Shown here: piece by piece, positions 1-44,808 of the stretch
Layout: every line of letters begins with the position of its first letter
Numbering within the stretch: position 1 is the stretch's first letter
NCBI GenBank assembly: GCA_949298535.1
Contig: CASFXA010000126.1
Location: forward strand, 1-44,808
Reading direction: 5' to 3'
DNA length: 44,808 nt
Origin: an uncultured Oscillospiraceae bacterium
GTDB lineage: Bacteria > Bacillota > Clostridia > Oscillospirales > Ruminococcaceae
The notes under the pieces: generated by a model
What the model was told of the DNA's origin: nothing
Seen by the model: only the letters and a program-made list of their open reading frames with translations
The model's database searches: none
Made by a program: the position numbers and the translations under genes

Positions 1-1
1 C

Positions 2-607
2 CTGCGGGAATATCCCTCCGGCCATATCTTCAATATGGCTGGTTTCCCTGCCGCCAACCTTTTTTATCTGGTAGAGGGAGAGGTCCATATCTATACCACC
101 AGCAGCCAGGGGGATGTCCGTTTTATTGGAATCCATCGGGAAAACACCTTGTTTAATCTGGACAGTTTTCGCCGTGATTGTGAGGCTGTCATTACCTCCA
201 AGGCCTTCGGAATGGTTCGTGCCATTCCGCTCAGTCAGGAGCAGCTTTTTCAGCTGATGGCGGAAAATCCTTCTCTGGCCTGCGATTTGCTGTGTTATGT
301 AGGAGATGTACTGCGGCTGATGTGCTATGATGCCGAAGCTCAAAGTATCCACGATGTGAAAACCCGGCTGGTCCGGTTTCTGCTGGTGTATTCCGCTGAT
401 GCCCACACCCTGGTGATCCCCTTGTCCCAATATTCCATTGCCTGCGCCATCAATGCCTCCCGGATCCAGGTGGCGCGGGTTTGCGGGGAACTCAAGCAGA
501 TCGGACTAATCCAAATCAAACGGGGACGGATTTTGCTCTCCAACCGTCAAGCTCTGGAGCAATACAGTCAGCAGCTGGAAGACCTCCAGGGTTTGGAGGA
601 ACAATAA
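2..607 (+). CDS. Crp/Fnr-family transcriptional regulator (5' end outside window)
   Basis: The reading frame is open from the first bases of the window, so the true start lies upstream; an internal ATG at 35 is inside the cyclic-nucleotide-binding fold. The visible part has the beta-roll of a cNMP-binding domain (FYLVEGEVHIY, then the stretch around IGIHRENTLFNLD), a long dimerisation helix (LLCYVGDVLRLMCYDAEAQ), and a C-terminal winged helix with its recognition helix around INASRIQVARVCGELK. In this family an effector binds the N-terminal roll and shifts the DNA-binding helices. Scattered cysteines are visible but not the N-terminal Fnr iron-sulfur pattern, though the N-terminus is missing. 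It faces the oxoacid:ferredoxin oxidoreductase operon convergently, so control of that operon is not implied. The ligand cannot be told from sequence. Confidence 0.85.
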   Translation: MREYPSGHIFNMAGFPAANLFYLVEGEVHIYTTSSQGDVRFIGIHRENTLFNLDSFRRDCEAVITSKAFGMVRAIPLSQEQLFQLMAENPSLACDLLCYVGDVLRLMCYDAEAQSIHDVKTRLVRFLLVYSADAHTLVIPLSQYSIACAINASRIQVARVCGELKQIGLIQIKRGRILLSNRQALEQYSQQLEDLQGLEEQ

Positions 608-850
608 ACGCCTCCCTGCCGCCTCTCATGGTTATCGCCTTTCCCTGAATCCTGTCTCAGACGGCACCGTTCCTTTCCATCAAAAGTGAAACACCGCCAG
701 GGTTTTCCTCATGCCTGCGGCTTTGGGGCAGAAGGCTCCAAAAATATTCCATTCTCCTTCTCCTCTGCTCCAAAGGGACGGCTGACGGCTTCCCCACCGG
801 TCCAATCCCCACAGGAAAACTTTGGCCCCGACACAAAAGTTTGACCTCAG
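608..850. other. Gene-free convergent spacer
   Basis: Spacer between the end of the Crp/Fnr-type gene and the terminator of the opposing oxidoreductase operon. The small open frames here have no ribosome binding site and no recognisable protein features. I see no clear terminator for the Crp/Fnr gene and nothing else of note. Confidence 0.5.
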
Positions 851-889
851 ATAAAAAGGCCCTGCCGCAGTCAAAACGGCAGAGCCTTT
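851..889 (-). terminator. Terminator of the 2-oxoacid:ferredoxin oxidoreductase operon
   Basis: Read on the minus strand, a 13-bp stem (AAAGGCTCTGCCG with CGGCAGGGCCTTT, one wobble pair) closes an 8-base loop and is followed by TTTTTAT. It begins about 20 bases after the gamma-subunit stop codon. Classic intrinsic terminator. Confidence 0.85.
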
Positions 890-908
890 GTGATGGATCA
901 AGTTTTTG

Positions 909-1451
909 TCAGGGCTGATAGTGAACGCCAATCTCGATGGCCTTCATGTTCAGCTCCACCAGCTGAGACTTGGTGGGCGGAACGCATTTCTCCACCGCCT
1001 TGCGGATGGATTCCAGAGAGGTAAAGCCGGTGGCCTTATACAGCGCCCCCAGCATGATGAGATTCGCCAGCTTGCCGATACCGTTTTCCTGCGCCAGCTT
1101 GGTGGCAGGAATACGCACCTCGGTGATGTCGGTGCGGCCAGACTCATGAGCCACCAGAGCGCTGTCCACCACCGCCACGCCTCCGGGAACGACAGTGCTG
1201 ATGAATTTATCATAGGAGGGGTTGTTCATCACCACCAGAGCGTCGGGATTGATGACCAAGGGAGAACCGATGGGTTCATCCGCCAGACAGACGGAACAGT
1301 TGGCGGTGCCGCCGCGCATCTCCGGACCATAGCTGGGCAGCCAGGAAACCTCACGGGAATCAATGAGGCCAGTGTAGGCGGTCACCTTTCCGCTGAACAG
1401 GATGCCCTGCCCGCCAAAGCCCGCGAAAACAAAGTTCCAGTTCTTACTCAT
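909..1451 (-). CDS. 2-oxoacid:ferredoxin oxidoreductase, gamma subunit
   Basis: 180 residues, the usual size of the free-standing gamma subunit. The N-terminal [13 protein letters not shown] is the signature of the pyruvate/ketoisovalerate oxidoreductase catalytic (gamma) domain, followed by the conserved region [15 protein letters not shown]. With alpha, beta and delta it forms a CoA-dependent enzyme that oxidatively decarboxylates a 2-oxoacid and reduces ferredoxin in the cytoplasm. The gene overlaps the end of the beta-subunit gene by 8 bases, indicating translational coupling, and is last in the operon before the terminator at 851-889. The substrate class (2-oxoglutarate or branched-chain 2-oxoacid) cannot be fixed from this subunit. 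Confidence 0.9.
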
Positions 1452-2205
1452 TGCAGAAGACCCCCTTCTCGGTTCTGTCCTGATAGACGCCCAGAGGGTA
1501 ATAGGGCATCATATTCTGACGCAGCCATTCCAGGGCTTCCACCGGGCTCAGACCCCAGTTGGTGGGGCAGCTGGAAAGGATCTCCACAATGGAAAAGCCC
1601 TTTCCTTCAATCTGGGCGGTAAAGGCCTTCTTGATGGCGGCTTTGGCTTTCCGGATATTGGGGACACTGTCCACCGCCACCCGCTCAGCATAGGCCACGC
1701 CGGAAAGGGTGGAGACCATCTCGCACACCCGCACCGGGAAACCAGCCTTGGTGACATCACGGCCATAGGGGGTGGTCTGGGTCACCTGCCCGGGAAGGGT
1801 GGTGGGGGCCATCTGACCGCCGGTCATGCCGTAAATGGCGTTGTTGACAAAGATAACGGTGATATTTTCCCCTCTGGTGGCGGCGTGTACCGTTTCAGCG
1901 GTACCGATAGCCGCCAGATCGCCGTCGCCCTGGTAGGTGAACACCACGTTGGTGGGGATCGCCCGTTTCAGGCCGGTGGCCACTGCCGGAGCCCGTCCGT
2001 GAGGGGCCTCCACCATATCGCAGGCAAAATAATCATAAGCCATGACCGCGCAGCCAACAGGGGCCACGCCTACAGTCTTGCCTTCCACACCCAGCTCCTC
2101 AATGACCTCGGCCACCAGCTTATGAATGATGCCGTGGGTACATCCGGGGCAATAATGGAAGGGCGCGTCGGTGAGCATCGAGGATTTTTGATACACCACT
2201 GCCAT
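1444..2205 (-). CDS. 2-oxoacid:ferredoxin oxidoreductase, beta (TPP-binding) subunit
   Basis: 253 residues. It carries the thiamine-diphosphate/Mg motif: GDGDLAAIG, about 30 residues later NNAIYGMTGGQ, the typical GDG...N pattern of the beta subunit. The N-terminus has the HYCPGCTHG segment found in KorB/VorA-type proteins. It binds TPP and, with the alpha subunit, forms the active site. The ATG directly follows the TAA of the alpha gene, and GGAGG lies just inside the end of that gene, so the two are translated together. The arrangement delta-alpha-beta-gamma matches the compact clostridial VOR/KOR type rather than the single-chain pyruvate enzyme. Confidence 0.92.
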   Translation of the reverse strand: MAVVYQKSSMLTDAPFHYCPGCTHGIIHKLVAEVIEELGVEGKTVGVAPVGCAVMAYDYFACDMVEAPHGRAPAVATGLKRAIPTNVVFTYQGDGDLAAIGTAETVHAATRGENITVIFVNNAIYGMTGGQMAPTTLPGQVTQTTPYGRDVTKAGFPVRVCEMVSTLSGVAYAERVAVDSVPNIRKAKAAIKKAFTAQIEGKGFSIVEILSSCPTNWGLSPVEALEWLRQNMMPYYPLGVYQDRTEKGVFCNE

Positions 2206-3267
2206 TTATTTCACACCTCCAGCCATTGCGCTCAATTTCTCCGCCACCTCAGCAGGGGTGGGGATCATGCCGCCGGTGCGTCCGTAAAATTCCACCGGCA
2301 CCCGGCCTTCCACCGCCAGACGAATGTCGTCCACCATCTGGCCCATATTCATCTCCACCGACAGGAAACCTTTCACCTGGCCGGCATATTTGCGAACATA
2401 TTTCTCCGGGAAGGGCCACAGCATCACCGGGCGCAGCAAACCCGCCTTGATGCCCTTGGCGCGGGCGATGTCCACCGCGGATTTGGAGATTCTGGAGGAA
2501 GCGCCGAAAGCCATGACAATATACTCCGCATCCTCGCAGAGATATTCCTCCGCCCGCTGCTCCTCCGCCTTGACGATCTCATACCGGGCAAAGCGCTCCC
2601 GGACGATCTTCTCCAGCTGGTCGGGCTTCAGGTACAGGGAGTTGACCACATTATGGGGACGCTTGTTCTGATGGCCGCAGGCGGCCCAGGGCTTATCGTA
2701 GGTATGTACTTCCACCTCCGGGAAGGAGACAGGCTCCATCATCTGGCCCATGAGGCCGTCGGAGAGAATCATGGAAGGCATCCGGTATTTTTCCGCCAGC
2801 TCAAAGGCCCGGAACACCATGTCCACCAGCTCCTGGATGGAACTGGGAGCGAACACCAGCACATGGAAATCGCCGTGGCCCAAAGCCCGGGTGGCCTGCC
2901 AATAGTCGGACTGGGCAGGCTGAATACCGCCCAAGCCGGGACCGCCCCGCTCCACGTTGACAATCAGACAGGGCAGATCGCTGCCGGCAATATAGGAAAT
3001 ACCCTCTGTTTTCAGGGAAATACCGGGAGAGGAGGAAGAAGTCATCGCCCGGACGCCGGCCGCAGAAGCGCCCAGCACCATATTGATGGCAGCCACCTCA
3101 GACTCCGCCTGGAGGTAGGTGCCGCCGATCTTGGGCATCTTTTTGGACATATAGGCCGCCAGCTCAGTCTGGGGAGTGATGGGATAACCAAAGAAATGAC
3201 GGCAGCCGGCACGGATGGCCGCTTCCGCCAGGGCCTCGTTGCCCTTCATCAGTACACGTTCAGCCAT
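2206..3267 (-). CDS. vorB: 2-oxoacid:ferredoxin oxidoreductase, alpha subunit (VorB/KorA type)
   Basis: 353 residues, the length typical of the alpha subunit in four-subunit VOR/KOR enzymes. Recognisable features are the early GNEALAEAAIRAGC and FGYPITPQTELA segments (pyrimidine-domain fold), the ERGGPGLGG stretch after about 100 residues, and the C-terminal transketolase-like domain with RPVMLWPFPEKY. Proteins of this sort are commonly named 3-methyl-2-oxobutanoate dehydrogenase subunit VorB, but the family also includes 2-oxoglutarate enzymes, so the branched-chain assignment is tentative. It starts 12 bases after the ferredoxin-like delta gene. Products would be acyl-CoA, CO2 and reduced ferredoxin, which could feed the Rnf complex encoded at 18236-23950. 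Confidence 0.9.
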   Translation of the reverse strand: MAERVLMKGNEALAEAAIRAGCRHFFGYPITPQTELAAYMSKKMPKIGGTYLQAESEVAAINMVLGASAAGVRAMTSSSSPGISLKTEGISYIAGSDLPCLIVNVERGGPGLGGIQPAQSDYWQATRALGHGDFHVLVFAPSSIQELVDMVFRAFELAEKYRMPSMILSDGLMGQMMEPVSFPEVEVHTYDKPWAACGHQNKRPHNVVNSLYLKPDQLEKIVRERFARYEIVKAEEQRAEEYLCEDAEYIVMAFGASSRISKSAVDIARAKGIKAGLLRPVMLWPFPEKYVRKYAGQVKGFLSVEMNMGQMVDDIRLAVEGRVPVEFYGRTGGMIPTPAEVAEKLSAMAGGVK

Positions 3268-3279
3268 GTTGAGAACACC

Positions 3280-3486
3280 TCACTTTTCCACTGTAATCGC
3301 GCTGTCGGGACACATGATCCCGCACATGGCGCAGCCGATGCACAGGCTCTCGTCCGTCACTTCGGCAGGATTGTAGCCCTTGTCGTTGATCCGTTCGGCA
3401 GCCAGCCGCAAAATCTTTTTGGGACATACCGATACACAAAGACCGCAGCCTTTGCAGACCTTTTCGTCAATGATCGCTCTTGCCAT
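3280..3486 (-). CDS. 2-oxoacid:ferredoxin oxidoreductase, delta subunit (2x[4Fe-4S] ferredoxin)
   Basis: 68 residues holding two CxxCxxCxxxCP motifs (CKGCGLCVSVCP and CIGCAMCGIMCP), enough for two [4Fe-4S] clusters. This is the small ferredoxin-like subunit that passes electrons from the catalytic core to soluble ferredoxin. It lies between the P-loop ATPase gene (18-base gap) and the alpha subunit (12-base gap), which makes it part of the same transcript. Confidence 0.92.
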   Translation of the reverse strand: MARAIIDEKVCKGCGLCVSVCPKKILRLAAERINDKGYNPAEVTDESLCIGCAMCGIMCPDSAITVEK

Positions 3487-3504
3487 CCATATCTTCCTTC
3501 CTGT

Positions 3505-4167
3505 CTAGTTTTCCCATGGGGCCCTGACATAGATCTTCACCGGCAGCAAACCTGGCAGCTGAAGACCGGCGCAGAGGCTCTCCTCCGCCGCCGTATACAG
3601 CACCGGCAGCCCTGTCCGCCTGGAAAGTTCCTCCAAATAAGGCGCGGATTCCTGTAAAATCTCCCGGGTGGTTTCCCTCCCCAGATTGGTGGTGTTGACC
3701 AGATGGGTGATCTTCAGCCGGGAACTCTCCTCAATGGCAGCCATCAGCGCCAGCTCCGCTTCCAGGTCCGGTTCCATATAGCGTCGGACGTTGACGGTGT
3801 ACAGCATCTCAAAGGGCTGTTTCAGCAGCTTTTCATGATAGCTGCCCAAAGCAACCGCGCCGTCAGCATCGCCGCCCACATCGATGACCAGATGGGTGGA
3901 GGGATCGTCAATGGCCGCTCCCAGGCGGGGGGGCAAGATGGGAATATCCAGATTTGTGTTGGCAAATCTGGGAGCTACCAGCTCGATTTCCTTCCGCTCC
4001 ATGAGGGACGAAAAATCCGCCGTGCGGAAATAAGGGTTGACGATGTCCAGATCCGCAATCACCGTCCTCTTCCCTTCCGCCGCGGCACGAAGCGCCAGAT
4101 TGACCGACAAATTCGTTTTCCCCGCGCCATAGTGTCCGCAGACGATGGTAATACGTGCTTGCTGCAA
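3505..4167 (-). CDS. P-loop ATPase of the MinD/CobQ/ParA superfamily, first gene of the oxidoreductase operon
   Basis: About 220 residues starting with TTG: AAAGGAGG sits 8 bases before it and no better ATG is nearby. The P-loop GHYGAGKTN is at residues 11-19. It is followed by DLDIVNPYFR, a switch-like stretch, and IDVGGDADGAVALG, a Walker-B-like segment. The fold fits SIMIBI-class ATPases, but the signature lysine of the deviant Walker A motif (KGGxGKT) is absent. There is no signal peptide or membrane segment. It is the promoter-proximal gene of the oxidoreductase operon. A role in maturing or regulating that Fe-S enzyme is inference from position only; the biochemical function is unknown. 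Confidence 0.75.
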   Translation of the reverse strand: MQQARITIVCGHYGAGKTNLSVNLALRAAAEGKRTVIADLDIVNPYFRTADFSSLMERKEIELVAPRFANTNLDIPILPPRLGAAIDDPSTHLVIDVGGDADGAVALGSYHEKLLKQPFEMLYTVNVRRYMEPDLEAELALMAAIEESSRLKITHLVNTTNLGRETTREILQESAPYLEELSRRTGLPVLYTAAEESLCAGLQLPGLLPVKIYVRAPWEN

Positions 4168-4221
4168 ACTTTTGGCCTCCTTTTGGTTCCCGGGGAATCG
4201 CTCCCCCGCAGGTTATTGATT

Positions 4222-4250
4222 ATCATACTACTTTTTGTGGAACAGTGCAA
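4222..4250 (-). promoter_or_regulatory. Sigma-A-type promoter for the P-loop ATPase/oxidoreductase operon
   Basis: On the minus strand TTGCAC and TATGAT are separated by exactly 17 bases, about 55 bases before the TTG start at 4167. The -10 matches 5 of 6 consensus bases; the -35 is weaker. Confidence 0.6.
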
Positions 4251-4271
4251 GAAAATTGTCTCATTTTTTGT

Positions 4272-4300
4272 AAAAAACCTCTTTTGCCATAAAAAAGAGG
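4272..4300 (-). terminator. Second intrinsic terminator downstream of spo0A
   Basis: On the minus strand CCTCTTTT and AAAAGAGG form a perfect 8-bp stem with a 7-base loop, followed directly by TTTTTT. It lies upstream of the oxidoreductase-operon promoter, so it most likely acts as a backup stop for transcripts leaving spo0A. Confidence 0.75.
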
Positions 4301-4407
4301 TCGAAGCCTTCCTTAAAAACAAAAAACGTGAGTCTTCTTCCTGAAAAAAGGGAATGGATTCCCGCGCACGCCCAAAGGAAGCCCCTTTTTTCAAGTTTTC
4401 CAAAAGA

Positions 4408-4446
4408 AAAGCGTCCTTCAGGGCTTTTCTCCCCAAAAGACGCTTT
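4408..4446 (-). terminator. First terminator after spo0A
   Basis: On the minus strand AAAGCGTC pairs with GACGCTTT around an inner GGGG/CCCT helix, followed by a T-rich run (TTTTCTTTT). It begins about 55 bases after the spo0A stop. Between it and 4272 there is another small GGGAA/TTCCC hairpin followed by six Ts. Confidence 0.75.
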
Positions 4447-4501
4447 GGAAGGATCCCCTGCAGACCGTCAGGGAATTTCTCTTTCTATCCCATATTTCCC
4501 T

Positions 4502-5284
4502 TTACCGGAGGCTTCCGGAGCGCTCCTTCAACCGGATTTTATCGGCGATCATGGCAATAAACTCGGAATTGGTGGGTTTGCCCCGGAGGTTATGGATGGT
4601 GTAGCCGAAATAAGAATTGAGTACATCTACATCCCCGCGATCCCACGCGACCTCGATGGCGTGACGGATGGCCCGCTCCACTCTGGAGGCAGTGGTGCCA
4701 TTTTGCTTGGCTACCGTGGGATACAGCACTTTGGTAACGCCATTGATAACATCCGGCTGGCGTACCGCCAGGATAATGGAATCCCGAACATACTGATAAC
4801 CTTTGATATGGGCCGGAACGCCAATCTCCAGAATGATGTTGGTAACCACCGCCTCCAAACTGGGAGCGTTGGCCCGTGGAGCCTCCCGCCGGATAGCGGA
4901 GACCGGATTAAAACCCGCGTAAAACACAATTCTTTCTGCCAGAATTTCTGGATCAAAAGGCTTGTTGAAGTAGTACACCACCCCGCTGTTGAGCATCCGC
5001 TCCTGAAGCAGCGGATGATCCACTGTGGACGACGCCAAAAATACAGGGCGGGGATTGATGTCCTCCGACTGTACTTTGGTCAATACGCCTTCCGCGTCTA
5101 TGTTGCGCATAAACACGTCCAGGACTACGACGGCCGGCTTTTTCTCCTGAATCATCCGCAGCACAGTCTGTCCATCTTTCGGGCAGCGGATGGTTTCAAA
5201 GCCTTTTGCACTGAGAGCGGCGGCGCAGCGTTCGCAAAAATCCTTGCTGTCATCCGCAATCAATACAATTTTTTGGTTATTCAC
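4502..5284 (-). CDS. spo0A: Sporulation master regulator Spo0A
   Basis: 260 residues beginning with GTG, preceded at 8 bases by AGGAGGG. The N-terminal receiver domain (about 1-125) shows the acidic pocket D11/D12, phosphoacceptor D56 in VVVLDVFMRN, and K108 in FNKPFD. After a linker, the C-terminal DNA-binding domain (about 145-260) has the Spo0A-specific segments IGVPAHIKGYQYVRD, RVERAIRHAIEVAWDRG and GKPTNSEFIAMIAD. When phosphorylated it binds 0A boxes (TGTCGAA) and switches cells into sporulation. It follows spoIVB in the same direction, the usual arrangement in endospore formers. Two 0A-box-like words with one mismatch each (TGTCAAA and TGTCGGA, minus strand) lie in its upstream region, consistent with autoregulation but not proof. 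Confidence 0.98.
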   Translation of the reverse strand: MNNQKIVLIADDSKDFCERCAAALSAKGFETIRCPKDGQTVLRMIQEKKPAVVVLDVFMRNIDAEGVLTKVQSEDINPRPVFLASSTVDHPLLQERMLNSGVVYYFNKPFDPEILAERIVFYAGFNPVSAIRREAPRANAPSLEAVVTNIILEIGVPAHIKGYQYVRDSIILAVRQPDVINGVTKVLYPTVAKQNGTTASRVERAIRHAIEVAWDRGDVDVLNSYFGYTIHNLRGKPTNSEFIAMIADKIRLKERSGSLR

Positions 5285-5322
5285 TGATATTCCCTCCTAA
5301 TATCTTGCATTAAACCAAAATC

Positions 5323-5351
5323 AGCTTACCATATCCCGATATTTTTGACAA
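5323..5351 (-). promoter_or_regulatory. Possible promoter of spo0A
   Basis: On the minus strand TTGTCA (5 of 6 for -35) is followed after 17 bases by TAAGCT with a preceding TGG (extended -10 style), about 40 bases before the GTG start. The -10 is poor, and a sigma-H promoter cannot be excluded. The -35 overlaps the TGTCAAA word that resembles a 0A box. Confidence 0.4.
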
Positions 5352-5409
5352 TACATTACAGGCAATAAAATTTCTTTTTTATTCATCTTTTCTTAACAAG
5401 TTCCGACAT

Positions 5410-6633
5410 TTAGGCTGCATTATCACCAGTTTTATCCATCAATTTTGCATCATTATAAATAGTTTCCGCAAAAATTCCGAATCCTCTTGTCGGATCGTTG
5501 ACAAAAACATGCGTGACCGATCCCACCAACATTCCGTTCTGGAGAATGGGGCTGCCGCTCATTCCCTGAACGATTCCCCCCGTTTGGGCCAGCAGCTCCG
5601 GGTCGGTGACATGAACAATCATGTTCTGCCCCCCTGAGGAACTGCCGGCGGAGATCTTTTCCAGCTCCACTTCATACTCCCGGGGAACGCTGCCGGCAAC
5701 CGTTGTGCGGATCACCGCCCGCCCGGGGCGCACCTCATGGCTGAGGGCCACCGGCACCTCCTCCCCCAGATAGAGTGACCGATCCATCAGATACCCATAA
5801 ACTCCCGTAGGCGTATTGGCGGAGAGCCACCCCAAGGCGCTGCCTCCCGAAAACTTTCCTTTCAGTTCCCCGGGCTCGCCGCTCTCGCCCCGTTTGCAGC
5901 CGGTGATTTCCGCCCCGACAATTTCACCATCGGACAGCGGCATCAGTTCCCCGGTGTCCACATCGCATACCGCATGGCCCAGACCGGTAAACAGTCCGCT
6001 GTTGGGGTCATAGTAGGTCATGGTGCCGATCCCGGCTGAACTGTCCCGCACCCAGACCCCCAGACGATATTTCCGGTCCCCCACCGACTGGACGGGACGA
6101 ACCTGAAGGGTCAGATGAGCTTCTTCACGGCGCAGCGTCAGTTCCACAGGCTGACCGCCGCTCTGCTCCACCAGTTCCCCCAGCTGTTCGTTGGTCCGCA
6201 GTTTTACGCCGTTGACCGTTTCAATAATATCGCCAATCTCCACGCCGGCCTCCCGGGCCGGATTGATCCGCTGACCCTCTCCGGTGACCTCGCTCATTCC
6301 CACCACCATCAGTCCGTCAGTGAACATCTTGATTCCAAAAGGAGCGCCGGAAACCCGCACCATCTTGCGATCCACCACATTGACTTCCACCGTTTTGATG
6401 GGGATCGCTCCCATCAGCTTCAGGTCCACCTGGTAGCTCTCGCCTGCCCCATCCTCCTGCTCTGTCAGCTCCGACACTGTGTCCAGCAAAACGGGATAGG
6501 AAAAACGCACCGTTTCCCCTTCCAGCACATAATAGTGATCCGGCAGCTCATACTCCATATAAAAAATCAGCAGCAGTGTTATCACTGTCAAAAAATCAAA
6601 GACAGCTGCAACTGCCCTGACAACCTTTCGCAT
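5410..6633 (-). CDS. spoIVB: SpoIVB serine peptidase (sigma-K checkpoint)
   Basis: 407 residues. The start at 6633 is chosen because AGGAG lies 9 bases before it; an in-frame ATG at 6666 has no ribosome binding site. There is an N-terminal membrane anchor (about 4-26), then a PDZ domain (about 90-180, with REAGVEIGDIIETVNG) and an S55 peptidase domain. The catalytic His220 is in GLGHAV and Ser359 is in QGMSGSP. In the family the forespore secretes this protease to trigger SpoIVFA cleavage and sigma-K activation in the mother cell. It sits directly upstream of spo0A (125-base gap). In many Firmicutes recN precedes spoIVB; here the ger operon does. Confidence 0.96.
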   Translation of the reverse strand: MRKVVRAVAAVFDFLTVITLLLIFYMEYELPDHYYVLEGETVRFSYPVLLDTVSELTEQEDGAGESYQVDLKLMGAIPIKTVEVNVVDRKMVRVSGAPFGIKMFTDGLMVVGMSEVTGEGQRINPAREAGVEIGDIIETVNGVKLRTNEQLGELVEQSGGQPVELTLRREEAHLTLQVRPVQSVGDRKYRLGVWVRDSSAGIGTMTYYDPNSGLFTGLGHAVCDVDTGELMPLSDGEIVGAEITGCKRGESGEPGELKGKFSGGSALGWLSANTPTGVYGYLMDRSLYLGEEVPVALSHEVRPGRAVIRTTVAGSVPREYEVELEKISAGSSSGGQNMIVHVTDPELLAQTGGIVQGMSGSPILQNGMLVGSVTHVFVNDPTRGFGIFAETIYNDAKLMDKTGDNAA

Positions 6634-6742
6634 GAAGAACAACTCCTTTCCGTCTTTACTCTGCACCGGAAGAGCCGGTTTATCAGAGGCAAATCCAGCA
6701 ATAAATCTGGATGGACCTCCTAGTGGAAAGGTTTTCTTTTTT

Positions 6743-7828
6743 TCATGCCACCAGCTGGAAACTTATCGCGCTCTTTTCCCCTTCCAACAGCCCGGACGGA
6801 TCCGAAAGGACTGTCTCCGCCACAAATTGACAGGGAATTTTTTTCAGTTCTTCCGGCCAATTTTCTTCCACCATTTTCCAGAGATCAGGTTTTTGCCAGG
6901 AGAGCGCTTTGCCTGTGTCCAGGAAATCAATCCCCTCCTCCTGTGTCAGCTGTTCCCACAGCTGCCGGCCCTGTTCCTCCAGCAGCCGGGAAAGTTCCTT
7001 TTCCCCCTGCTCCAGCGTACCTTCCCCTTCTGCCGACCAGCGAAGGGTCCCCCGACACCGGAGGAAAATGGTCACCGAAGGCTGCGTCTCTGTGAAATTC
7101 CACTGAATATGACCATTTAAACTGACAATCTCCACTTCCTGCTCCGCTTCCTCCAGCAATGCCCAGCGTTCCCCTCTGCCGGTGATGGACAGAGGCAGCA
7201 GCTGCTGTTCCTCCCAAGGTAAAAACGAACCCTCCTCTCTTCCCCAAAACACCGTCCCCTGTCGGAGAAACTGTTCCTCCTCCAGTCCCAATACCACTGA
7301 GGCCGCACAGCGCGCCGGATCCCGAAGAGTATTCAGATGATCTTTGAGAGTCATTCGTCCCTCCTCTGTGCGTCGGTTATTGGCACAAAAACGGTTGCCT
7401 TCTCCCCCCACAAAAAAATCCGTCGCCTTCTCCGAAGTCAGTACAGCCTGGGAAATCACCGCCACAGGAACAGTGGGACGCAGCTCCAGGCTCTTGTCCG
7501 CCTCCTCCAGCAGCTGCTGAAAGGTTTGGGATTCCAACGGGCACAGCGCCAATAAAATCCGGCAATTACCCAGATATAAAGACATCCCGCTCTGCCGTTC
7601 CATGGCGCTGAGGGCCAGATGAAGCTCCTCCCCTTCTCCTGTCAGCACACCGTAGGATGCCGGCTGATCCGGCGGGGTGGGCTGCAGATACTCCGCCGAC
7701 AAGCGCCATCCCGTTTCCGTCGGAGAAGCCTCCAAAGCGGTCACAATCGTCTGATGGGCAATTCTCTCCGTCCGTCCACAGCCGCAGAAACAAAGAAGCG
7801 CCAAAACTATCCCAACGCATCTTTTCAC
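6743..7828 (-). CDS. Ger(x)C-family spore germination lipoprotein
   Basis: 361 residues from a GTG start. The same frame stays open far upstream, but there it lies inside the GerB-like gene and is not coding. The GTG overlaps the TGA of that gene (GTGA) and has GGAGGG about 10 bases upstream. The N-terminus is a lipoprotein signal (hydrophobic IVLALLCF, lipobox FCGC, then GRTE), so the mature protein should be lipid-anchored on the outer face of the spore inner membrane. Length and the C-terminal region with GKALSWQKPDLWKMVEENW fit the GerAC/GerKC family. It would form a germinant receptor with the two genes before it. The ligand is unknown. Confidence 0.88.
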   Translation of the reverse strand: MKRCVGIVLALLCFCGCGRTERIAHQTIVTALEASPTETGWRLSAEYLQPTPPDQPASYGVLTGEGEELHLALSAMERQSGMSLYLGNCRILLALCPLESQTFQQLLEEADKSLELRPTVPVAVISQAVLTSEKATDFFVGGEGNRFCANNRRTEEGRMTLKDHLNTLRDPARCAASVVLGLEEEQFLRQGTVFWGREEGSFLPWEEQQLLPLSITGRGERWALLEEAEQEVEIVSLNGHIQWNFTETQPSVTIFLRCRGTLRWSAEGEGTLEQGEKELSRLLEEQGRQLWEQLTQEEGIDFLDTGKALSWQKPDLWKMVEENWPEELKKIPCQFVAETVLSDPSGLLEGEKSAISFQLVA

Positions 7829-8904
7829 CGTCTTTTCCCCCTCCACTGGACGATAAAACCGATCCCCGGAAACAGAAGAACCCCTGTCAGCGGGATCCAG
7901 CCGGTTGTCATCGCCCATTTCATCCAGTTTGTCAGCGCAGGTTGATACAGCAAAGTCACTACTGCCGCTAATAGCCCCAGGCTGTGGGCGGCCACCATTT
8001 TGCCGCTGACCGGACGTTTCAAAATTTTTCCTCCTATTTGGGCCATCAGCCACAAAAGCAGCGTCACCTTTACCAGCCCCAAAAGGATCCACAGGCCCAA
8101 AAAAGCGGAGTCCAGCCGTTCCATAAACAGCAGCCGCGCAGATTGCGCAGCGGAAAAAAGCGGATACGCCTGCCCCTGCGCATAGTAGCCCAGGGAAAAC
8201 ATCACGCCAAGGCCCATGGAAACCGTCAGCAAGGCTCCTCCCCACAGCAACAGCCATATCGCGCCTGTACGCAAACGCCCCTGGGTGGTAAAAGGCTGGA
8301 GAAGCAGCAGCAGTATCAGCTCAAAGTTCATTGCCGCCCCCTGCCAGAGCCCCCGGAGGAACAGCCTTTTCTCCCAAACAGGCATCAAAAAATTGCGCGG
8401 ATCCGCCGTTCCAGCCATTCCCGCTCCCAGAAGGATTAATCCCACTATCGTCAGCCCCAGCAGCACCGTAGAGGCCCGGCACAACGCTTCCAATCCCCGA
8501 TGCGCGCAGAATCCCCCTGCGGCGCAGAAAAAGGCTGCCAGAACCCACAAAAAGCCTCCCCCATAAAAAGCCTGAGACAAAAACCGAACCAGTTCCAGGG
8601 TGGAGTAAAGGCAGATCAGCCCCAACAGCATCCAGTATCCGACAGCCAACGCCCGCCCTGTTTTTTCCGTCCCCTTTTGGGAAAAGGACAGGGGGGAGAA
8701 GGATCCTCTGTCCCTGCAAAAAAAGAACCCTGCCTGCAAAAGCGCCATTTGAAGCAGCGGGGAAAAAAACAATCCCAGCAATAGGATCAATCCCGTCCGC
8801 TCATCTGCCGCCCCAGCGGGAAGATAGGTCATCATGGTGAACAGGCGGGACAAAAACAACAGAATAGTCAACTGAAAGGGACTGATGCGCCCTGGTCCTT
8901 CCAT
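7825..8904 (-). CDS. GerAB-type spore germination transporter-like protein
   Basis: 359 residues, matching the roughly 365 typical of the family. The start at 8904 (MEGPGRISPFQL) has AGGAGG 8 bases upstream; a 48-residue in-frame extension to 9048 is hydrophilic and lacks the family's N-terminus. About ten hydrophobic helices are visible (for example TGLILLLGLFFSPLLQMALL, AIWLLLWGGALLTVSMGLGV). This is the amino-acid-permease-like subunit (APC superfamily) of GerA receptors, thought to sense germinants in the spore inner membrane. A 147-base gap separates it from the GerA-like gene, and its stop overlaps the GerC-like start by 4 bases. Confidence 0.9.
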   Translation of the reverse strand: MEGPGRISPFQLTILLFLSRLFTMMTYLPAGAADERTGLILLLGLFFSPLLQMALLQAGFFFCRDRGSFSPLSFSQKGTEKTGRALAVGYWMLLGLICLYSTLELVRFLSQAFYGGGFLWVLAAFFCAAGGFCAHRGLEALCRASTVLLGLTIVGLILLGAGMAGTADPRNFLMPVWEKRLFLRGLWQGAAMNFELILLLLLQPFTTQGRLRTGAIWLLLWGGALLTVSMGLGVMFSLGYYAQGQAYPLFSAAQSARLLFMERLDSAFLGLWILLGLVKVTLLLWLMAQIGGKILKRPVSGKMVAAHSLGLLAAVVTLLYQPALTNWMKWAMTTGWIPLTGVLLFPGIGFIVQWRGKRR

Positions 8905-9051
8905 CTTCAACTCCTCCTCTGAAAAGCGGCTTTCCCAACGCTCCAAAACGTTCTGTCTGGGGAAGCGTCTTCTCGTTCCACGCCAGATTTGCCGGGCCGT
9001 CATCAGAAAAATGGGGCTGGCCTTCGATTCCCCCAGGGAACCGGTCACAGG

Positions 9052-10599
9052 TCACAAAACCGGCCCTCCTCCAACGCAATCATCCCCAGCCCTTTTCTCC
9101 GCCCCCGGAACATCATCCACCCGCAAATCCGATTGCTCCAGCTTTTTCCAACCAGCCCGCACCAATAAATCCCGCATACTCCGCGTATCCAGCGGAGCGG
9201 CGGGGGCAGTGACAGGGATTCCCAGGGTCTGAAGGGAGCAAAGGTCCACCAAAAAAATGCCCAGTCCCAAATAGATTCCAAATAGGCCCAACATTCCTCC
9301 TGCAAAAAGAAACAGCAGCCGCAATATTGTCACAGGCTGGTAGAGGGATGGCACCACAAAGGAGGTCACCGCCGTCAGCGCGATTAAAATCACCATGGGC
9401 AAACCCACCAGTCCCGCCGACACCGCCGCATCCCCAATGACCAGCCCCCCCACGATGCTCACCGCATGGCCAATAGGCCGCGGCAGACGCAATCCCGCTT
9501 CCCGCAGCAGCTCATACAGCAAAAACACCAGCACCGCTTCCCAAAAGGCGGGCAGGGGCGTATACAGCACCGAGCCAATCAGGGAGCTGAGCAGCAGATC
9601 CGGAATCAGGTCTGGATGATAGGTCACCATCGCCACATAATAGCCTGGCAAGAAGACAGTGACAAAAAAAGCCGCCATCCGCAGCAGCCGAAGAAAGGTG
9701 GCAAAATAAGGCCGGTGGGTGTAGTCGTCCATGGTCTGGAAATGCTCCGCAAACAAAAAAGGGACAATCAGCGCAAACGGCGTGCCATCCACCAGCACGC
9801 CGATTCTGCCTTCCGCCAGTTTGGCGCACAGCACGTCTGGCCGCTCAGTGGAGCCTGTGCCGGAAAAAAAGGAGAATCGGCCCCGATCCAGAAAGGGCTG
9901 CAAATAAGCGGAATCCAGCACCACCGAAATATCCACCTGAGCCAACTTCTTCCGCACAGCCTGTATCAGGCTGGAAGAAACCGCTCCGCGGAGATATAAA
10001 ATTTTTATCTTGGTGCGGCTAACCGTTCCTGTGTCCATGGATTCCACCGTCAGCAGGCCCGATTTGAGCCTCCGGCGCACCAATGCCACGTTATAGTTTA
10101 TCACCTCGCAGAAGCCTTCCCGGGAGCCACGCAGATTCACCTCCGAAGAGGGCTCTCCCACTCCACGGGTCATAAACCCCTGATACCCCAAAGCCACCGC
10201 TGTCTTTTGACCATCCACCACCACTACCGCAAAGCCGCTCATCGCCAGCGTCAGTACTTCGTTCATGGTTCGGGCTTCCTTTTGATCGCTGGCCAGCAGC
10301 GTCCCGTCCCGCAGCCATTTTAAAACCCCTGCGGAATCCTGCGCCTCCTCTGGGGCCAGCCGCCCCAAAGGCCCCAAAAGCAGCTGGGATACCTGCTGAT
10401 TGGATACCTGCCCTTCAAACATCACCACCGCCAGAGCGCATCCTGCCACTGTATGATACTGCACCACAACATCGTCGCTATTGCCGGTACGGGCCCGCAG
10501 CGCTACCAGAAAATCTTCCAGCCTTTCCGGCAGAGGCTGATCCTCTTCCGGTTCCAGTTTCTGATAAGCGCCATGGCACCGGCCAGCATCAAATTTCAT
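9052..10599 (-). CDS. GerAA-type spore germination receptor subunit
   Basis: 515 residues; GGAGGGGG lies about 8 bases before the ATG. The N-terminal half (about 1-280) is soluble, with family segments such as LYLRGAVSSSLIQAVRKKL and RPDVLCAKLAEGRIGVLVDGTP. About five membrane helices follow from near residue 300 (FLRLLRMAAFFVTVFLPGYYVA onwards), including PIGHAVSIVGGLVIGDAAVSAGLV, and then a short hydrophilic tail. GerA subunits assemble as channel-like oligomers in the spore inner membrane and release ions when germinants bind. It is the first gene of the A-B-C operon. The tail is shorter and less proline-rich than in many homologues. Confidence 0.93.
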   Translation of the reverse strand: MKFDAGRCHGAYQKLEPEEDQPLPERLEDFLVALRARTGNSDDVVVQYHTVAGCALAVVMFEGQVSNQQVSQLLLGPLGRLAPEEAQDSAGVLKWLRDGTLLASDQKEARTMNEVLTLAMSGFAVVVVDGQKTAVALGYQGFMTRGVGEPSSEVNLRGSREGFCEVINYNVALVRRRLKSGLLTVESMDTGTVSRTKIKILYLRGAVSSSLIQAVRKKLAQVDISVVLDSAYLQPFLDRGRFSFFSGTGSTERPDVLCAKLAEGRIGVLVDGTPFALIVPFLFAEHFQTMDDYTHRPYFATFLRLLRMAAFFVTVFLPGYYVAMVTYHPDLIPDLLLSSLIGSVLYTPLPAFWEAVLVFLLYELLREAGLRLPRPIGHAVSIVGGLVIGDAAVSAGLVGLPMVILIALTAVTSFVVPSLYQPVTILRLLFLFAGGMLGLFGIYLGLGIFLVDLCSLQTLGIPVTAPAAPLDTRSMRDLLVRAGWKKLEQSDLRVDDVPGAEKRAGDDCVGGGPVL

Positions 10600-10781
10600 T
10601 CTCAGCTTCCCCCTCCGGACATCATTTCATTCATCATTCCACAAAATTTCACTTTTATGTACCCGCGGCTGAGACGCCGGACACCCCCTCTTTTTCAAAC
10701 GCAAAAGAGCAGGCGAAGCTGGAATCTGTCCGTTTTTTGAGTTTTTGCTTTTGGGCCGCTGAAGGCTCTTTGCAGCCCTTT

Positions 10782-10810
10782 GTATAAGATAAGCGCCTCC
10801 GCCTATACTA
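10782..10810 (+). promoter_or_regulatory. Forespore (sigma-F/sigma-G)-like promoter for DUF421-DUF4363, or weak sigma-A promoter
   Basis: GTATA at 10782-10786 and TATACTA at 10804-10810 are separated by 17 bases, close to the sigma-G consensus (GHATR, 17-18 bases, CATNHTA). The same stretch can be read as TTGTAT-18-TATACT for sigma-A, so the assignment is ambiguous. The DUF421 start is about 65 bases downstream. Confidence 0.45.
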
Positions 10811-10874
10811 TTTTCAAGTATTCCAGGGTTCGTACCCACAATTCAAAAACCCGTTCCCCCGGGGAGGTCCGCTC

Positions 10875-11558
10875 ATGCTCATCGTTTTTTTGCGCACATT
10901 GATTTTATACTGCGTCATTGTTTTTGGGGTCCGGCTGATGGGAAAACGGCAGCTGGGAGAATTACAGCCGTCTGAACTGGTGGTGACCATTTTGATTTCC
11001 AACATCGCCACCCTGCCCATTGAGGAGATCGATACTCCGCTGTTGGTGGGACTGCTGCCGATCCTTTCTTTGGTGGTGTTTGAAGTTCTGATCTCCGTTA
11101 TCAACCTCCATTTTCGCCCTGTCCGCCGCATTTTCTCGGGAACTCCCGTGGTGGTTATTCATCACGGCGTCATCGACCAGCAAAAACTCCGGCAGCTGCG
11201 CTATTCCGCCGACGACCTCATGGCGCAGCTGCGCAGCCAAAACATCTATTCTGTCTCTGAAGTGGACTTTGCCCTGGTGGAAACCACAGGGAAGCTGTCC
11301 GTCTATCAAAAATATCTGTCCCGTCCTGTTACAGGAGAAACCCTCTCCCTGCCGGATCATCCGGAACAAAACAGTCCGCCTTTGGTGCTGGTCAGCGATG
11401 GCCGCATCAATGAAGATTATCTTACTCTGTGCCGCAAGGACCACCGCTGGCTCAATCAGGTGATTGCCAGTCATCAGCTCTCCCTGAAACAGGTCTTTTT
11501 GCTGACCCTGGATCAAAAAGGAACGGTGGAACTCATTCCAAAGGAGGGGCACCCATGA
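10875..11558 (+). CDS. DUF421 (YetF/YrbG-type) membrane protein
   Basis: 227 residues; GGGAGG lies 7 bases before the ATG. Three N-terminal hydrophobic helices (about 2-20, 32-50 and 58-78, the last in VGLLPILSLVVFEVLISVI) precede a cytoplasmic domain. The family landmarks are FGVRLMGKRQLGELQPSELVV near the N-terminus and the segment RPVRRIFSGTPVVVIHHGVID followed by RYSADDLMAQLRSQNIYSVSEVDFA. Molecular function is not established for the family. It is divergent from the germination operon, coupled by an ATGA overlap to the DUF4363 gene, and preceded by a promoter that resembles forespore type. Together these suggest a spore-membrane role (inference). Confidence 0.9.
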   Translation: MLIVFLRTLILYCVIVFGVRLMGKRQLGELQPSELVVTILISNIATLPIEEIDTPLLVGLLPILSLVVFEVLISVINLHFRPVRRIFSGTPVVVIHHGVIDQQKLRQLRYSADDLMAQLRSQNIYSVSEVDFALVETTGKLSVYQKYLSRPVTGETLSLPDHPEQNSPPLVLVSDGRINEDYLTLCRKDHRWLNQVIASHQLSLKQVFLLTLDQKGTVELIPKEGHP

Positions 11559-11926
11559 AACGTTTGGCAGTTACGCTCATTTTGCTGGCCCTACTGCTCA
11601 GCGTTAGCGGTTACAGTTTGTGGAACGTCTTTGACCAAACCAAAACATTGATCCACTCCGCCGAGCAATTGCGCCAGCTTCCTTTCAGCGGTTCCCTGGA
11701 AGAAAGCAGCACCGCCTTTCTGCGTCAATGGGAACGCACAGAAAATCAGTTGGTTCTGTACGTCAACCACGAAAAACTGGAACGGATCAGTCAGACCGCC
11801 GCCCAGCTGCCCGCTCTGGCCAGATATGGAGATTACAGCAGTTTTTACAGCCAGGTGGACCTTTTGCTCTGCCAATTGGAAGGGCTGCGGGAAAACGCCC
11901 TTCCCAATTATCGAAATCTTTTGTAA
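11555..11926 (+). CDS. DUF4363-type small exported protein
   Basis: 123 residues; the ATG overlaps the stop of the DUF421 gene (ATGA) and AAGGAGG is just upstream. One N-terminal hydrophobic segment (LAVTLILLALLLSVSGYSLW, about 4-23) acts as a signal anchor. The rest is helical and hydrophilic, with repeated Gln/Leu/Glu patterns, and should lie outside the cytoplasm. Small proteins of this kind commonly follow DUF421 genes in Firmicutes, which suggests they work with the DUF421 protein. The biochemical function is unknown. Confidence 0.8.
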   Translation: MKRLAVTLILLALLLSVSGYSLWNVFDQTKTLIHSAEQLRQLPFSGSLEESSTAFLRQWERTENQLVLYVNHEKLERISQTAAQLPALARYGDYSSFYSQVDLLLCQLEGLRENALPNYRNLL

Positions 11927-11972
11927 AATACACTATATTTGTATAAAAAAGACTAGCTTTTGACAAAAAACG

Positions 11973-11981
11973 TGGTATAAT
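11973..11981 (+). promoter_or_regulatory. Extended -10 promoter for the flavin reductase-rubredoxin gene
   Basis: TGG followed directly by a consensus TATAAT. No -35 is seen at the normal distance. A TTGACA at 11960-11965 is only 10 bases away and cannot serve with this -10. The ATG at 12050 is about 70 bases downstream. Confidence 0.55.
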
Positions 11982-12049
11982 AAAAAACGTAAGCCGACGG
12001 ACGCCCCCGCAGGCTCCGCCCTTTTCATATCATCATGGGAGGAACAATC

Positions 12050-12679
12050 ATGGATGCTACTGCCCTGTTCAAACTGACCTATGGACTTTTTGTCGCTTCC
12101 ACCCAGTGGGAAGATCAGCGGTGCGGATGTGTTATCAATACTGCCGCCCAGGTGACTGATACACCCTGCCGTATGAGCGTCACCATGCAAAAAAGGAATT
12201 TTACCACCCAGCTGGTCCTCAAGAAAAAAAGCCTGACCATTTCCGTACTCTCTCTGAATTGTCCCCTGGATGTTATCACCCATTTCGGTTATCAATCCGG
12301 GCGGGATACTGATAAGTTCGCTTCCTTCCCCTTCCAGACCGACTCTCTGGGCAATCCTTATCTCCGGGAGAACATGGTGGCTTACATGAGCCTGAAGGTG
12401 ACCGATACCATCGACCTGGACACCCACTATCTCTTTATCTGCGATGTGGTGGAAGCGGAGAACCTGGCTGAAGGCAAGCCTATGACCTATGGCGATTATC
12501 GCATCATAAAAGCCGGGGGATCTCCTGCGGCTCCTGCCCATCAGCCTACGGTAAAATGGGTTTGCTCCGTCTGCCATTACGTCTACGATGGGGACATCCC
12601 TTTTGAACAGCTGCCTGACGATTATGTGTGCCCCATCTGTAAAAAGCCCAAAAGCGTGTTTCAAAAAATCGTTGAGTGA
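12050..12679 (+). CDS. Flavin reductase-rubredoxin fusion protein (high-molecular-weight rubredoxin type)
   Basis: 209 residues from the ATG at 12050, which has GGGAGG 6-7 bases upstream; the in-frame ATG at 12035 overlaps that site. Residues about 1-155 form a flavin-reductase-like FMN-binding split barrel (start [13 protein letters not shown], middle [14 protein letters not shown]). A Gly/Pro/Ala linker near 156-166 leads to a short rubredoxin whose iron ligands are C172, C175, C194 and C197. The usual DDW of rubredoxin is DDY, and the loop between the cysteine pairs is short. In acetogens and clostridia such fusions pass electrons from NAD(P)H oxidoreductases to flavodiiron proteins that reduce O2 or NO; that role here is inferred from family. 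It is a single-gene unit with its own promoter and hairpin. Confidence 0.9.
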
Positions 12680-12688
12680 TTTTTTCTT

Positions 12689-12738
12689 CCACAGCGGGGA
12701 CGTCGGACGACTCAGCTTCGCCGGCGTCCCCATTGTGG
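12689..12738 (+). terminator. Likely terminator after the rubredoxin fusion gene
   Basis: An imperfect 18-bp inverted repeat (12689-12706 against 12721-12738) around a 14-base loop starts 9 bases after the stop codon. The run TTTCTTTTTCCC follows only about 20 bases later, so it may be an imperfect terminator or simply an mRNA 3' stabilising hairpin. Confidence 0.5.
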
Positions 12739-12766
12739 GAAAGTCCTGCCGGCGTTTCTTTTTCCC

Positions 12767-12795
12767 TTGACAAAGGGGCAAAACCGTGATAAACT
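12767..12795 (+). promoter_or_regulatory. Promoter of tRNA-Gly
   Basis: Consensus TTGACA, 17-base spacer, TAAACT (4 of 6). The tRNA begins 13 bases after the -10, a normal distance to a start point just ahead of the mature 5' end. Confidence 0.75.
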
Positions 12796-12807
12796 AAAAC
12801 AAGTTTC

Positions 12808-12881
12808 GCGGGCATAGTTTAGTGGTAGAACTCCAGCTTCCCAAGCTGGTCGTGGGGGTTCGATTCCCCTTGCCCGCTCCA
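12808..12881 (+). tRNA. tRNA-Gly, anticodon CCC
   Basis: A 74-nt cloverleaf. The acceptor GCGGGCA pairs with TGCCCGC, followed by discriminator T and an encoded CCA. The D arm is around TAGTTTAGTGGTAGAA. The anticodon stem CCAGC/GCTGG encloses TTCCCAA (anticodon CCC, reading GGG), and the T arm has GGTTCGATTCC. It is a lone tRNA with its own promoter and terminator. Confidence 0.97.
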
Positions 12882-12884
12882 CAT

Positions 12885-12915
12885 CGGAGTAAGGTTCGCC
12901 TTGCTCCGTTTTTTT
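12885..12915 (+). terminator. Terminator of tRNA-Gly
   Basis: CGGAGTAAGG pairs over 10 bp (one G-T wobble) with CCTTGCTCCG around a TTCG tetraloop and runs straight into seven Ts. It begins four bases after the CCA end. Confidence 0.92.
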
Positions 12916-13461
12916 ATTTCTGGGATCAAAAAGGCGCTCTTCGTCTGTTCTCCGGCTCCTTTTTTGCGTGTAAAGTGCCTTCCCTTTCCTCTCAGCTGCA
13001 AGCGTCTCCAGGTCGGCTTGGCACCGCGCTTTTCGTGAAACATCTCCTGTGGGACGTTTTGCAGACTGTAAATATTATTTTTCCATTTCCAGCTGGTCAC
13101 AAGCGGCATATTCCTTGCGGCCAGTTTTTTTATCCCAATACCCTTTCTCCTTTATTTTGCTCCTTCGCCAACAAACGGGGCTCCCGCCTGTTTGCGTGCC
13201 GAAAATTCTCGCCGGGATTTACAGCGTTCCCTCGGCAGAGATGGCTCTGAGAGCGTTTTTCCTCAAATATGGAATAGGGATTCCTTTTTTCTTTGCCAAC
13301 TGAATCCAGGGCTAAATGATACGCCGCTCTTTTCCCCTCACCGGTTTGCCCGCCGCACTCCCGGCAGTCCAGTTTTTGACTCTGTTTTCTTTCGTTCTTT
13401 CCCCGAGACTTTTTTAATTTTTTCTCGCTTTTGCTTTTTTATTTTAAATCCAAACTATTTC
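12916..13461. other. Gene-free stretch between tRNA-Gly and the SCP2-like gene
   Basis: About 550 bases. Open frames on both strands lack ribosome binding sites and recognisable protein features. The last 100 bases are T-rich and lead into the promoter at 13462-13470. I see no RNA gene, repeat or mobile-element remnant, although a small RNA could not be excluded by eye. Confidence 0.5.
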
Positions 13462-13470
13462 TGCTATAAT
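13462..13470 (+). promoter_or_regulatory. Extended -10 promoter of the SCP2-like/ADH/ALDH cassette
   Basis: TGC followed by consensus TATAAT, about 43 bases before the ATG at 13513. The -35 region (TTTTAA at 13442-13447, 17 bases away) is weak, as expected for an extended -10 promoter. Confidence 0.65.
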
Positions 13471-13512
13471 GAAGACAGTTCCAGATGGACATCCAATGAA
13501 AGGCGGCGGCAA

Positions 13513-14016
13513 ATGATGCGCTCTATTCCCAAACCCACCATTCGCTATCATCTTAAAAAAACAATTGTCGGTATCGTTTTTTTCTTTCTCTGGCGGGCTC
13601 TCAAATCTCTTTATTTCATGGACAGCCGTGTTCGCAGGGAAATGAACAGCTGGCCGGAAGGTTTTATCATCCATATGCAGGCTTCATCCACAGGCCCACA
13701 TCTCACATTCGGAATGGTTTCCGGAAAACCAGCGCGTCTTTCCAGCTGGCATGACGCCCAAGTACATATCCGCTTCAAAACCCTGGATTCCGCCTTTCGT
13801 TTGGTGACGGGCCAGTTGGGCGTTGAGCAAGCCTATGCGCAGCATCGTTTCGTCCTTTCCGGCGACATCGCTTCCACCATGTCTTTTGTCCGCTGTGTCG
13901 ATATTGCCGAGGCATACCTCTTTCCCGCTTTTATCACCCGCAGGATTCTCCGGGCTGTCCCCCGAAAAGAACATTCCAGTTTAGCGGTATACCGGCGGGT
14001 CATTTTTGGTTTTTAA
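13513..14016 (+). CDS. Small SCP2-like (putative lipid-binding) protein
   Basis: 167 residues from the first of two adjacent ATGs (AAGGCGG lies about 7 bases upstream); the frame is open further upstream but without a start signal. A basic, weakly hydrophobic N-terminus (about 15-35, TIVGIVFFFLWRALKSLYF) may bind membrane. Residues about 60-145 resemble a sterol-carrier-protein-2 fold (AQVHIRFKTLDSAFRLVTGQLG, then HRFVLSGDIASTM). The C-terminal stretch AYLFPAFITRRILRAVP is characteristic, but I cannot attach it to a named family. It is first in a tight cluster with an alcohol and an aldehyde dehydrogenase (14 bases to the next start). A role in presenting lipid-like substrates to these enzymes is inferred. 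The SCP2 assignment is tentative. Confidence 0.5.
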   Translation: MMRSIPKPTIRYHLKKTIVGIVFFFLWRALKSLYFMDSRVRREMNSWPEGFIIHMQASSTGPHLTFGMVSGKPARLSSWHDAQVHIRFKTLDSAFRLVTGQLGVEQAYAQHRFVLSGDIASTMSFVRCVDIAEAYLFPAFITRRILRAVPRKEHSSLAVYRRVIFGF

Positions 14017-14030
14017 GGAGATGTTTCATC

Positions 14031-15215
14031 ATGATTCCAAACTATTATGAATTTCAAAATTCCAGTAAACTGCTCTCCGGAGAGCTGGCTCTGGAACATA
14101 TCCCCTATGAACTGGAGATTCGCGGCTGTAAGCGCCCCATGGTGCTGTCTGACCGGGTTTTGGAGCGGTTCGGCACCGTCCAAACTGTTCTCAATGCCTT
14201 TTGGGGCAGTCAGCTGGCTCCTGCGGCAATTTTTCTGGATATTCCCGCAGATTCTGCCATTCAGGTGGTCAACGAAGCTGCCGCCTGTTTCCGGAAACAT
14301 CACTGCGACTGCCTGGTGGCAGTGGGGGGCGGTTCCGTTCTGGATACTGCCAAAGGGGTCTCGATGGTGGTCTCCCACGACGTGGAGGATTTGATGGTTT
14401 TTACCGGATGTGAATCCATGGACCAGGGAAACCATGTCCCCTTTGTCGCTATTCCTACCACCGCCGGCACCGGAAGCGAAGCCACCCTGGTGGCTGTCAT
14501 CAAAAACCCTGAGGAAAAGGTGAAGATGGAATTTATCTCCCATTTTCTTCTTCCTGATGTGGCGGTGCTGGATCCCAGAATGACCGCCACTCTGCCGCCC
14601 CGCACCACCGCCTCCACCGGGATGGATGCCCTCTGCCACGCAGTGGAAGCCTACACCTGTATGCAGCGCAACCCCGTCAGCGACAGCTACGCCATCTCCG
14701 CCATCCAGCTGATTCGGGACTATCTGGAAACCGCTGTCACCAATGGCAAGGACCAAAAAGCCCGGCTGGCCATGGCCAATGCCGCCTATCTGGCAGGGGC
14801 CGCTTTCTCCAACTCCATGGTGGGAATGGTCCACGCCATCGGCCATGCTTTAGGAGGCGTATGTCATGTGCCCCATGGGGACGCGATGACCATTCTCCTG
14901 CCTCACTGCATGGAATATAATTTTGACCTGTTGGGGGACCGTTATGGGGAGCTTTACTACCACCTGGCAGGGGCAGACGCCTTCCTGGCCGCTCCCAAAA
15001 AGGACCATGGGCGTCTCGCCATCGCCAAAATACGGGAAATGTCCGGAAAATTCCACGGTCTGTGCGGGTTATCGGTGACCTTGTCCCAGGCGGGAGTGAA
15101 AAAAGAGGATTTTGAAGCCGTGGCTCGTACCGCTCTCAACGATGGAGCGATGATCGTCAATCCCAAGCAGGTGGATTTTGAGGATGTACTGCGGGTACTG
15201 AACGCAGCCTATTGA
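14031..15215 (+). CDS. Iron-containing (group III) alcohol dehydrogenase
   Basis: 394 residues, typical length. The NAD(P)-binding GGGSVLDTAKG is near residue 100, followed by PTTAGTGSEAT. The metal ligands are the expected Asp in LLPDVAVLDP and the His residues in MDALCHAVEAY, HAIGHALGG and HVPHGDAM. The reaction would be reversible oxidation of an alcohol to an aldehyde with NAD(P)H. The gene starts 14 bases after the SCP2-like gene and ends 16 bases before an aldehyde dehydrogenase that would take the aldehyde to the acid. The substrate is unknown; the neighbours suggest long-chain or otherwise hydrophobic alcohols. Confidence 0.95.
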   Translation: MIPNYYEFQNSSKLLSGELALEHIPYELEIRGCKRPMVLSDRVLERFGTVQTVLNAFWGSQLAPAAIFLDIPADSAIQVVNEAAACFRKHHCDCLVAVGGGSVLDTAKGVSMVVSHDVEDLMVFTGCESMDQGNHVPFVAIPTTAGTGSEATLVAVIKNPEEKVKMEFISHFLLPDVAVLDPRMTATLPPRTTASTGMDALCHAVEAYTCMQRNPVSDSYAISAIQLIRDYLETAVTNGKDQKARLAMANAAYLAGAAFSNSMVGMVHAIGHALGGVCHVPHGDAMTILLPHCMEYNFDLLGDRYGELYYHLAGADAFLAAPKKDHGRLAIAKIREMSGKFHGLCGLSVTLSQAGVKKEDFEAVARTALNDGAMIVNPKQVDFEDVLRVLNAAY

Positions 15216-15231
15216 CCAAGGAGGAACAACC

Positions 15232-16596
15232 ATGGAAATTGAAGCCATTATCCAACAGCAGCAAACCTTTTTTACAGGCGGCAAGACGCTGGATGTGGAA
15301 TACCGTCTCGCTTCTCTGGCCAAATTCCGGCAGCAAATCCTCCTCCATGAGCAGGAGATTAACGAGGCTTTGAAGGCGGATCTGAACAAATCCCCCTTTG
15401 AATCCTATATGTCTGAAATCGGTATTGTGTTGGATGAGCTGCGTTTTGTCACCAAGCATCTTCGGAAATGGGCCAGGGACCAGCGGGTTCCCACTCCCCT
15501 CTCCCAATTCAAATCCACCAGCTTTATGCATCCGGAGCCCTATGGCGTAGTGCTTATTATGTCCCCCTGGAACTATCCCTTCATGCTGACGCTGGATCCC
15601 CTGGTGGGCGCCATCGCCGCCGGAAACTGCGTTGTCCTCAAGCCCTCCGCTTACTCCCCCGCCACCTCCGCCATTATCACCAAACTGGCGGAAAAATCCT
15701 TCGATCCCGGCCATGTGGCAGTGGTACAGGGCGGACGGAAGGAAAACCAGGCGCTGCTGGATCAAAAATTTGACTATATTTTCTTTACCGGAGGCACCAC
15801 TGTTGGCCGCGAGGTCATGACCAAAGCCGCCAGGCACCTCACCCCCATGACCCTGGAAATGGGCGGAAAAAGCCCCTGCATTGTGGATGCAACCGCCAAT
15901 ATTCCTGTGGCCGCAAAGCGTCTGGCTTTCGGTAAGTTCCTGAATGCCGGCCAAACCTGCGTGGCGCCGGACTACCTGTTTGTTCATCGGGATGTGCGGG
16001 AACAACTGACAGAAGAACTGCGGAAAAACGTTCAGGAGTTCTTTGGAGACGACCCCCTGGAAAATCCGGAATATCCCAAAATCATCAACGAGAAGCACTA
16101 TCTCCGGATTCAAGGGCTGATTACGGGAGAAAAGGTGGTGTTCGGAGGCGAAGCCCGCCACGGGCAGATCGCCCCCACCCTGTTGGCGGATGTCTCCCCC
16201 GAGGCCCCGGTGATGCAGGAAGAAATTTTCGGACCTGTCCTGCCCATGATGGAATACACCGATCTGGAAACGGTGATTTCTTTCATCCGTTCCCGTCCCA
16301 AGCCTCTGGCCCTCTACCTCTTTACCAACGACCACCAAACTGAGCGGAAGGTTCTGGATCAGGTCTCCTTTGGGGGAGGATGCGTCAACGATACCATTAT
16401 CCACCTGGCCACTTCCCATATGCCTTTCGGCGGCGTGGGAGAAAGCGGAATGGGAGGATACCACGGCAAATTCAGCTTCGATACCTTCAGTCATTACAAA
16501 AGCATCGTGAAAAAAGCGACCTGGATTGATCTGCCCATGCGGTATCATCCCTATACTCCCGGCAACTTCAAGCTGCTGAAAATGTTCTTGAAATAA
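15232..16596 (+). CDS. Aldehyde dehydrogenase, class-3/fatty aldehyde type
   Basis: 454 residues, matching the short class-3 aldehyde dehydrogenases rather than the roughly 500-residue classes. Diagnostic segments are SPWNYPFMLTLDPLVGAIAAGN (substrate/NAD pocket), FFTGGTTVGREVM (nucleotide loop), TLEMGGKSPCIVD (general-base Glu) and NAGQTCVAPDYLFV (catalytic Cys). The C-terminal MPFGGVGESGMGGYHGK also fits fatty-aldehyde enzymes. It oxidises aldehydes to acids with NAD(P)+. Translation begins 16 bases after the alcohol dehydrogenase with AAGGAGGAA upstream, so the three genes form one operon converting an alcohol through an aldehyde to an acid. Confidence 0.95.
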   Translation: MEIEAIIQQQQTFFTGGKTLDVEYRLASLAKFRQQILLHEQEINEALKADLNKSPFESYMSEIGIVLDELRFVTKHLRKWARDQRVPTPLSQFKSTSFMHPEPYGVVLIMSPWNYPFMLTLDPLVGAIAAGNCVVLKPSAYSPATSAIITKLAEKSFDPGHVAVVQGGRKENQALLDQKFDYIFFTGGTTVGREVMTKAARHLTPMTLEMGGKSPCIVDATANIPVAAKRLAFGKFLNAGQTCVAPDYLFVHRDVREQLTEELRKNVQEFFGDDPLENPEYPKIINEKHYLRIQGLITGEKVVFGGEARHGQIAPTLLADVSPEAPVMQEEIFGPVLPMMEYTDLETVISFIRSRPKPLALYLFTNDHQTERKVLDQVSFGGGCVNDTIIHLATSHMPFGGVGESGMGGYHGKFSFDTFSHYKSIVKKATWIDLPMRYHPYTPGNFKLLKMFLK

Positions 16597-16659
16597 GCTC
16601 TTCACGGTTCCCTTTTCCGAAATCTCCGCAGAACACCCCCCAGAAAGGATGAATCCCAG

Positions 16660-17184
16660 GTGATCGATCCCATTGAACTGGTCTTTCCCCGGCAGCAACA
16701 CCAATCTCTGGTAACCGGCTTCCTTGAGGAATGTGCCGCCCATCACGAAACTGCGATCCAAGGCGGCGCAGGAATGGAACGGCTTTCTTATTCCCAATGG
16801 CTTTGCAAACTGGAAAACAGCCTTCGGGAGGAAACAGTCGCCCCCGGGTTGGTCCCGTCCACCACCCTGTTGGCTCTGAAAAAAGAAACCGGCGAGATGG
16901 TAGGCGTCATCGATATTCGCCATCGGCTCAATGATTCTCTCCTGGCCTTTGGAGGACATATCGGATACTCTGTGCGTCCATCCCTTCGCCGGCAGGGTTA
17001 CGGCACCAGGATGCTCCATCTGGCGCTGGAGGAATGTCGCCGGATGGGCCTGGAACGGGTTTTGATTACCTGCGATCTGCCCAACCTCGCTTCCGCCGCC
17101 GTGATTCGAAACAATGGCGGAAAGCTGGAAAACCAGGTGGAGGATCAGGGGGAAATTGTCTGCCGTTATTGGATCCAATTGTAA
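16660..17184 (+). CDS. GNAT-family N-acetyltransferase
   Basis: 174 residues from a GTG; AAAGGA lies about 10 bases upstream and the nearby ATG is out of frame. Motif A for acetyl-CoA binding is visible as RPSLRRQGYGTRMLHLALEECRRMG (Q/RxxGxG/A type), followed by motif B around CDLPNLASAAVIRNNGGKLE. The N-terminal 85 residues carry no further signature. Members acetylate amino groups of small molecules, antibiotics or protein N-termini; the substrate cannot be deduced. It follows the aldehyde dehydrogenase after 63 bases and may share its transcript. Confidence 0.9.
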   Translation: MIDPIELVFPRQQHQSLVTGFLEECAAHHETAIQGGAGMERLSYSQWLCKLENSLREETVAPGLVPSTTLLALKKETGEMVGVIDIRHRLNDSLLAFGGHIGYSVRPSLRRQGYGTRMLHLALEECRRMGLERVLITCDLPNLASAAVIRNNGGKLENQVEDQGEIVCRYWIQL

Positions 17185-17440
17185 CCCGTCCGGAAGAATC
17201 GCTTTTTGAAAAGCGGGATATTTCCTTCTTTTTGCCCACCCTGCGTCTGGCCATCAATTTGCAATCAACCTGAATCCTGGACTTGATCCTGTCCCTGATT
17301 CTCACCCTTCAAGAGGACGCCCTTGGTGGAGCTTGTATTTATTTCGTTATTTTGCTCTGCTTTTTTGACAAATTTCCTTTCTTTTCGGCTTCTTTCACAA
17401 AAAAAATTTTTATATTGTGATAATCTGTTTGTGGAAAATA

Positions 17441-17449
17441 TGTTAAGAT
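17441..17449 (+). promoter_or_regulatory. Possible promoter of the orphan gene at 17473
   Basis: TGT followed by TAAGAT (extended -10 style) in an AT-rich stretch, 24 bases before the ATG. There is no good -35, so support is modest. Confidence 0.35.
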
Positions 17450-17472
17450 AGAATTGAAAGGAAGGGGTCACT

Positions 17473-17880
17473 ATGGCAGAACAGAATATTTTCTCCTTTT
17501 TCCATGAACAATTATGTACCTCCTCCTATATGGAACTGGTACAAAAAAAGAAACTGCAAATTCAGATGATTTCCCCTGAACAATTCCATATCAGCCAAAA
17601 AGCAGCTGGTCATCTATGGAAAATTTTTGACAGCGCCGCCAGAGATCTGCTGGCCAGAGGCCTCCCCTTGATTACGCAGCCTCCAAAAGTGAGCCGCGGC
17701 TCACTGCCAACCTGGGGGCAAGCCAATGCGATGCTGGATATTTGCCTGCAATGGCTGGAGTTGTTAACGGGGGATGGCGCCGAATCCAGAAATATCTTTT
17801 CCGCCAAAGAGATTTCCTCCCAGCTGCTGCTGATTGAAAACGATGTCATCGATCACTCGTTGACCAAAACCATTGCCTGA
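17473..17880 (+). CDS. Uncharacterised 135-residue cytoplasmic protein
   Basis: The ATG is preceded by AAAGGAAGGGG, and the AT-rich leader looks like a promoter, so it is probably a real gene. I do not recognise the family. The product is soluble, mostly helical, without a signal peptide, membrane segment or cysteine-rich motif. Notable parts are a helix with HISQKAAGHLWKIFDSAARDLLARG, a proline-rich turn (ITQPPKVSRGSLPTW), and a C-terminal helix pair (ANAMLDICLQWLELLTG and KEISSQLLLIENDVIDHS). A strong terminator lies 80 bases downstream. It is a single-gene unit. Confidence 0.7.
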   Translation: MAEQNIFSFFHEQLCTSSYMELVQKKKLQIQMISPEQFHISQKAAGHLWKIFDSAARDLLARGLPLITQPPKVSRGSLPTWGQANAMLDICLQWLELLTGDGAESRNIFSAKEISSQLLLIENDVIDHSLTKTIA

Positions 17881-17959
17881 CCAGCTTTCAAACTGTTTCT
17901 TTTCGCTTGGGAGCTGAAAAACGGTCCGATTGCGGAGGATTATCTCTTACTGTACTGAA

Positions 17960-17999
17960 AAACAGGGGGCCTCGCCTGAAATGGCGAGGCCCCCTGTTT
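17960..17999. terminator. Long bidirectional terminator separating the plus-strand block from the rnf operon
   Basis: A perfect 17-bp inverted repeat (17960-17976 with 17983-17999) encloses a 6-base loop. T-rich tracts follow on both strands: TTTATTT to the right and TTTTTC when read leftwards. It lies after the orphan gene (+) and beyond the rnf terminator (-), so it can stop readthrough from either side. Confidence 0.88.
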
Positions 18000-18163
18000 A
18001 TTTGGAACAAAAAACATCTTCTGCGCCAGGAAAGAAGCTCTTTAAAAGGAGGCTCATTTTAAGCAGCTCGTTATTATTTTCTTCTCGTTCTGCCCGATAC
18101 TTGAATCGAAAACTTTTTTACTCCCCTCCAGCAAGGTTGGGAGCTTTCATTTGGCTGAAACCT

Positions 18164-18209
18164 ACAAAAGAGGCACGTTCCAAAGAAAGGTCTTCGGAAC
18201 GCGCCTCTT
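18164..18209 (-). terminator. Terminator of the rnf operon
   Basis: On the minus strand AAGAGGCGCGTTCC pairs with GGAACGTGCCTCTT (14 bp, one wobble) around a 14-base loop, then TTTGTAGG. It starts about 27 bases after the rnfB stop codon. The U-tract is short, but the strong terminator at 17960-17999 lies behind it. Confidence 0.75.
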
Positions 18210-18235
18210 ATAGCTGATAAAACGGTAAAAACCTA

Positions 18236-19054
18236 TTACTGGGCGGAAGCACAACCAGCGCAGCCGCCGTTGACCCCTGCGATGTGGATCACCTTGGTGG
18301 GGCACACTTCGGCGCACTTGCCGCAATTGGTGCACTTATCCGGATCAATGGAAGCCAGATTGTCCTTGACGGTGATGGCTCCAAATTCGCAGGTCTTCTG
18401 ACATCTCATACAGCCGATGCAGCCGGCAGAGCAAACTTTTCTCACCTGCGCGCCCTTGTCATGAGAGGAACAGCAAACCCGAACCAGGCTGTCAGATTTC
18501 ACCAGAGCGATCAGCAGCTGAGGACAGGCCTTGGCGCAGGCGCCGCAGCCGGTGCAAAGATCACGGTCCACCACAGCCAGGCCATTCTCAATGGACAGAG
18601 CGCCGAATTTACACACATCGACGCAGTCTCCAAAGCCCAGGCAGCCATAGGAACAGCTTCTGCGGCCCTTGTAGAAGGTGCTGCAGGCCTTGCAGGTCTG
18701 GGGGCCCTTGTAATCCATCTTATATTCTGCGGTGTCAAAGGTGGCGGCACATCTGACCACAGCTTTTACATCCTGAACGCCGGCAAATTCCACGCCCAGA
18801 ATCTCGCTGATCTGACGGGCTACAGGCTCACCGCCGGGGATACACAGGTTTGTCTTGGTGTTGGGATCCTCCGCCAGCTTCTTGGCATAGTCGTCACAGC
18901 CGGCGAATCCGCAGGCGCCGCAGTTGGCCCCAGGCAGAACGGCACGAACATCTTCAGCAGTCTGATTGACGGGGACAGCCATCAGCTTGGCAGCGATGAC
19001 CAGAATCACGCCCAGCACCAGACCAATGGCAGATACGGTTATAACAGGCATCAT
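18236..19054 (-). CDS. rnfB: RnfB, iron-sulfur subunit of the Rnf complex
   Basis: 272 residues. An N-terminal membrane helix (VITVSAIGLVLGVILVIAAKL) is followed by the RnfB-specific cluster domain (PGANCGACGFAGCDDY, near 42-57, then a Cys near 75). Next come ferredoxin-like motifs: a cysteine-rich central part (CSYGCLGFGDCVDVC), CTGCGACAKACP, CIGCMRCQKTCE and CTNCGKCAEVCP. It receives electrons from reduced ferredoxin and passes them to the membrane flavin subunits. The protein ends in GGCAGCASAQ, two extra cysteines beyond the last cluster motif. It is the last gene of the operon. Confidence 0.96.
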   Translation of the reverse strand: MMPVITVSAIGLVLGVILVIAAKLMAVPVNQTAEDVRAVLPGANCGACGFAGCDDYAKKLAEDPNTKTNLCIPGGEPVARQISEILGVEFAGVQDVKAVVRCAATFDTAEYKMDYKGPQTCKACSTFYKGRRSCSYGCLGFGDCVDVCKFGALSIENGLAVVDRDLCTGCGACAKACPQLLIALVKSDSLVRVCCSSHDKGAQVRKVCSAGCIGCMRCQKTCEFGAITVKDNLASIDPDKCTNCGKCAEVCPTKVIHIAGVNGGCAGCASAQ

Positions 19055-19070
19055 TGCATTGCTTCCCCCT

Positions 19071-19664
19071 TTACTTAATCATGTTCTCGATCAGGCCGCC
19101 AAATCCCATAAAGGACATGGAGACGATGGAGGCAGCAATCAGAGTGATGGGGATACCCTGGAAGTTCTCAGAGATCTTGGAGTTTGCAATCCGCATCCGC
19201 ACGCCGCAGAACAGCACCATGGCCAGCATGAAGCCGATACCAGCGCCCAGGGAGTTGACCATGGACTCCACAAAGCCATATTCCTCAGAGATATTCAGCA
19301 CCGTAACACCCAGCACCGCGCAGTTGGTGGTAATCAGGGGCAGGTAGATACCCAGAGAAGCATGAAGAACAGGAACGAACTTTTTCAGGATCATCTCCAC
19401 CAGCTGTACCAACGCGGCAATCACCAGAATGAAAACCACGGTCTGCATATAATCCATCCCGTTGGGAGCCAGCAGATAGCTGTAAATCGGCCAGGTGGCG
19501 GCGGTGGCCATCAGCATAACAAAGATAACAGCCACGCTCATACCGATAGCGGAATCCAGCTTTTTGGAAACGCCCAGGAAGGGGCAGATGCCCATGAACT
19601 TGGACAATACAAAGTTATCGACCAGAATAGCGCTAAAAAGAATGACAATCAAATCTTTTACCAT
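19071..19664 (-). CDS. rnfA: RnfA, membrane subunit of the Rnf complex
   Basis: 197 residues with six hydrophobic helices, typical for RnfA/NqrE. It opens with LIVILFSAILVDNFVLSKFMGICPFLGV and has the mid-protein LITTNCAVLGV segment; the conserved cysteines in these two helices bind the intramembrane [2Fe-2S] cluster shared with RnfE. It forms the ion-conducting core with RnfD and RnfE. The start is 3 bases after the rnfE stop. Rnf oxidises ferredoxin, reduces NAD+ and exports Na+ or H+. Confidence 0.96.
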   Translation of the reverse strand: MVKDLIVILFSAILVDNFVLSKFMGICPFLGVSKKLDSAIGMSVAVIFVMLMATAATWPIYSYLLAPNGMDYMQTVVFILVIAALVQLVEMILKKFVPVLHASLGIYLPLITTNCAVLGVTVLNISEEYGFVESMVNSLGAGIGFMLAMVLFCGVRMRIANSKISENFQGIPITLIAASIVSMSFMGFGGLIENMIK

Positions 19665-19667
19665 GGA

Positions 19668-20348
19668 TCAGCACCCCTCTTTCTCAGCGGACTGGCAGGC
19701 AGCCGCGGAAGGACAGCCGGCGCAGGCCATGGACTTTTTCTTGATGGCCTTGCCCTTGGTCAGCTTATTGACCAGAGCGATAATGCAGCCGAAGGCAAAG
19801 AAGCCGCCGGGAGCCATGGTCATAATGGAGATGGGATCGATGGCGGAAGGCAGGATCTGGATCCCGCACCAGGTGCCGGCGCCAAAAATCTCACGGATGG
19901 TACCCATGGCAGCCAAAGCCAGGGTGAAACCAATGCCCATACCGATACCGTCCAGGGCGGAATCCACCACGGAATTCTTGTTGGCGAACATCTCAGCACG
20001 TCCCAGAATGATGCAGTTAACCACGATCAGGGGAATAAAGATGCCCAACGTATCATACAGGCTCTTGGTGAAAGCCTCCATCAGCAGCTGCACCACCGTT
20101 ACAAAGCCAGCGATGAGTACGATGTAGCAAGGGATACGCACCTTGTCAGGAATAGCCTTTTTCAAGGCGGAAATAACGATATTGGAGCAGACCAATACGA
20201 AGGTGGCCGCAATACCCATACCGACACCATTGAGAACAGAGGTGGATGTAGCCAAAGTGGGGCAGGTGCCCAGCACCAGAACCAGCACCGGGTTCTCTTT
20301 GATAATGCCGTTGAGTAAGATCTTCAGCTTGTTGTTCTTATTGCTCAT
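19668..20348 (-). CDS. rnfE: RnfE, membrane subunit of the Rnf complex, with cysteine-rich C-terminal tail
   Basis: 226 residues. The first 205 form the six-helix RnfE/NqrD core (NGIIKENPVLVLVLGTCPTLA at the start, LIVVNCIILGRAEMFA in the middle), with the two helix cysteines that complete the [2Fe-2S] site with RnfA. Beyond the last helix a charged linker (NKLTKGKAIKKKS) leads to a tail with four cysteines: CAGC, then C and C spaced among Ala/Ser/Glu. The core alone accounts for the usual RnfE length of about 200-215, so the tail is an addition. It could bind metal or a cluster; this is inference. Confidence 0.95.
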   Translation of the reverse strand: MSNKNNKLKILLNGIIKENPVLVLVLGTCPTLATSTSVLNGVGMGIAATFVLVCSNIVISALKKAIPDKVRIPCYIVLIAGFVTVVQLLMEAFTKSLYDTLGIFIPLIVVNCIILGRAEMFANKNSVVDSALDGIGMGIGFTLALAAMGTIREIFGAGTWCGIQILPSAIDPISIMTMAPGGFFAFGCIIALVNKLTKGKAIKKKSMACAGCPSAAACQSAEKEGC

Positions 20349-20353
20349 TGCTC

Positions 20354-21655
20354 TTACGCTCCTTTCGAAGCATTAAAGGCAGTAAAGGCTTTCTGCACCG
20401 CTTCGTTGACAGCGTTGGAGGAAACGGTGGCGCCGGAAACAGCGTCAGGAGTCTCCCCTGCGCCCAGGCCGATCCAGGTGTCAGTGTAAGCAGCCTCGCT
20501 GGTCTTGGTGCCAACACCCCTTGTTTCATTGCCGGCATCCACAGTGATAGCGGTGATCTTTCCATCAGCGCCGATAGTCACAGTGACAGTGACATCGCCC
20601 ATGTAGCCTGCGCCAGTGGTGGTGATCGCCATGCTGCCATCCTCGTAGGAAACAGCCTTCTCAGTACCAGCCAGCTCCACTTCAGTGCCGGATACGGCAG
20701 GAGCTTCAGAAGCTGCGGAGGAGTCCTCAGCAGGAGCAGAGGCGGTCAGGTTGGCAGCCAGCTGCAGAGCCTGATCCACAGCCTTCTTAAAGCCGTCAGA
20801 GGACTGGGTAGCGCCGGAAACAGCGGTAATACCGTCTGTGCTGTCCTTGCCCTTGTACTGATCGGTGTAAGCGGCCTCGCCAGTCTGAGTGCCCAAGCCA
20901 GCGGTCTCGGTGTTTTCACCCAACGCAACGCCTACAATTTTGCCATCCAAACCGATACCGGTGTAAACCTGCATCTTGGTGGTGGCGCCCATATAACCCT
21001 GAGCCTCGGTGACGATGAGGTAACCCTCGTCCCCAGCCTTCATGGCCTTCACGGCACCCTCCAGGGTGATTTCCTCAAAGTTCTCCACATTGGGGAAGAT
21101 GGCCTGCTCGGGAGTGGTGGTGTCGCCGGTACTTACTTCCACGCCAGCCAGCTCGCCATAGGCTTTAAAGGCGTTCTGGACGTTAGTCTTGAACGCGGTG
21201 GAAGAAATGGTCGCGCCGGAAACTGCCTCCACACCGTTCAGAGAGGAATCCTTGCCCTTGTACTGATCGGTGTAGGCAGGCTCGCCGGTCTTGGTGCCAA
21301 GACCCGCGGTCTCGCTGTTGCTCATCAGCTTGACAGAATCAATGGTGCCATCGGACTTGATACCCACCATTACCTGCATAGGACCGCCGTAACCTTTGGC
21401 CTCGGCGGTGATGACGTAGCCGGCGCCGTTGGCAGCCTTGTAAGCATCCACAACGCCTTCCACAGTAGTTTCTACTTTGTCAAACTTATCGGCATCCGCC
21501 AGAACCTCGATCCGGGCGGCGTCAGCCTCGGCGGCCTTGGCAGCCTCAATGATCGGCTCGGTTGTATTATAGGTCAGTACCAGCGCCGCAGAAATGACGA
21601 TGCAAATGCCGGTCAGAATCGCTGCGGGCGCCACAAATTCCTTCACAAATTTCAT
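20354..21655 (-). CDS. rnfG: RnfG with three tandem FMN-binding domains
   Basis: 433 residues, about twice the usual 180-230 of RnfG. One N-terminal membrane helix (about 8-28, PAAILTGICIVISAALVLTY) precedes three copies of the extracytoplasmic FMN-binding domain at about 78-166, 209-300 and 341-428. Each copy ends in SGAT; the flavin-accepting threonines would be T149, T283 and T410. Copies 1 and 2 are very alike (ETAGLGT, AYTDQYKGKDS) and copy 3 is more diverged. An Ala/Ser/Glu linker (about 302-328) separates copies 2 and 3. RnfG carries covalent FMN attached by ApbE and moves electrons on the outer face of the membrane. No apbE is in this window. The stop lies 5 bases before rnfE and the start overlaps rnfD by 4. 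Confidence 0.94.
   Translation of the reverse strand: MKFVKEFVAPAAILTGICIVISAALVLTYNTTEPIIEAAKAAEADAARIEVLADADKFDKVETTVEGVVDAYKAANGAGYVITAEAKGYGGPMQVMVGIKSDGTIDSVKLMSNSETAGLGTKTGEPAYTDQYKGKDSSLNGVEAVSGATISSTAFKTNVQNAFKAYGELAGVEVSTGDTTTPEQAIFPNVENFEEITLEGAVKAMKAGDEGYLIVTEAQGYMGATTKMQVYTGIGLDGKIVGVALGENTETAGLGTQTGEAAYTDQYKGKDSTDGITAVSGATQSSDGFKKAVDQALQLAANLTASAPAEDSSAASEAPAVSGTEVELAGTEKAVSYEDGSMAITTTGAGYMGDVTVTVTIGADGKITAITVDAGNETRGVGTKTSEAAYTDTWIGLGAGETPDAVSGATVSSNAVNEAVQKAFTAFNASKGA
20372..21424 (-). repeat. Three in-frame repeats encoding FMN-binding domains inside rnfG
   Basis: Repeat units lie at about 21158-21424, 20756-21031 and 20372-20635. Units 1 and 2 share an identical 26-base stretch (21249-21274 and 20844-20869), evidence of relatively recent duplication; unit 3 has diverged further at both the DNA and protein level. 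Confidence 0.85.
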
Positions 21656-22602
21656 TTAGAAACACCTCCGAATGGCATCTTTTTAATCGCTCCGTCAATG
21701 TGCGGGGTCACAATGTTCATCAGCATGATGGCAAAGGACATACCCTCCGGATAACTACCGTAGGCCCGGATCAGCACAGTGATGACGCCGATACCGATAC
21801 CATAGATCACCTTGCCGGGCTCGAGGACAGGAGAAGTGACATAATCAGTGGCCATAAAGAACGCACCCAGCATCGTGCCGCCGGAAACCAGCATATACCA
21901 GGGATTGAGGCCGGTTACCAGGGACATGACAAACACCGTCACCAGCACGGTAACAGGAATGGTGGGAGTGATGACCTTTTTCCAAATCAGATAGATGCCA
22001 CCCACCAGCAGGGCAATGGCGCAGGTCTCGCCCAGAGAACCGCCCCGGATACCCAGGAGCATATTGATCATGTCGGGGGCGTCGGCGATCTTGGCGTCAG
22101 CCGCAGTGAGGATCGCCAGAGGAGTCGCGCCGGAAACAGCATCCACCGGACCACCCACAAAGTTGTTGGGATCCGCCCAGGTGGTCATCCGGCCAGAGAA
22201 TGAAATCAGCAGGAAGATACGGGCCGCGATGGCGGGATTGACAAAGTTGTCGCCGATGCCGCCAAACAGCTGCTTGACGACGATAATCGCCATGGCGTCC
22301 GCCAAAATGACCATCCACACCGGAAGAGTGGAGGGAACATTGAAAGCGATGAGCATACCGGTGACCACAGCGCTCCAGTCGGAGATGGTGCAGTCCAGGT
22401 GCATCAGTTTTCGATAAAGGTACTCAAAAAACACGGAAAACGCAACGGAAACCAGAATCAGCACCAACGCCTTCACGCCGAAAATCAGCGCCGCGGCAAT
22501 TGCAGCCGGAACCATGGCCGCCGCCACATTCATCATAATGGAACTGGTGGAAACCCCATCCTTTACGTGAGGAGAGGGCGTTACGATCAGCTTGTTCTCC
22601 AA
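21652..22602 (-). CDS. rnfD: RnfD, flavin-binding membrane subunit of the Rnf complex
   Basis: 316 residues with many hydrophobic helices. The covalent flavin site is VDAVSGATPLAIL, threonine near residue 160, preceded by the conserved GDNFVNPAIAARIFLL. The N-terminal SPHVKDGVSTSSIMMNV also matches RnfD/NqrB. It carries covalent FMN and, with RnfA/E/G, couples electron flow to ion transport. Its stop overlaps the rnfG start by 4 bases, and its start is 13 bases after rnfC. Confidence 0.96.
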   Translation of the reverse strand: MENKLIVTPSPHVKDGVSTSSIMMNVAAAMVPAAIAAALIFGVKALVLILVSVAFSVFFEYLYRKLMHLDCTISDWSAVVTGMLIAFNVPSTLPVWMVILADAMAIIVVKQLFGGIGDNFVNPAIAARIFLLISFSGRMTTWADPNNFVGGPVDAVSGATPLAILTAADAKIADAPDMINMLLGIRGGSLGETCAIALLVGGIYLIWKKVITPTIPVTVLVTVFVMSLVTGLNPWYMLVSGGTMLGAFFMATDYVTSPVLEPGKVIYGIGIGVITVLIRAYGSYPEGMSFAIMLMNIVTPHIDGAIKKMPFGGVSK

Positions 22603-22615
22603 AGGTCACACCCCC

Positions 22616-23950
22616 TTAATTACTTTGCTCACGGAGCAGCTGTTTGCCCAGACGGTTGCTCATGACCAGATCTCTCTTCGCCGGACAGACATAGGCGCAG
22701 CAGCCGCACTCCATACACAGGTTCACCTTCAGGGCGCGGAGCTTGTCCACATTGCGGGACCGATAGGCTTTATCCAACTGCGCGGGAGCCAGGTTGAAGG
22801 GACAGGCTCTGAGGCATCTGCCGCAACGGATGCAGGCGGTCTCAGGCTCCTGTACGCTATCCTCCTCGTTAAAGGCCAGGATACCGTTGTTGTTCTTGAG
22901 CAGCGGGGCCTCGTCGCTGGTGACGACAATGCCCATCATGGGACCGCCCATGATGATCTTTTTGGGCTCGGTCTTGTAGCCGCCGCAGAAGTCGATGATG
23001 TCCTTGAAGGAAGCGCCCAGCGGGGCGATGACATTCTTGGGCTCCTTGATGGCGCTGCCGTCCACGGTGACCAGCTTCTCCACCAGCGGCATACCGGTTT
23101 CGAGGTAATCGGCAATTTTGGTCAGGGTCGCCACGTTATCCACAATAACCCCCACATCGGCAGGAAGTTTTCCTTCCGGAACCACCTTGCCGGTGCACTC
23201 AAAGATGATGACCTTTTCAGCGCCCTGGGGATACTTGGAGCGGAGAGTCTTGACCGATACCCCTTCCATGGAAGCGGTGGCCTCCGTCAGTTTGGCAATG
23301 GCCTCGGGCTTATTGTCCTCGATGGCGATGATGGCCTCGTCCAGCTCCAGATACTTTTTGACAATCTGGATGCCTTTGACCAGCTTGTCGGTCTGCTCCA
23401 GCATCAAGCGCAGGTCGCAGGTGAGGTAGGGCTCACATTCCGCACCATTGACCACCAGAGTTTTGACCTCGCTGAGGTTCTTGGGATTGAGCTTGATATG
23501 AGTGGGGAAACCCGCTCCGCCCAGACCAACCAATCCACATTCCCGTACAGCCTTCATCAGGTCGGCGTGGTTGTTGACCACGGGAGGCTGAAGGTCGGGA
23601 CAGACGGTCTGCTCTTTGTCGGTGGCGATAACCACCGCCTTGCATTTCGCGCCGGAGGAAATGACGAAATCGGCGATCTCAGTCACGGTACCGGACACGC
23701 TGGAGAAGATTGGGGAAGACATAAAAGCATCGCTGTCGCCGATTTTTTGACCGACGGTCACGGTGTCCTTCGCCTTCACCAGCGGCGTACAGGGAGCGCC
23801 CATATGCTGGATCATGGGAATGACAATCCGATCCGGCACCGGCATCCTTACAGCCTCGCTGGCAGAGGTATTTTTGCAATGCTTCACCTTCACACCATTA
23901 AGAGCTTTGCTGAATTCTGATGGCACTTGCACATCCCTCCAAAATCTCAT
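22616..23950 (-). CDS. rnfC: RnfC, NADH-binding subunit of the Rnf complex
   Basis: About 444 residues if it starts at the ATG that overlaps the previous stop (ATGA). A GTG eight codons later (23926) is the better match to the GGAGG there, and either start gives the family length. Features in order: barrel-sandwich segment with IPMIQHMGAPCTPLVKAKDTVTVGQ, Rossmann-like NADH/FMN part (GLGGAGFPTHIKL, VNGAECEPYLTCD), the SLBB-like part, and two [4Fe-4S] motifs (CIRCGRCLRACP and CMECGCCAYVCP). It is the cytoplasmic site where NAD+ is reduced. The frame stays open upstream into the Gx gene, but that part is not RnfC. Confidence 0.96.
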   Translation of the reverse strand: MRFWRDVQVPSEFSKALNGVKVKHCKNTSASEAVRMPVPDRIVIPMIQHMGAPCTPLVKAKDTVTVGQKIGDSDAFMSSPIFSSVSGTVTEIADFVISSGAKCKAVVIATDKEQTVCPDLQPPVVNNHADLMKAVRECGLVGLGGAGFPTHIKLNPKNLSEVKTLVVNGAECEPYLTCDLRLMLEQTDKLVKGIQIVKKYLELDEAIIAIEDNKPEAIAKLTEATASMEGVSVKTLRSKYPQGAEKVIIFECTGKVVPEGKLPADVGVIVDNVATLTKIADYLETGMPLVEKLVTVDGSAIKEPKNVIAPLGASFKDIIDFCGGYKTEPKKIIMGGPMMGIVVTSDEAPLLKNNNGILAFNEEDSVQEPETACIRCGRCLRACPFNLAPAQLDKAYRSRNVDKLRALKVNLCMECGCCAYVCPAKRDLVMSNRLGKQLLREQSN

Positions 23951-24474
23951 TTCAGGTTGAGCCGATTGATATATGGCATAACGGCCTTTAACACAATGCC
24001 GGTCACGACCCCCATGCCGATCCCGGACAACACCAAAAGGGGTAACAGATAAAAGATCTTCGTCGTCCTCAACAGGTACCGGGAAAGGATCAGTTGGCCA
24101 ACATTGTGTCCAATTGCGCCGAAAATGCTCAGGATGAGATAATTTTTTGAAATCTCCGGCAGCAGCGACAGCAGGAGCATCACACACACCGACGTCAAAC
24201 CGCCCGACAGGCTCAGCGCCGCAGCCACAGGCCCCCGGAGCAGAAAGACAGAAAACGCTTTTAACACCGCGATGGTCAGCCCCTCCCGGACTCCCAGAGT
24301 GAACAGGGCGTACATGGTCACGATGTTGGACAGACCCAGCTTGACTCCTGGCGGCAGCATGGGCAGCACCGGCAGCATGGATTCAAAGATGCTCAGCACC
24401 AACGCGACGGCAAAAAGCATCCCTGTGAAAGCCACCCGCTTGGCCAGGCCACCGCCCTGTCTGGAATGGGTCAT
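23947..24474 (-). CDS. Gx-transporter-family membrane protein (annotated elsewhere as heptaprenyl diphosphate synthase component I)
   Basis: 175 residues with about five hydrophobic helices. Landmarks are LPMLPPGVKLGLSNIVTMYALFTLG near residue 40 and FGAIGHNVGQLILSRYLL near 120, the conserved signature of the family (PF07456 in my memory). GGAGTG lies a few bases before the ATG. The old name is misleading: the protein looks like a small transporter or energy-coupling-type S component, not a synthase. It is the first gene of the rnf transcript, overlapping rnfC by 4 bases, which argues for a joint function such as cofactor (flavin or quinone precursor) supply. That role is inference. Confidence 0.8.
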   Translation of the reverse strand: MTHSRQGGGLAKRVAFTGMLFAVALVLSIFESMLPVLPMLPPGVKLGLSNIVTMYALFTLGVREGLTIAVLKAFSVFLLRGPVAAALSLSGGLTSVCVMLLLSLLPEISKNYLILSIFGAIGHNVGQLILSRYLLRTTKIFYLLPLLVLSGIGMGVVTGIVLKAVMPYINRLNLK

Positions 24475-24599
24475 GGAAACACTCCTAAAACTGAAAATTA
24501 CTGCCTTTCAAAGACAGGCTTCCGGCCAGTATTTTGCAGTGGAATCGGGAAAATATCCTTCTCCCCTTCCCTGCTTGCCGGAAAATAACCACAGAACAA

Positions 24600-24626
24600 C
24601 TGGCGAAGAATCAACTCCTTCGCCAG
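24600..24626 (-). terminator. Weak terminator-like hairpin after the CD1247-type gene
   Basis: On the minus strand CTGGCGAAG pairs perfectly with CTTCGCCAG (9 bp, 9-base loop), followed by TTGTTCTGTGGTTATTTT, a poor U-tract. It lies between the CD1247-type gene and the rnf operon. I could not find a convincing rnf promoter in the 125 bases behind it. Confidence 0.5.
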
Positions 24627-24660
24627 CCTTCCACATTATAAAATGGATCCGTGCCGGCTG

Positions 24661-25092
24661 TCAGTCTTCCTGATGGTCACCGCAGCCGCACTCGTCGTGG
24701 CAGCACTCACAGTCGTCCAGATCAAACTCCAGCAGCTCACCGCAGTTGGGGCAGTTGACAGAGCCTTCTTCCAACAGATCTTCATCGATGCAGACAGTCT
24801 CGCCACAGTTGGGGCATTCCACCTCGTAGATTTCCCCATCCAGGTCCTCATCGTCATCTTCATCCTCGTCGCCGTAGAGATCATCCTCCACCGCAGCCAG
24901 GTCGTCGTCGATCTCATCCACCTGCTGGGCGATCTCACCCATGGTGTCTTCCAGATCGCTGACGGTCAGGGCCATATCCTCCAGCACGTCGATCACGTTT
25001 TTAAGGATCTTGCCCTCGGTGGTATTGTCATCCAGCTTCAGGCCGTCGGCCAGGCCTTTGAGATACGCAACCTTTTCAGTAATAGTCATCAT
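24661..25092 (-). CDS. CD1247-type protein: helical N-terminus, acidic linker, zinc ribbon
   Basis: 143 residues. The start at 25092 is used because GGAGGT lies 7 bases before it; an ATG at 25107 overlaps that site. The N-terminus (about 1-65) is a helical, coiled-coil-like domain (MTITEKVAYLKGLADGLKL). It is followed by an extremely acidic stretch near 70-88 and a zinc ribbon (CPNCGETVC ... CPNCGELLEF). The tail is rich in Cys, His and Asp (CECCHDECGCG). It matches the clostridial family named for the C. difficile CD1247 N-terminal domain; function is unknown. It follows efp after 33 bases and shares its promoter. Confidence 0.8.
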   Translation of the reverse strand: MMTITEKVAYLKGLADGLKLDDNTTEGKILKNVIDVLEDMALTVSDLEDTMGEIAQQVDEIDDDLAAVEDDLYGDEDEDDDEDLDGEIYEVECPNCGETVCIDEDLLEEGSVNCPNCGELLEFDLDDCECCHDECGCGDHQED

Positions 25093-25125
25093 GATGGATA
25101 CCTCCATTTTAAAAGTGGTTGGAAC

Positions 25126-25683
25126 TTACACCCGCTCCATATATTCACCAGTCCGGGTGTCCACGCGGATGGTCTCCCCCTCATTAACAAACAGGGGCAC
25201 CTTGATCTCCGCGCCGGTTTCCAGCACGGCGGGCTTGGTGGCGTTGGTGGCGGTGTTGCCGGCAAAACCGGGATCGGTCTTGGTGACCACCAGCTCGATG
25301 AAATAAGGGGGCTCCACGCCGAAAACAGTTCCCTTATAGGACAGGATCTTGACATCGGTATTCTCCTTGACAAACTTGAAGTTGTCGCTGAGAATGTTCT
25401 TGCTGATGGGAAGATTCTCATAGGTCTCGTTGTCCATGAAGTAGTACAGATCCCCATCCTGGTACAGATACTGCATATCCTTGCGCTCAATGTAAGCGGT
25501 GGGGAACTTTTCAGTGGGGCTGAAAGTCTTTTCCACCACGGCGCCGGTAATGACATTCTTAATCTTGGTGCGGACGAACGCGGCGCCCTTGCCAGGCTTT
25601 ACATGCTGAAATTCGATGATCTGAAAGACGTTCCCGTCCATGTCAAAGGTAACGCCATTTCTAAAATCGCCAGCAGAAATCAT
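25126..25683 (-). CDS. efp: Translation elongation factor P
   Basis: 185 residues, the standard EF-P length, starting at [10 protein letters not shown] with GGAGGT 6 bases upstream; the in-frame ATG at 25713 is upstream of that site. Domain I holds the loop [12 protein letters not shown], whose lysine reaches the peptidyl-transferase centre. Domains II and III follow, with the C-terminal signature [24 protein letters not shown] relieves ribosome stalling at polyproline stretches. No lysine-modification gene is adjacent. The likely promoter is at 25806-25835. Confidence 0.98.
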
Positions 25684-25805
25684 ACTAGTACCTCCAAATT
25701 TAACTTCGGCCACAAACGCAGCAACAGCCTCCCCCGAACCCGGTTTGGGACCGGATGACGCCGTTTACTCCATTGAAAACCTTTTTGTCTTCCTTTATGA
25801 ATATG

Positions 25806-25835
25806 ATTTTAACATAACAGGCCTATCTTTTGCAA
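25806..25835 (-). promoter_or_regulatory. Promoter of efp and the CD1247-type gene
   Basis: On the minus strand TTGCAA, 18-base spacer, TAAAAT with an upstream TG (extended -10). The leader to the efp ATG is about 120 bases; I recognise no riboswitch in it. Confidence 0.6.
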
Positions 25836-25899
25836 GCCTTTTCAAGGCTCCCACTTATTTTTTCCTCCGTGCAAAGACAAGAGATCCTTTGGAATTTCA

Positions 25900-26778
25900 T
25901 CAAAGCTGATCTTCCTGACCGTACCGCTGCCTCGTTTGCCGATAGATTTCTTTCATCGCAGCGGCATCCTCCGTTTGAGTGCCCGCGGATTCGCAAATAA
26001 TCACCGGGGTACAGCCATAGCGCAGGATCTGCTCCGCCAGAGGCTCAAACTCCGGCCCATACAGGGTGTCCGCAAAGGTGAGATGCCGCTTTTCCCCGCC
26101 CTTCTCGGTGTACTCAATTTTGGAGAAATGGGAGTGGAACTGACGCATCCGCTCCAATCCCAACCGGTCTGCCATCAGCTGAAAGGCCGCGGCAAAATCC
26201 TCGCTGGTCCGCATCCCGCCCAGCGTTCTGGCGTTGAGGTGTCCCCAGTCGATACAGGGAATCAATCGTTCGTCCATGGCGCACAGCTCCAGCACTTCCT
26301 CCAATGTCCCCAGCTGATTGATCTTGCCCATTGTCTCGGGACAAAGGGTGATATCCCCCAGCTGCGCCTCATCCAGAGCCTTCAGCGCCCGGGACATGGT
26401 GTCCCTGGCCAGCTCCAGGGCCTGCTGCCTGGTGATTTTGGAACAGCTGCCGGAATGAACCACCACCCGATCCGCTCCCAACAGCTTGGCAGCAGCGGCA
26501 GATTCCAGAATGTAACGGATGCTGCCATCCCTTTTCTCCTGTTCCACACTGGAAAGGGAGATATAGTAAGGAGCGTGAAGGGACATCCGCAGCCCTTTGG
26601 CGGCAAAGCCGGCCTTCAGCGCCGCCGCGGTATCAGGATTGACCCGAACTCCCCTGCCACATTGATATTCAAAGGCGTTCACGCCCATCCGCTCCAGATA
26701 TTCCGGCAGCTGCACGGTCTTTTTATATCCCATGGCGGCAAAGCTGTCCGCGGTCCCTGCCGGGCCGAACCACACCAT
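25900..26778 (-). CDS. AP-endonuclease-2/endonuclease IV-fold TIM-barrel protein
   Basis: 292 residues in the size range of endonuclease IV. Metal-ligand-like positions appear in order: LHAPYY, VVHSGS, CPETMG, CIDWGHLN, FHSHFSKIEY and a late CES. In endonuclease IV three zinc ions bound by such residues cut DNA 5' to abasic sites. Several motifs deviate (HSGS instead of HPG, PETMG instead of ETxAG), so this may be a related metalloenzyme rather than Nfo itself. The ATG shares one base with the TAA of the preceding YqeG-like gene, indicating coupled translation. Confidence 0.8.
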   Translation of the reverse strand: MVWFGPAGTADSFAAMGYKKTVQLPEYLERMGVNAFEYQCGRGVRVNPDTAAALKAGFAAKGLRMSLHAPYYISLSSVEQEKRDGSIRYILESAAAAKLLGADRVVVHSGSCSKITRQQALELARDTMSRALKALDEAQLGDITLCPETMGKINQLGTLEEVLELCAMDERLIPCIDWGHLNARTLGGMRTSEDFAAAFQLMADRLGLERMRQFHSHFSKIEYTEKGGEKRHLTFADTLYGPEFEPLAEQILRYGCTPVIICESAGTQTEDAAAMKEIYRQTRQRYGQEDQL

Positions 26779-27281
26779 TATCCTCTCTCCTTCCTTTTTC
26801 TGTAAGCCCGGAGAATAGGCCGCTCCAAAGCTCTTTTAAACCGGAAAAAAATCATGGGCTCCGCCTCCATAGGCTCCACCAGCACAGCGGTACAGCCTGC
26901 CAGCCTGGCGCAAAGGATGTCGGTGAAAATCTGATCCCCTATCACCGCCGTTTCCTCCGGACGGACTCCCATGCGCTCCAGGGCGCGGCGGAGGGGACCG
27001 CCCAATGGCTTGCGGGCGTCCGCAATATACTCCAGTCCCAGTCCTTCCGCAAAGGGAGCCACCCGCTCTTGAGTGTTATTGGACAGGATCATCAGCCGCA
27101 GGCCACCTTTCCGCTGCCGCTCCAACCAACCCAGAACCTCTTCGTGAGGGATTGGATTGTCGTGGGTGGTCAGGGTGTTGTCTACATCCAGCAGCGCCAC
27201 CTTCACCCCCCTGAGGCGAAAAAATTCGGTGGGGATCTCATAGATCCGGTGGAAATCCCAGTGAGGGAAAAAAATAGACAC
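26778..27281 (-). CDS. yqeG: YqeG-family HAD-IIIA phosphatase
   Basis: 167 residues from a GTG with AGGAGAG about 8 bases upstream; a longer in-frame reading to 27374 crosses the rpsU terminator and is rejected. HAD motifs are DVDNTLTTHD (motif I nucleophile Asp, acid/base Asp), ILSNNTQERV (motif II), KPLGGPLRRAL (motif III Lys) and VIGDQIFTDILCARLAG (motif IV). The B. subtilis YqeG family is close to phosphatidylglycerophosphate phosphatases, but the substrate is not settled. It is coupled to the TIM-barrel gene downstream. Confidence 0.88.
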   Translation of the reverse strand: MSIFFPHWDFHRIYEIPTEFFRLRGVKVALLDVDNTLTTHDNPIPHEEVLGWLERQRKGGLRLMILSNNTQERVAPFAEGLGLEYIADARKPLGGPLRRALERMGVRPEETAVIGDQIFTDILCARLAGCTAVLVEPMEAEPMIFFRFKRALERPILRAYRKRKERG

Positions 27282-27324
27282 CGTCTTCTCTCCTTTTGTG
27301 AGGCCACAATTTCTTTCTGTACGA

Positions 27325-27354
27325 GAAAAAGCGGACGCCATAACAGCGCCCGCT
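27325..27354 (-). terminator. Terminator of rpsU
   Basis: On the minus strand AGCGGGCGC pairs with GCGTCCGCT (9 bp, one wobble) around a 7-base loop, followed by TTTTCT. It begins about 20 bases after the rpsU stop. Readthrough would feed the yqeG gene, which has no clear promoter of its own. Confidence 0.75.
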
Positions 27355-27375
27355 TCTACTGTTTTGTTCCGCAAA

Positions 27376-27552
27376 TTATTTGAACTTGCGCTTACGAGCA
27401 GCCTCTGACTTCTTCTTACGCTTTACAGAAGGCTTCTCATAATGCTCTCTCTTGCGAACCTCGGCCAAAACACCGGATTTGGCACAGGATCTCTTAAAAC
27501 GGCGCAGGGCGCTGTCCAGAGACTCATGCTCTTTGATTCTGATTTCTGCCAT
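27376..27552 (-). CDS. rpsU: Ribosomal protein bS21
   Basis: 58 residues, normal length. The sequence begins [21 protein letters not shown] and ends in a basic [13 protein letters not shown] tail. GGGAGGG lies 8 bases before the ATG. bS21 is a small-subunit protein near the anti-Shine-Dalgarno end of 16S rRNA, needed for initiation. It has a consensus promoter at 27645-27674 and its own terminator. Confidence 0.97.
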
Positions 27553-27644
27553 TGATCTATCCCTCCCCACGCCGCACGGCAGGAGTTATATCAACCTGTG
27601 AACAGGACGATACCTATCAGGCAATACCCGATATAACAACGTTT

Positions 27645-27674
27645 ATTATACAACAGATTCTTTCTCTGTGTCAA
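27645..27674 (-). promoter_or_regulatory. Strong sigma-A promoter of rpsU
   Basis: On the minus strand a perfect TTGACA and a perfect TATAAT are separated by 18 bases. The leader to the ATG is roughly 85 bases. This is the best promoter in the window. Confidence 0.88.
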
Positions 27675-27721
27675 GCACTTTACCGGAGATATTCCCAAAG
27701 GAAAACAAAAAAACCGGAAGA

Positions 27722-30127
27722 TCATTTGGCGACAATGTTCAGCAGCTTGCCTTTAACATAGATTTCCTTCACCACAGTCTTGCCTTCCAGCGCCTGACGA
27801 ACAGCGTCGTTTTCCAGGGCTGCGGCCTTCACTTCCTCCTGGGAAGCATCGGGGGAAACCATCAGACGGGCTTTAATCTTGCCGCAGATCTGCACCACAA
27901 TTTCCACCTGTTCATCCACACACTTGGCGGGATCATACTTGGGCCAGGACTGATAGGTCAGCAGCGTGGTATTGCCCATCCGCTCATTGAGTTCCTCTGT
28001 GAGGTGAGGCGCAAAGGGATTGAGCAGGGTGATGAAGGTGGACATCTCGTCCCGGGTGATGCTGCCCTTGTCGCTGATCTCATTGAGCAGAGACATCAGC
28101 GCCGCGATGGCAGTGTTGAACTTCAGATTCTCAATATCCTCGGAGACCTTCTTGATGGTCTTGTGGAAAGCTCCCTCCAGCTCCCTGGAATAGCCGGTTT
28201 CGTCGGTCATCACATCAAACAGTCCGCAGACACGCTCCAAAAAGCGCTTGCAGCCCTTGATGGAAGAGGTCTTCCAGGGGGCGGTTTTCTCAAAGTCTCC
28301 GATGAACATTTCATACAGACGCATGGTATCCGCGCCGTACTGATCGATCACCGCATCAGGATTGACCACATTGCCCCGGGATTTGGACATCTTTTCGCCG
28401 TTCTCGCCCAGGATCATGCCGTGGCTGGTGCGCTTCTTGTAGGGCTCAGGGGTCCCCACCACGCCGATGTCGTACAGGAACTTATGCCAGAACCGGGAAT
28501 AGAGCAGATGCAGGGTGGTATGCTCCATGCCGCCGTTGTACCAATCCACCGGCAGCCAGTAGTCCAGCGCTTCCCTGGAAGCCAGCTCCTTGTCGTTGTG
28601 GGGATCGCAGTACCGCAGGAAATACCAGGAGGAACCGGCCCACTGGGGCATGGTGTCCGTTTCCCGCTTGGCGGGGCCATGGCAATGGGGGCACTCCACG
28701 TTGACCCAATCATCCAGATGAGCCAGGGGAGACTCGCCGTTGTCGGTGGGCTCATAGCTCTGGACCTCCGGCAGCCGCAGGGGCAGCTCGCTCTCGTCCA
28801 GAGGAACATAGCCGCATTTCTCGCAGTAAATCACCGGGATGGGCTCGCCCCAGTAACGCTGACGGGAGAAGACCCAGTCCCTCAGCTTGTAATTGACCTT
28901 GGGATGACCTTTTCCGTTTTCCTCCAGCCACTGGGTGATCTTCTTTTTGGCATCCTCCACGCTCAGGCCGTCCAGGATACCGGAATTGACCATCACGCCG
29001 GTCTCACAGTCGGTGAAGGCGGCCTCCTCCACATTGCCCCCCTTGACCACCTCGACGATGGGCAGGCCGAATTTCTTGGCGAACTCCCAGTCTCTGGTGT
29101 CGTGGGCGGGAACCGCCATAATGGCGCCGGTGCCATAGGTCATCAGAACATAATCGGAGATAAAAATGGGAATCTCCTGGCCGTTGACAGGATTGATGCC
29201 CCGGACCCCTTCCAGCTGAACGCCGGTCTTGTCCTTGGCCACCTCGGTCCGCTCAAAATCAGACTTCTTGGCGGAAGCCTCCTGATAGGCCCGCACCGCT
29301 TCCATGTTGCCGATGCGGTCCGCCCACTTCTCAATGTAGGGATGCTCCGGGGAGATGACCATATAGGTGGCGCCGTACAGGGTATCCGGACGGGTGGTGT
29401 AAACTGTCAGCGTATCCCCGGCGGTGGTGCCGAAATTTACCTCCGCGCCGGTGGAGCGGCCGATCCAGTTGATCTGGGAGGTCTTGACCCTGTCGATGTA
29501 ATCCACCAGGCCCAGATCGTCGATGAGACGCTGGGCGTACTCGGTGATGCGGAGCATCCACTGGCTCTTGACCTTGTGAACCACTTCGCTGCCGCAGCGC
29601 TCACAAACGCCGTTGACCACCTCTTCATTGGCCAGCACACACTTGCAGGAGGTACACCAGTTGACGGACATCTCCTTTTTATATGCCAGGCCCTTCTTGA
29701 AGAGCTGCAGGAAGATCCACTGGGTCCACTTATAATAGTTGGGGTCGGTGGTGTTGATTTCCCGGCTCCAGTCAAAGGAGAGGCCCAGGCTCTTCAGCTG
29801 TTCCTTGAAGTGCGCCACATTCTTCTTGGTGACGATCTCAGGATGGATGTGATTTTTAATGGCAAAGTTTTCGGTGGGCAGACCGAAGGCGTCCCAACCC
29901 ATGGGATACAGAACATTATAGCCCTCCAAGCGCCGCTTTCTGGCCACAATATCCAGCGCGGTATAGGACCGGGGATGACCCACATGAAGCCCCTGACCGG
30001 AAGGGTACGGGAACTCCACCAGCGCGTAATACTTGGGTTTGGAATAATCGTTGGAAGCGGCGAAGCACTGCTCGTCGTCCCAACGCTTTTGCCATTTGGC
30101 TTCGATTTCCTTAAAATCGTACTTCAA
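27722..30127 (-). CDS. leuS: Leucyl-tRNA synthetase
   Basis: 801 residues from a TTG start with AAGGGTGG 6 bases upstream; there is no ATG at this point, and the upstream frame has no family similarity. The class Ia HIGH motif appears as HVGH (residues 48-51) after FPYPSGQGL. The editing domain CP1 lies about 220-400, the zinc-type CxxC pairs near 175-195 and 430-470, and KMSKS near residue 577 in [10 protein letters not shown]. It charges tRNA-Leu in the cytoplasm. No T-box leader is present; rsfS lies 68 bases upstream. Confidence 0.98.
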
Positions 30128-30195
30128 CGTATACCACCCTTTTGTGTTTATACTTCTTTCGCCCCGCTTTTGGCGCGGGACGCTCAAAAACAACT

Positions 30196-30561
30196 TTAAT
30201 CGGCGGTCAGCAGATCGTCGATGTCAATCCGGGGCGCGTCGGACCACAGACGCTCAATGCTGTAAAACTCCCGGGTCTCCTTGTAAAAAATGTGTACGAC
30301 CACATCATAGTAATCCATCAGGATCCACAGGGCGGACTGATAGCCCTCCACCCGCTTGGGTTCCAGACCCATTTTGGACAGGTGTTCCTCCACCTCGTCC
30401 GCCAACGCCTTCACCTGGGTGTTGCTGCTGCCGGAAGCGATGACAAAATAGTCCCCGATGGTGGTCAGCTCCCCAATTTTCAGCGCTGTAATGTCCAAAG
30501 CCTTTTTCCGGTCCAGGACGGTGACAATCTCCCGCATGAGTTCTTCAGGGGTCAGATTCAT
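30196..30561 (-). CDS. rsfS: Ribosome silencing factor RsfS
   Basis: 121 residues; GGAGG lies 6 bases before the ATG, which overlaps the nadD-yqeK stop (ATGA). Family motifs are [24 protein letters not shown] near residue 20, and later the segment around [20 protein letters not shown]. It binds uL14 on the large subunit and blocks subunit joining in stationary or starved cells. Its place after nadD/yqeK is the usual Firmicute order. Confidence 0.96.
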
Positions 30562-31739
30562 TGAAATCCTCCATTACGCTTTTTCAAGCAATATTCGTTG
30601 TAGGCCTCTATGGTATCCCGGCAGATGAGTTCTCCCCTTCCCGCCAGGTCCGCCACAATAAACTGCAAGGCGCCGTAAACGCCATCCTCCAGGGAACGTT
30701 CCGCCCTCTGCCGCATCTGCTCCACATCAGGATAGTGCCGGTCCGCTGAGGTGAGGTCCGCCAGATAAACGATCTTTTCCAGCAGGGTCATCCCTTTCCG
30801 GGCGGTAGTATGGTACCGCACCGCGCCCACCAGGCGCTGATCGGTAATGCCCCACTGCTTCTGGATGTAAACCGCTCCGGCATAGCTGTGAAGCAGCTGA
30901 GGCTGCTGCCGGAACTGGATTTCATTTATTATACCAGACTCCAGCACCATTTGCAATAAAACATCCTTGTCCATGTTCTTGCAGGCGTCATGAAGGATGC
31001 CTCCTGCCGCCGCCAGATTGGGGTCCTCCCCGTACAGCTGCGCCAAATGAACCGCCTGCTGCTCCACGCAGAGGGTATGGTGGAAGCGATAATCACTCAG
31101 GAGAGGGCGCACCAGCTCCCGCAGCTGTTCCAGATCATAGGGACCACGATACAGCTCATGCGCCCGGATATAGGCCAGCACCGCCGGGGGAATCCGGTCA
31201 CATTCCCGGGTCTCCCGCAGCTGCTGCCGCACCTGGGTGGAAGAAAGCTCCTCCACGGGATTTTCCATCAGGATGGACTGAACGCCATCCGCCTCCAGAC
31301 TCCGCTGCTGGGCTTTCAGCTGTTCCAGATCATCCTGATGCCGGGAAGCTACCAGCAGCCGGGCCATCTTCCCGATCTCCTGCCAGCGCCGCCACTGCCG
31401 GAAGGTGAGAAACATATCGGTTCCGATCATCAGCAGCAGCTGATCCCCGGGATACTGCTGTCTGAGGTAGCTGATGGTGTCCACCGTATAACTTTTTCCT
31501 CCCCGGCGCAGCTCAAACTCCTCCACCGACAGCCAGGGCAAATCCTCTGCCGCCAGGCGGCACATCGCCGCCCGATCCTCTCCGGACGCCAGATCCGGCG
31601 CCTCCTTATGGGGCGGATAAGCCGCCGGGATCAGCAATACCTGATCCGCGCCAAAGCGATCCTTTGCCCAGCGGCAGATTCCCAAATGACCGTTGTGAAT
31701 CGGGTTGAAGCTGCCTCCGTATACAACGATAGACGCCAT
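30558..31739 (-). CDS. nadD: Fused nicotinate-nucleotide adenylyltransferase (NadD) and YqeK-type HD hydrolase
   Basis: 393 residues, one uninterrupted frame. Residues about 1-200 are NadD: GGSFNPIHNGHLGICRWA (nucleotidyl-transferase HxGH motif), then LLLMIGTDMFLTFRQWRRW and the SSTQVRQQL motif. Residues about 205-390 are a YqeK-type HD domain: FHHTLCVEQQAVHLAQLYG, GILHDACKNM (HD pair), then LLHSYAGAVYI, AVRYHTTARKGMTLLEKIVYLADL. NadD makes deamido-NAD from NaMN and ATP; YqeK homologues hydrolyse Ap4A to ADP. In Bacillus the two are adjacent separate genes. RBS AAGGAATTCC is weak. It overlaps rsfS by 4 bases. Confidence 0.94.
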   Translation of the reverse strand: MASIVVYGGSFNPIHNGHLGICRWAKDRFGADQVLLIPAAYPPHKEAPDLASGEDRAAMCRLAAEDLPWLSVEEFELRRGGKSYTVDTISYLRQQYPGDQLLLMIGTDMFLTFRQWRRWQEIGKMARLLVASRHQDDLEQLKAQQRSLEADGVQSILMENPVEELSSTQVRQQLRETRECDRIPPAVLAYIRAHELYRGPYDLEQLRELVRPLLSDYRFHHTLCVEQQAVHLAQLYGEDPNLAAAGGILHDACKNMDKDVLLQMVLESGIINEIQFRQQPQLLHSYAGAVYIQKQWGITDQRLVGAVRYHTTARKGMTLLEKIVYLADLTSADRHYPDVEQMRQRAERSLEDGVYGALQFIVADLAGRGELICRDTIEAYNEYCLKKRNGGFQ

Positions 31740-31951
31740 GGAATTCCTTTCCCTCCCTGAGGGTGACCGGCTGTCAACCGCCGTGGTCCGCCCTCTCTTT
31801 CATTTCTGCAAACAGTTCGTTCGTGTCGCCTCTTGTCAGGAAAACGGGATTCCGGCCTGTCCCAACCTCCCCCCAGGGGGAAGCGCCGGGACCTGGAGCG
31901 GAAAAAGCTGGTCCTTCTCCCTGCTCAGTCAGTTCGCCGTTTCCCTTCCCC

Positions 31952-32248
31952 TTAATCCAGCTGGATCACAGGCTCTTTTTCATTGCGCCGATACAGCACC
32001 ACCCGCCGGCCGATCACCTGGACCGGGTCGGAATTGGTGGCTTCCGCCAAAATCCCCGCAGCTTCTCTGGGGGACTCAGGAGCGGTTTCCAGAACATGGA
32101 GTTTAATCAGCTCCCGGGCGGTCAGGGCATCGTTCACCTGTTTGACCAGCTGGTCGTTGATGCCTCCCTTGCCAATCTGCAAAATAGTCTCCATCGTATT
32201 GGCGAGGCTGCGCAGCTTCGCCCGCTGTTTGGATGTAAGCAAGTTCAT
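31952..32248 (-). CDS. yhbY: YhbY-type CRM-domain RNA-binding protein
   Basis: 98 residues: MNLLTSKQRAKLRSLANTM at the start, then LQIGKGGINDQLVKQV, with the GxxG loop typical of CRM/KH-like domains. AGGAGA precedes the ATG. Homologues bind pre-50S particles and take part in large-subunit assembly. It sits 72 bases after rdgB, with a 212-base spacer before nadD-yqeK that shows no gene and no convincing promoter. Confidence 0.93.
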   Translation of the reverse strand: MNLLTSKQRAKLRSLANTMETILQIGKGGINDQLVKQVNDALTARELIKLHVLETAPESPREAAGILAEATNSDPVQVIGRRVVLYRRNEKEPVIQLD

Positions 32249-32320
32249 TTCTCCTTTTAATCCATCTCTTATTATTTTCCCGGCAAATATTCTGGCTTGA
32301 CTTCTTTGATAAAGAGCCCT

Positions 32321-32911
32321 TTATCCTGCCTGGCGCTTCTGCATCAGGCAGCTGAACTGACGCAGGGCGTTTCCCCGATGGCTGATGGCGTCTTTCCGCT
32401 CTCCATCCAACTGGGCGAAGCTCTCCTCCCCCACCAGAAACAGGGGATCATAGCCAAAGCCATTGTCCCCCTGAAGCGCAAAGGCGATCCGCCCCTCGCA
32501 AGTGCCCTCGCAGCGGATGACCTCCCTCTCGGACAGCACGCAACAGATGGCGCTGACAAAGCGGGCCGTCCGCCGCTCCATGGGCACGCCTTCCAGCTCC
32601 CGGAGCAGCTTGCGGTTGTTGGCGGCGTCGTCATGGCCCTCCCCTGCATAACGGGCGGACCAAACCCCCGGCGCGCCGTCCAGGGCGTCTACGCACAGCC
32701 CGGAATCATCCGCCACGGTGGGCAGGCCGGTTCGTTCAAAAATTACCCGGGCCTTTTTTTCCGCGTTCTCAGCGAAGGTAACGCCATCTTCCTCCACCTC
32801 GATACCAGGGCAAACTGCCTCCTGACCAATCACTTCATAACCCAGCGGGGCCAGGATCCGGTCAAATTCCCGCAGCTTGTGGGCATTGCGGGTGGCAATA
32901 ATGATCTTCAT
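32321..32911 (-). CDS. rdgB: XTP/dITP pyrophosphatase (RdgB/HAM1)
   Basis: 196 residues, full length. [11 protein letters not shown] near the N-terminus, [26 protein letters not shown] (the DDSGL catalytic segment) in the middle, and GFGYDPLFL plus [10 protein letters not shown] near the end are the family's signatures. It removes deaminated purine nucleotides (ITP, XTP, dITP) before incorporation. Its start overlaps the ftsY stop (ATGA). Confidence 0.97.
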
Positions 32912-33816
32912 TCTTCCCCCTCCTCAAACAACAGCGCCGTGGCATATTCCCAGGCGGAGAAGGGTTTGAGGTCGTCCATCTGCTCCCCCACCCCCACAAA
33001 CTTGATGGGCAGCCCCAGCTGGTCCCGGATGGAAATAACCACGCCGCCCTTGGCGGTGCCGTCCAGCTTGGTCAGGACAATGCCAGTGACGCCGCAGGCC
33101 TGGGCAAAAAGCCGGGCCTGATTGAGGCCATTCTGGCCGGTGGTGGCGTCCAGCACCAGCAGCACCTCCTTGGAGCTGTCCGGAGCCTCCCGGGCAATCA
33201 CCCGTCCCATCTTTTCCAGCTCATCCATGAGATTTTTCTTGTTGTGGAGCCGTCCGGCGGTATCGCACAGGATCACATCCACCCCACGGGCCTTACCGGC
33301 GGAAATGGTGTCAAACACCACCGCGGCAGGATCCGCCCCCTCGGCGTGGCGGACGATCTGACAGCCGCACCGCTGGGCCCAAATCTCCAATTGCTCTCCG
33401 GCGGCGGCCCGGAAGGTGTCGGCGGCGCCCATGAGCACCGTCTTTCCCTGCTGCTGCAAATAGTGGGTCAGCTTGCCGATGGTGGTGGTCTTTCCTACAC
33501 CGTTGACCCCCACCATCAGAATCACCGCCGGTTTTCCGCTCAGATCCAGCTCCTCATCGGGAGAAAGGAGCTCTACGATCACATCCCGCAAATGACTGCG
33601 GAGATTATCGGAGCGGATCTCCTTCTTTTTCAGCTTTGCCCCCAGCATGGAACAAATCTTTCCGGCGGTGGCTACGCTGACATCCGAGAGGATGAGAATT
33701 TCTTCCAACTCCTCCAAGGTCTCCTCAGTGATCTTGCCAGAAAAACTGTCGATCTGCATGGACAGGTTGTTCCGGGTTTTTTTCAGCCCTTTGGTCAGAA
33801 AACTCAGAAATCCCAT
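32908..33816 (-). CDS. ftsY: Signal recognition particle receptor FtsY
   Basis: 302 residues: only the NG core, without the long acidic A domain of E. coli FtsY, as usual in Firmicutes. The four-helix N domain (about 1-90) is followed by the GTPase: GVNGVGKT (residues 103-110), [31 protein letters not shown] and [10 protein letters not shown]. It docks SRP-ribosome complexes at the membrane. The start is 18 bases after smc, the common smc-ftsY order. Confidence 0.98.
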
Positions 33817-33834
33817 TGGTCCGCTCCTTCTTCC

Positions 33835-36800
33835 TTATAGTTTCAGATTCAGCTTCTGCTCCAGCTCGCTGACGTTCAAACGCAGCAGCTTGGAGACCCC
33901 CTCCTCCTCCATGGTAACGCCGTAGAGCACATCCGCTTCCTCCATGGTGCCCCGGCGGTGGGTGATGGAAATAAACTGGGTCCGGTCAGTCATCCGCCGG
34001 AGATAGGCGGCAAATTTGCTTACATTGACGTCGTCCAGCGCCGCCTCAATCTCATCGATCAGGACGAAGGGGGCCGGACTGACCTTGAGAATGGCAAAAT
34101 AAATGCAGATTGCCACAAAAGCCTGCTCGCCGCCGGAAAGGGCGGAAAGATTCTTGATTATCTTGCCCGGAGGCTGGACAAAAATATCGATGCCGCTTTC
34201 CAGGGCGTCGGTGGGATCAGTCAGCTTCAGTTCCCCCTTGCCGCCCCCGAACAACTCCTCGAAAATCAACGCGAAATTGCGGTTGATGGCGGCAAACTTA
34301 TCCTGGAAGATGGTGGTCATTTGAACTGCCAATTGGGTAATCATTCGGGTCAGTTCCCCTTTGGACCGTTCCACATCCTCGATCTGGGCCTTCATAAACT
34401 CGTACCGCTGAGCGATCTCTTTGTATTCCTCAATGGCTGAAAGATTGACGCTGCCCAGAGCCTTGATCCGGCTGCGCAGCTCTCCCAAACGCCGCTGAGC
34501 GGCAGCGCTGTCCTCCAGGGGGATGGCCTGGTCCGCCGCTTCGCTCCGGGTCAGCTCATACTCCTCCCACAGCTTGGAGGCCAGGGCGTCGTGGTCGGCA
34601 GAAACAGAACGGCTCCGCTCTTCCAGCCTGCCCTGTTCCCCTGCCGCGGCCTCCCGCTGGACAGTGGCGTCCCGCTCCTCCTGCCGAAGAAGGGTGGCCT
34701 GCTGTTCAAACTGTTGTTGTTCCATCAGTTTCTGCTGAATCTCCTGGTTTTTCTCTTCAATCAGCTGCTGCCCGCTGCCGGTCATCTCCTGAATGGCAGC
34801 GATTTCCTCCCGGATGCGGGCGCTCGCCTCCTCCAGAGCCTTGCTCCGTTCCAGCAATTCTTCCTTTTTGGCGGCGCTCCCCTCCTTCTGCTGCCGAAGG
34901 GTATCCAAAGCGCTTTGGGCCATCTGACAATCCTTTTCCAGCTCCGCCAGACGCACCTGACCGGCAGTGATCTTTTCCCCGGTCCCCTCCTGGGCGCGGG
35001 TCAGTGTCTCCCGCTCTTCCTGAGCCTCGGACAGCTGGGCCGACAGCTGATCCCGGCTTTGCTCCATTTGGCGCACCAGGTCCCCGGAGCTGACCCCCTG
35101 TTCCTTGAGGGTCTCCATCCGGGCGGTCAGCTGGTCAAACTCCTTTGCCGCCTGTCTGCCCCGCTCCTCCGCCTCGGAGATGCTCATGGACAGGCGCTTG
35201 TCCTCTGCCGATGCCTGAATCAGGTCTTCTCCGGCGGTGCGGGCCTCGCCGTCCACCCCGGCCAAAAGGGCCTCAATGGAAGCGATCTCCTTCCGGGCCG
35301 CTGACAGCTGCTCCTCCAGCTCATCGGACTGGGCGGCGATTTCCTTTGCCTCAGCATTGAGGCGGTCAATTTCATTCTTCCTGCTGAGGATATTGCCGCT
35401 GCGGCCCACCGATCCACCGGTGAGGGAACCGCCTGCGTTGACCACCTGACCGTCCAAAGTGACCACCCGGTAACGGCTGCCGGAGGCTTTCCCGATGGCG
35501 ATGGCGGCATCCAGGTCCTCCGCGATGATGATCCGCCCCAGCACCCAATCCACAATGGACCGGTACCGGTCCTGGCAACGGACCAGCCGGGCCGCCACGT
35601 CAATGTAGCCCTCCTTTGTCTCCAAAGATGGCTCTTTCAACTGATTGCCCCGGATGGTGCTCACCGGCAGGAAGGTGGCCCGTCCGCCCTTCCGCTCCAC
35701 CAGCAGGGAGATGGCCCGTTTTGCCACGCTTTCATCCGCCACCACAATGTTCTGCATGGCGGCTCCCATGGCGATCTCAATGGCGGTGGCATACTGCTGA
35801 TCCACCTGAATCAGGGAGGAAAGAGGGCCTTCCACCCCCCGCAGAGCGCCGGAACCGGCGGCCTTCATCACCATCTTGACGCTGCCGGAAAAACCCTCCA
35901 TGCTCCGCTCCATATCGGTGAGGACCTGGGCCCGCTGGAGCTTTTCTCCCGCCGCCTTTTCCAGGCTCCGCTGGCGGGCTTCCAGCTGGGCGATCTTCTC
36001 TTTTCGCCCGGAAAGTTTATACTCGTAACCGCTGCGGGTGTTGTTTAACCCCTGGATGCGCTCCTGAAGCTCCTCTATAAACTGCTTGTTTTCCTGCTGC
36101 TCCCGGCGCAGGCGCAGCAACCCTTCGTCCTTCTCCTGGGACTGGCTGCGGAGAGCCTCCAGCCGGGACAACGTTTCCTGGGCCAGCGTGGCAGCCGTTT
36201 CACTGGAAACCCGGGCCCGGGCGATCTCCTCCTGCATCTGGGTTCTTTGCAGCTCCAGCGCTTCCATGCGCTTGGTGGACAGCTGAATCTGCTCCCGCTG
36301 CTGCCGGGCAGTTTCCCGCAGCAGCTCCAGATTCTCCCGTTCCTCTGTCAGCTGCCCACGGCGCTGCGTCAGCTCCTCTTCCCGTAAAGCCAGCTGCTGC
36401 TCCGCCTGGTCCGCCGCAGCGGCGCTGTTTTTCAGCTCCTGACGGATGCTCTCTATGGAAACGTCATTATGTACAATGTCGTTCTCCTTGACAGCGATGT
36501 CCGTACGGGCATTGGCCAGACGATCCTCCAGCTCCTTGATCTCCGTCCGCTTGCGGTCCATATAAATGGTGCAGTCCTGCTGGCGGCTGGTGTTCTCCTC
36601 CAATTTTGCTTCAATCTCATCCAGACGGCTTTGAGCGGAGGCCCGGTCCCGCTTTGCGATCAGCAGCTTGTCCTCCAGCTCCCGCAGCTGCTCCCGCAGC
36701 TTGTCCATCTTTTCCAGCCACAGGGAAATCTCCAGGGATTTCTTCTCCTGGGCCAGCACCAGAAACTGTTGGGCCTTGTCCGACTGGGCCTTCAGCGGGG

Positions 36801-37407
36801 CCACCCGCCCCTCCAGCTCTCCCATGATGTCCCGCAGGCGCACCAGATTCTCTTCCGCCTGCTCCAGGCGGCGCTCCGCTTCCCCTTTGCGGTAACGGAA
36901 CTTGGAAATCCCGGCGGCTTCCTCAAAAATTTCCCGCCGCTGAGTGCTTTTGGCGCTGACGATCTCCGCGATCTTGCCCTGCTCGATGATGGAATAACCG
37001 TCCCGACCCAGGCCGGTATCCATAAAAATTTCATGAATATCCCGCAGACGCACCGGATTGCCGTTAATCAAATACTCGCTTTCGCCGCTGCGATACAGTT
37101 TTCTGGTGATGATGACCTCATCGCTGTCGATCTCAATGGTCCGGTCACTGTTATCGATGGTCAGGGACACCCAGGCATAACCCTGAGGCTTGCGGTTTTG
37201 CGTGCCGCCGAAAATCACATCCTCCATTTTGGTGCCCCGAAGGGATTTGCTGGACTGCTCGCCGAACACCCATTTGACCGCGTCGCTGACGTTGCTTTTT
37301 CCGCTGCCGTTGGGGCCCACCACCGCCGTGATGCCGTCCTCAAAGGTCAGTTTGGTCCGGTCCGCAAAAGACTTGAAGCCCTGTAATTCAATGGCCCTTA
37401 ATTTCAA
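33835..37407 (-). CDS. smc: Chromosome segregation ATPase SMC
   Basis: 1190 residues, typical of bacterial SMC. Walker A GPNGSGKSN is at residues 31-39. Two coiled-coil arms rich in Glu, Gln and Leu flank a hinge at roughly 510-670 (GALRGVEGPLSSLIQVD, AMQNIVVADESVAKRAI). The C-terminal ATPase half has the signature LSGGEQ (near 1090) and Walker B VLIDEIEAALDD (near 1115-1126). With ScpA/ScpB it compacts and segregates chromosomes. Its ATG overlaps the radical SAM gene's stop by 4 bases. Confidence 0.98.
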   Translation of the reverse strand: MKLRAIELQGFKSFADRTKLTFEDGITAVVGPNGSGKSNVSDAVKWVFGEQSSKSLRGTKMEDVIFGGTQNRKPQGYAWVSLTIDNSDRTIEIDSDEVIITRKLYRSGESEYLINGNPVRLRDIHEIFMDTGLGRDGYSIIEQGKIAEIVSAKSTQRREIFEEAAGISKFRYRKGEAERRLEQAEENLVRLRDIMGELEGRVAPLKAQSDKAQQFLVLAQEKKSLEISLWLEKMDKLREQLRELEDKLLIAKRDRASAQSRLDEIEAKLEENTSRQQDCTIYMDRKRTEIKELEDRLANARTDIAVKENDIVHNDVSIESIRQELKNSAAAADQAEQQLALREEELTQRRGQLTEERENLELLRETARQQREQIQLSTKRMEALELQRTQMQEEIARARVSSETAATLAQETLSRLEALRSQSQEKDEGLLRLRREQQENKQFIEELQERIQGLNNTRSGYEYKLSGRKEKIAQLEARQRSLEKAAGEKLQRAQVLTDMERSMEGFSGSVKMVMKAAGSGALRGVEGPLSSLIQVDQQYATAIEIAMGAAMQNIVVADESVAKRAISLLVERKGGRATFLPVSTIRGNQLKEPSLETKEGYIDVAARLVRCQDRYRSIVDWVLGRIIIAEDLDAAIAIGKASGSRYRVVTLDGQVVNAGGSLTGGSVGRSGNILSRKNEIDRLNAEAKEIAAQSDELEEQLSAARKEIASIEALLAGVDGEARTAGEDLIQASAEDKRLSMSISEAEERGRQAAKEFDQLTARMETLKEQGVSSGDLVRQMEQSRDQLSAQLSEAQEERETLTRAQEGTGEKITAGQVRLAELEKDCQMAQSALDTLRQQKEGSAAKKEELLERSKALEEASARIREEIAAIQEMTGSGQQLIEEKNQEIQQKLMEQQQFEQQATLLRQEERDATVQREAAAGEQGRLEERSRSVSADHDALASKLWEEYELTRSEAADQAIPLEDSAAAQRRLGELRSRIKALGSVNLSAIEEYKEIAQRYEFMKAQIEDVERSKGELTRMITQLAVQMTTIFQDKFAAINRNFALIFEELFGGGKGELKLTDPTDALESGIDIFVQPPGKIIKNLSALSGGEQAFVAICIYFAILKVSPAPFVLIDEIEAALDDVNVSKFAAYLRRMTDRTQFISITHRRGTMEEADVLYGVTMEEEGVSKLLRLNVSELEQKLNLKL

Positions 37408-38402
37408 TGGTGCGCCTCCACTTCCAACCTGTAATCCTGGAGCTGATCCGCCGTCTTCACGGTGATCCTGAAGCCCGCCTGCTCCAACCGGCGGATATTG
37501 CGCCGCTTCTGTCCCAGCACCTGGGACGCCTTTCGCCGGGAAACCCGCAAAAGCAGCCGTTTTTCTCCCAGCGTCTCCGCTTCCGCCAGCAGCCGCCGAA
37601 AGTATCGTTCATTTTGACAAAGCTCCCCCAGAGCCGGATGGAAGCAGCCTCCCACCGCCTGGCTCTCCAAAAGCTCCGAGGCCTGTAGTCCCAGACGGAT
37701 CACCCGGATTCCCCGCTCTTCAAACAGCTCCAGCAGATCAGCGCAGAGGGGAACTGTCTCCTCCACCCCAGGCGGATGATACCGTCCCGTCCGCATCTCC
37801 CGCTCCAGCTGGGTTCCGGAGAGAACCACCGTGGGGTAGATCCGCATGGTGTCCGGCTCCAGCGCCGCCAGGGCGCGGCCCGTTTCCAGATCCTGTTCCC
37901 TGCTGCTGCCGTAAAGGCCAGTCATCATCTGCAGCCCCAGAGAAAAGCCCCGGGACCGGATGAGCCGGGACGCCCGGACCACCGAAGCGCTGTCATGGCC
38001 CCGCCGGTTCAGTTCCAGCACCTGGTCATCCATGCTCTGGGCTCCCAGCTCAATGGCCGTGACCCCATAACGCTTCAACAAATCCAGAATCTCTGCATCC
38101 ACTGCGTCTGGGCGGGTGGAAATCCGGATGCCCTTCACCCTGGGATGCTCCCGAAAGGGCTGCACCCCCTCCAAAAGCACCGCCATCCGCTCTCTGGGGA
38201 TGGCGGTGAAGCTGCCGCCGAAAAAGGCGATCTCCACCTCGCCCACCCGGGCAGGCAGTTGTTCCAGCGCCGTCTCGCACAAAGCTGCCGCTTCCCCAGG
38301 GGCGGGCATCCCGCCGCTGCCGGAGATGGTCCGCTGGTTGCAGAAGCTGCACTGCTGGGGACAGCCCTCATGAGGCACAAAAATCGGAATACTCCCTGCC
38401 AC
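37404..38402 (-). CDS. Elp3/HemN-like radical SAM protein
   Basis: 332 residues from a GTG two bases after the rnc stop. The radical SAM cluster motif CxxxCxxC is at C14, C18 and C21 (GCPQQCSFCNQR), followed by FFGGSFTAIP (SAM-binding GGS/T motif) and ELGAQSMDDQVLELNRRGH. The sequence is of the Elongator-3-like type but lacks the C-terminal acetyltransferase of true Elp3. It ends in a domain with LLRVSRRKASQVLGQKRRNIRRL that may bind RNA. The substrate is unknown; RNA modification is a guess from the family and from its position between rnc and smc. Confidence 0.88.
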   Translation of the reverse strand: MAGSIPIFVPHEGCPQQCSFCNQRTISGSGGMPAPGEAAALCETALEQLPARVGEVEIAFFGGSFTAIPRERMAVLLEGVQPFREHPRVKGIRISTRPDAVDAEILDLLKRYGVTAIELGAQSMDDQVLELNRRGHDSASVVRASRLIRSRGFSLGLQMMTGLYGSSREQDLETGRALAALEPDTMRIYPTVVLSGTQLEREMRTGRYHPPGVEETVPLCADLLELFEERGIRVIRLGLQASELLESQAVGGCFHPALGELCQNERYFRRLLAEAETLGEKRLLLRVSRRKASQVLGQKRRNIRRLEQAGFRITVKTADQLQDYRLEVEAHH

Positions 38403-38404
38403 AG

Positions 38405-39082
38405 TCAGCCCTTCAATTGCCCCATCAGCTCCAGGGCTTCCTTGGCCGCCAGCTGCTCGGCTCCCTTTTTGCTGTGGGAAGCGCCTCTGCCGATGACGTT
38501 GCTGTTGAGACGGACCTCCACCTCAAAATGCTTGTCGTGGTCTGGTCCTTCCTCCCCCACCAGGACATAGGCGACCTTCTCCTCCGGATTCTGCTGAATG
38601 ATCTCCTGGAGCATGGTTTTATAGTCTACAAAGGCGTGACGGGTGCTTCGCTCCAGCTCCTCTGTGGCAAAGCGGAGAATGAATTCCCGGGCGGGCTCAA
38701 AGCCGCCGTCCAGGTAGATGGCGCAGATCAGGGCCTCAAAAGCGTCGGAGACGATGGAAGCACGATTGCGCCCTCCCATCTGCTCCTCCCCTTTGCCCAG
38801 CAGCAGTTCCTCTCCCAGCTGAATCTCCTGGGCGAAGCGGAACAGGGATTTCTCGCAAACGATCCCTGCCCGGATCCGGGTCAGATCCCCTTCGTCCAGA
38901 TGATAGCGGTGGAAAATATAATCCGACACCGCCAGGGACAAAATGGCGTCCCCCAGAAACTCCATCCGTTCATTGCTTTCCGGCTTATCCTTGGATTCAT
39001 TGGAATAGGAGGAATGGGTCAGCGCCCGCCGCAGGTATTGGGGGTTTTTAAAGGTATATTGGATACGTTCTTCCAGAGACAC
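38405..39082 (-). CDS. rnc: Ribonuclease III
   Basis: 225 residues from a GTG with AAGGAGG 7 bases upstream. The longer in-frame reading to 39310 overlaps plsX and is rejected. The RNase III signature NERMEFLGDAILSLAVSDY is near residue 40, with the second acidic cluster SDAFEALICAIYLDGG near 110-125. A C-terminal double-stranded-RNA-binding domain ends in GASHSKKGAEQLAAKEALELM. It processes rRNA and structured RNAs. plsX is 16 bases upstream; the acpP gene often found between them is absent. Confidence 0.97.
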   Translation of the reverse strand: MSLEERIQYTFKNPQYLRRALTHSSYSNESKDKPESNERMEFLGDAILSLAVSDYIFHRYHLDEGDLTRIRAGIVCEKSLFRFAQEIQLGEELLLGKGEEQMGGRNRASIVSDAFEALICAIYLDGGFEPAREFILRFATEELERSTRHAFVDYKTMLQEIIQQNPEEKVAYVLVGEEGPDHDKHFEVEVRLNSNVIGRGASHSKKGAEQLAAKEALELMGQLKG

Positions 39083-39098
39083 GGGTGTTCCTCCTTTA

Positions 39099-40130
39099 TC
39101 AGTCCTGCCGGGAAACAGGGGCCGCCTCAGCCTGAGCGGCCTCCATCGCTGCCAGTCCTTCCTCGATGCCCTTGATGATGTCGCCGTCGCAGCACCGTTT
39201 GGCCTGGCGGATGGCGTTCTTGATGGCCTTGGCGTCGGAGGAGCCATGGGCCTTGATGACCGGTTTCCGGGCGCCCATGAGCATGGCGCCGCCATGTTCC
39301 TTATAGTCAAACTTTTTCTTGAATTCCTTCAGCTGACCGCTTACCAGCACCGCTCCCAGCTTGGTGGCAAAATTGGTCAGGAAGATGCCCTTCAGCTCGT
39401 TTTGGAACATCTTGCCCATGCCTTCCACCATCTTCAGCAGCACATTTCCGGTGAAGCCGTCGCACACCGCCACATCACAGCCGCCCAGAGGAATCTCCCG
39501 GGGCTCAATGTTGCCGATGTAGTTGAGGTGGCTGTCCCGAAGCAGGCGGTTGGTCTCCACCTGCAGATCGGTGCCCTTGCTGTCCTCGGTGCCAATGTTG
39601 ACCAAACCTACCCGGGGATTTTCCACCCCGTAGACCCGGTTCATGTAGATGGAGCCCATCATGGCAAACTGACGGAGCATCTCGGGACGGCACTCAGAGT
39701 TGGCCCCGGAATCCGCCAGCATATAACAGCCGGTTTGGCTGGGAATGACGGTGCCGATCATGGCCCGCTTGATCCCCTTGATCCGCTTGACGATGAGAGA
39801 ACCGCCCACCACCAGCGCTCCGGTGCTGCCGGCGCTTACAAAGGCGTCCCCCGCCCCTTCCGCCAGCAGCTGAAATCCCTTGCACATGGAGGAATTGCTG
39901 TACTGCTTGAGGAGCTTGGTGGGCTCCTCCTCCACCGGCATGACGTCGGGGGCATGGACAATTTCCATCCCCTTCAGATCCACCTGATTTTCCCGGGCGG
40001 CGGCTTTGATCTTTTCCTCATCGCCGGTGAGGAGGATCTCCACCCCCAGCTCGTCAACAGCCTGACGGCAGCCCTTTATGATTTCCACCGGGGCGTGATC
40101 CCCGCCGAAAGCGTCCACAATGATCTTCAT
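39099..40130 (-). CDS. plsX: Phosphate acyltransferase PlsX
   Basis: 343 residues. The N-terminus MKIIVDAFGGDHAPVEIIKGC and the later GSTGALVVGG, LADSGANSECRPEML and CDGFTGNVLLKMVEG segments are diagnostic. It makes acyl-phosphate from acyl-ACP, the first step of glycerol-3-phosphate acylation with PlsY, and acts as a peripheral membrane enzyme. It lies 30 bases after trmFO and 16 bases before rnc. The C-terminal tail AAMEAAQAEAAPVSRQD is slightly longer than in many homologues. Confidence 0.97.
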   Translation of the reverse strand: MKIIVDAFGGDHAPVEIIKGCRQAVDELGVEILLTGDEEKIKAAARENQVDLKGMEIVHAPDVMPVEEEPTKLLKQYSNSSMCKGFQLLAEGAGDAFVSAGSTGALVVGGSLIVKRIKGIKRAMIGTVIPSQTGCYMLADSGANSECRPEMLRQFAMMGSIYMNRVYGVENPRVGLVNIGTEDSKGTDLQVETNRLLRDSHLNYIGNIEPREIPLGGCDVAVCDGFTGNVLLKMVEGMGKMFQNELKGIFLTNFATKLGAVLVSGQLKEFKKKFDYKEHGGAMLMGARKPVIKAHGSSDAKAIKNAIRQAKRCCDGDIIKGIEEGLAAMEAAQAEAAPVSRQD

Positions 40131-40160
40131 CGCTCCATAACTTCCTTCCTGAAAGCTCCT

Positions 40161-41477
40161 TTACAGAGCCGTTTGTTCACAGTATTCCTTCATCCGCTCC
40201 AGAGCCCGCTGGGCCAGCGCCTGATACCGCTGCTCCTTGCTTCGGATATGCTCCGGCAACGCCGGCAGGATCCCCATATTGCTGCCCATGGGCTGGAAAT
40301 CCACCACTCCGGGATTGCTGATATACCGGCACAAAGCGCCGGTCATGGTTTCCGCCGGAGGCACCGGAGCCTGTCCGCCCCGCAGCTCCACCGCCAGGCT
40401 CCTGCCTGCCACAATGCCGCTGACCGCTGACTCAATATAACCTTCCACACCGGTGATCTGTCCCGCAAAGCGCAGTCCGGGCCGGGCTTTCAGCCGGAAG
40501 GTGCCGTCCAACAGACGGGGAGAATCCAAAAACGTGTTCCGGTGCATCACCCCATACCGGGCAAACTCCGCCTGTTCCAGACCGGGAATCATGGAAAACA
40601 CCCGCTTCTGTTCCGGAAACAGGAGATTGGTCTGGAAACCCACGATATTATACAAAGTTCCCTCGTTGTTCTCCCGCCGCAGCTGGAGATTGGCCCAGGG
40701 TCGTTTGCCGGTGCGGGGGTCCTTGATACCCACCGGGCGCATGGGACCAAAGCGTATGGTATCTTTTCCCCTTTTGGCCATCACCTCAATGGGCATACAG
40801 CCTTCATACACCTTAAAATATTCCCGCTCAAAGGGTTTTAATTCCACTGTTTTGGCGGTAACAAGAGCTTCATAAAACCGCTCATATTCCTCCTGGGTGA
40901 AAGGGCAGTTGATGTAATCCGCGTCCCCCCGCTCGTACCGGGTGGCGAAAAAGGTCTTTTCATGGTCCAAAGACTCATAGGTGACAATGGGCGCCGAGGC
41001 GTCATAGAAACTGAGGTATCGCTCCCCACACACCTTGCCGATGGCGTCGGAAAGAGCCTGGGAAGTGAGGGGGCCGGTGGCCACGATCACTGGGTCTTCC
41101 GCCGGCAGCTCCGTCACCTCTTCCCGCTCCACGGTGATGAGGGGATGGGCGGTAATTTTCTCCGTCATCAAAGCGGAAAACTTCTCCCGGTCCACCGCCA
41201 ACGCTCCTCCGGCGGAAACAGCGGTTTCCCCGGCGCAGGCAAGCACCAGGGAACCCATCAGGCGCATCTCTTCTTTCAGCAGCCCCGCAGCGGAAATCAG
41301 TCGGGTGGCTTTGAGGGAATTGGAGCAGACCAGCTCCCCCAAACCGGGATTTTTGTGGGCAGGGCTGTACCGCTGAGGCTTCATCTCCTTGAGCAGCACC
41401 GGAATACCGCTGCCGGCCAAAGCCCACGCGGCCTCACAGCCGGCAAGACCGCCACCGATGACCGTTACCTGCTTCAT
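40161..41477 (-). CDS. trmFO: Folate/FAD-dependent tRNA (uracil-54-C5) methyltransferase TrmFO
   Basis: 438 residues. The ATG overlaps the topA stop (ATGA); an open frame continues upstream, but inside topA. FAD-binding GGGLAGCEAAWAL is at residues 8-20. TrmFO/Gid signatures follow: LVCSNSLKATRL, ALAVDREKFSALM, then FYDASAPIV and CPFTQEEYERFY. GQITGVEGYIESAVSGIVAG is near the C-terminus. It forms ribothymidine at position 54 of tRNA using methylene-tetrahydrofolate. The topA-trmFO order is widely conserved in Firmicutes. Confidence 0.98.
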   Translation of the reverse strand: MKQVTVIGGGLAGCEAAWALAGSGIPVLLKEMKPQRYSPAHKNPGLGELVCSNSLKATRLISAAGLLKEEMRLMGSLVLACAGETAVSAGGALAVDREKFSALMTEKITAHPLITVEREEVTELPAEDPVIVATGPLTSQALSDAIGKVCGERYLSFYDASAPIVTYESLDHEKTFFATRYERGDADYINCPFTQEEYERFYEALVTAKTVELKPFEREYFKVYEGCMPIEVMAKRGKDTIRFGPMRPVGIKDPRTGKRPWANLQLRRENNEGTLYNIVGFQTNLLFPEQKRVFSMIPGLEQAEFARYGVMHRNTFLDSPRLLDGTFRLKARPGLRFAGQITGVEGYIESAVSGIVAGRSLAVELRGGQAPVPPAETMTGALCRYISNPGVVDFQPMGSNMGILPALPEHIRSKEQRYQALAQRALERMKEYCEQTAL

Positions 41478-43570
41478 TCCTCGTCCGCTCCCTTTTCGTA
41501 GCCGCAGCCTTCCTTGAGGCAGTGGACCTTCTTGACCTTTCCGCTGGTGCGGAACAGAGTGGAACCGCATTTGGGGCACTTGTCCGCCAGGGGGGTATCC
41601 CAGGTCATAAAGCCGCATTTGGGATTGTCCTCGCAGCCATAATAGCCTCTGCCCGCCTTGGACTTTTTGGCCAGCACCCGCTTGCCGCAGACAGGGCAGG
41701 TGCCGGGGGTCTCCTGCACCAGCTTCTTGGTGTTGCGGCACTCAGGGAAACCGGGACAGGCCAGGAATTTGCCGAAGCGGCCATGTTTGATGACCATCTT
41801 CCGGCCGCACAGCTCGCAGACCACATCGGTCTCCTCATCCGGCACCTTCATCCGGGTGCCGTCCATGTTCTTTTCCGCCTGTTTGAGGGTGGCGTCAAAG
41901 TCCTGGTAGAAATCCTCCATCATCTTCTCCCAGTCCACTTCGCCGTCTTCCACCTGGTCCAGCTTGCTCTCCATGTCGGCGGTAAAGGCGGCATCCACGA
42001 TCTTGGGGAACTGCTCCTCCATCAGCTTGGTGGTCACTTCACCCAGGGCGGTGGGCTTGAGCGCCTTCTGCTCCCGTTCCACATAGCCTCTGGTCTGGAT
42101 GGTGGACAGGGTGGTGGCATAGGTGCTGGGACGGCCAATCCCGTTCTCCTCCAGCTCCTTAATCAGGGAAGCCTCGGTGTACCGGGGCGGCGGCTGGGTG
42201 AAATGCTGATTGGGTTTCAATTCGTTGACCGCCAGCTGCTCCCCTTCCGTGAGGGTAGGCAGACGACCTCCTCCCTCCTCATTGCCATCGGTGGACTCGG
42301 TATACAATACTGTAAAGCCATCAAACTTTACATTGAAGCCAGAGGCCTTAAACAGATGTTTGCCAGCAGAAATATCCACAGAGACAGTATCCAGCAGAGC
42401 GTTTGCCATCTGGCTGGCGATAAAACGCTCCCAGATCAGTTTATACAGTTTATATTGCTCCGCTGTCAGGTTGGCCTTCACCTTCTCCGGGGCCAGCTCG
42501 ATCATGGTGGGACGGATGGCCTCATGGGCGTCCTGGGCGTTCTTCTTGGTCTTGAACACCCGGGGCTTGGACAGCGCGTAGGCTTCCCCATAGGTAACGC
42601 GGATATATTTATCCGCCTCCGCCAGCGCCTCATCAGAAATACGCAGAGAGTCGGTTCTCATATAGGTAATCAGACCCACCGCCCCCAGGCCGTCGATCTC
42701 CACACCTTCGTACAGCTCCTGGGCCACCTTCATGGTTCGCTTGGCCTGATAGCTCAGACGCCGGGAAGCTTCCTGCTGGAGGGTAGAAGTGATAAAGGGC
42801 GGAGCGGGAGACTTTTTCCGCACGCCTTTTTTGATGTTGGAAACCGTGAAAGGGGTATCTTTGATCTCCGCCAAAATAGCTTCCGCCTGATCCTGGCTCT
42901 TAATTTCCTTTTTTTTGCCGGCAGCGCCATAATATTTGGCGGGAAAAGGCTTTTTCTCCTCCCGTTTGCCCTCGGTACGGGAAAGCATGGCGTCAATGGA
43001 CCAGTATTCCTCCGGTTTGAAGGTGCGGATCTCTTCCTCCCGGTCCACAATCATCCGCACCGCCACAGACTGCACCCGTCCGGCGGAAAGACGGGGACGG
43101 ATCTTTTTCCACAGGAAAGGACTGATCTTATAGCCCACAATCCGGTCCAGCACCCGGCGGGCCTGCTGGGCGTCCACCAGCTGCATATCCAGCTTCCGGG
43201 GGTGATCCATACCGTTTTTAACGCCGGTACGAGTGATCTCATTGAAGGTGACCCGGTTGGGCTGGTTGGTATCCACTCCCAAAATCTCTGCCAGGTGCCA
43301 GGAGATCGCCTCTCCTTCCCGGTCCGGGTCGGTGGCTAGATAGACGGTTTCGCTCTTTTTGGCGGCGGATTTCAGCTTTTTAATCAAATCTTCCTTGCCC
43401 TTGATGGGCTCATATTTGGGTTGGAAGTGGTTCTCCACATCCACACCCAACTTGCTTTTGGGCAGATCCCGGACATGGCCCATGGAGGCCATTACCTCAT
43501 AACCGCTGCCCAGATATTTTTTGATGGTGTTCGCCTTGGCCGGCGACTCAACGATCACAAGTTTTGACAT
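41474..43570 (-). CDS. topA: DNA topoisomerase I
   Basis: 698 residues. The toprim domain (about 1-120) carries VESPAKA (Glu8) and the DPDRE acidic motif at 81-85. The catalytic tyrosine is Y303 in LITYMRTDS. The C-terminus has three four-cysteine zinc ribbons (CELCGRKM ... CPGFPEC, CPVCGKRV ... CEDNPKC, CPKCGSTL ... CLKEGC). It relaxes negatively supercoiled DNA. It follows dprA after 206 bases, and its leader contains a pair of alternative hairpins (43602-43641). Confidence 0.98.
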   Translation of the reverse strand: MSKLVIVESPAKANTIKKYLGSGYEVMASMGHVRDLPKSKLGVDVENHFQPKYEPIKGKEDLIKKLKSAAKKSETVYLATDPDREGEAISWHLAEILGVDTNQPNRVTFNEITRTGVKNGMDHPRKLDMQLVDAQQARRVLDRIVGYKISPFLWKKIRPRLSAGRVQSVAVRMIVDREEEIRTFKPEEYWSIDAMLSRTEGKREEKKPFPAKYYGAAGKKKEIKSQDQAEAILAEIKDTPFTVSNIKKGVRKKSPAPPFITSTLQQEASRRLSYQAKRTMKVAQELYEGVEIDGLGAVGLITYMRTDSLRISDEALAEADKYIRVTYGEAYALSKPRVFKTKKNAQDAHEAIRPTMIELAPEKVKANLTAEQYKLYKLIWERFIASQMANALLDTVSVDISAGKHLFKASGFNVKFDGFTVLYTESTDGNEEGGGRLPTLTEGEQLAVNELKPNQHFTQPPPRYTEASLIKELEENGIGRPSTYATTLSTIQTRGYVEREQKALKPTALGEVTTKLMEEQFPKIVDAAFTADMESKLDQVEDGEVDWEKMMEDFYQDFDATLKQAEKNMDGTRMKVPDEETDVVCELCGRKMVIKHGRFGKFLACPGFPECRNTKKLVQETPGTCPVCGKRVLAKKSKAGRGYYGCEDNPKCGFMTWDTPLADKCPKCGSTLFRTSGKVKKVHCLKEGCGYEKGADEE

Positions 43571-43601
43571 TTCATAACCTACCTATTAATTAAGATATGC
43601 A

Positions 43602-43641
43602 AGTCTGCTCCTGCTGAAAAAATAAAATTCTTCAGCAGACT
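43602..43641 (-). promoter_or_regulatory. Inverted-repeat hairpin in the topA leader
   Basis: On the minus strand the 5' arm AGTCTGCTGAA can pair with TTCAGCAG (8 bp, 12-base T-rich loop) or, through its first eight bases, with the more distal AGCAGACT (8 bp). The two pairings exclude each other. There is no U-tract after it. It lies 32-71 bases before the topA ATG. Function unknown. Confidence 0.4.
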
Positions 43642-43776
43642 CCCCGCAAAAACTTCCCCTTCGGGCTGTCTGAAAACCGGAATGTCATTTCTCCCAAAGC
43701 CTGGCCTCAGGGGCCTTTGGCCAGCGTTTCTGCCGGCTTGCTCCGGGAAAAAGGCTTTTCTGTTTTCATTCCAGCT

Positions 43777-44808
43777 CTAACGGCTGAAGCGTCTGCCGGG
43801 ATGGGTCCTGACCAAACCAAAAATTTCCAGTTGGGTCAAATTAGCCAACACCACTGGAACAGGAAGCCCCGTTTGCTCCACCATCATGTCGGCGGAAACC
43901 GGCTCCTCCCCCAGCAGTTCAAAGATCCTGCGCTGGTTTTCGGTGAGATAGGAAGGGGCTTCTGTCTTCCCTCCCCTTGGCGCTTCGCTCCCACAGGTCT
44001 TTTTCTGCTTCTGGGGACGGCTGGAAGCTCCCTTCTGTCCATTATATACACTTGGCGTGGGATTATCAAACGAAATTTGCAGCGGAGGCTGCTCCTTTGG
44101 CTCAGAAAAGGTGATCCAGGGATACTGAGCCAGAATTTCCTCCCAGCTGCTCACCGGCAGCGCCCCCTGACCGATGAGCCAGTTGGGTCCGGCGGACTGG
44201 GGAGAATAGATACTGCCCGGCACCGCGAATACATCCCGGTTCTGGGTGACGGCGTGGCCGGCGGTGATAAGCGAACCGCTGTGTCGCGTCCCCTCCACCA
44301 CCACAACGCCCAGGGACAAGCCGGAGATAATCCGGTTGCGCAGGGGAAAGAAAAAAGGCTGAGCGCCTTCCCCTGGAGGATACTCCGATACCACCGCTCC
44401 CCCATGGTCCAGAATGGCCTTGTGGAGGGAACGGTGCTGGGCTGGATAAACGGTGTCGATGCCGTTGCCCAGCACCGCAATGGTGCGGCCTCCCGCTTTC
44501 AGGGCAGCTTCCTGACTGATGGAATCAATGCCCAAAGCCAGACCGCTGACAATGGCGACGCCCCGGCGGGCCAATTCCCAGCTCAGCTCCTCCGCCACAC
44601 GACGGCCATAATCGGTGCATTTGCGGGTGCCGACAACAGCAATGGCCGGCTGTTCGTCTATCTCTCCCAGCTCTCCCAGCACATATAATACGGCGGGAAA
44701 ACTGTAAATATTGCGCAGGCGGGCGGGATATTGGGGGCTGTCCGGCGTCAGCACCTGGCAACCCAGCTTCCAGCATCGCTCCAGCGTTTTCTCCGCCCAC
44801 TGCTCATA
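43777..44808 (-). CDS. dprA: DNA-processing protein DprA (N-terminus outside window)
   Basis: The frame is open to the window edge, so the N-terminus (a SAM-like domain in the family) is cut off; the GTG at 44754 is internal. Visible features: the segment before the Rossmann fold (LTPDSPQYPARLRNI, PAVLYVLGEL), then the DprA core VVGTRKCTDYGRRVAEELS, SGLALGIDSISQEAAL, VLGNGIDTVYPAQH, FPLRNRIISGLS and HSGSLITAGHA. After a poorly conserved basic linker there is a C-terminal winged helix (LTENQRRIFELLGEEPVS ... LTQLEIFGLVRTHPG). DprA loads RecA onto incoming single-stranded DNA. It precedes topA, the usual Firmicute order. Confidence 0.95.
   Translation of the reverse strand, partial: YEQWAEKTLERCWKLGCQVLTPDSPQYPARLRNIYSFPAVLYVLGELGEIDEQPAIAVVGTRKCTDYGRRVAEELSWELARRGVAIVSGLALGIDSISQEAALKAGGRTIAVLGNGIDTVYPAQHRSLHKAILDHGGAVVSEYPPGEGAQPFFFPLRNRIISGLSLGVVVVEGTRHSGSLITAGHAVTQNRDVFAVPGSIYSPQSAGPNWLIGQGALPVSSWEEILAQYPWITFSEPKEQPPLQISFDNPTPSVYNGQKGASSRPQKQKKTCGSEAPRGGKTEAPSYLTENQRRIFELLGEEPVSADMMVEQTGLPVPVVLANLTQLEIFGLVRTHPGRRFSR

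Follow-up and report, generated by a model that had tools for sequence, protein, structure and literature searches.

A conserved three-domain RnfG in a complete Rnf operon of an uncultured Oscillospiraceae bacterium, with a possible outward electron branch

The window, a 44,808-nt stretch of DNA from an uncultured Oscillospiraceae bacterium (assembly GCA_949298535.1, contig CASFXA010000126.1), contains a complete rnf operon in the order C-D-G-E-A-B. The products of rnfC, rnfD, rnfE, rnfA and rnfB each score above the cut-off of their own NCBIfam model, and rnfG lies between rnfD and rnfE (Table 1). The longest ORF for rnfC extends to 24187, with the GTG at 23893 being the likelier start. RnfD retains its own SGAT flavinylation motif, as read in the translation.

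Table 1. The rnf operon, the adjoining EetB-family gene and the parts of RnfG, in window coordinates
Feature	Position	Strand	Basis
EetB-family gene (PF07456), directly before rnfC	23947..24474	-	128.1 bits, cut-off 30
rnfC	22616..23893	-	TIGR01945 485.9 bits, match from residue 97 of longest ORF
rnfD	21652..22602	-	TIGR01946 312.8 bits, cut-off 207.05
rnfG, 433 aa, three FMN_bind domains	20354..21655	-	ATG start; TIGR01947 and PF04205 matches
RnfG hydrophobic membrane anchor, about residues 7-29 within predicted helix 2-51	21569..21637	-	Sequence and predicted structure; boundaries read by eye
RnfG FMN_bind D1, residues 78-166, acceptor Thr149	21158..21424	-	Profile match and motif
RnfG FMN_bind D2, residues 210-299, acceptor Thr283	20759..21028	-	Profile match and motif
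RnfG D2-D3 linker, Ala/Ser/Glu-rich, residues 300-338	20642..20758	-	Low confidence 308-319; dN/dS 0.385
RnfG FMN_bind D3, residues 339-427, acceptor Thr410	20375..20641	-	Profile match and motif
rnfE	19668..20348	-	TIGR01948 252.6 bits, cut-off 213.4
rnfA	19071..19664	-	TIGR01943 257.6 bits, cut-off 229.3
rnfB	18236..19054	-	TIGR01944 99.5 bits, cut-off 68.7

Another contig of the same genome (C5) carries a further Rnf-like cluster, which is diverged and runs C-D-E-A. Within the 3.9 kb covered, neither rnfG nor rnfB was found, the RnfC-like protein gave no match to Complex1_51K, and the RnfD-like protein, inspected by eye, is without the SGAT motif. A C-D-E-A-like order was also seen in four other genomes of the family (L217-L220), and two rnfD matches were present in many of the 148 family genomes drawn.

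The rnfG frame has no internal stop, and its position, strand and length agree with the original prediction, which had read the product as one membrane anchor followed by three complete FMN-binding domains with intact SGAT motifs. This architecture was borne out by profile searches. Pfam PF04205 (FMN_bind) matched the whole protein with 160.5 bits in the expected three stretches (cut-off 22) and, when the domains were scored singly in the whole-genome search, D1 (71.5 bits), D2 (47.5 bits) and D3 (54.3 bits) all exceeded the cut-off. The SGAT motifs start at residues 146, 280 and 407, placing the acceptors at exactly the threonines that had been named. The NCBIfam rnfG model (TIGR01947) gave 115.5 bits on the whole protein, above its cut-off of 102, and 78.6 bits, below that cut-off, on the anchor and D1 alone; the whole protein passes because the scores of the three domains add up. 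The other Rnf-subtype family models missed their cut-offs on RnfG (NF045876, 126.4 bits against 205). A TonB_C Pfam match overlapping D1 (28.5 bits), of which no single stretch passes, was read as a cross-match.

An AlphaFold2 model of RnfG alone (39 sequences) has one long N-terminal helix (residues 2-51) and three confident domains, with a mean pLDDT of 90.4 for the domains and a pLDDT below 50 for residues 308-319 between D2 and D3. The pTM of 0.53 means that the relative placement of D1, D2 and D3 is unpredicted, and hence that the model gives no flavin-to-flavin distance; in the model they resemble a flexible string of beads. The anchor and juxtamembrane helix belong, among the three domains, to D1 only, and the helix followed by the D1 fold resembles the solved chains 7zc6_G and 9eri_G, that is, the RnfG layout of an N-terminal transmembrane helix, a linker helix and a globular domain. 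We assign an outward topology to the window protein because this topology is known for RnfG. When the model was used for a structure search, the RnfG proteins of A. woodii and C. tetanomorphum led, and the 16 best matches were all Rnf/Nqr subunits, with solved RnfG and NqrC chains on top and noise below about rank 20. The best solved match for D1 with its anchor was the C. tetanomorphum RnfG (7zc6_G, E 3.8e-13), and for D2 alone and D3 alone it was the A. woodii RnfG, the ranking for D3 being 9eri_G first, 8p2b second and 7zc6_G third. With more than one FMN_bind domain behind an anchor, and with FMN attachment predicted, the window RnfG would fit the multi-flavinylated class.

Nine of the ten genomes searched in the genus gave FMN_bind matches (G004 gave none), and all nine rnfG genes adjoin rnfD and encode either three domains (G000, G001, G005, G006, G007 and G008) or two (G002, G003 and G009). 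D2 is present in all nine. D3 is lost or decayed in three, being absent from G009 and, by eye, reduced to a motif-less C-terminal remnant in G002 and G003. The same three-domain protein, of 434 aa, is encoded by G001, a genome of six contigs, and the other species of the genus carry diverged versions. An assembly duplication as the source of the three domains is excluded by the presence of the same architecture in these independent genomes.

Domain counts in relatives were made with a purpose-built profile, derived from D1, D2 and D3 of the window together with the sequences that matched them, in place of the Pfam model. In the family draw of 148 genomes, rnfD exceeded its cut-off in 121 and the domains of rnfG could be counted in 117, the genomes left out being two in which rnfD sits close to or at the end of its contig with no rnfG beside it (G067 and G130), one with rnfD at a contig edge (G031) and one more. 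Genomes with two rnfG loci were classed by the higher domain count, one locus at which two matches overlap in a single domain split by an insert (L165) was set to one domain, and six loci (L216-L220 and L222) that held a second RnfD-like paralogue or fell under the cut-off were left out. Counted in this way, an RnfG with two to four domains occurs in 26 of the 117 genomes and in 21 of 98 genera, and on an RnfD tree of 127 rows, in which 37 of 124 inner branches are well supported, the state switches between single and multiple at least 14 times.

Several variant architectures were seen during this survey. Six family genomes (G091, G019, G093, G090, G059 and G053) have apparent RnfD-RnfG fusions, in a single open frame without a stop between the two parts; five of these frames (L040, L042, L043, L138 and L162) are about 500 aa long, and the sixth (L135) is 680 aa with two FMN_bind domains. 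At seven loci (L075, L081, L084, L086, L096, L111 and L114) the RnfG is about 390-430 aa long, with FMN_bind at each end and a middle without a profile match, and in several of these the motif is altered in one domain. The RnfGs of G034 and G145 (L187 and L188) have four FMN_bind domains, seemingly from duplication of a two-domain block; on the domain tree described below, the third is placed close to first domains and the fourth groups with the second, as such a block duplication would give.

The original prediction took D1 and D2 to be a recently duplicated pair, and this part did not stand. Within the window protein the identities are 60.9% for D1-D2, 43.2% for D1-D3 and 44.8% for D2-D3, and D2 is closer to the D2 domains of G009 (72.2%) and G007 (71.1%) than to its own D1. 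At the DNA level, D1 and D2 share 65.1% identity, and the longest stretch they have in common is 26 bases. In a tree of 113 domains, built from 90 columns with many open forks and with single-domain rows thinned to one in three, the D2 domains of the genus form one group (support 91), five of its six D3 domains form a clade (99) and 26 extra domains from other genera form a separate group (94). In AU tests on 84 domains (further single-domain rows and the long-branched L156 domains and L178 D2 being left out), trees joining D1 with D2 in the window and G001 were rejected (p-AU 0.0055), and with them a recent D1/D2 duplication. One common origin of all extra domains in the family was likewise rejected (p-AU 0.025), as was a single clade of all second domains (p-AU 5e-72). 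A single origin of D1 and D2 of the genus (p 0.41) or of its D1, D2 and D3 (p 0.40) was not rejected, nor was placement of the third domain of G007 with the other D3s (p 0.69). The groups in the two rejected family-wide tests were named after the domain tree had been viewed and the sets mix positions, so that these tests are support, not proof, for several origins. The simplest reading of the sequences is that D1 and D2 would have been duplicated when the genus arose or earlier, and that extra domains had at least one further, separate origin in other members of the family. The original prediction held D3 to be the older copy, but its larger divergence gives no order of age, because D3 also evolves faster and the tree does not fix its place. 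The broader idea that such arrays evolve by domain expansion holds at the level of the family, as seen from the state changes, the domain tree and the AU tests.

For the one genome pair compared, the window and G001 (dS 0.47-0.88), dN/dS was 0.017 for D1, 0.013 for the first linker, 0.013 for D2, 0.385 for the second linker and 0.121 for D3, with 0.035 for rnfD as a control. All three domains are under purifying selection, strongest on D1 and D2 and looser on D3. An acceptor Thr or Ser is retained in 46/47 extra domains, 32/32 first domains and 94/94 single domains, counts that refer to detected domains; as decayed domains escape the profile, 46/47 is an upper figure. These data bear on the possibility of near-neutral turnover, in which FMN_bind units come and go by recombination and have no function of their own. 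Such turnover would account for a copy number of 2 or 3 in the genus and 1 to 4 in the family, for the many state changes on the weakly supported RnfD tree and for the fate of D3 in three of the nine genus members. The low dN/dS of D2 and D3, the presence of D2 throughout the genus and the retention of the acceptor in the extra domains that were detected argue against it, and we consider it quite unlikely. The three-domain array is genuine, conserved, old and under selection.

A selected array could still serve the ordinary Rnf reaction, with the extra domains acting as parallel shuttle heads that alternate with D1 between RnfA-E and RnfD, so that more carrier flavin is present locally and the normal reaction runs faster. 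All three domains are RnfG-like in sequence, D2 is constrained like D1, and the segment preceding D2 resembles that preceding D1 in the alignment, which would make D2 a whole RnfG soluble unit. On the other hand, the anchor and juxtamembrane helix are confined to D1, and the extra domains have not stayed like D1 but have diverged into tree groups of their own, which suggests a different job. We regard parallel heads as unlikely.

A genome search found one apbE, of the exported type and located elsewhere in this 86% complete genome, as a 440-aa ORF with a lipoprotein-like N-terminus by eye. The gene directly before rnfC belongs to PF07456, for which the usual, old annotation is the Pfam label Hpre_diP_synt_I (heptaprenyl diphosphate synthase component I). 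This family has been reported as EetB, which binds the substrate in an ECF-type FAD exporter required for flavinylation, and as co-located with Rnf genes in 572 Clostridia genomes (PMC9973259). By analogy, the window gene is probably the substrate-binding subunit of such an exporter and would supply FAD for flavinylation. A relative of it lies upstream of rnfD, on the same strand, in at least 12 of the 72 named loci long enough to tell, a lower bound from a search with one sequence. At the first Asp position of the ApbE consensus, D1 has Glu, D2 has Thr and D3 has Asp, and 59 of 94 single-domain RnfGs also have Asp; a review describes only minor effects of an Asp-to-Ala change in one tested protein (PMC12052999).

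Candidate acceptors are encoded elsewhere in the genome. Three further FMN_bind proteins have lipoprotein-like starts by eye; those on contigs C133 and C157 combine FMN_bind with FAD_binding_2, and that on C140 has FMN_bind in a frame that leaves the contig end. In the reductase-like C157 protein (L232:2096-4075), we observed ASAT in place of SGAT. Other FMN_bind matches were found in 21 of the 26 genomes with a multi-domain RnfG versus 34 of the 91 with a single domain (Fisher p 1.1e-4; Mann-Whitney p 8.8e-6). Across five kinship-independent pairs on supported branches, however, the same association amounted to 2.1 one way, 0.8 the opposite way and 2.1 without a difference. Plain counts thus tie multi-domain RnfG strongly to the presence of other FMN_bind proteins, but the link is not shown when kinship is taken into account. 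The five multi-domain genomes without another FMN_bind match, which have no such protein as a possible acceptor, would suit an electron buffer, in which the extra flavins would hold electrons in reserve at the pump and even out fluctuations in supply and demand without an external acceptor. By general flavin chemistry, an RnfG with three covalent flavins could store as many as six electrons. Set against this is the greater frequency of other FMN_bind proteins alongside multi-domain RnfG, in plain counts that ignore kinship, and we judge a buffer very unlikely.

The best explanation, and the one towards which we lean, is that this is the RnfG of an ordinary RnfCDGEAB pump whose two added RnfG-derived domains form an outward electron branch to external acceptors. 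The protein would be a subunit of an ion-translocating ferredoxin:NAD+ oxidoreductase, with FMN carried on all three threonines and D2 and D3 hung outward on the anchored D1. By analogy with known Rnf and Nqr structures, D1 would pick up electrons at the [2Fe-2S] cluster of RnfA-E and deliver them to the RnfD FMN; this standard shuttle role is given to D1 because it alone has the anchor and juxtamembrane linker. As a side branch, D2 and then the flexibly tethered D3 may draw some of the electrons from D1 and pass them to acceptors beyond the membrane, for example the predicted flavinylated fumarate-reductase-like lipoproteins whose genes lie elsewhere in this genome. We hypothesize such a hand-off from the RnfG array to exported FMN_bind reductases.

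The complete operon, the three domains above cut-off, the RnfG-like character of D2 and D3, their low dN/dS and their conserved acceptor residues are all consistent with an outward branch, as are the single apbE, the adjoining EetB-family gene, the three lipoprotein-like FMN_bind proteins and the plain counts of such proteins among relatives. There is also precedent in SaFMN3, with three FMNs (PMC10339131), and in the branch hypothesis published for multi-flavinylated RnfGs (PMC8238504). Several points weigh on the other side: flavinylation and acceptor are predicted, the association is not borne out by the five kinship-free pairs, five of the 26 multi-domain genomes have no other FMN_bind match, D3 is dispensable within the genus, the placement of the domains is unpredicted, and D1 and D2 depart from the first Asp of the ApbE consensus, a position at which substitution had minor effects in one protein.

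A more far-reaching version, which we regard as doubtful, is that Rnf serves as a ferredoxin-driven respiratory outlet. D1 would run the pump, and D2 and D3 would conduct electrons of low potential across the cell wall. The receivers would be exported lipoproteins of the same cell, flavinylated and fumarate-reductase-like, and in this way a fermenting gut bacterium might use Rnf to respire extracellular substrates without quinones or cytochromes. As arrays seem to have arisen several times in one family, this would, if true, be a recurrent adaptation. If the extra flavins do form a branch, the role of Rnf would go beyond NAD+-linked pumping, and it could feed reductases or minerals on the far side of the membrane. 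The family provides a natural experiment: closely related genomes differ in the number of domains (1, 2, 3 or 4) while their operons are otherwise alike, and within the genus some third domains have decayed. Comparison of these homologues can test what each flavin does, making the published hypothesis of a bifurcated Rnf directly testable.

The original prediction set the window protein against an RnfG with one FMN-binding domain. That description is in keeping with a review of RNF and NQR, in which RnfG is listed with a single covalent FMN and carries electrons as a shuttle from RnfA-E to RnfD. It is incomplete, as multi-flavinylated RnfGs are in print. Meheust et al. (2021) reported 2081 proteins with multiple FMN domains in 1530 genomes and 'a number of' RNF clusters with multi-flavinylated RnfGs, for which they proposed a second path to extracytosolic acceptors (PMC8238504). 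Both the multi-domain RnfG and the idea of an outward branch are therefore already published; the distribution, the several origins and the selection are new here. Our literature search of open-licence papers found no experimental work on a multi-domain RnfG. The RnfGs of Meheust et al. share with the window protein more than one FMN_bind domain in an Rnf cluster and the same proposed role, but the examples singled out in the available text also have a multi-haem domain, and none was seen in the window RnfG. The solved RnfGs of C. tetanomorphum (7zc6_G) and A. woodii (9eri_G) have the anchor, linker helix and D1 in common with the window protein and one FMN_bind domain each, whereas the window RnfG has two more after D1.

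In SaFMN3, all three predicted FMNs were found by mass spectrometry (Tong et al., 2023, PMC10339131), and multi-flavinylated proteins modelled by Huang et al. (2024) were described as often resembling beads on a string. The system of SaFMN3 and PDB 8p2b has three or four tandem FMN_bind domains after an N-terminal anchor, as described for it, and in this resembles the window RnfG. It is, however, found outside Rnf operons, and the three domains of the window match solved RnfG better than 8p2b. The window also has in common with the EetB/FmnA FAD-export system a PF07456 gene adjoining an rnf operon; the function of that system was demonstrated in Listeria (PMC9973259), whereas the window gene is known from its sequence.
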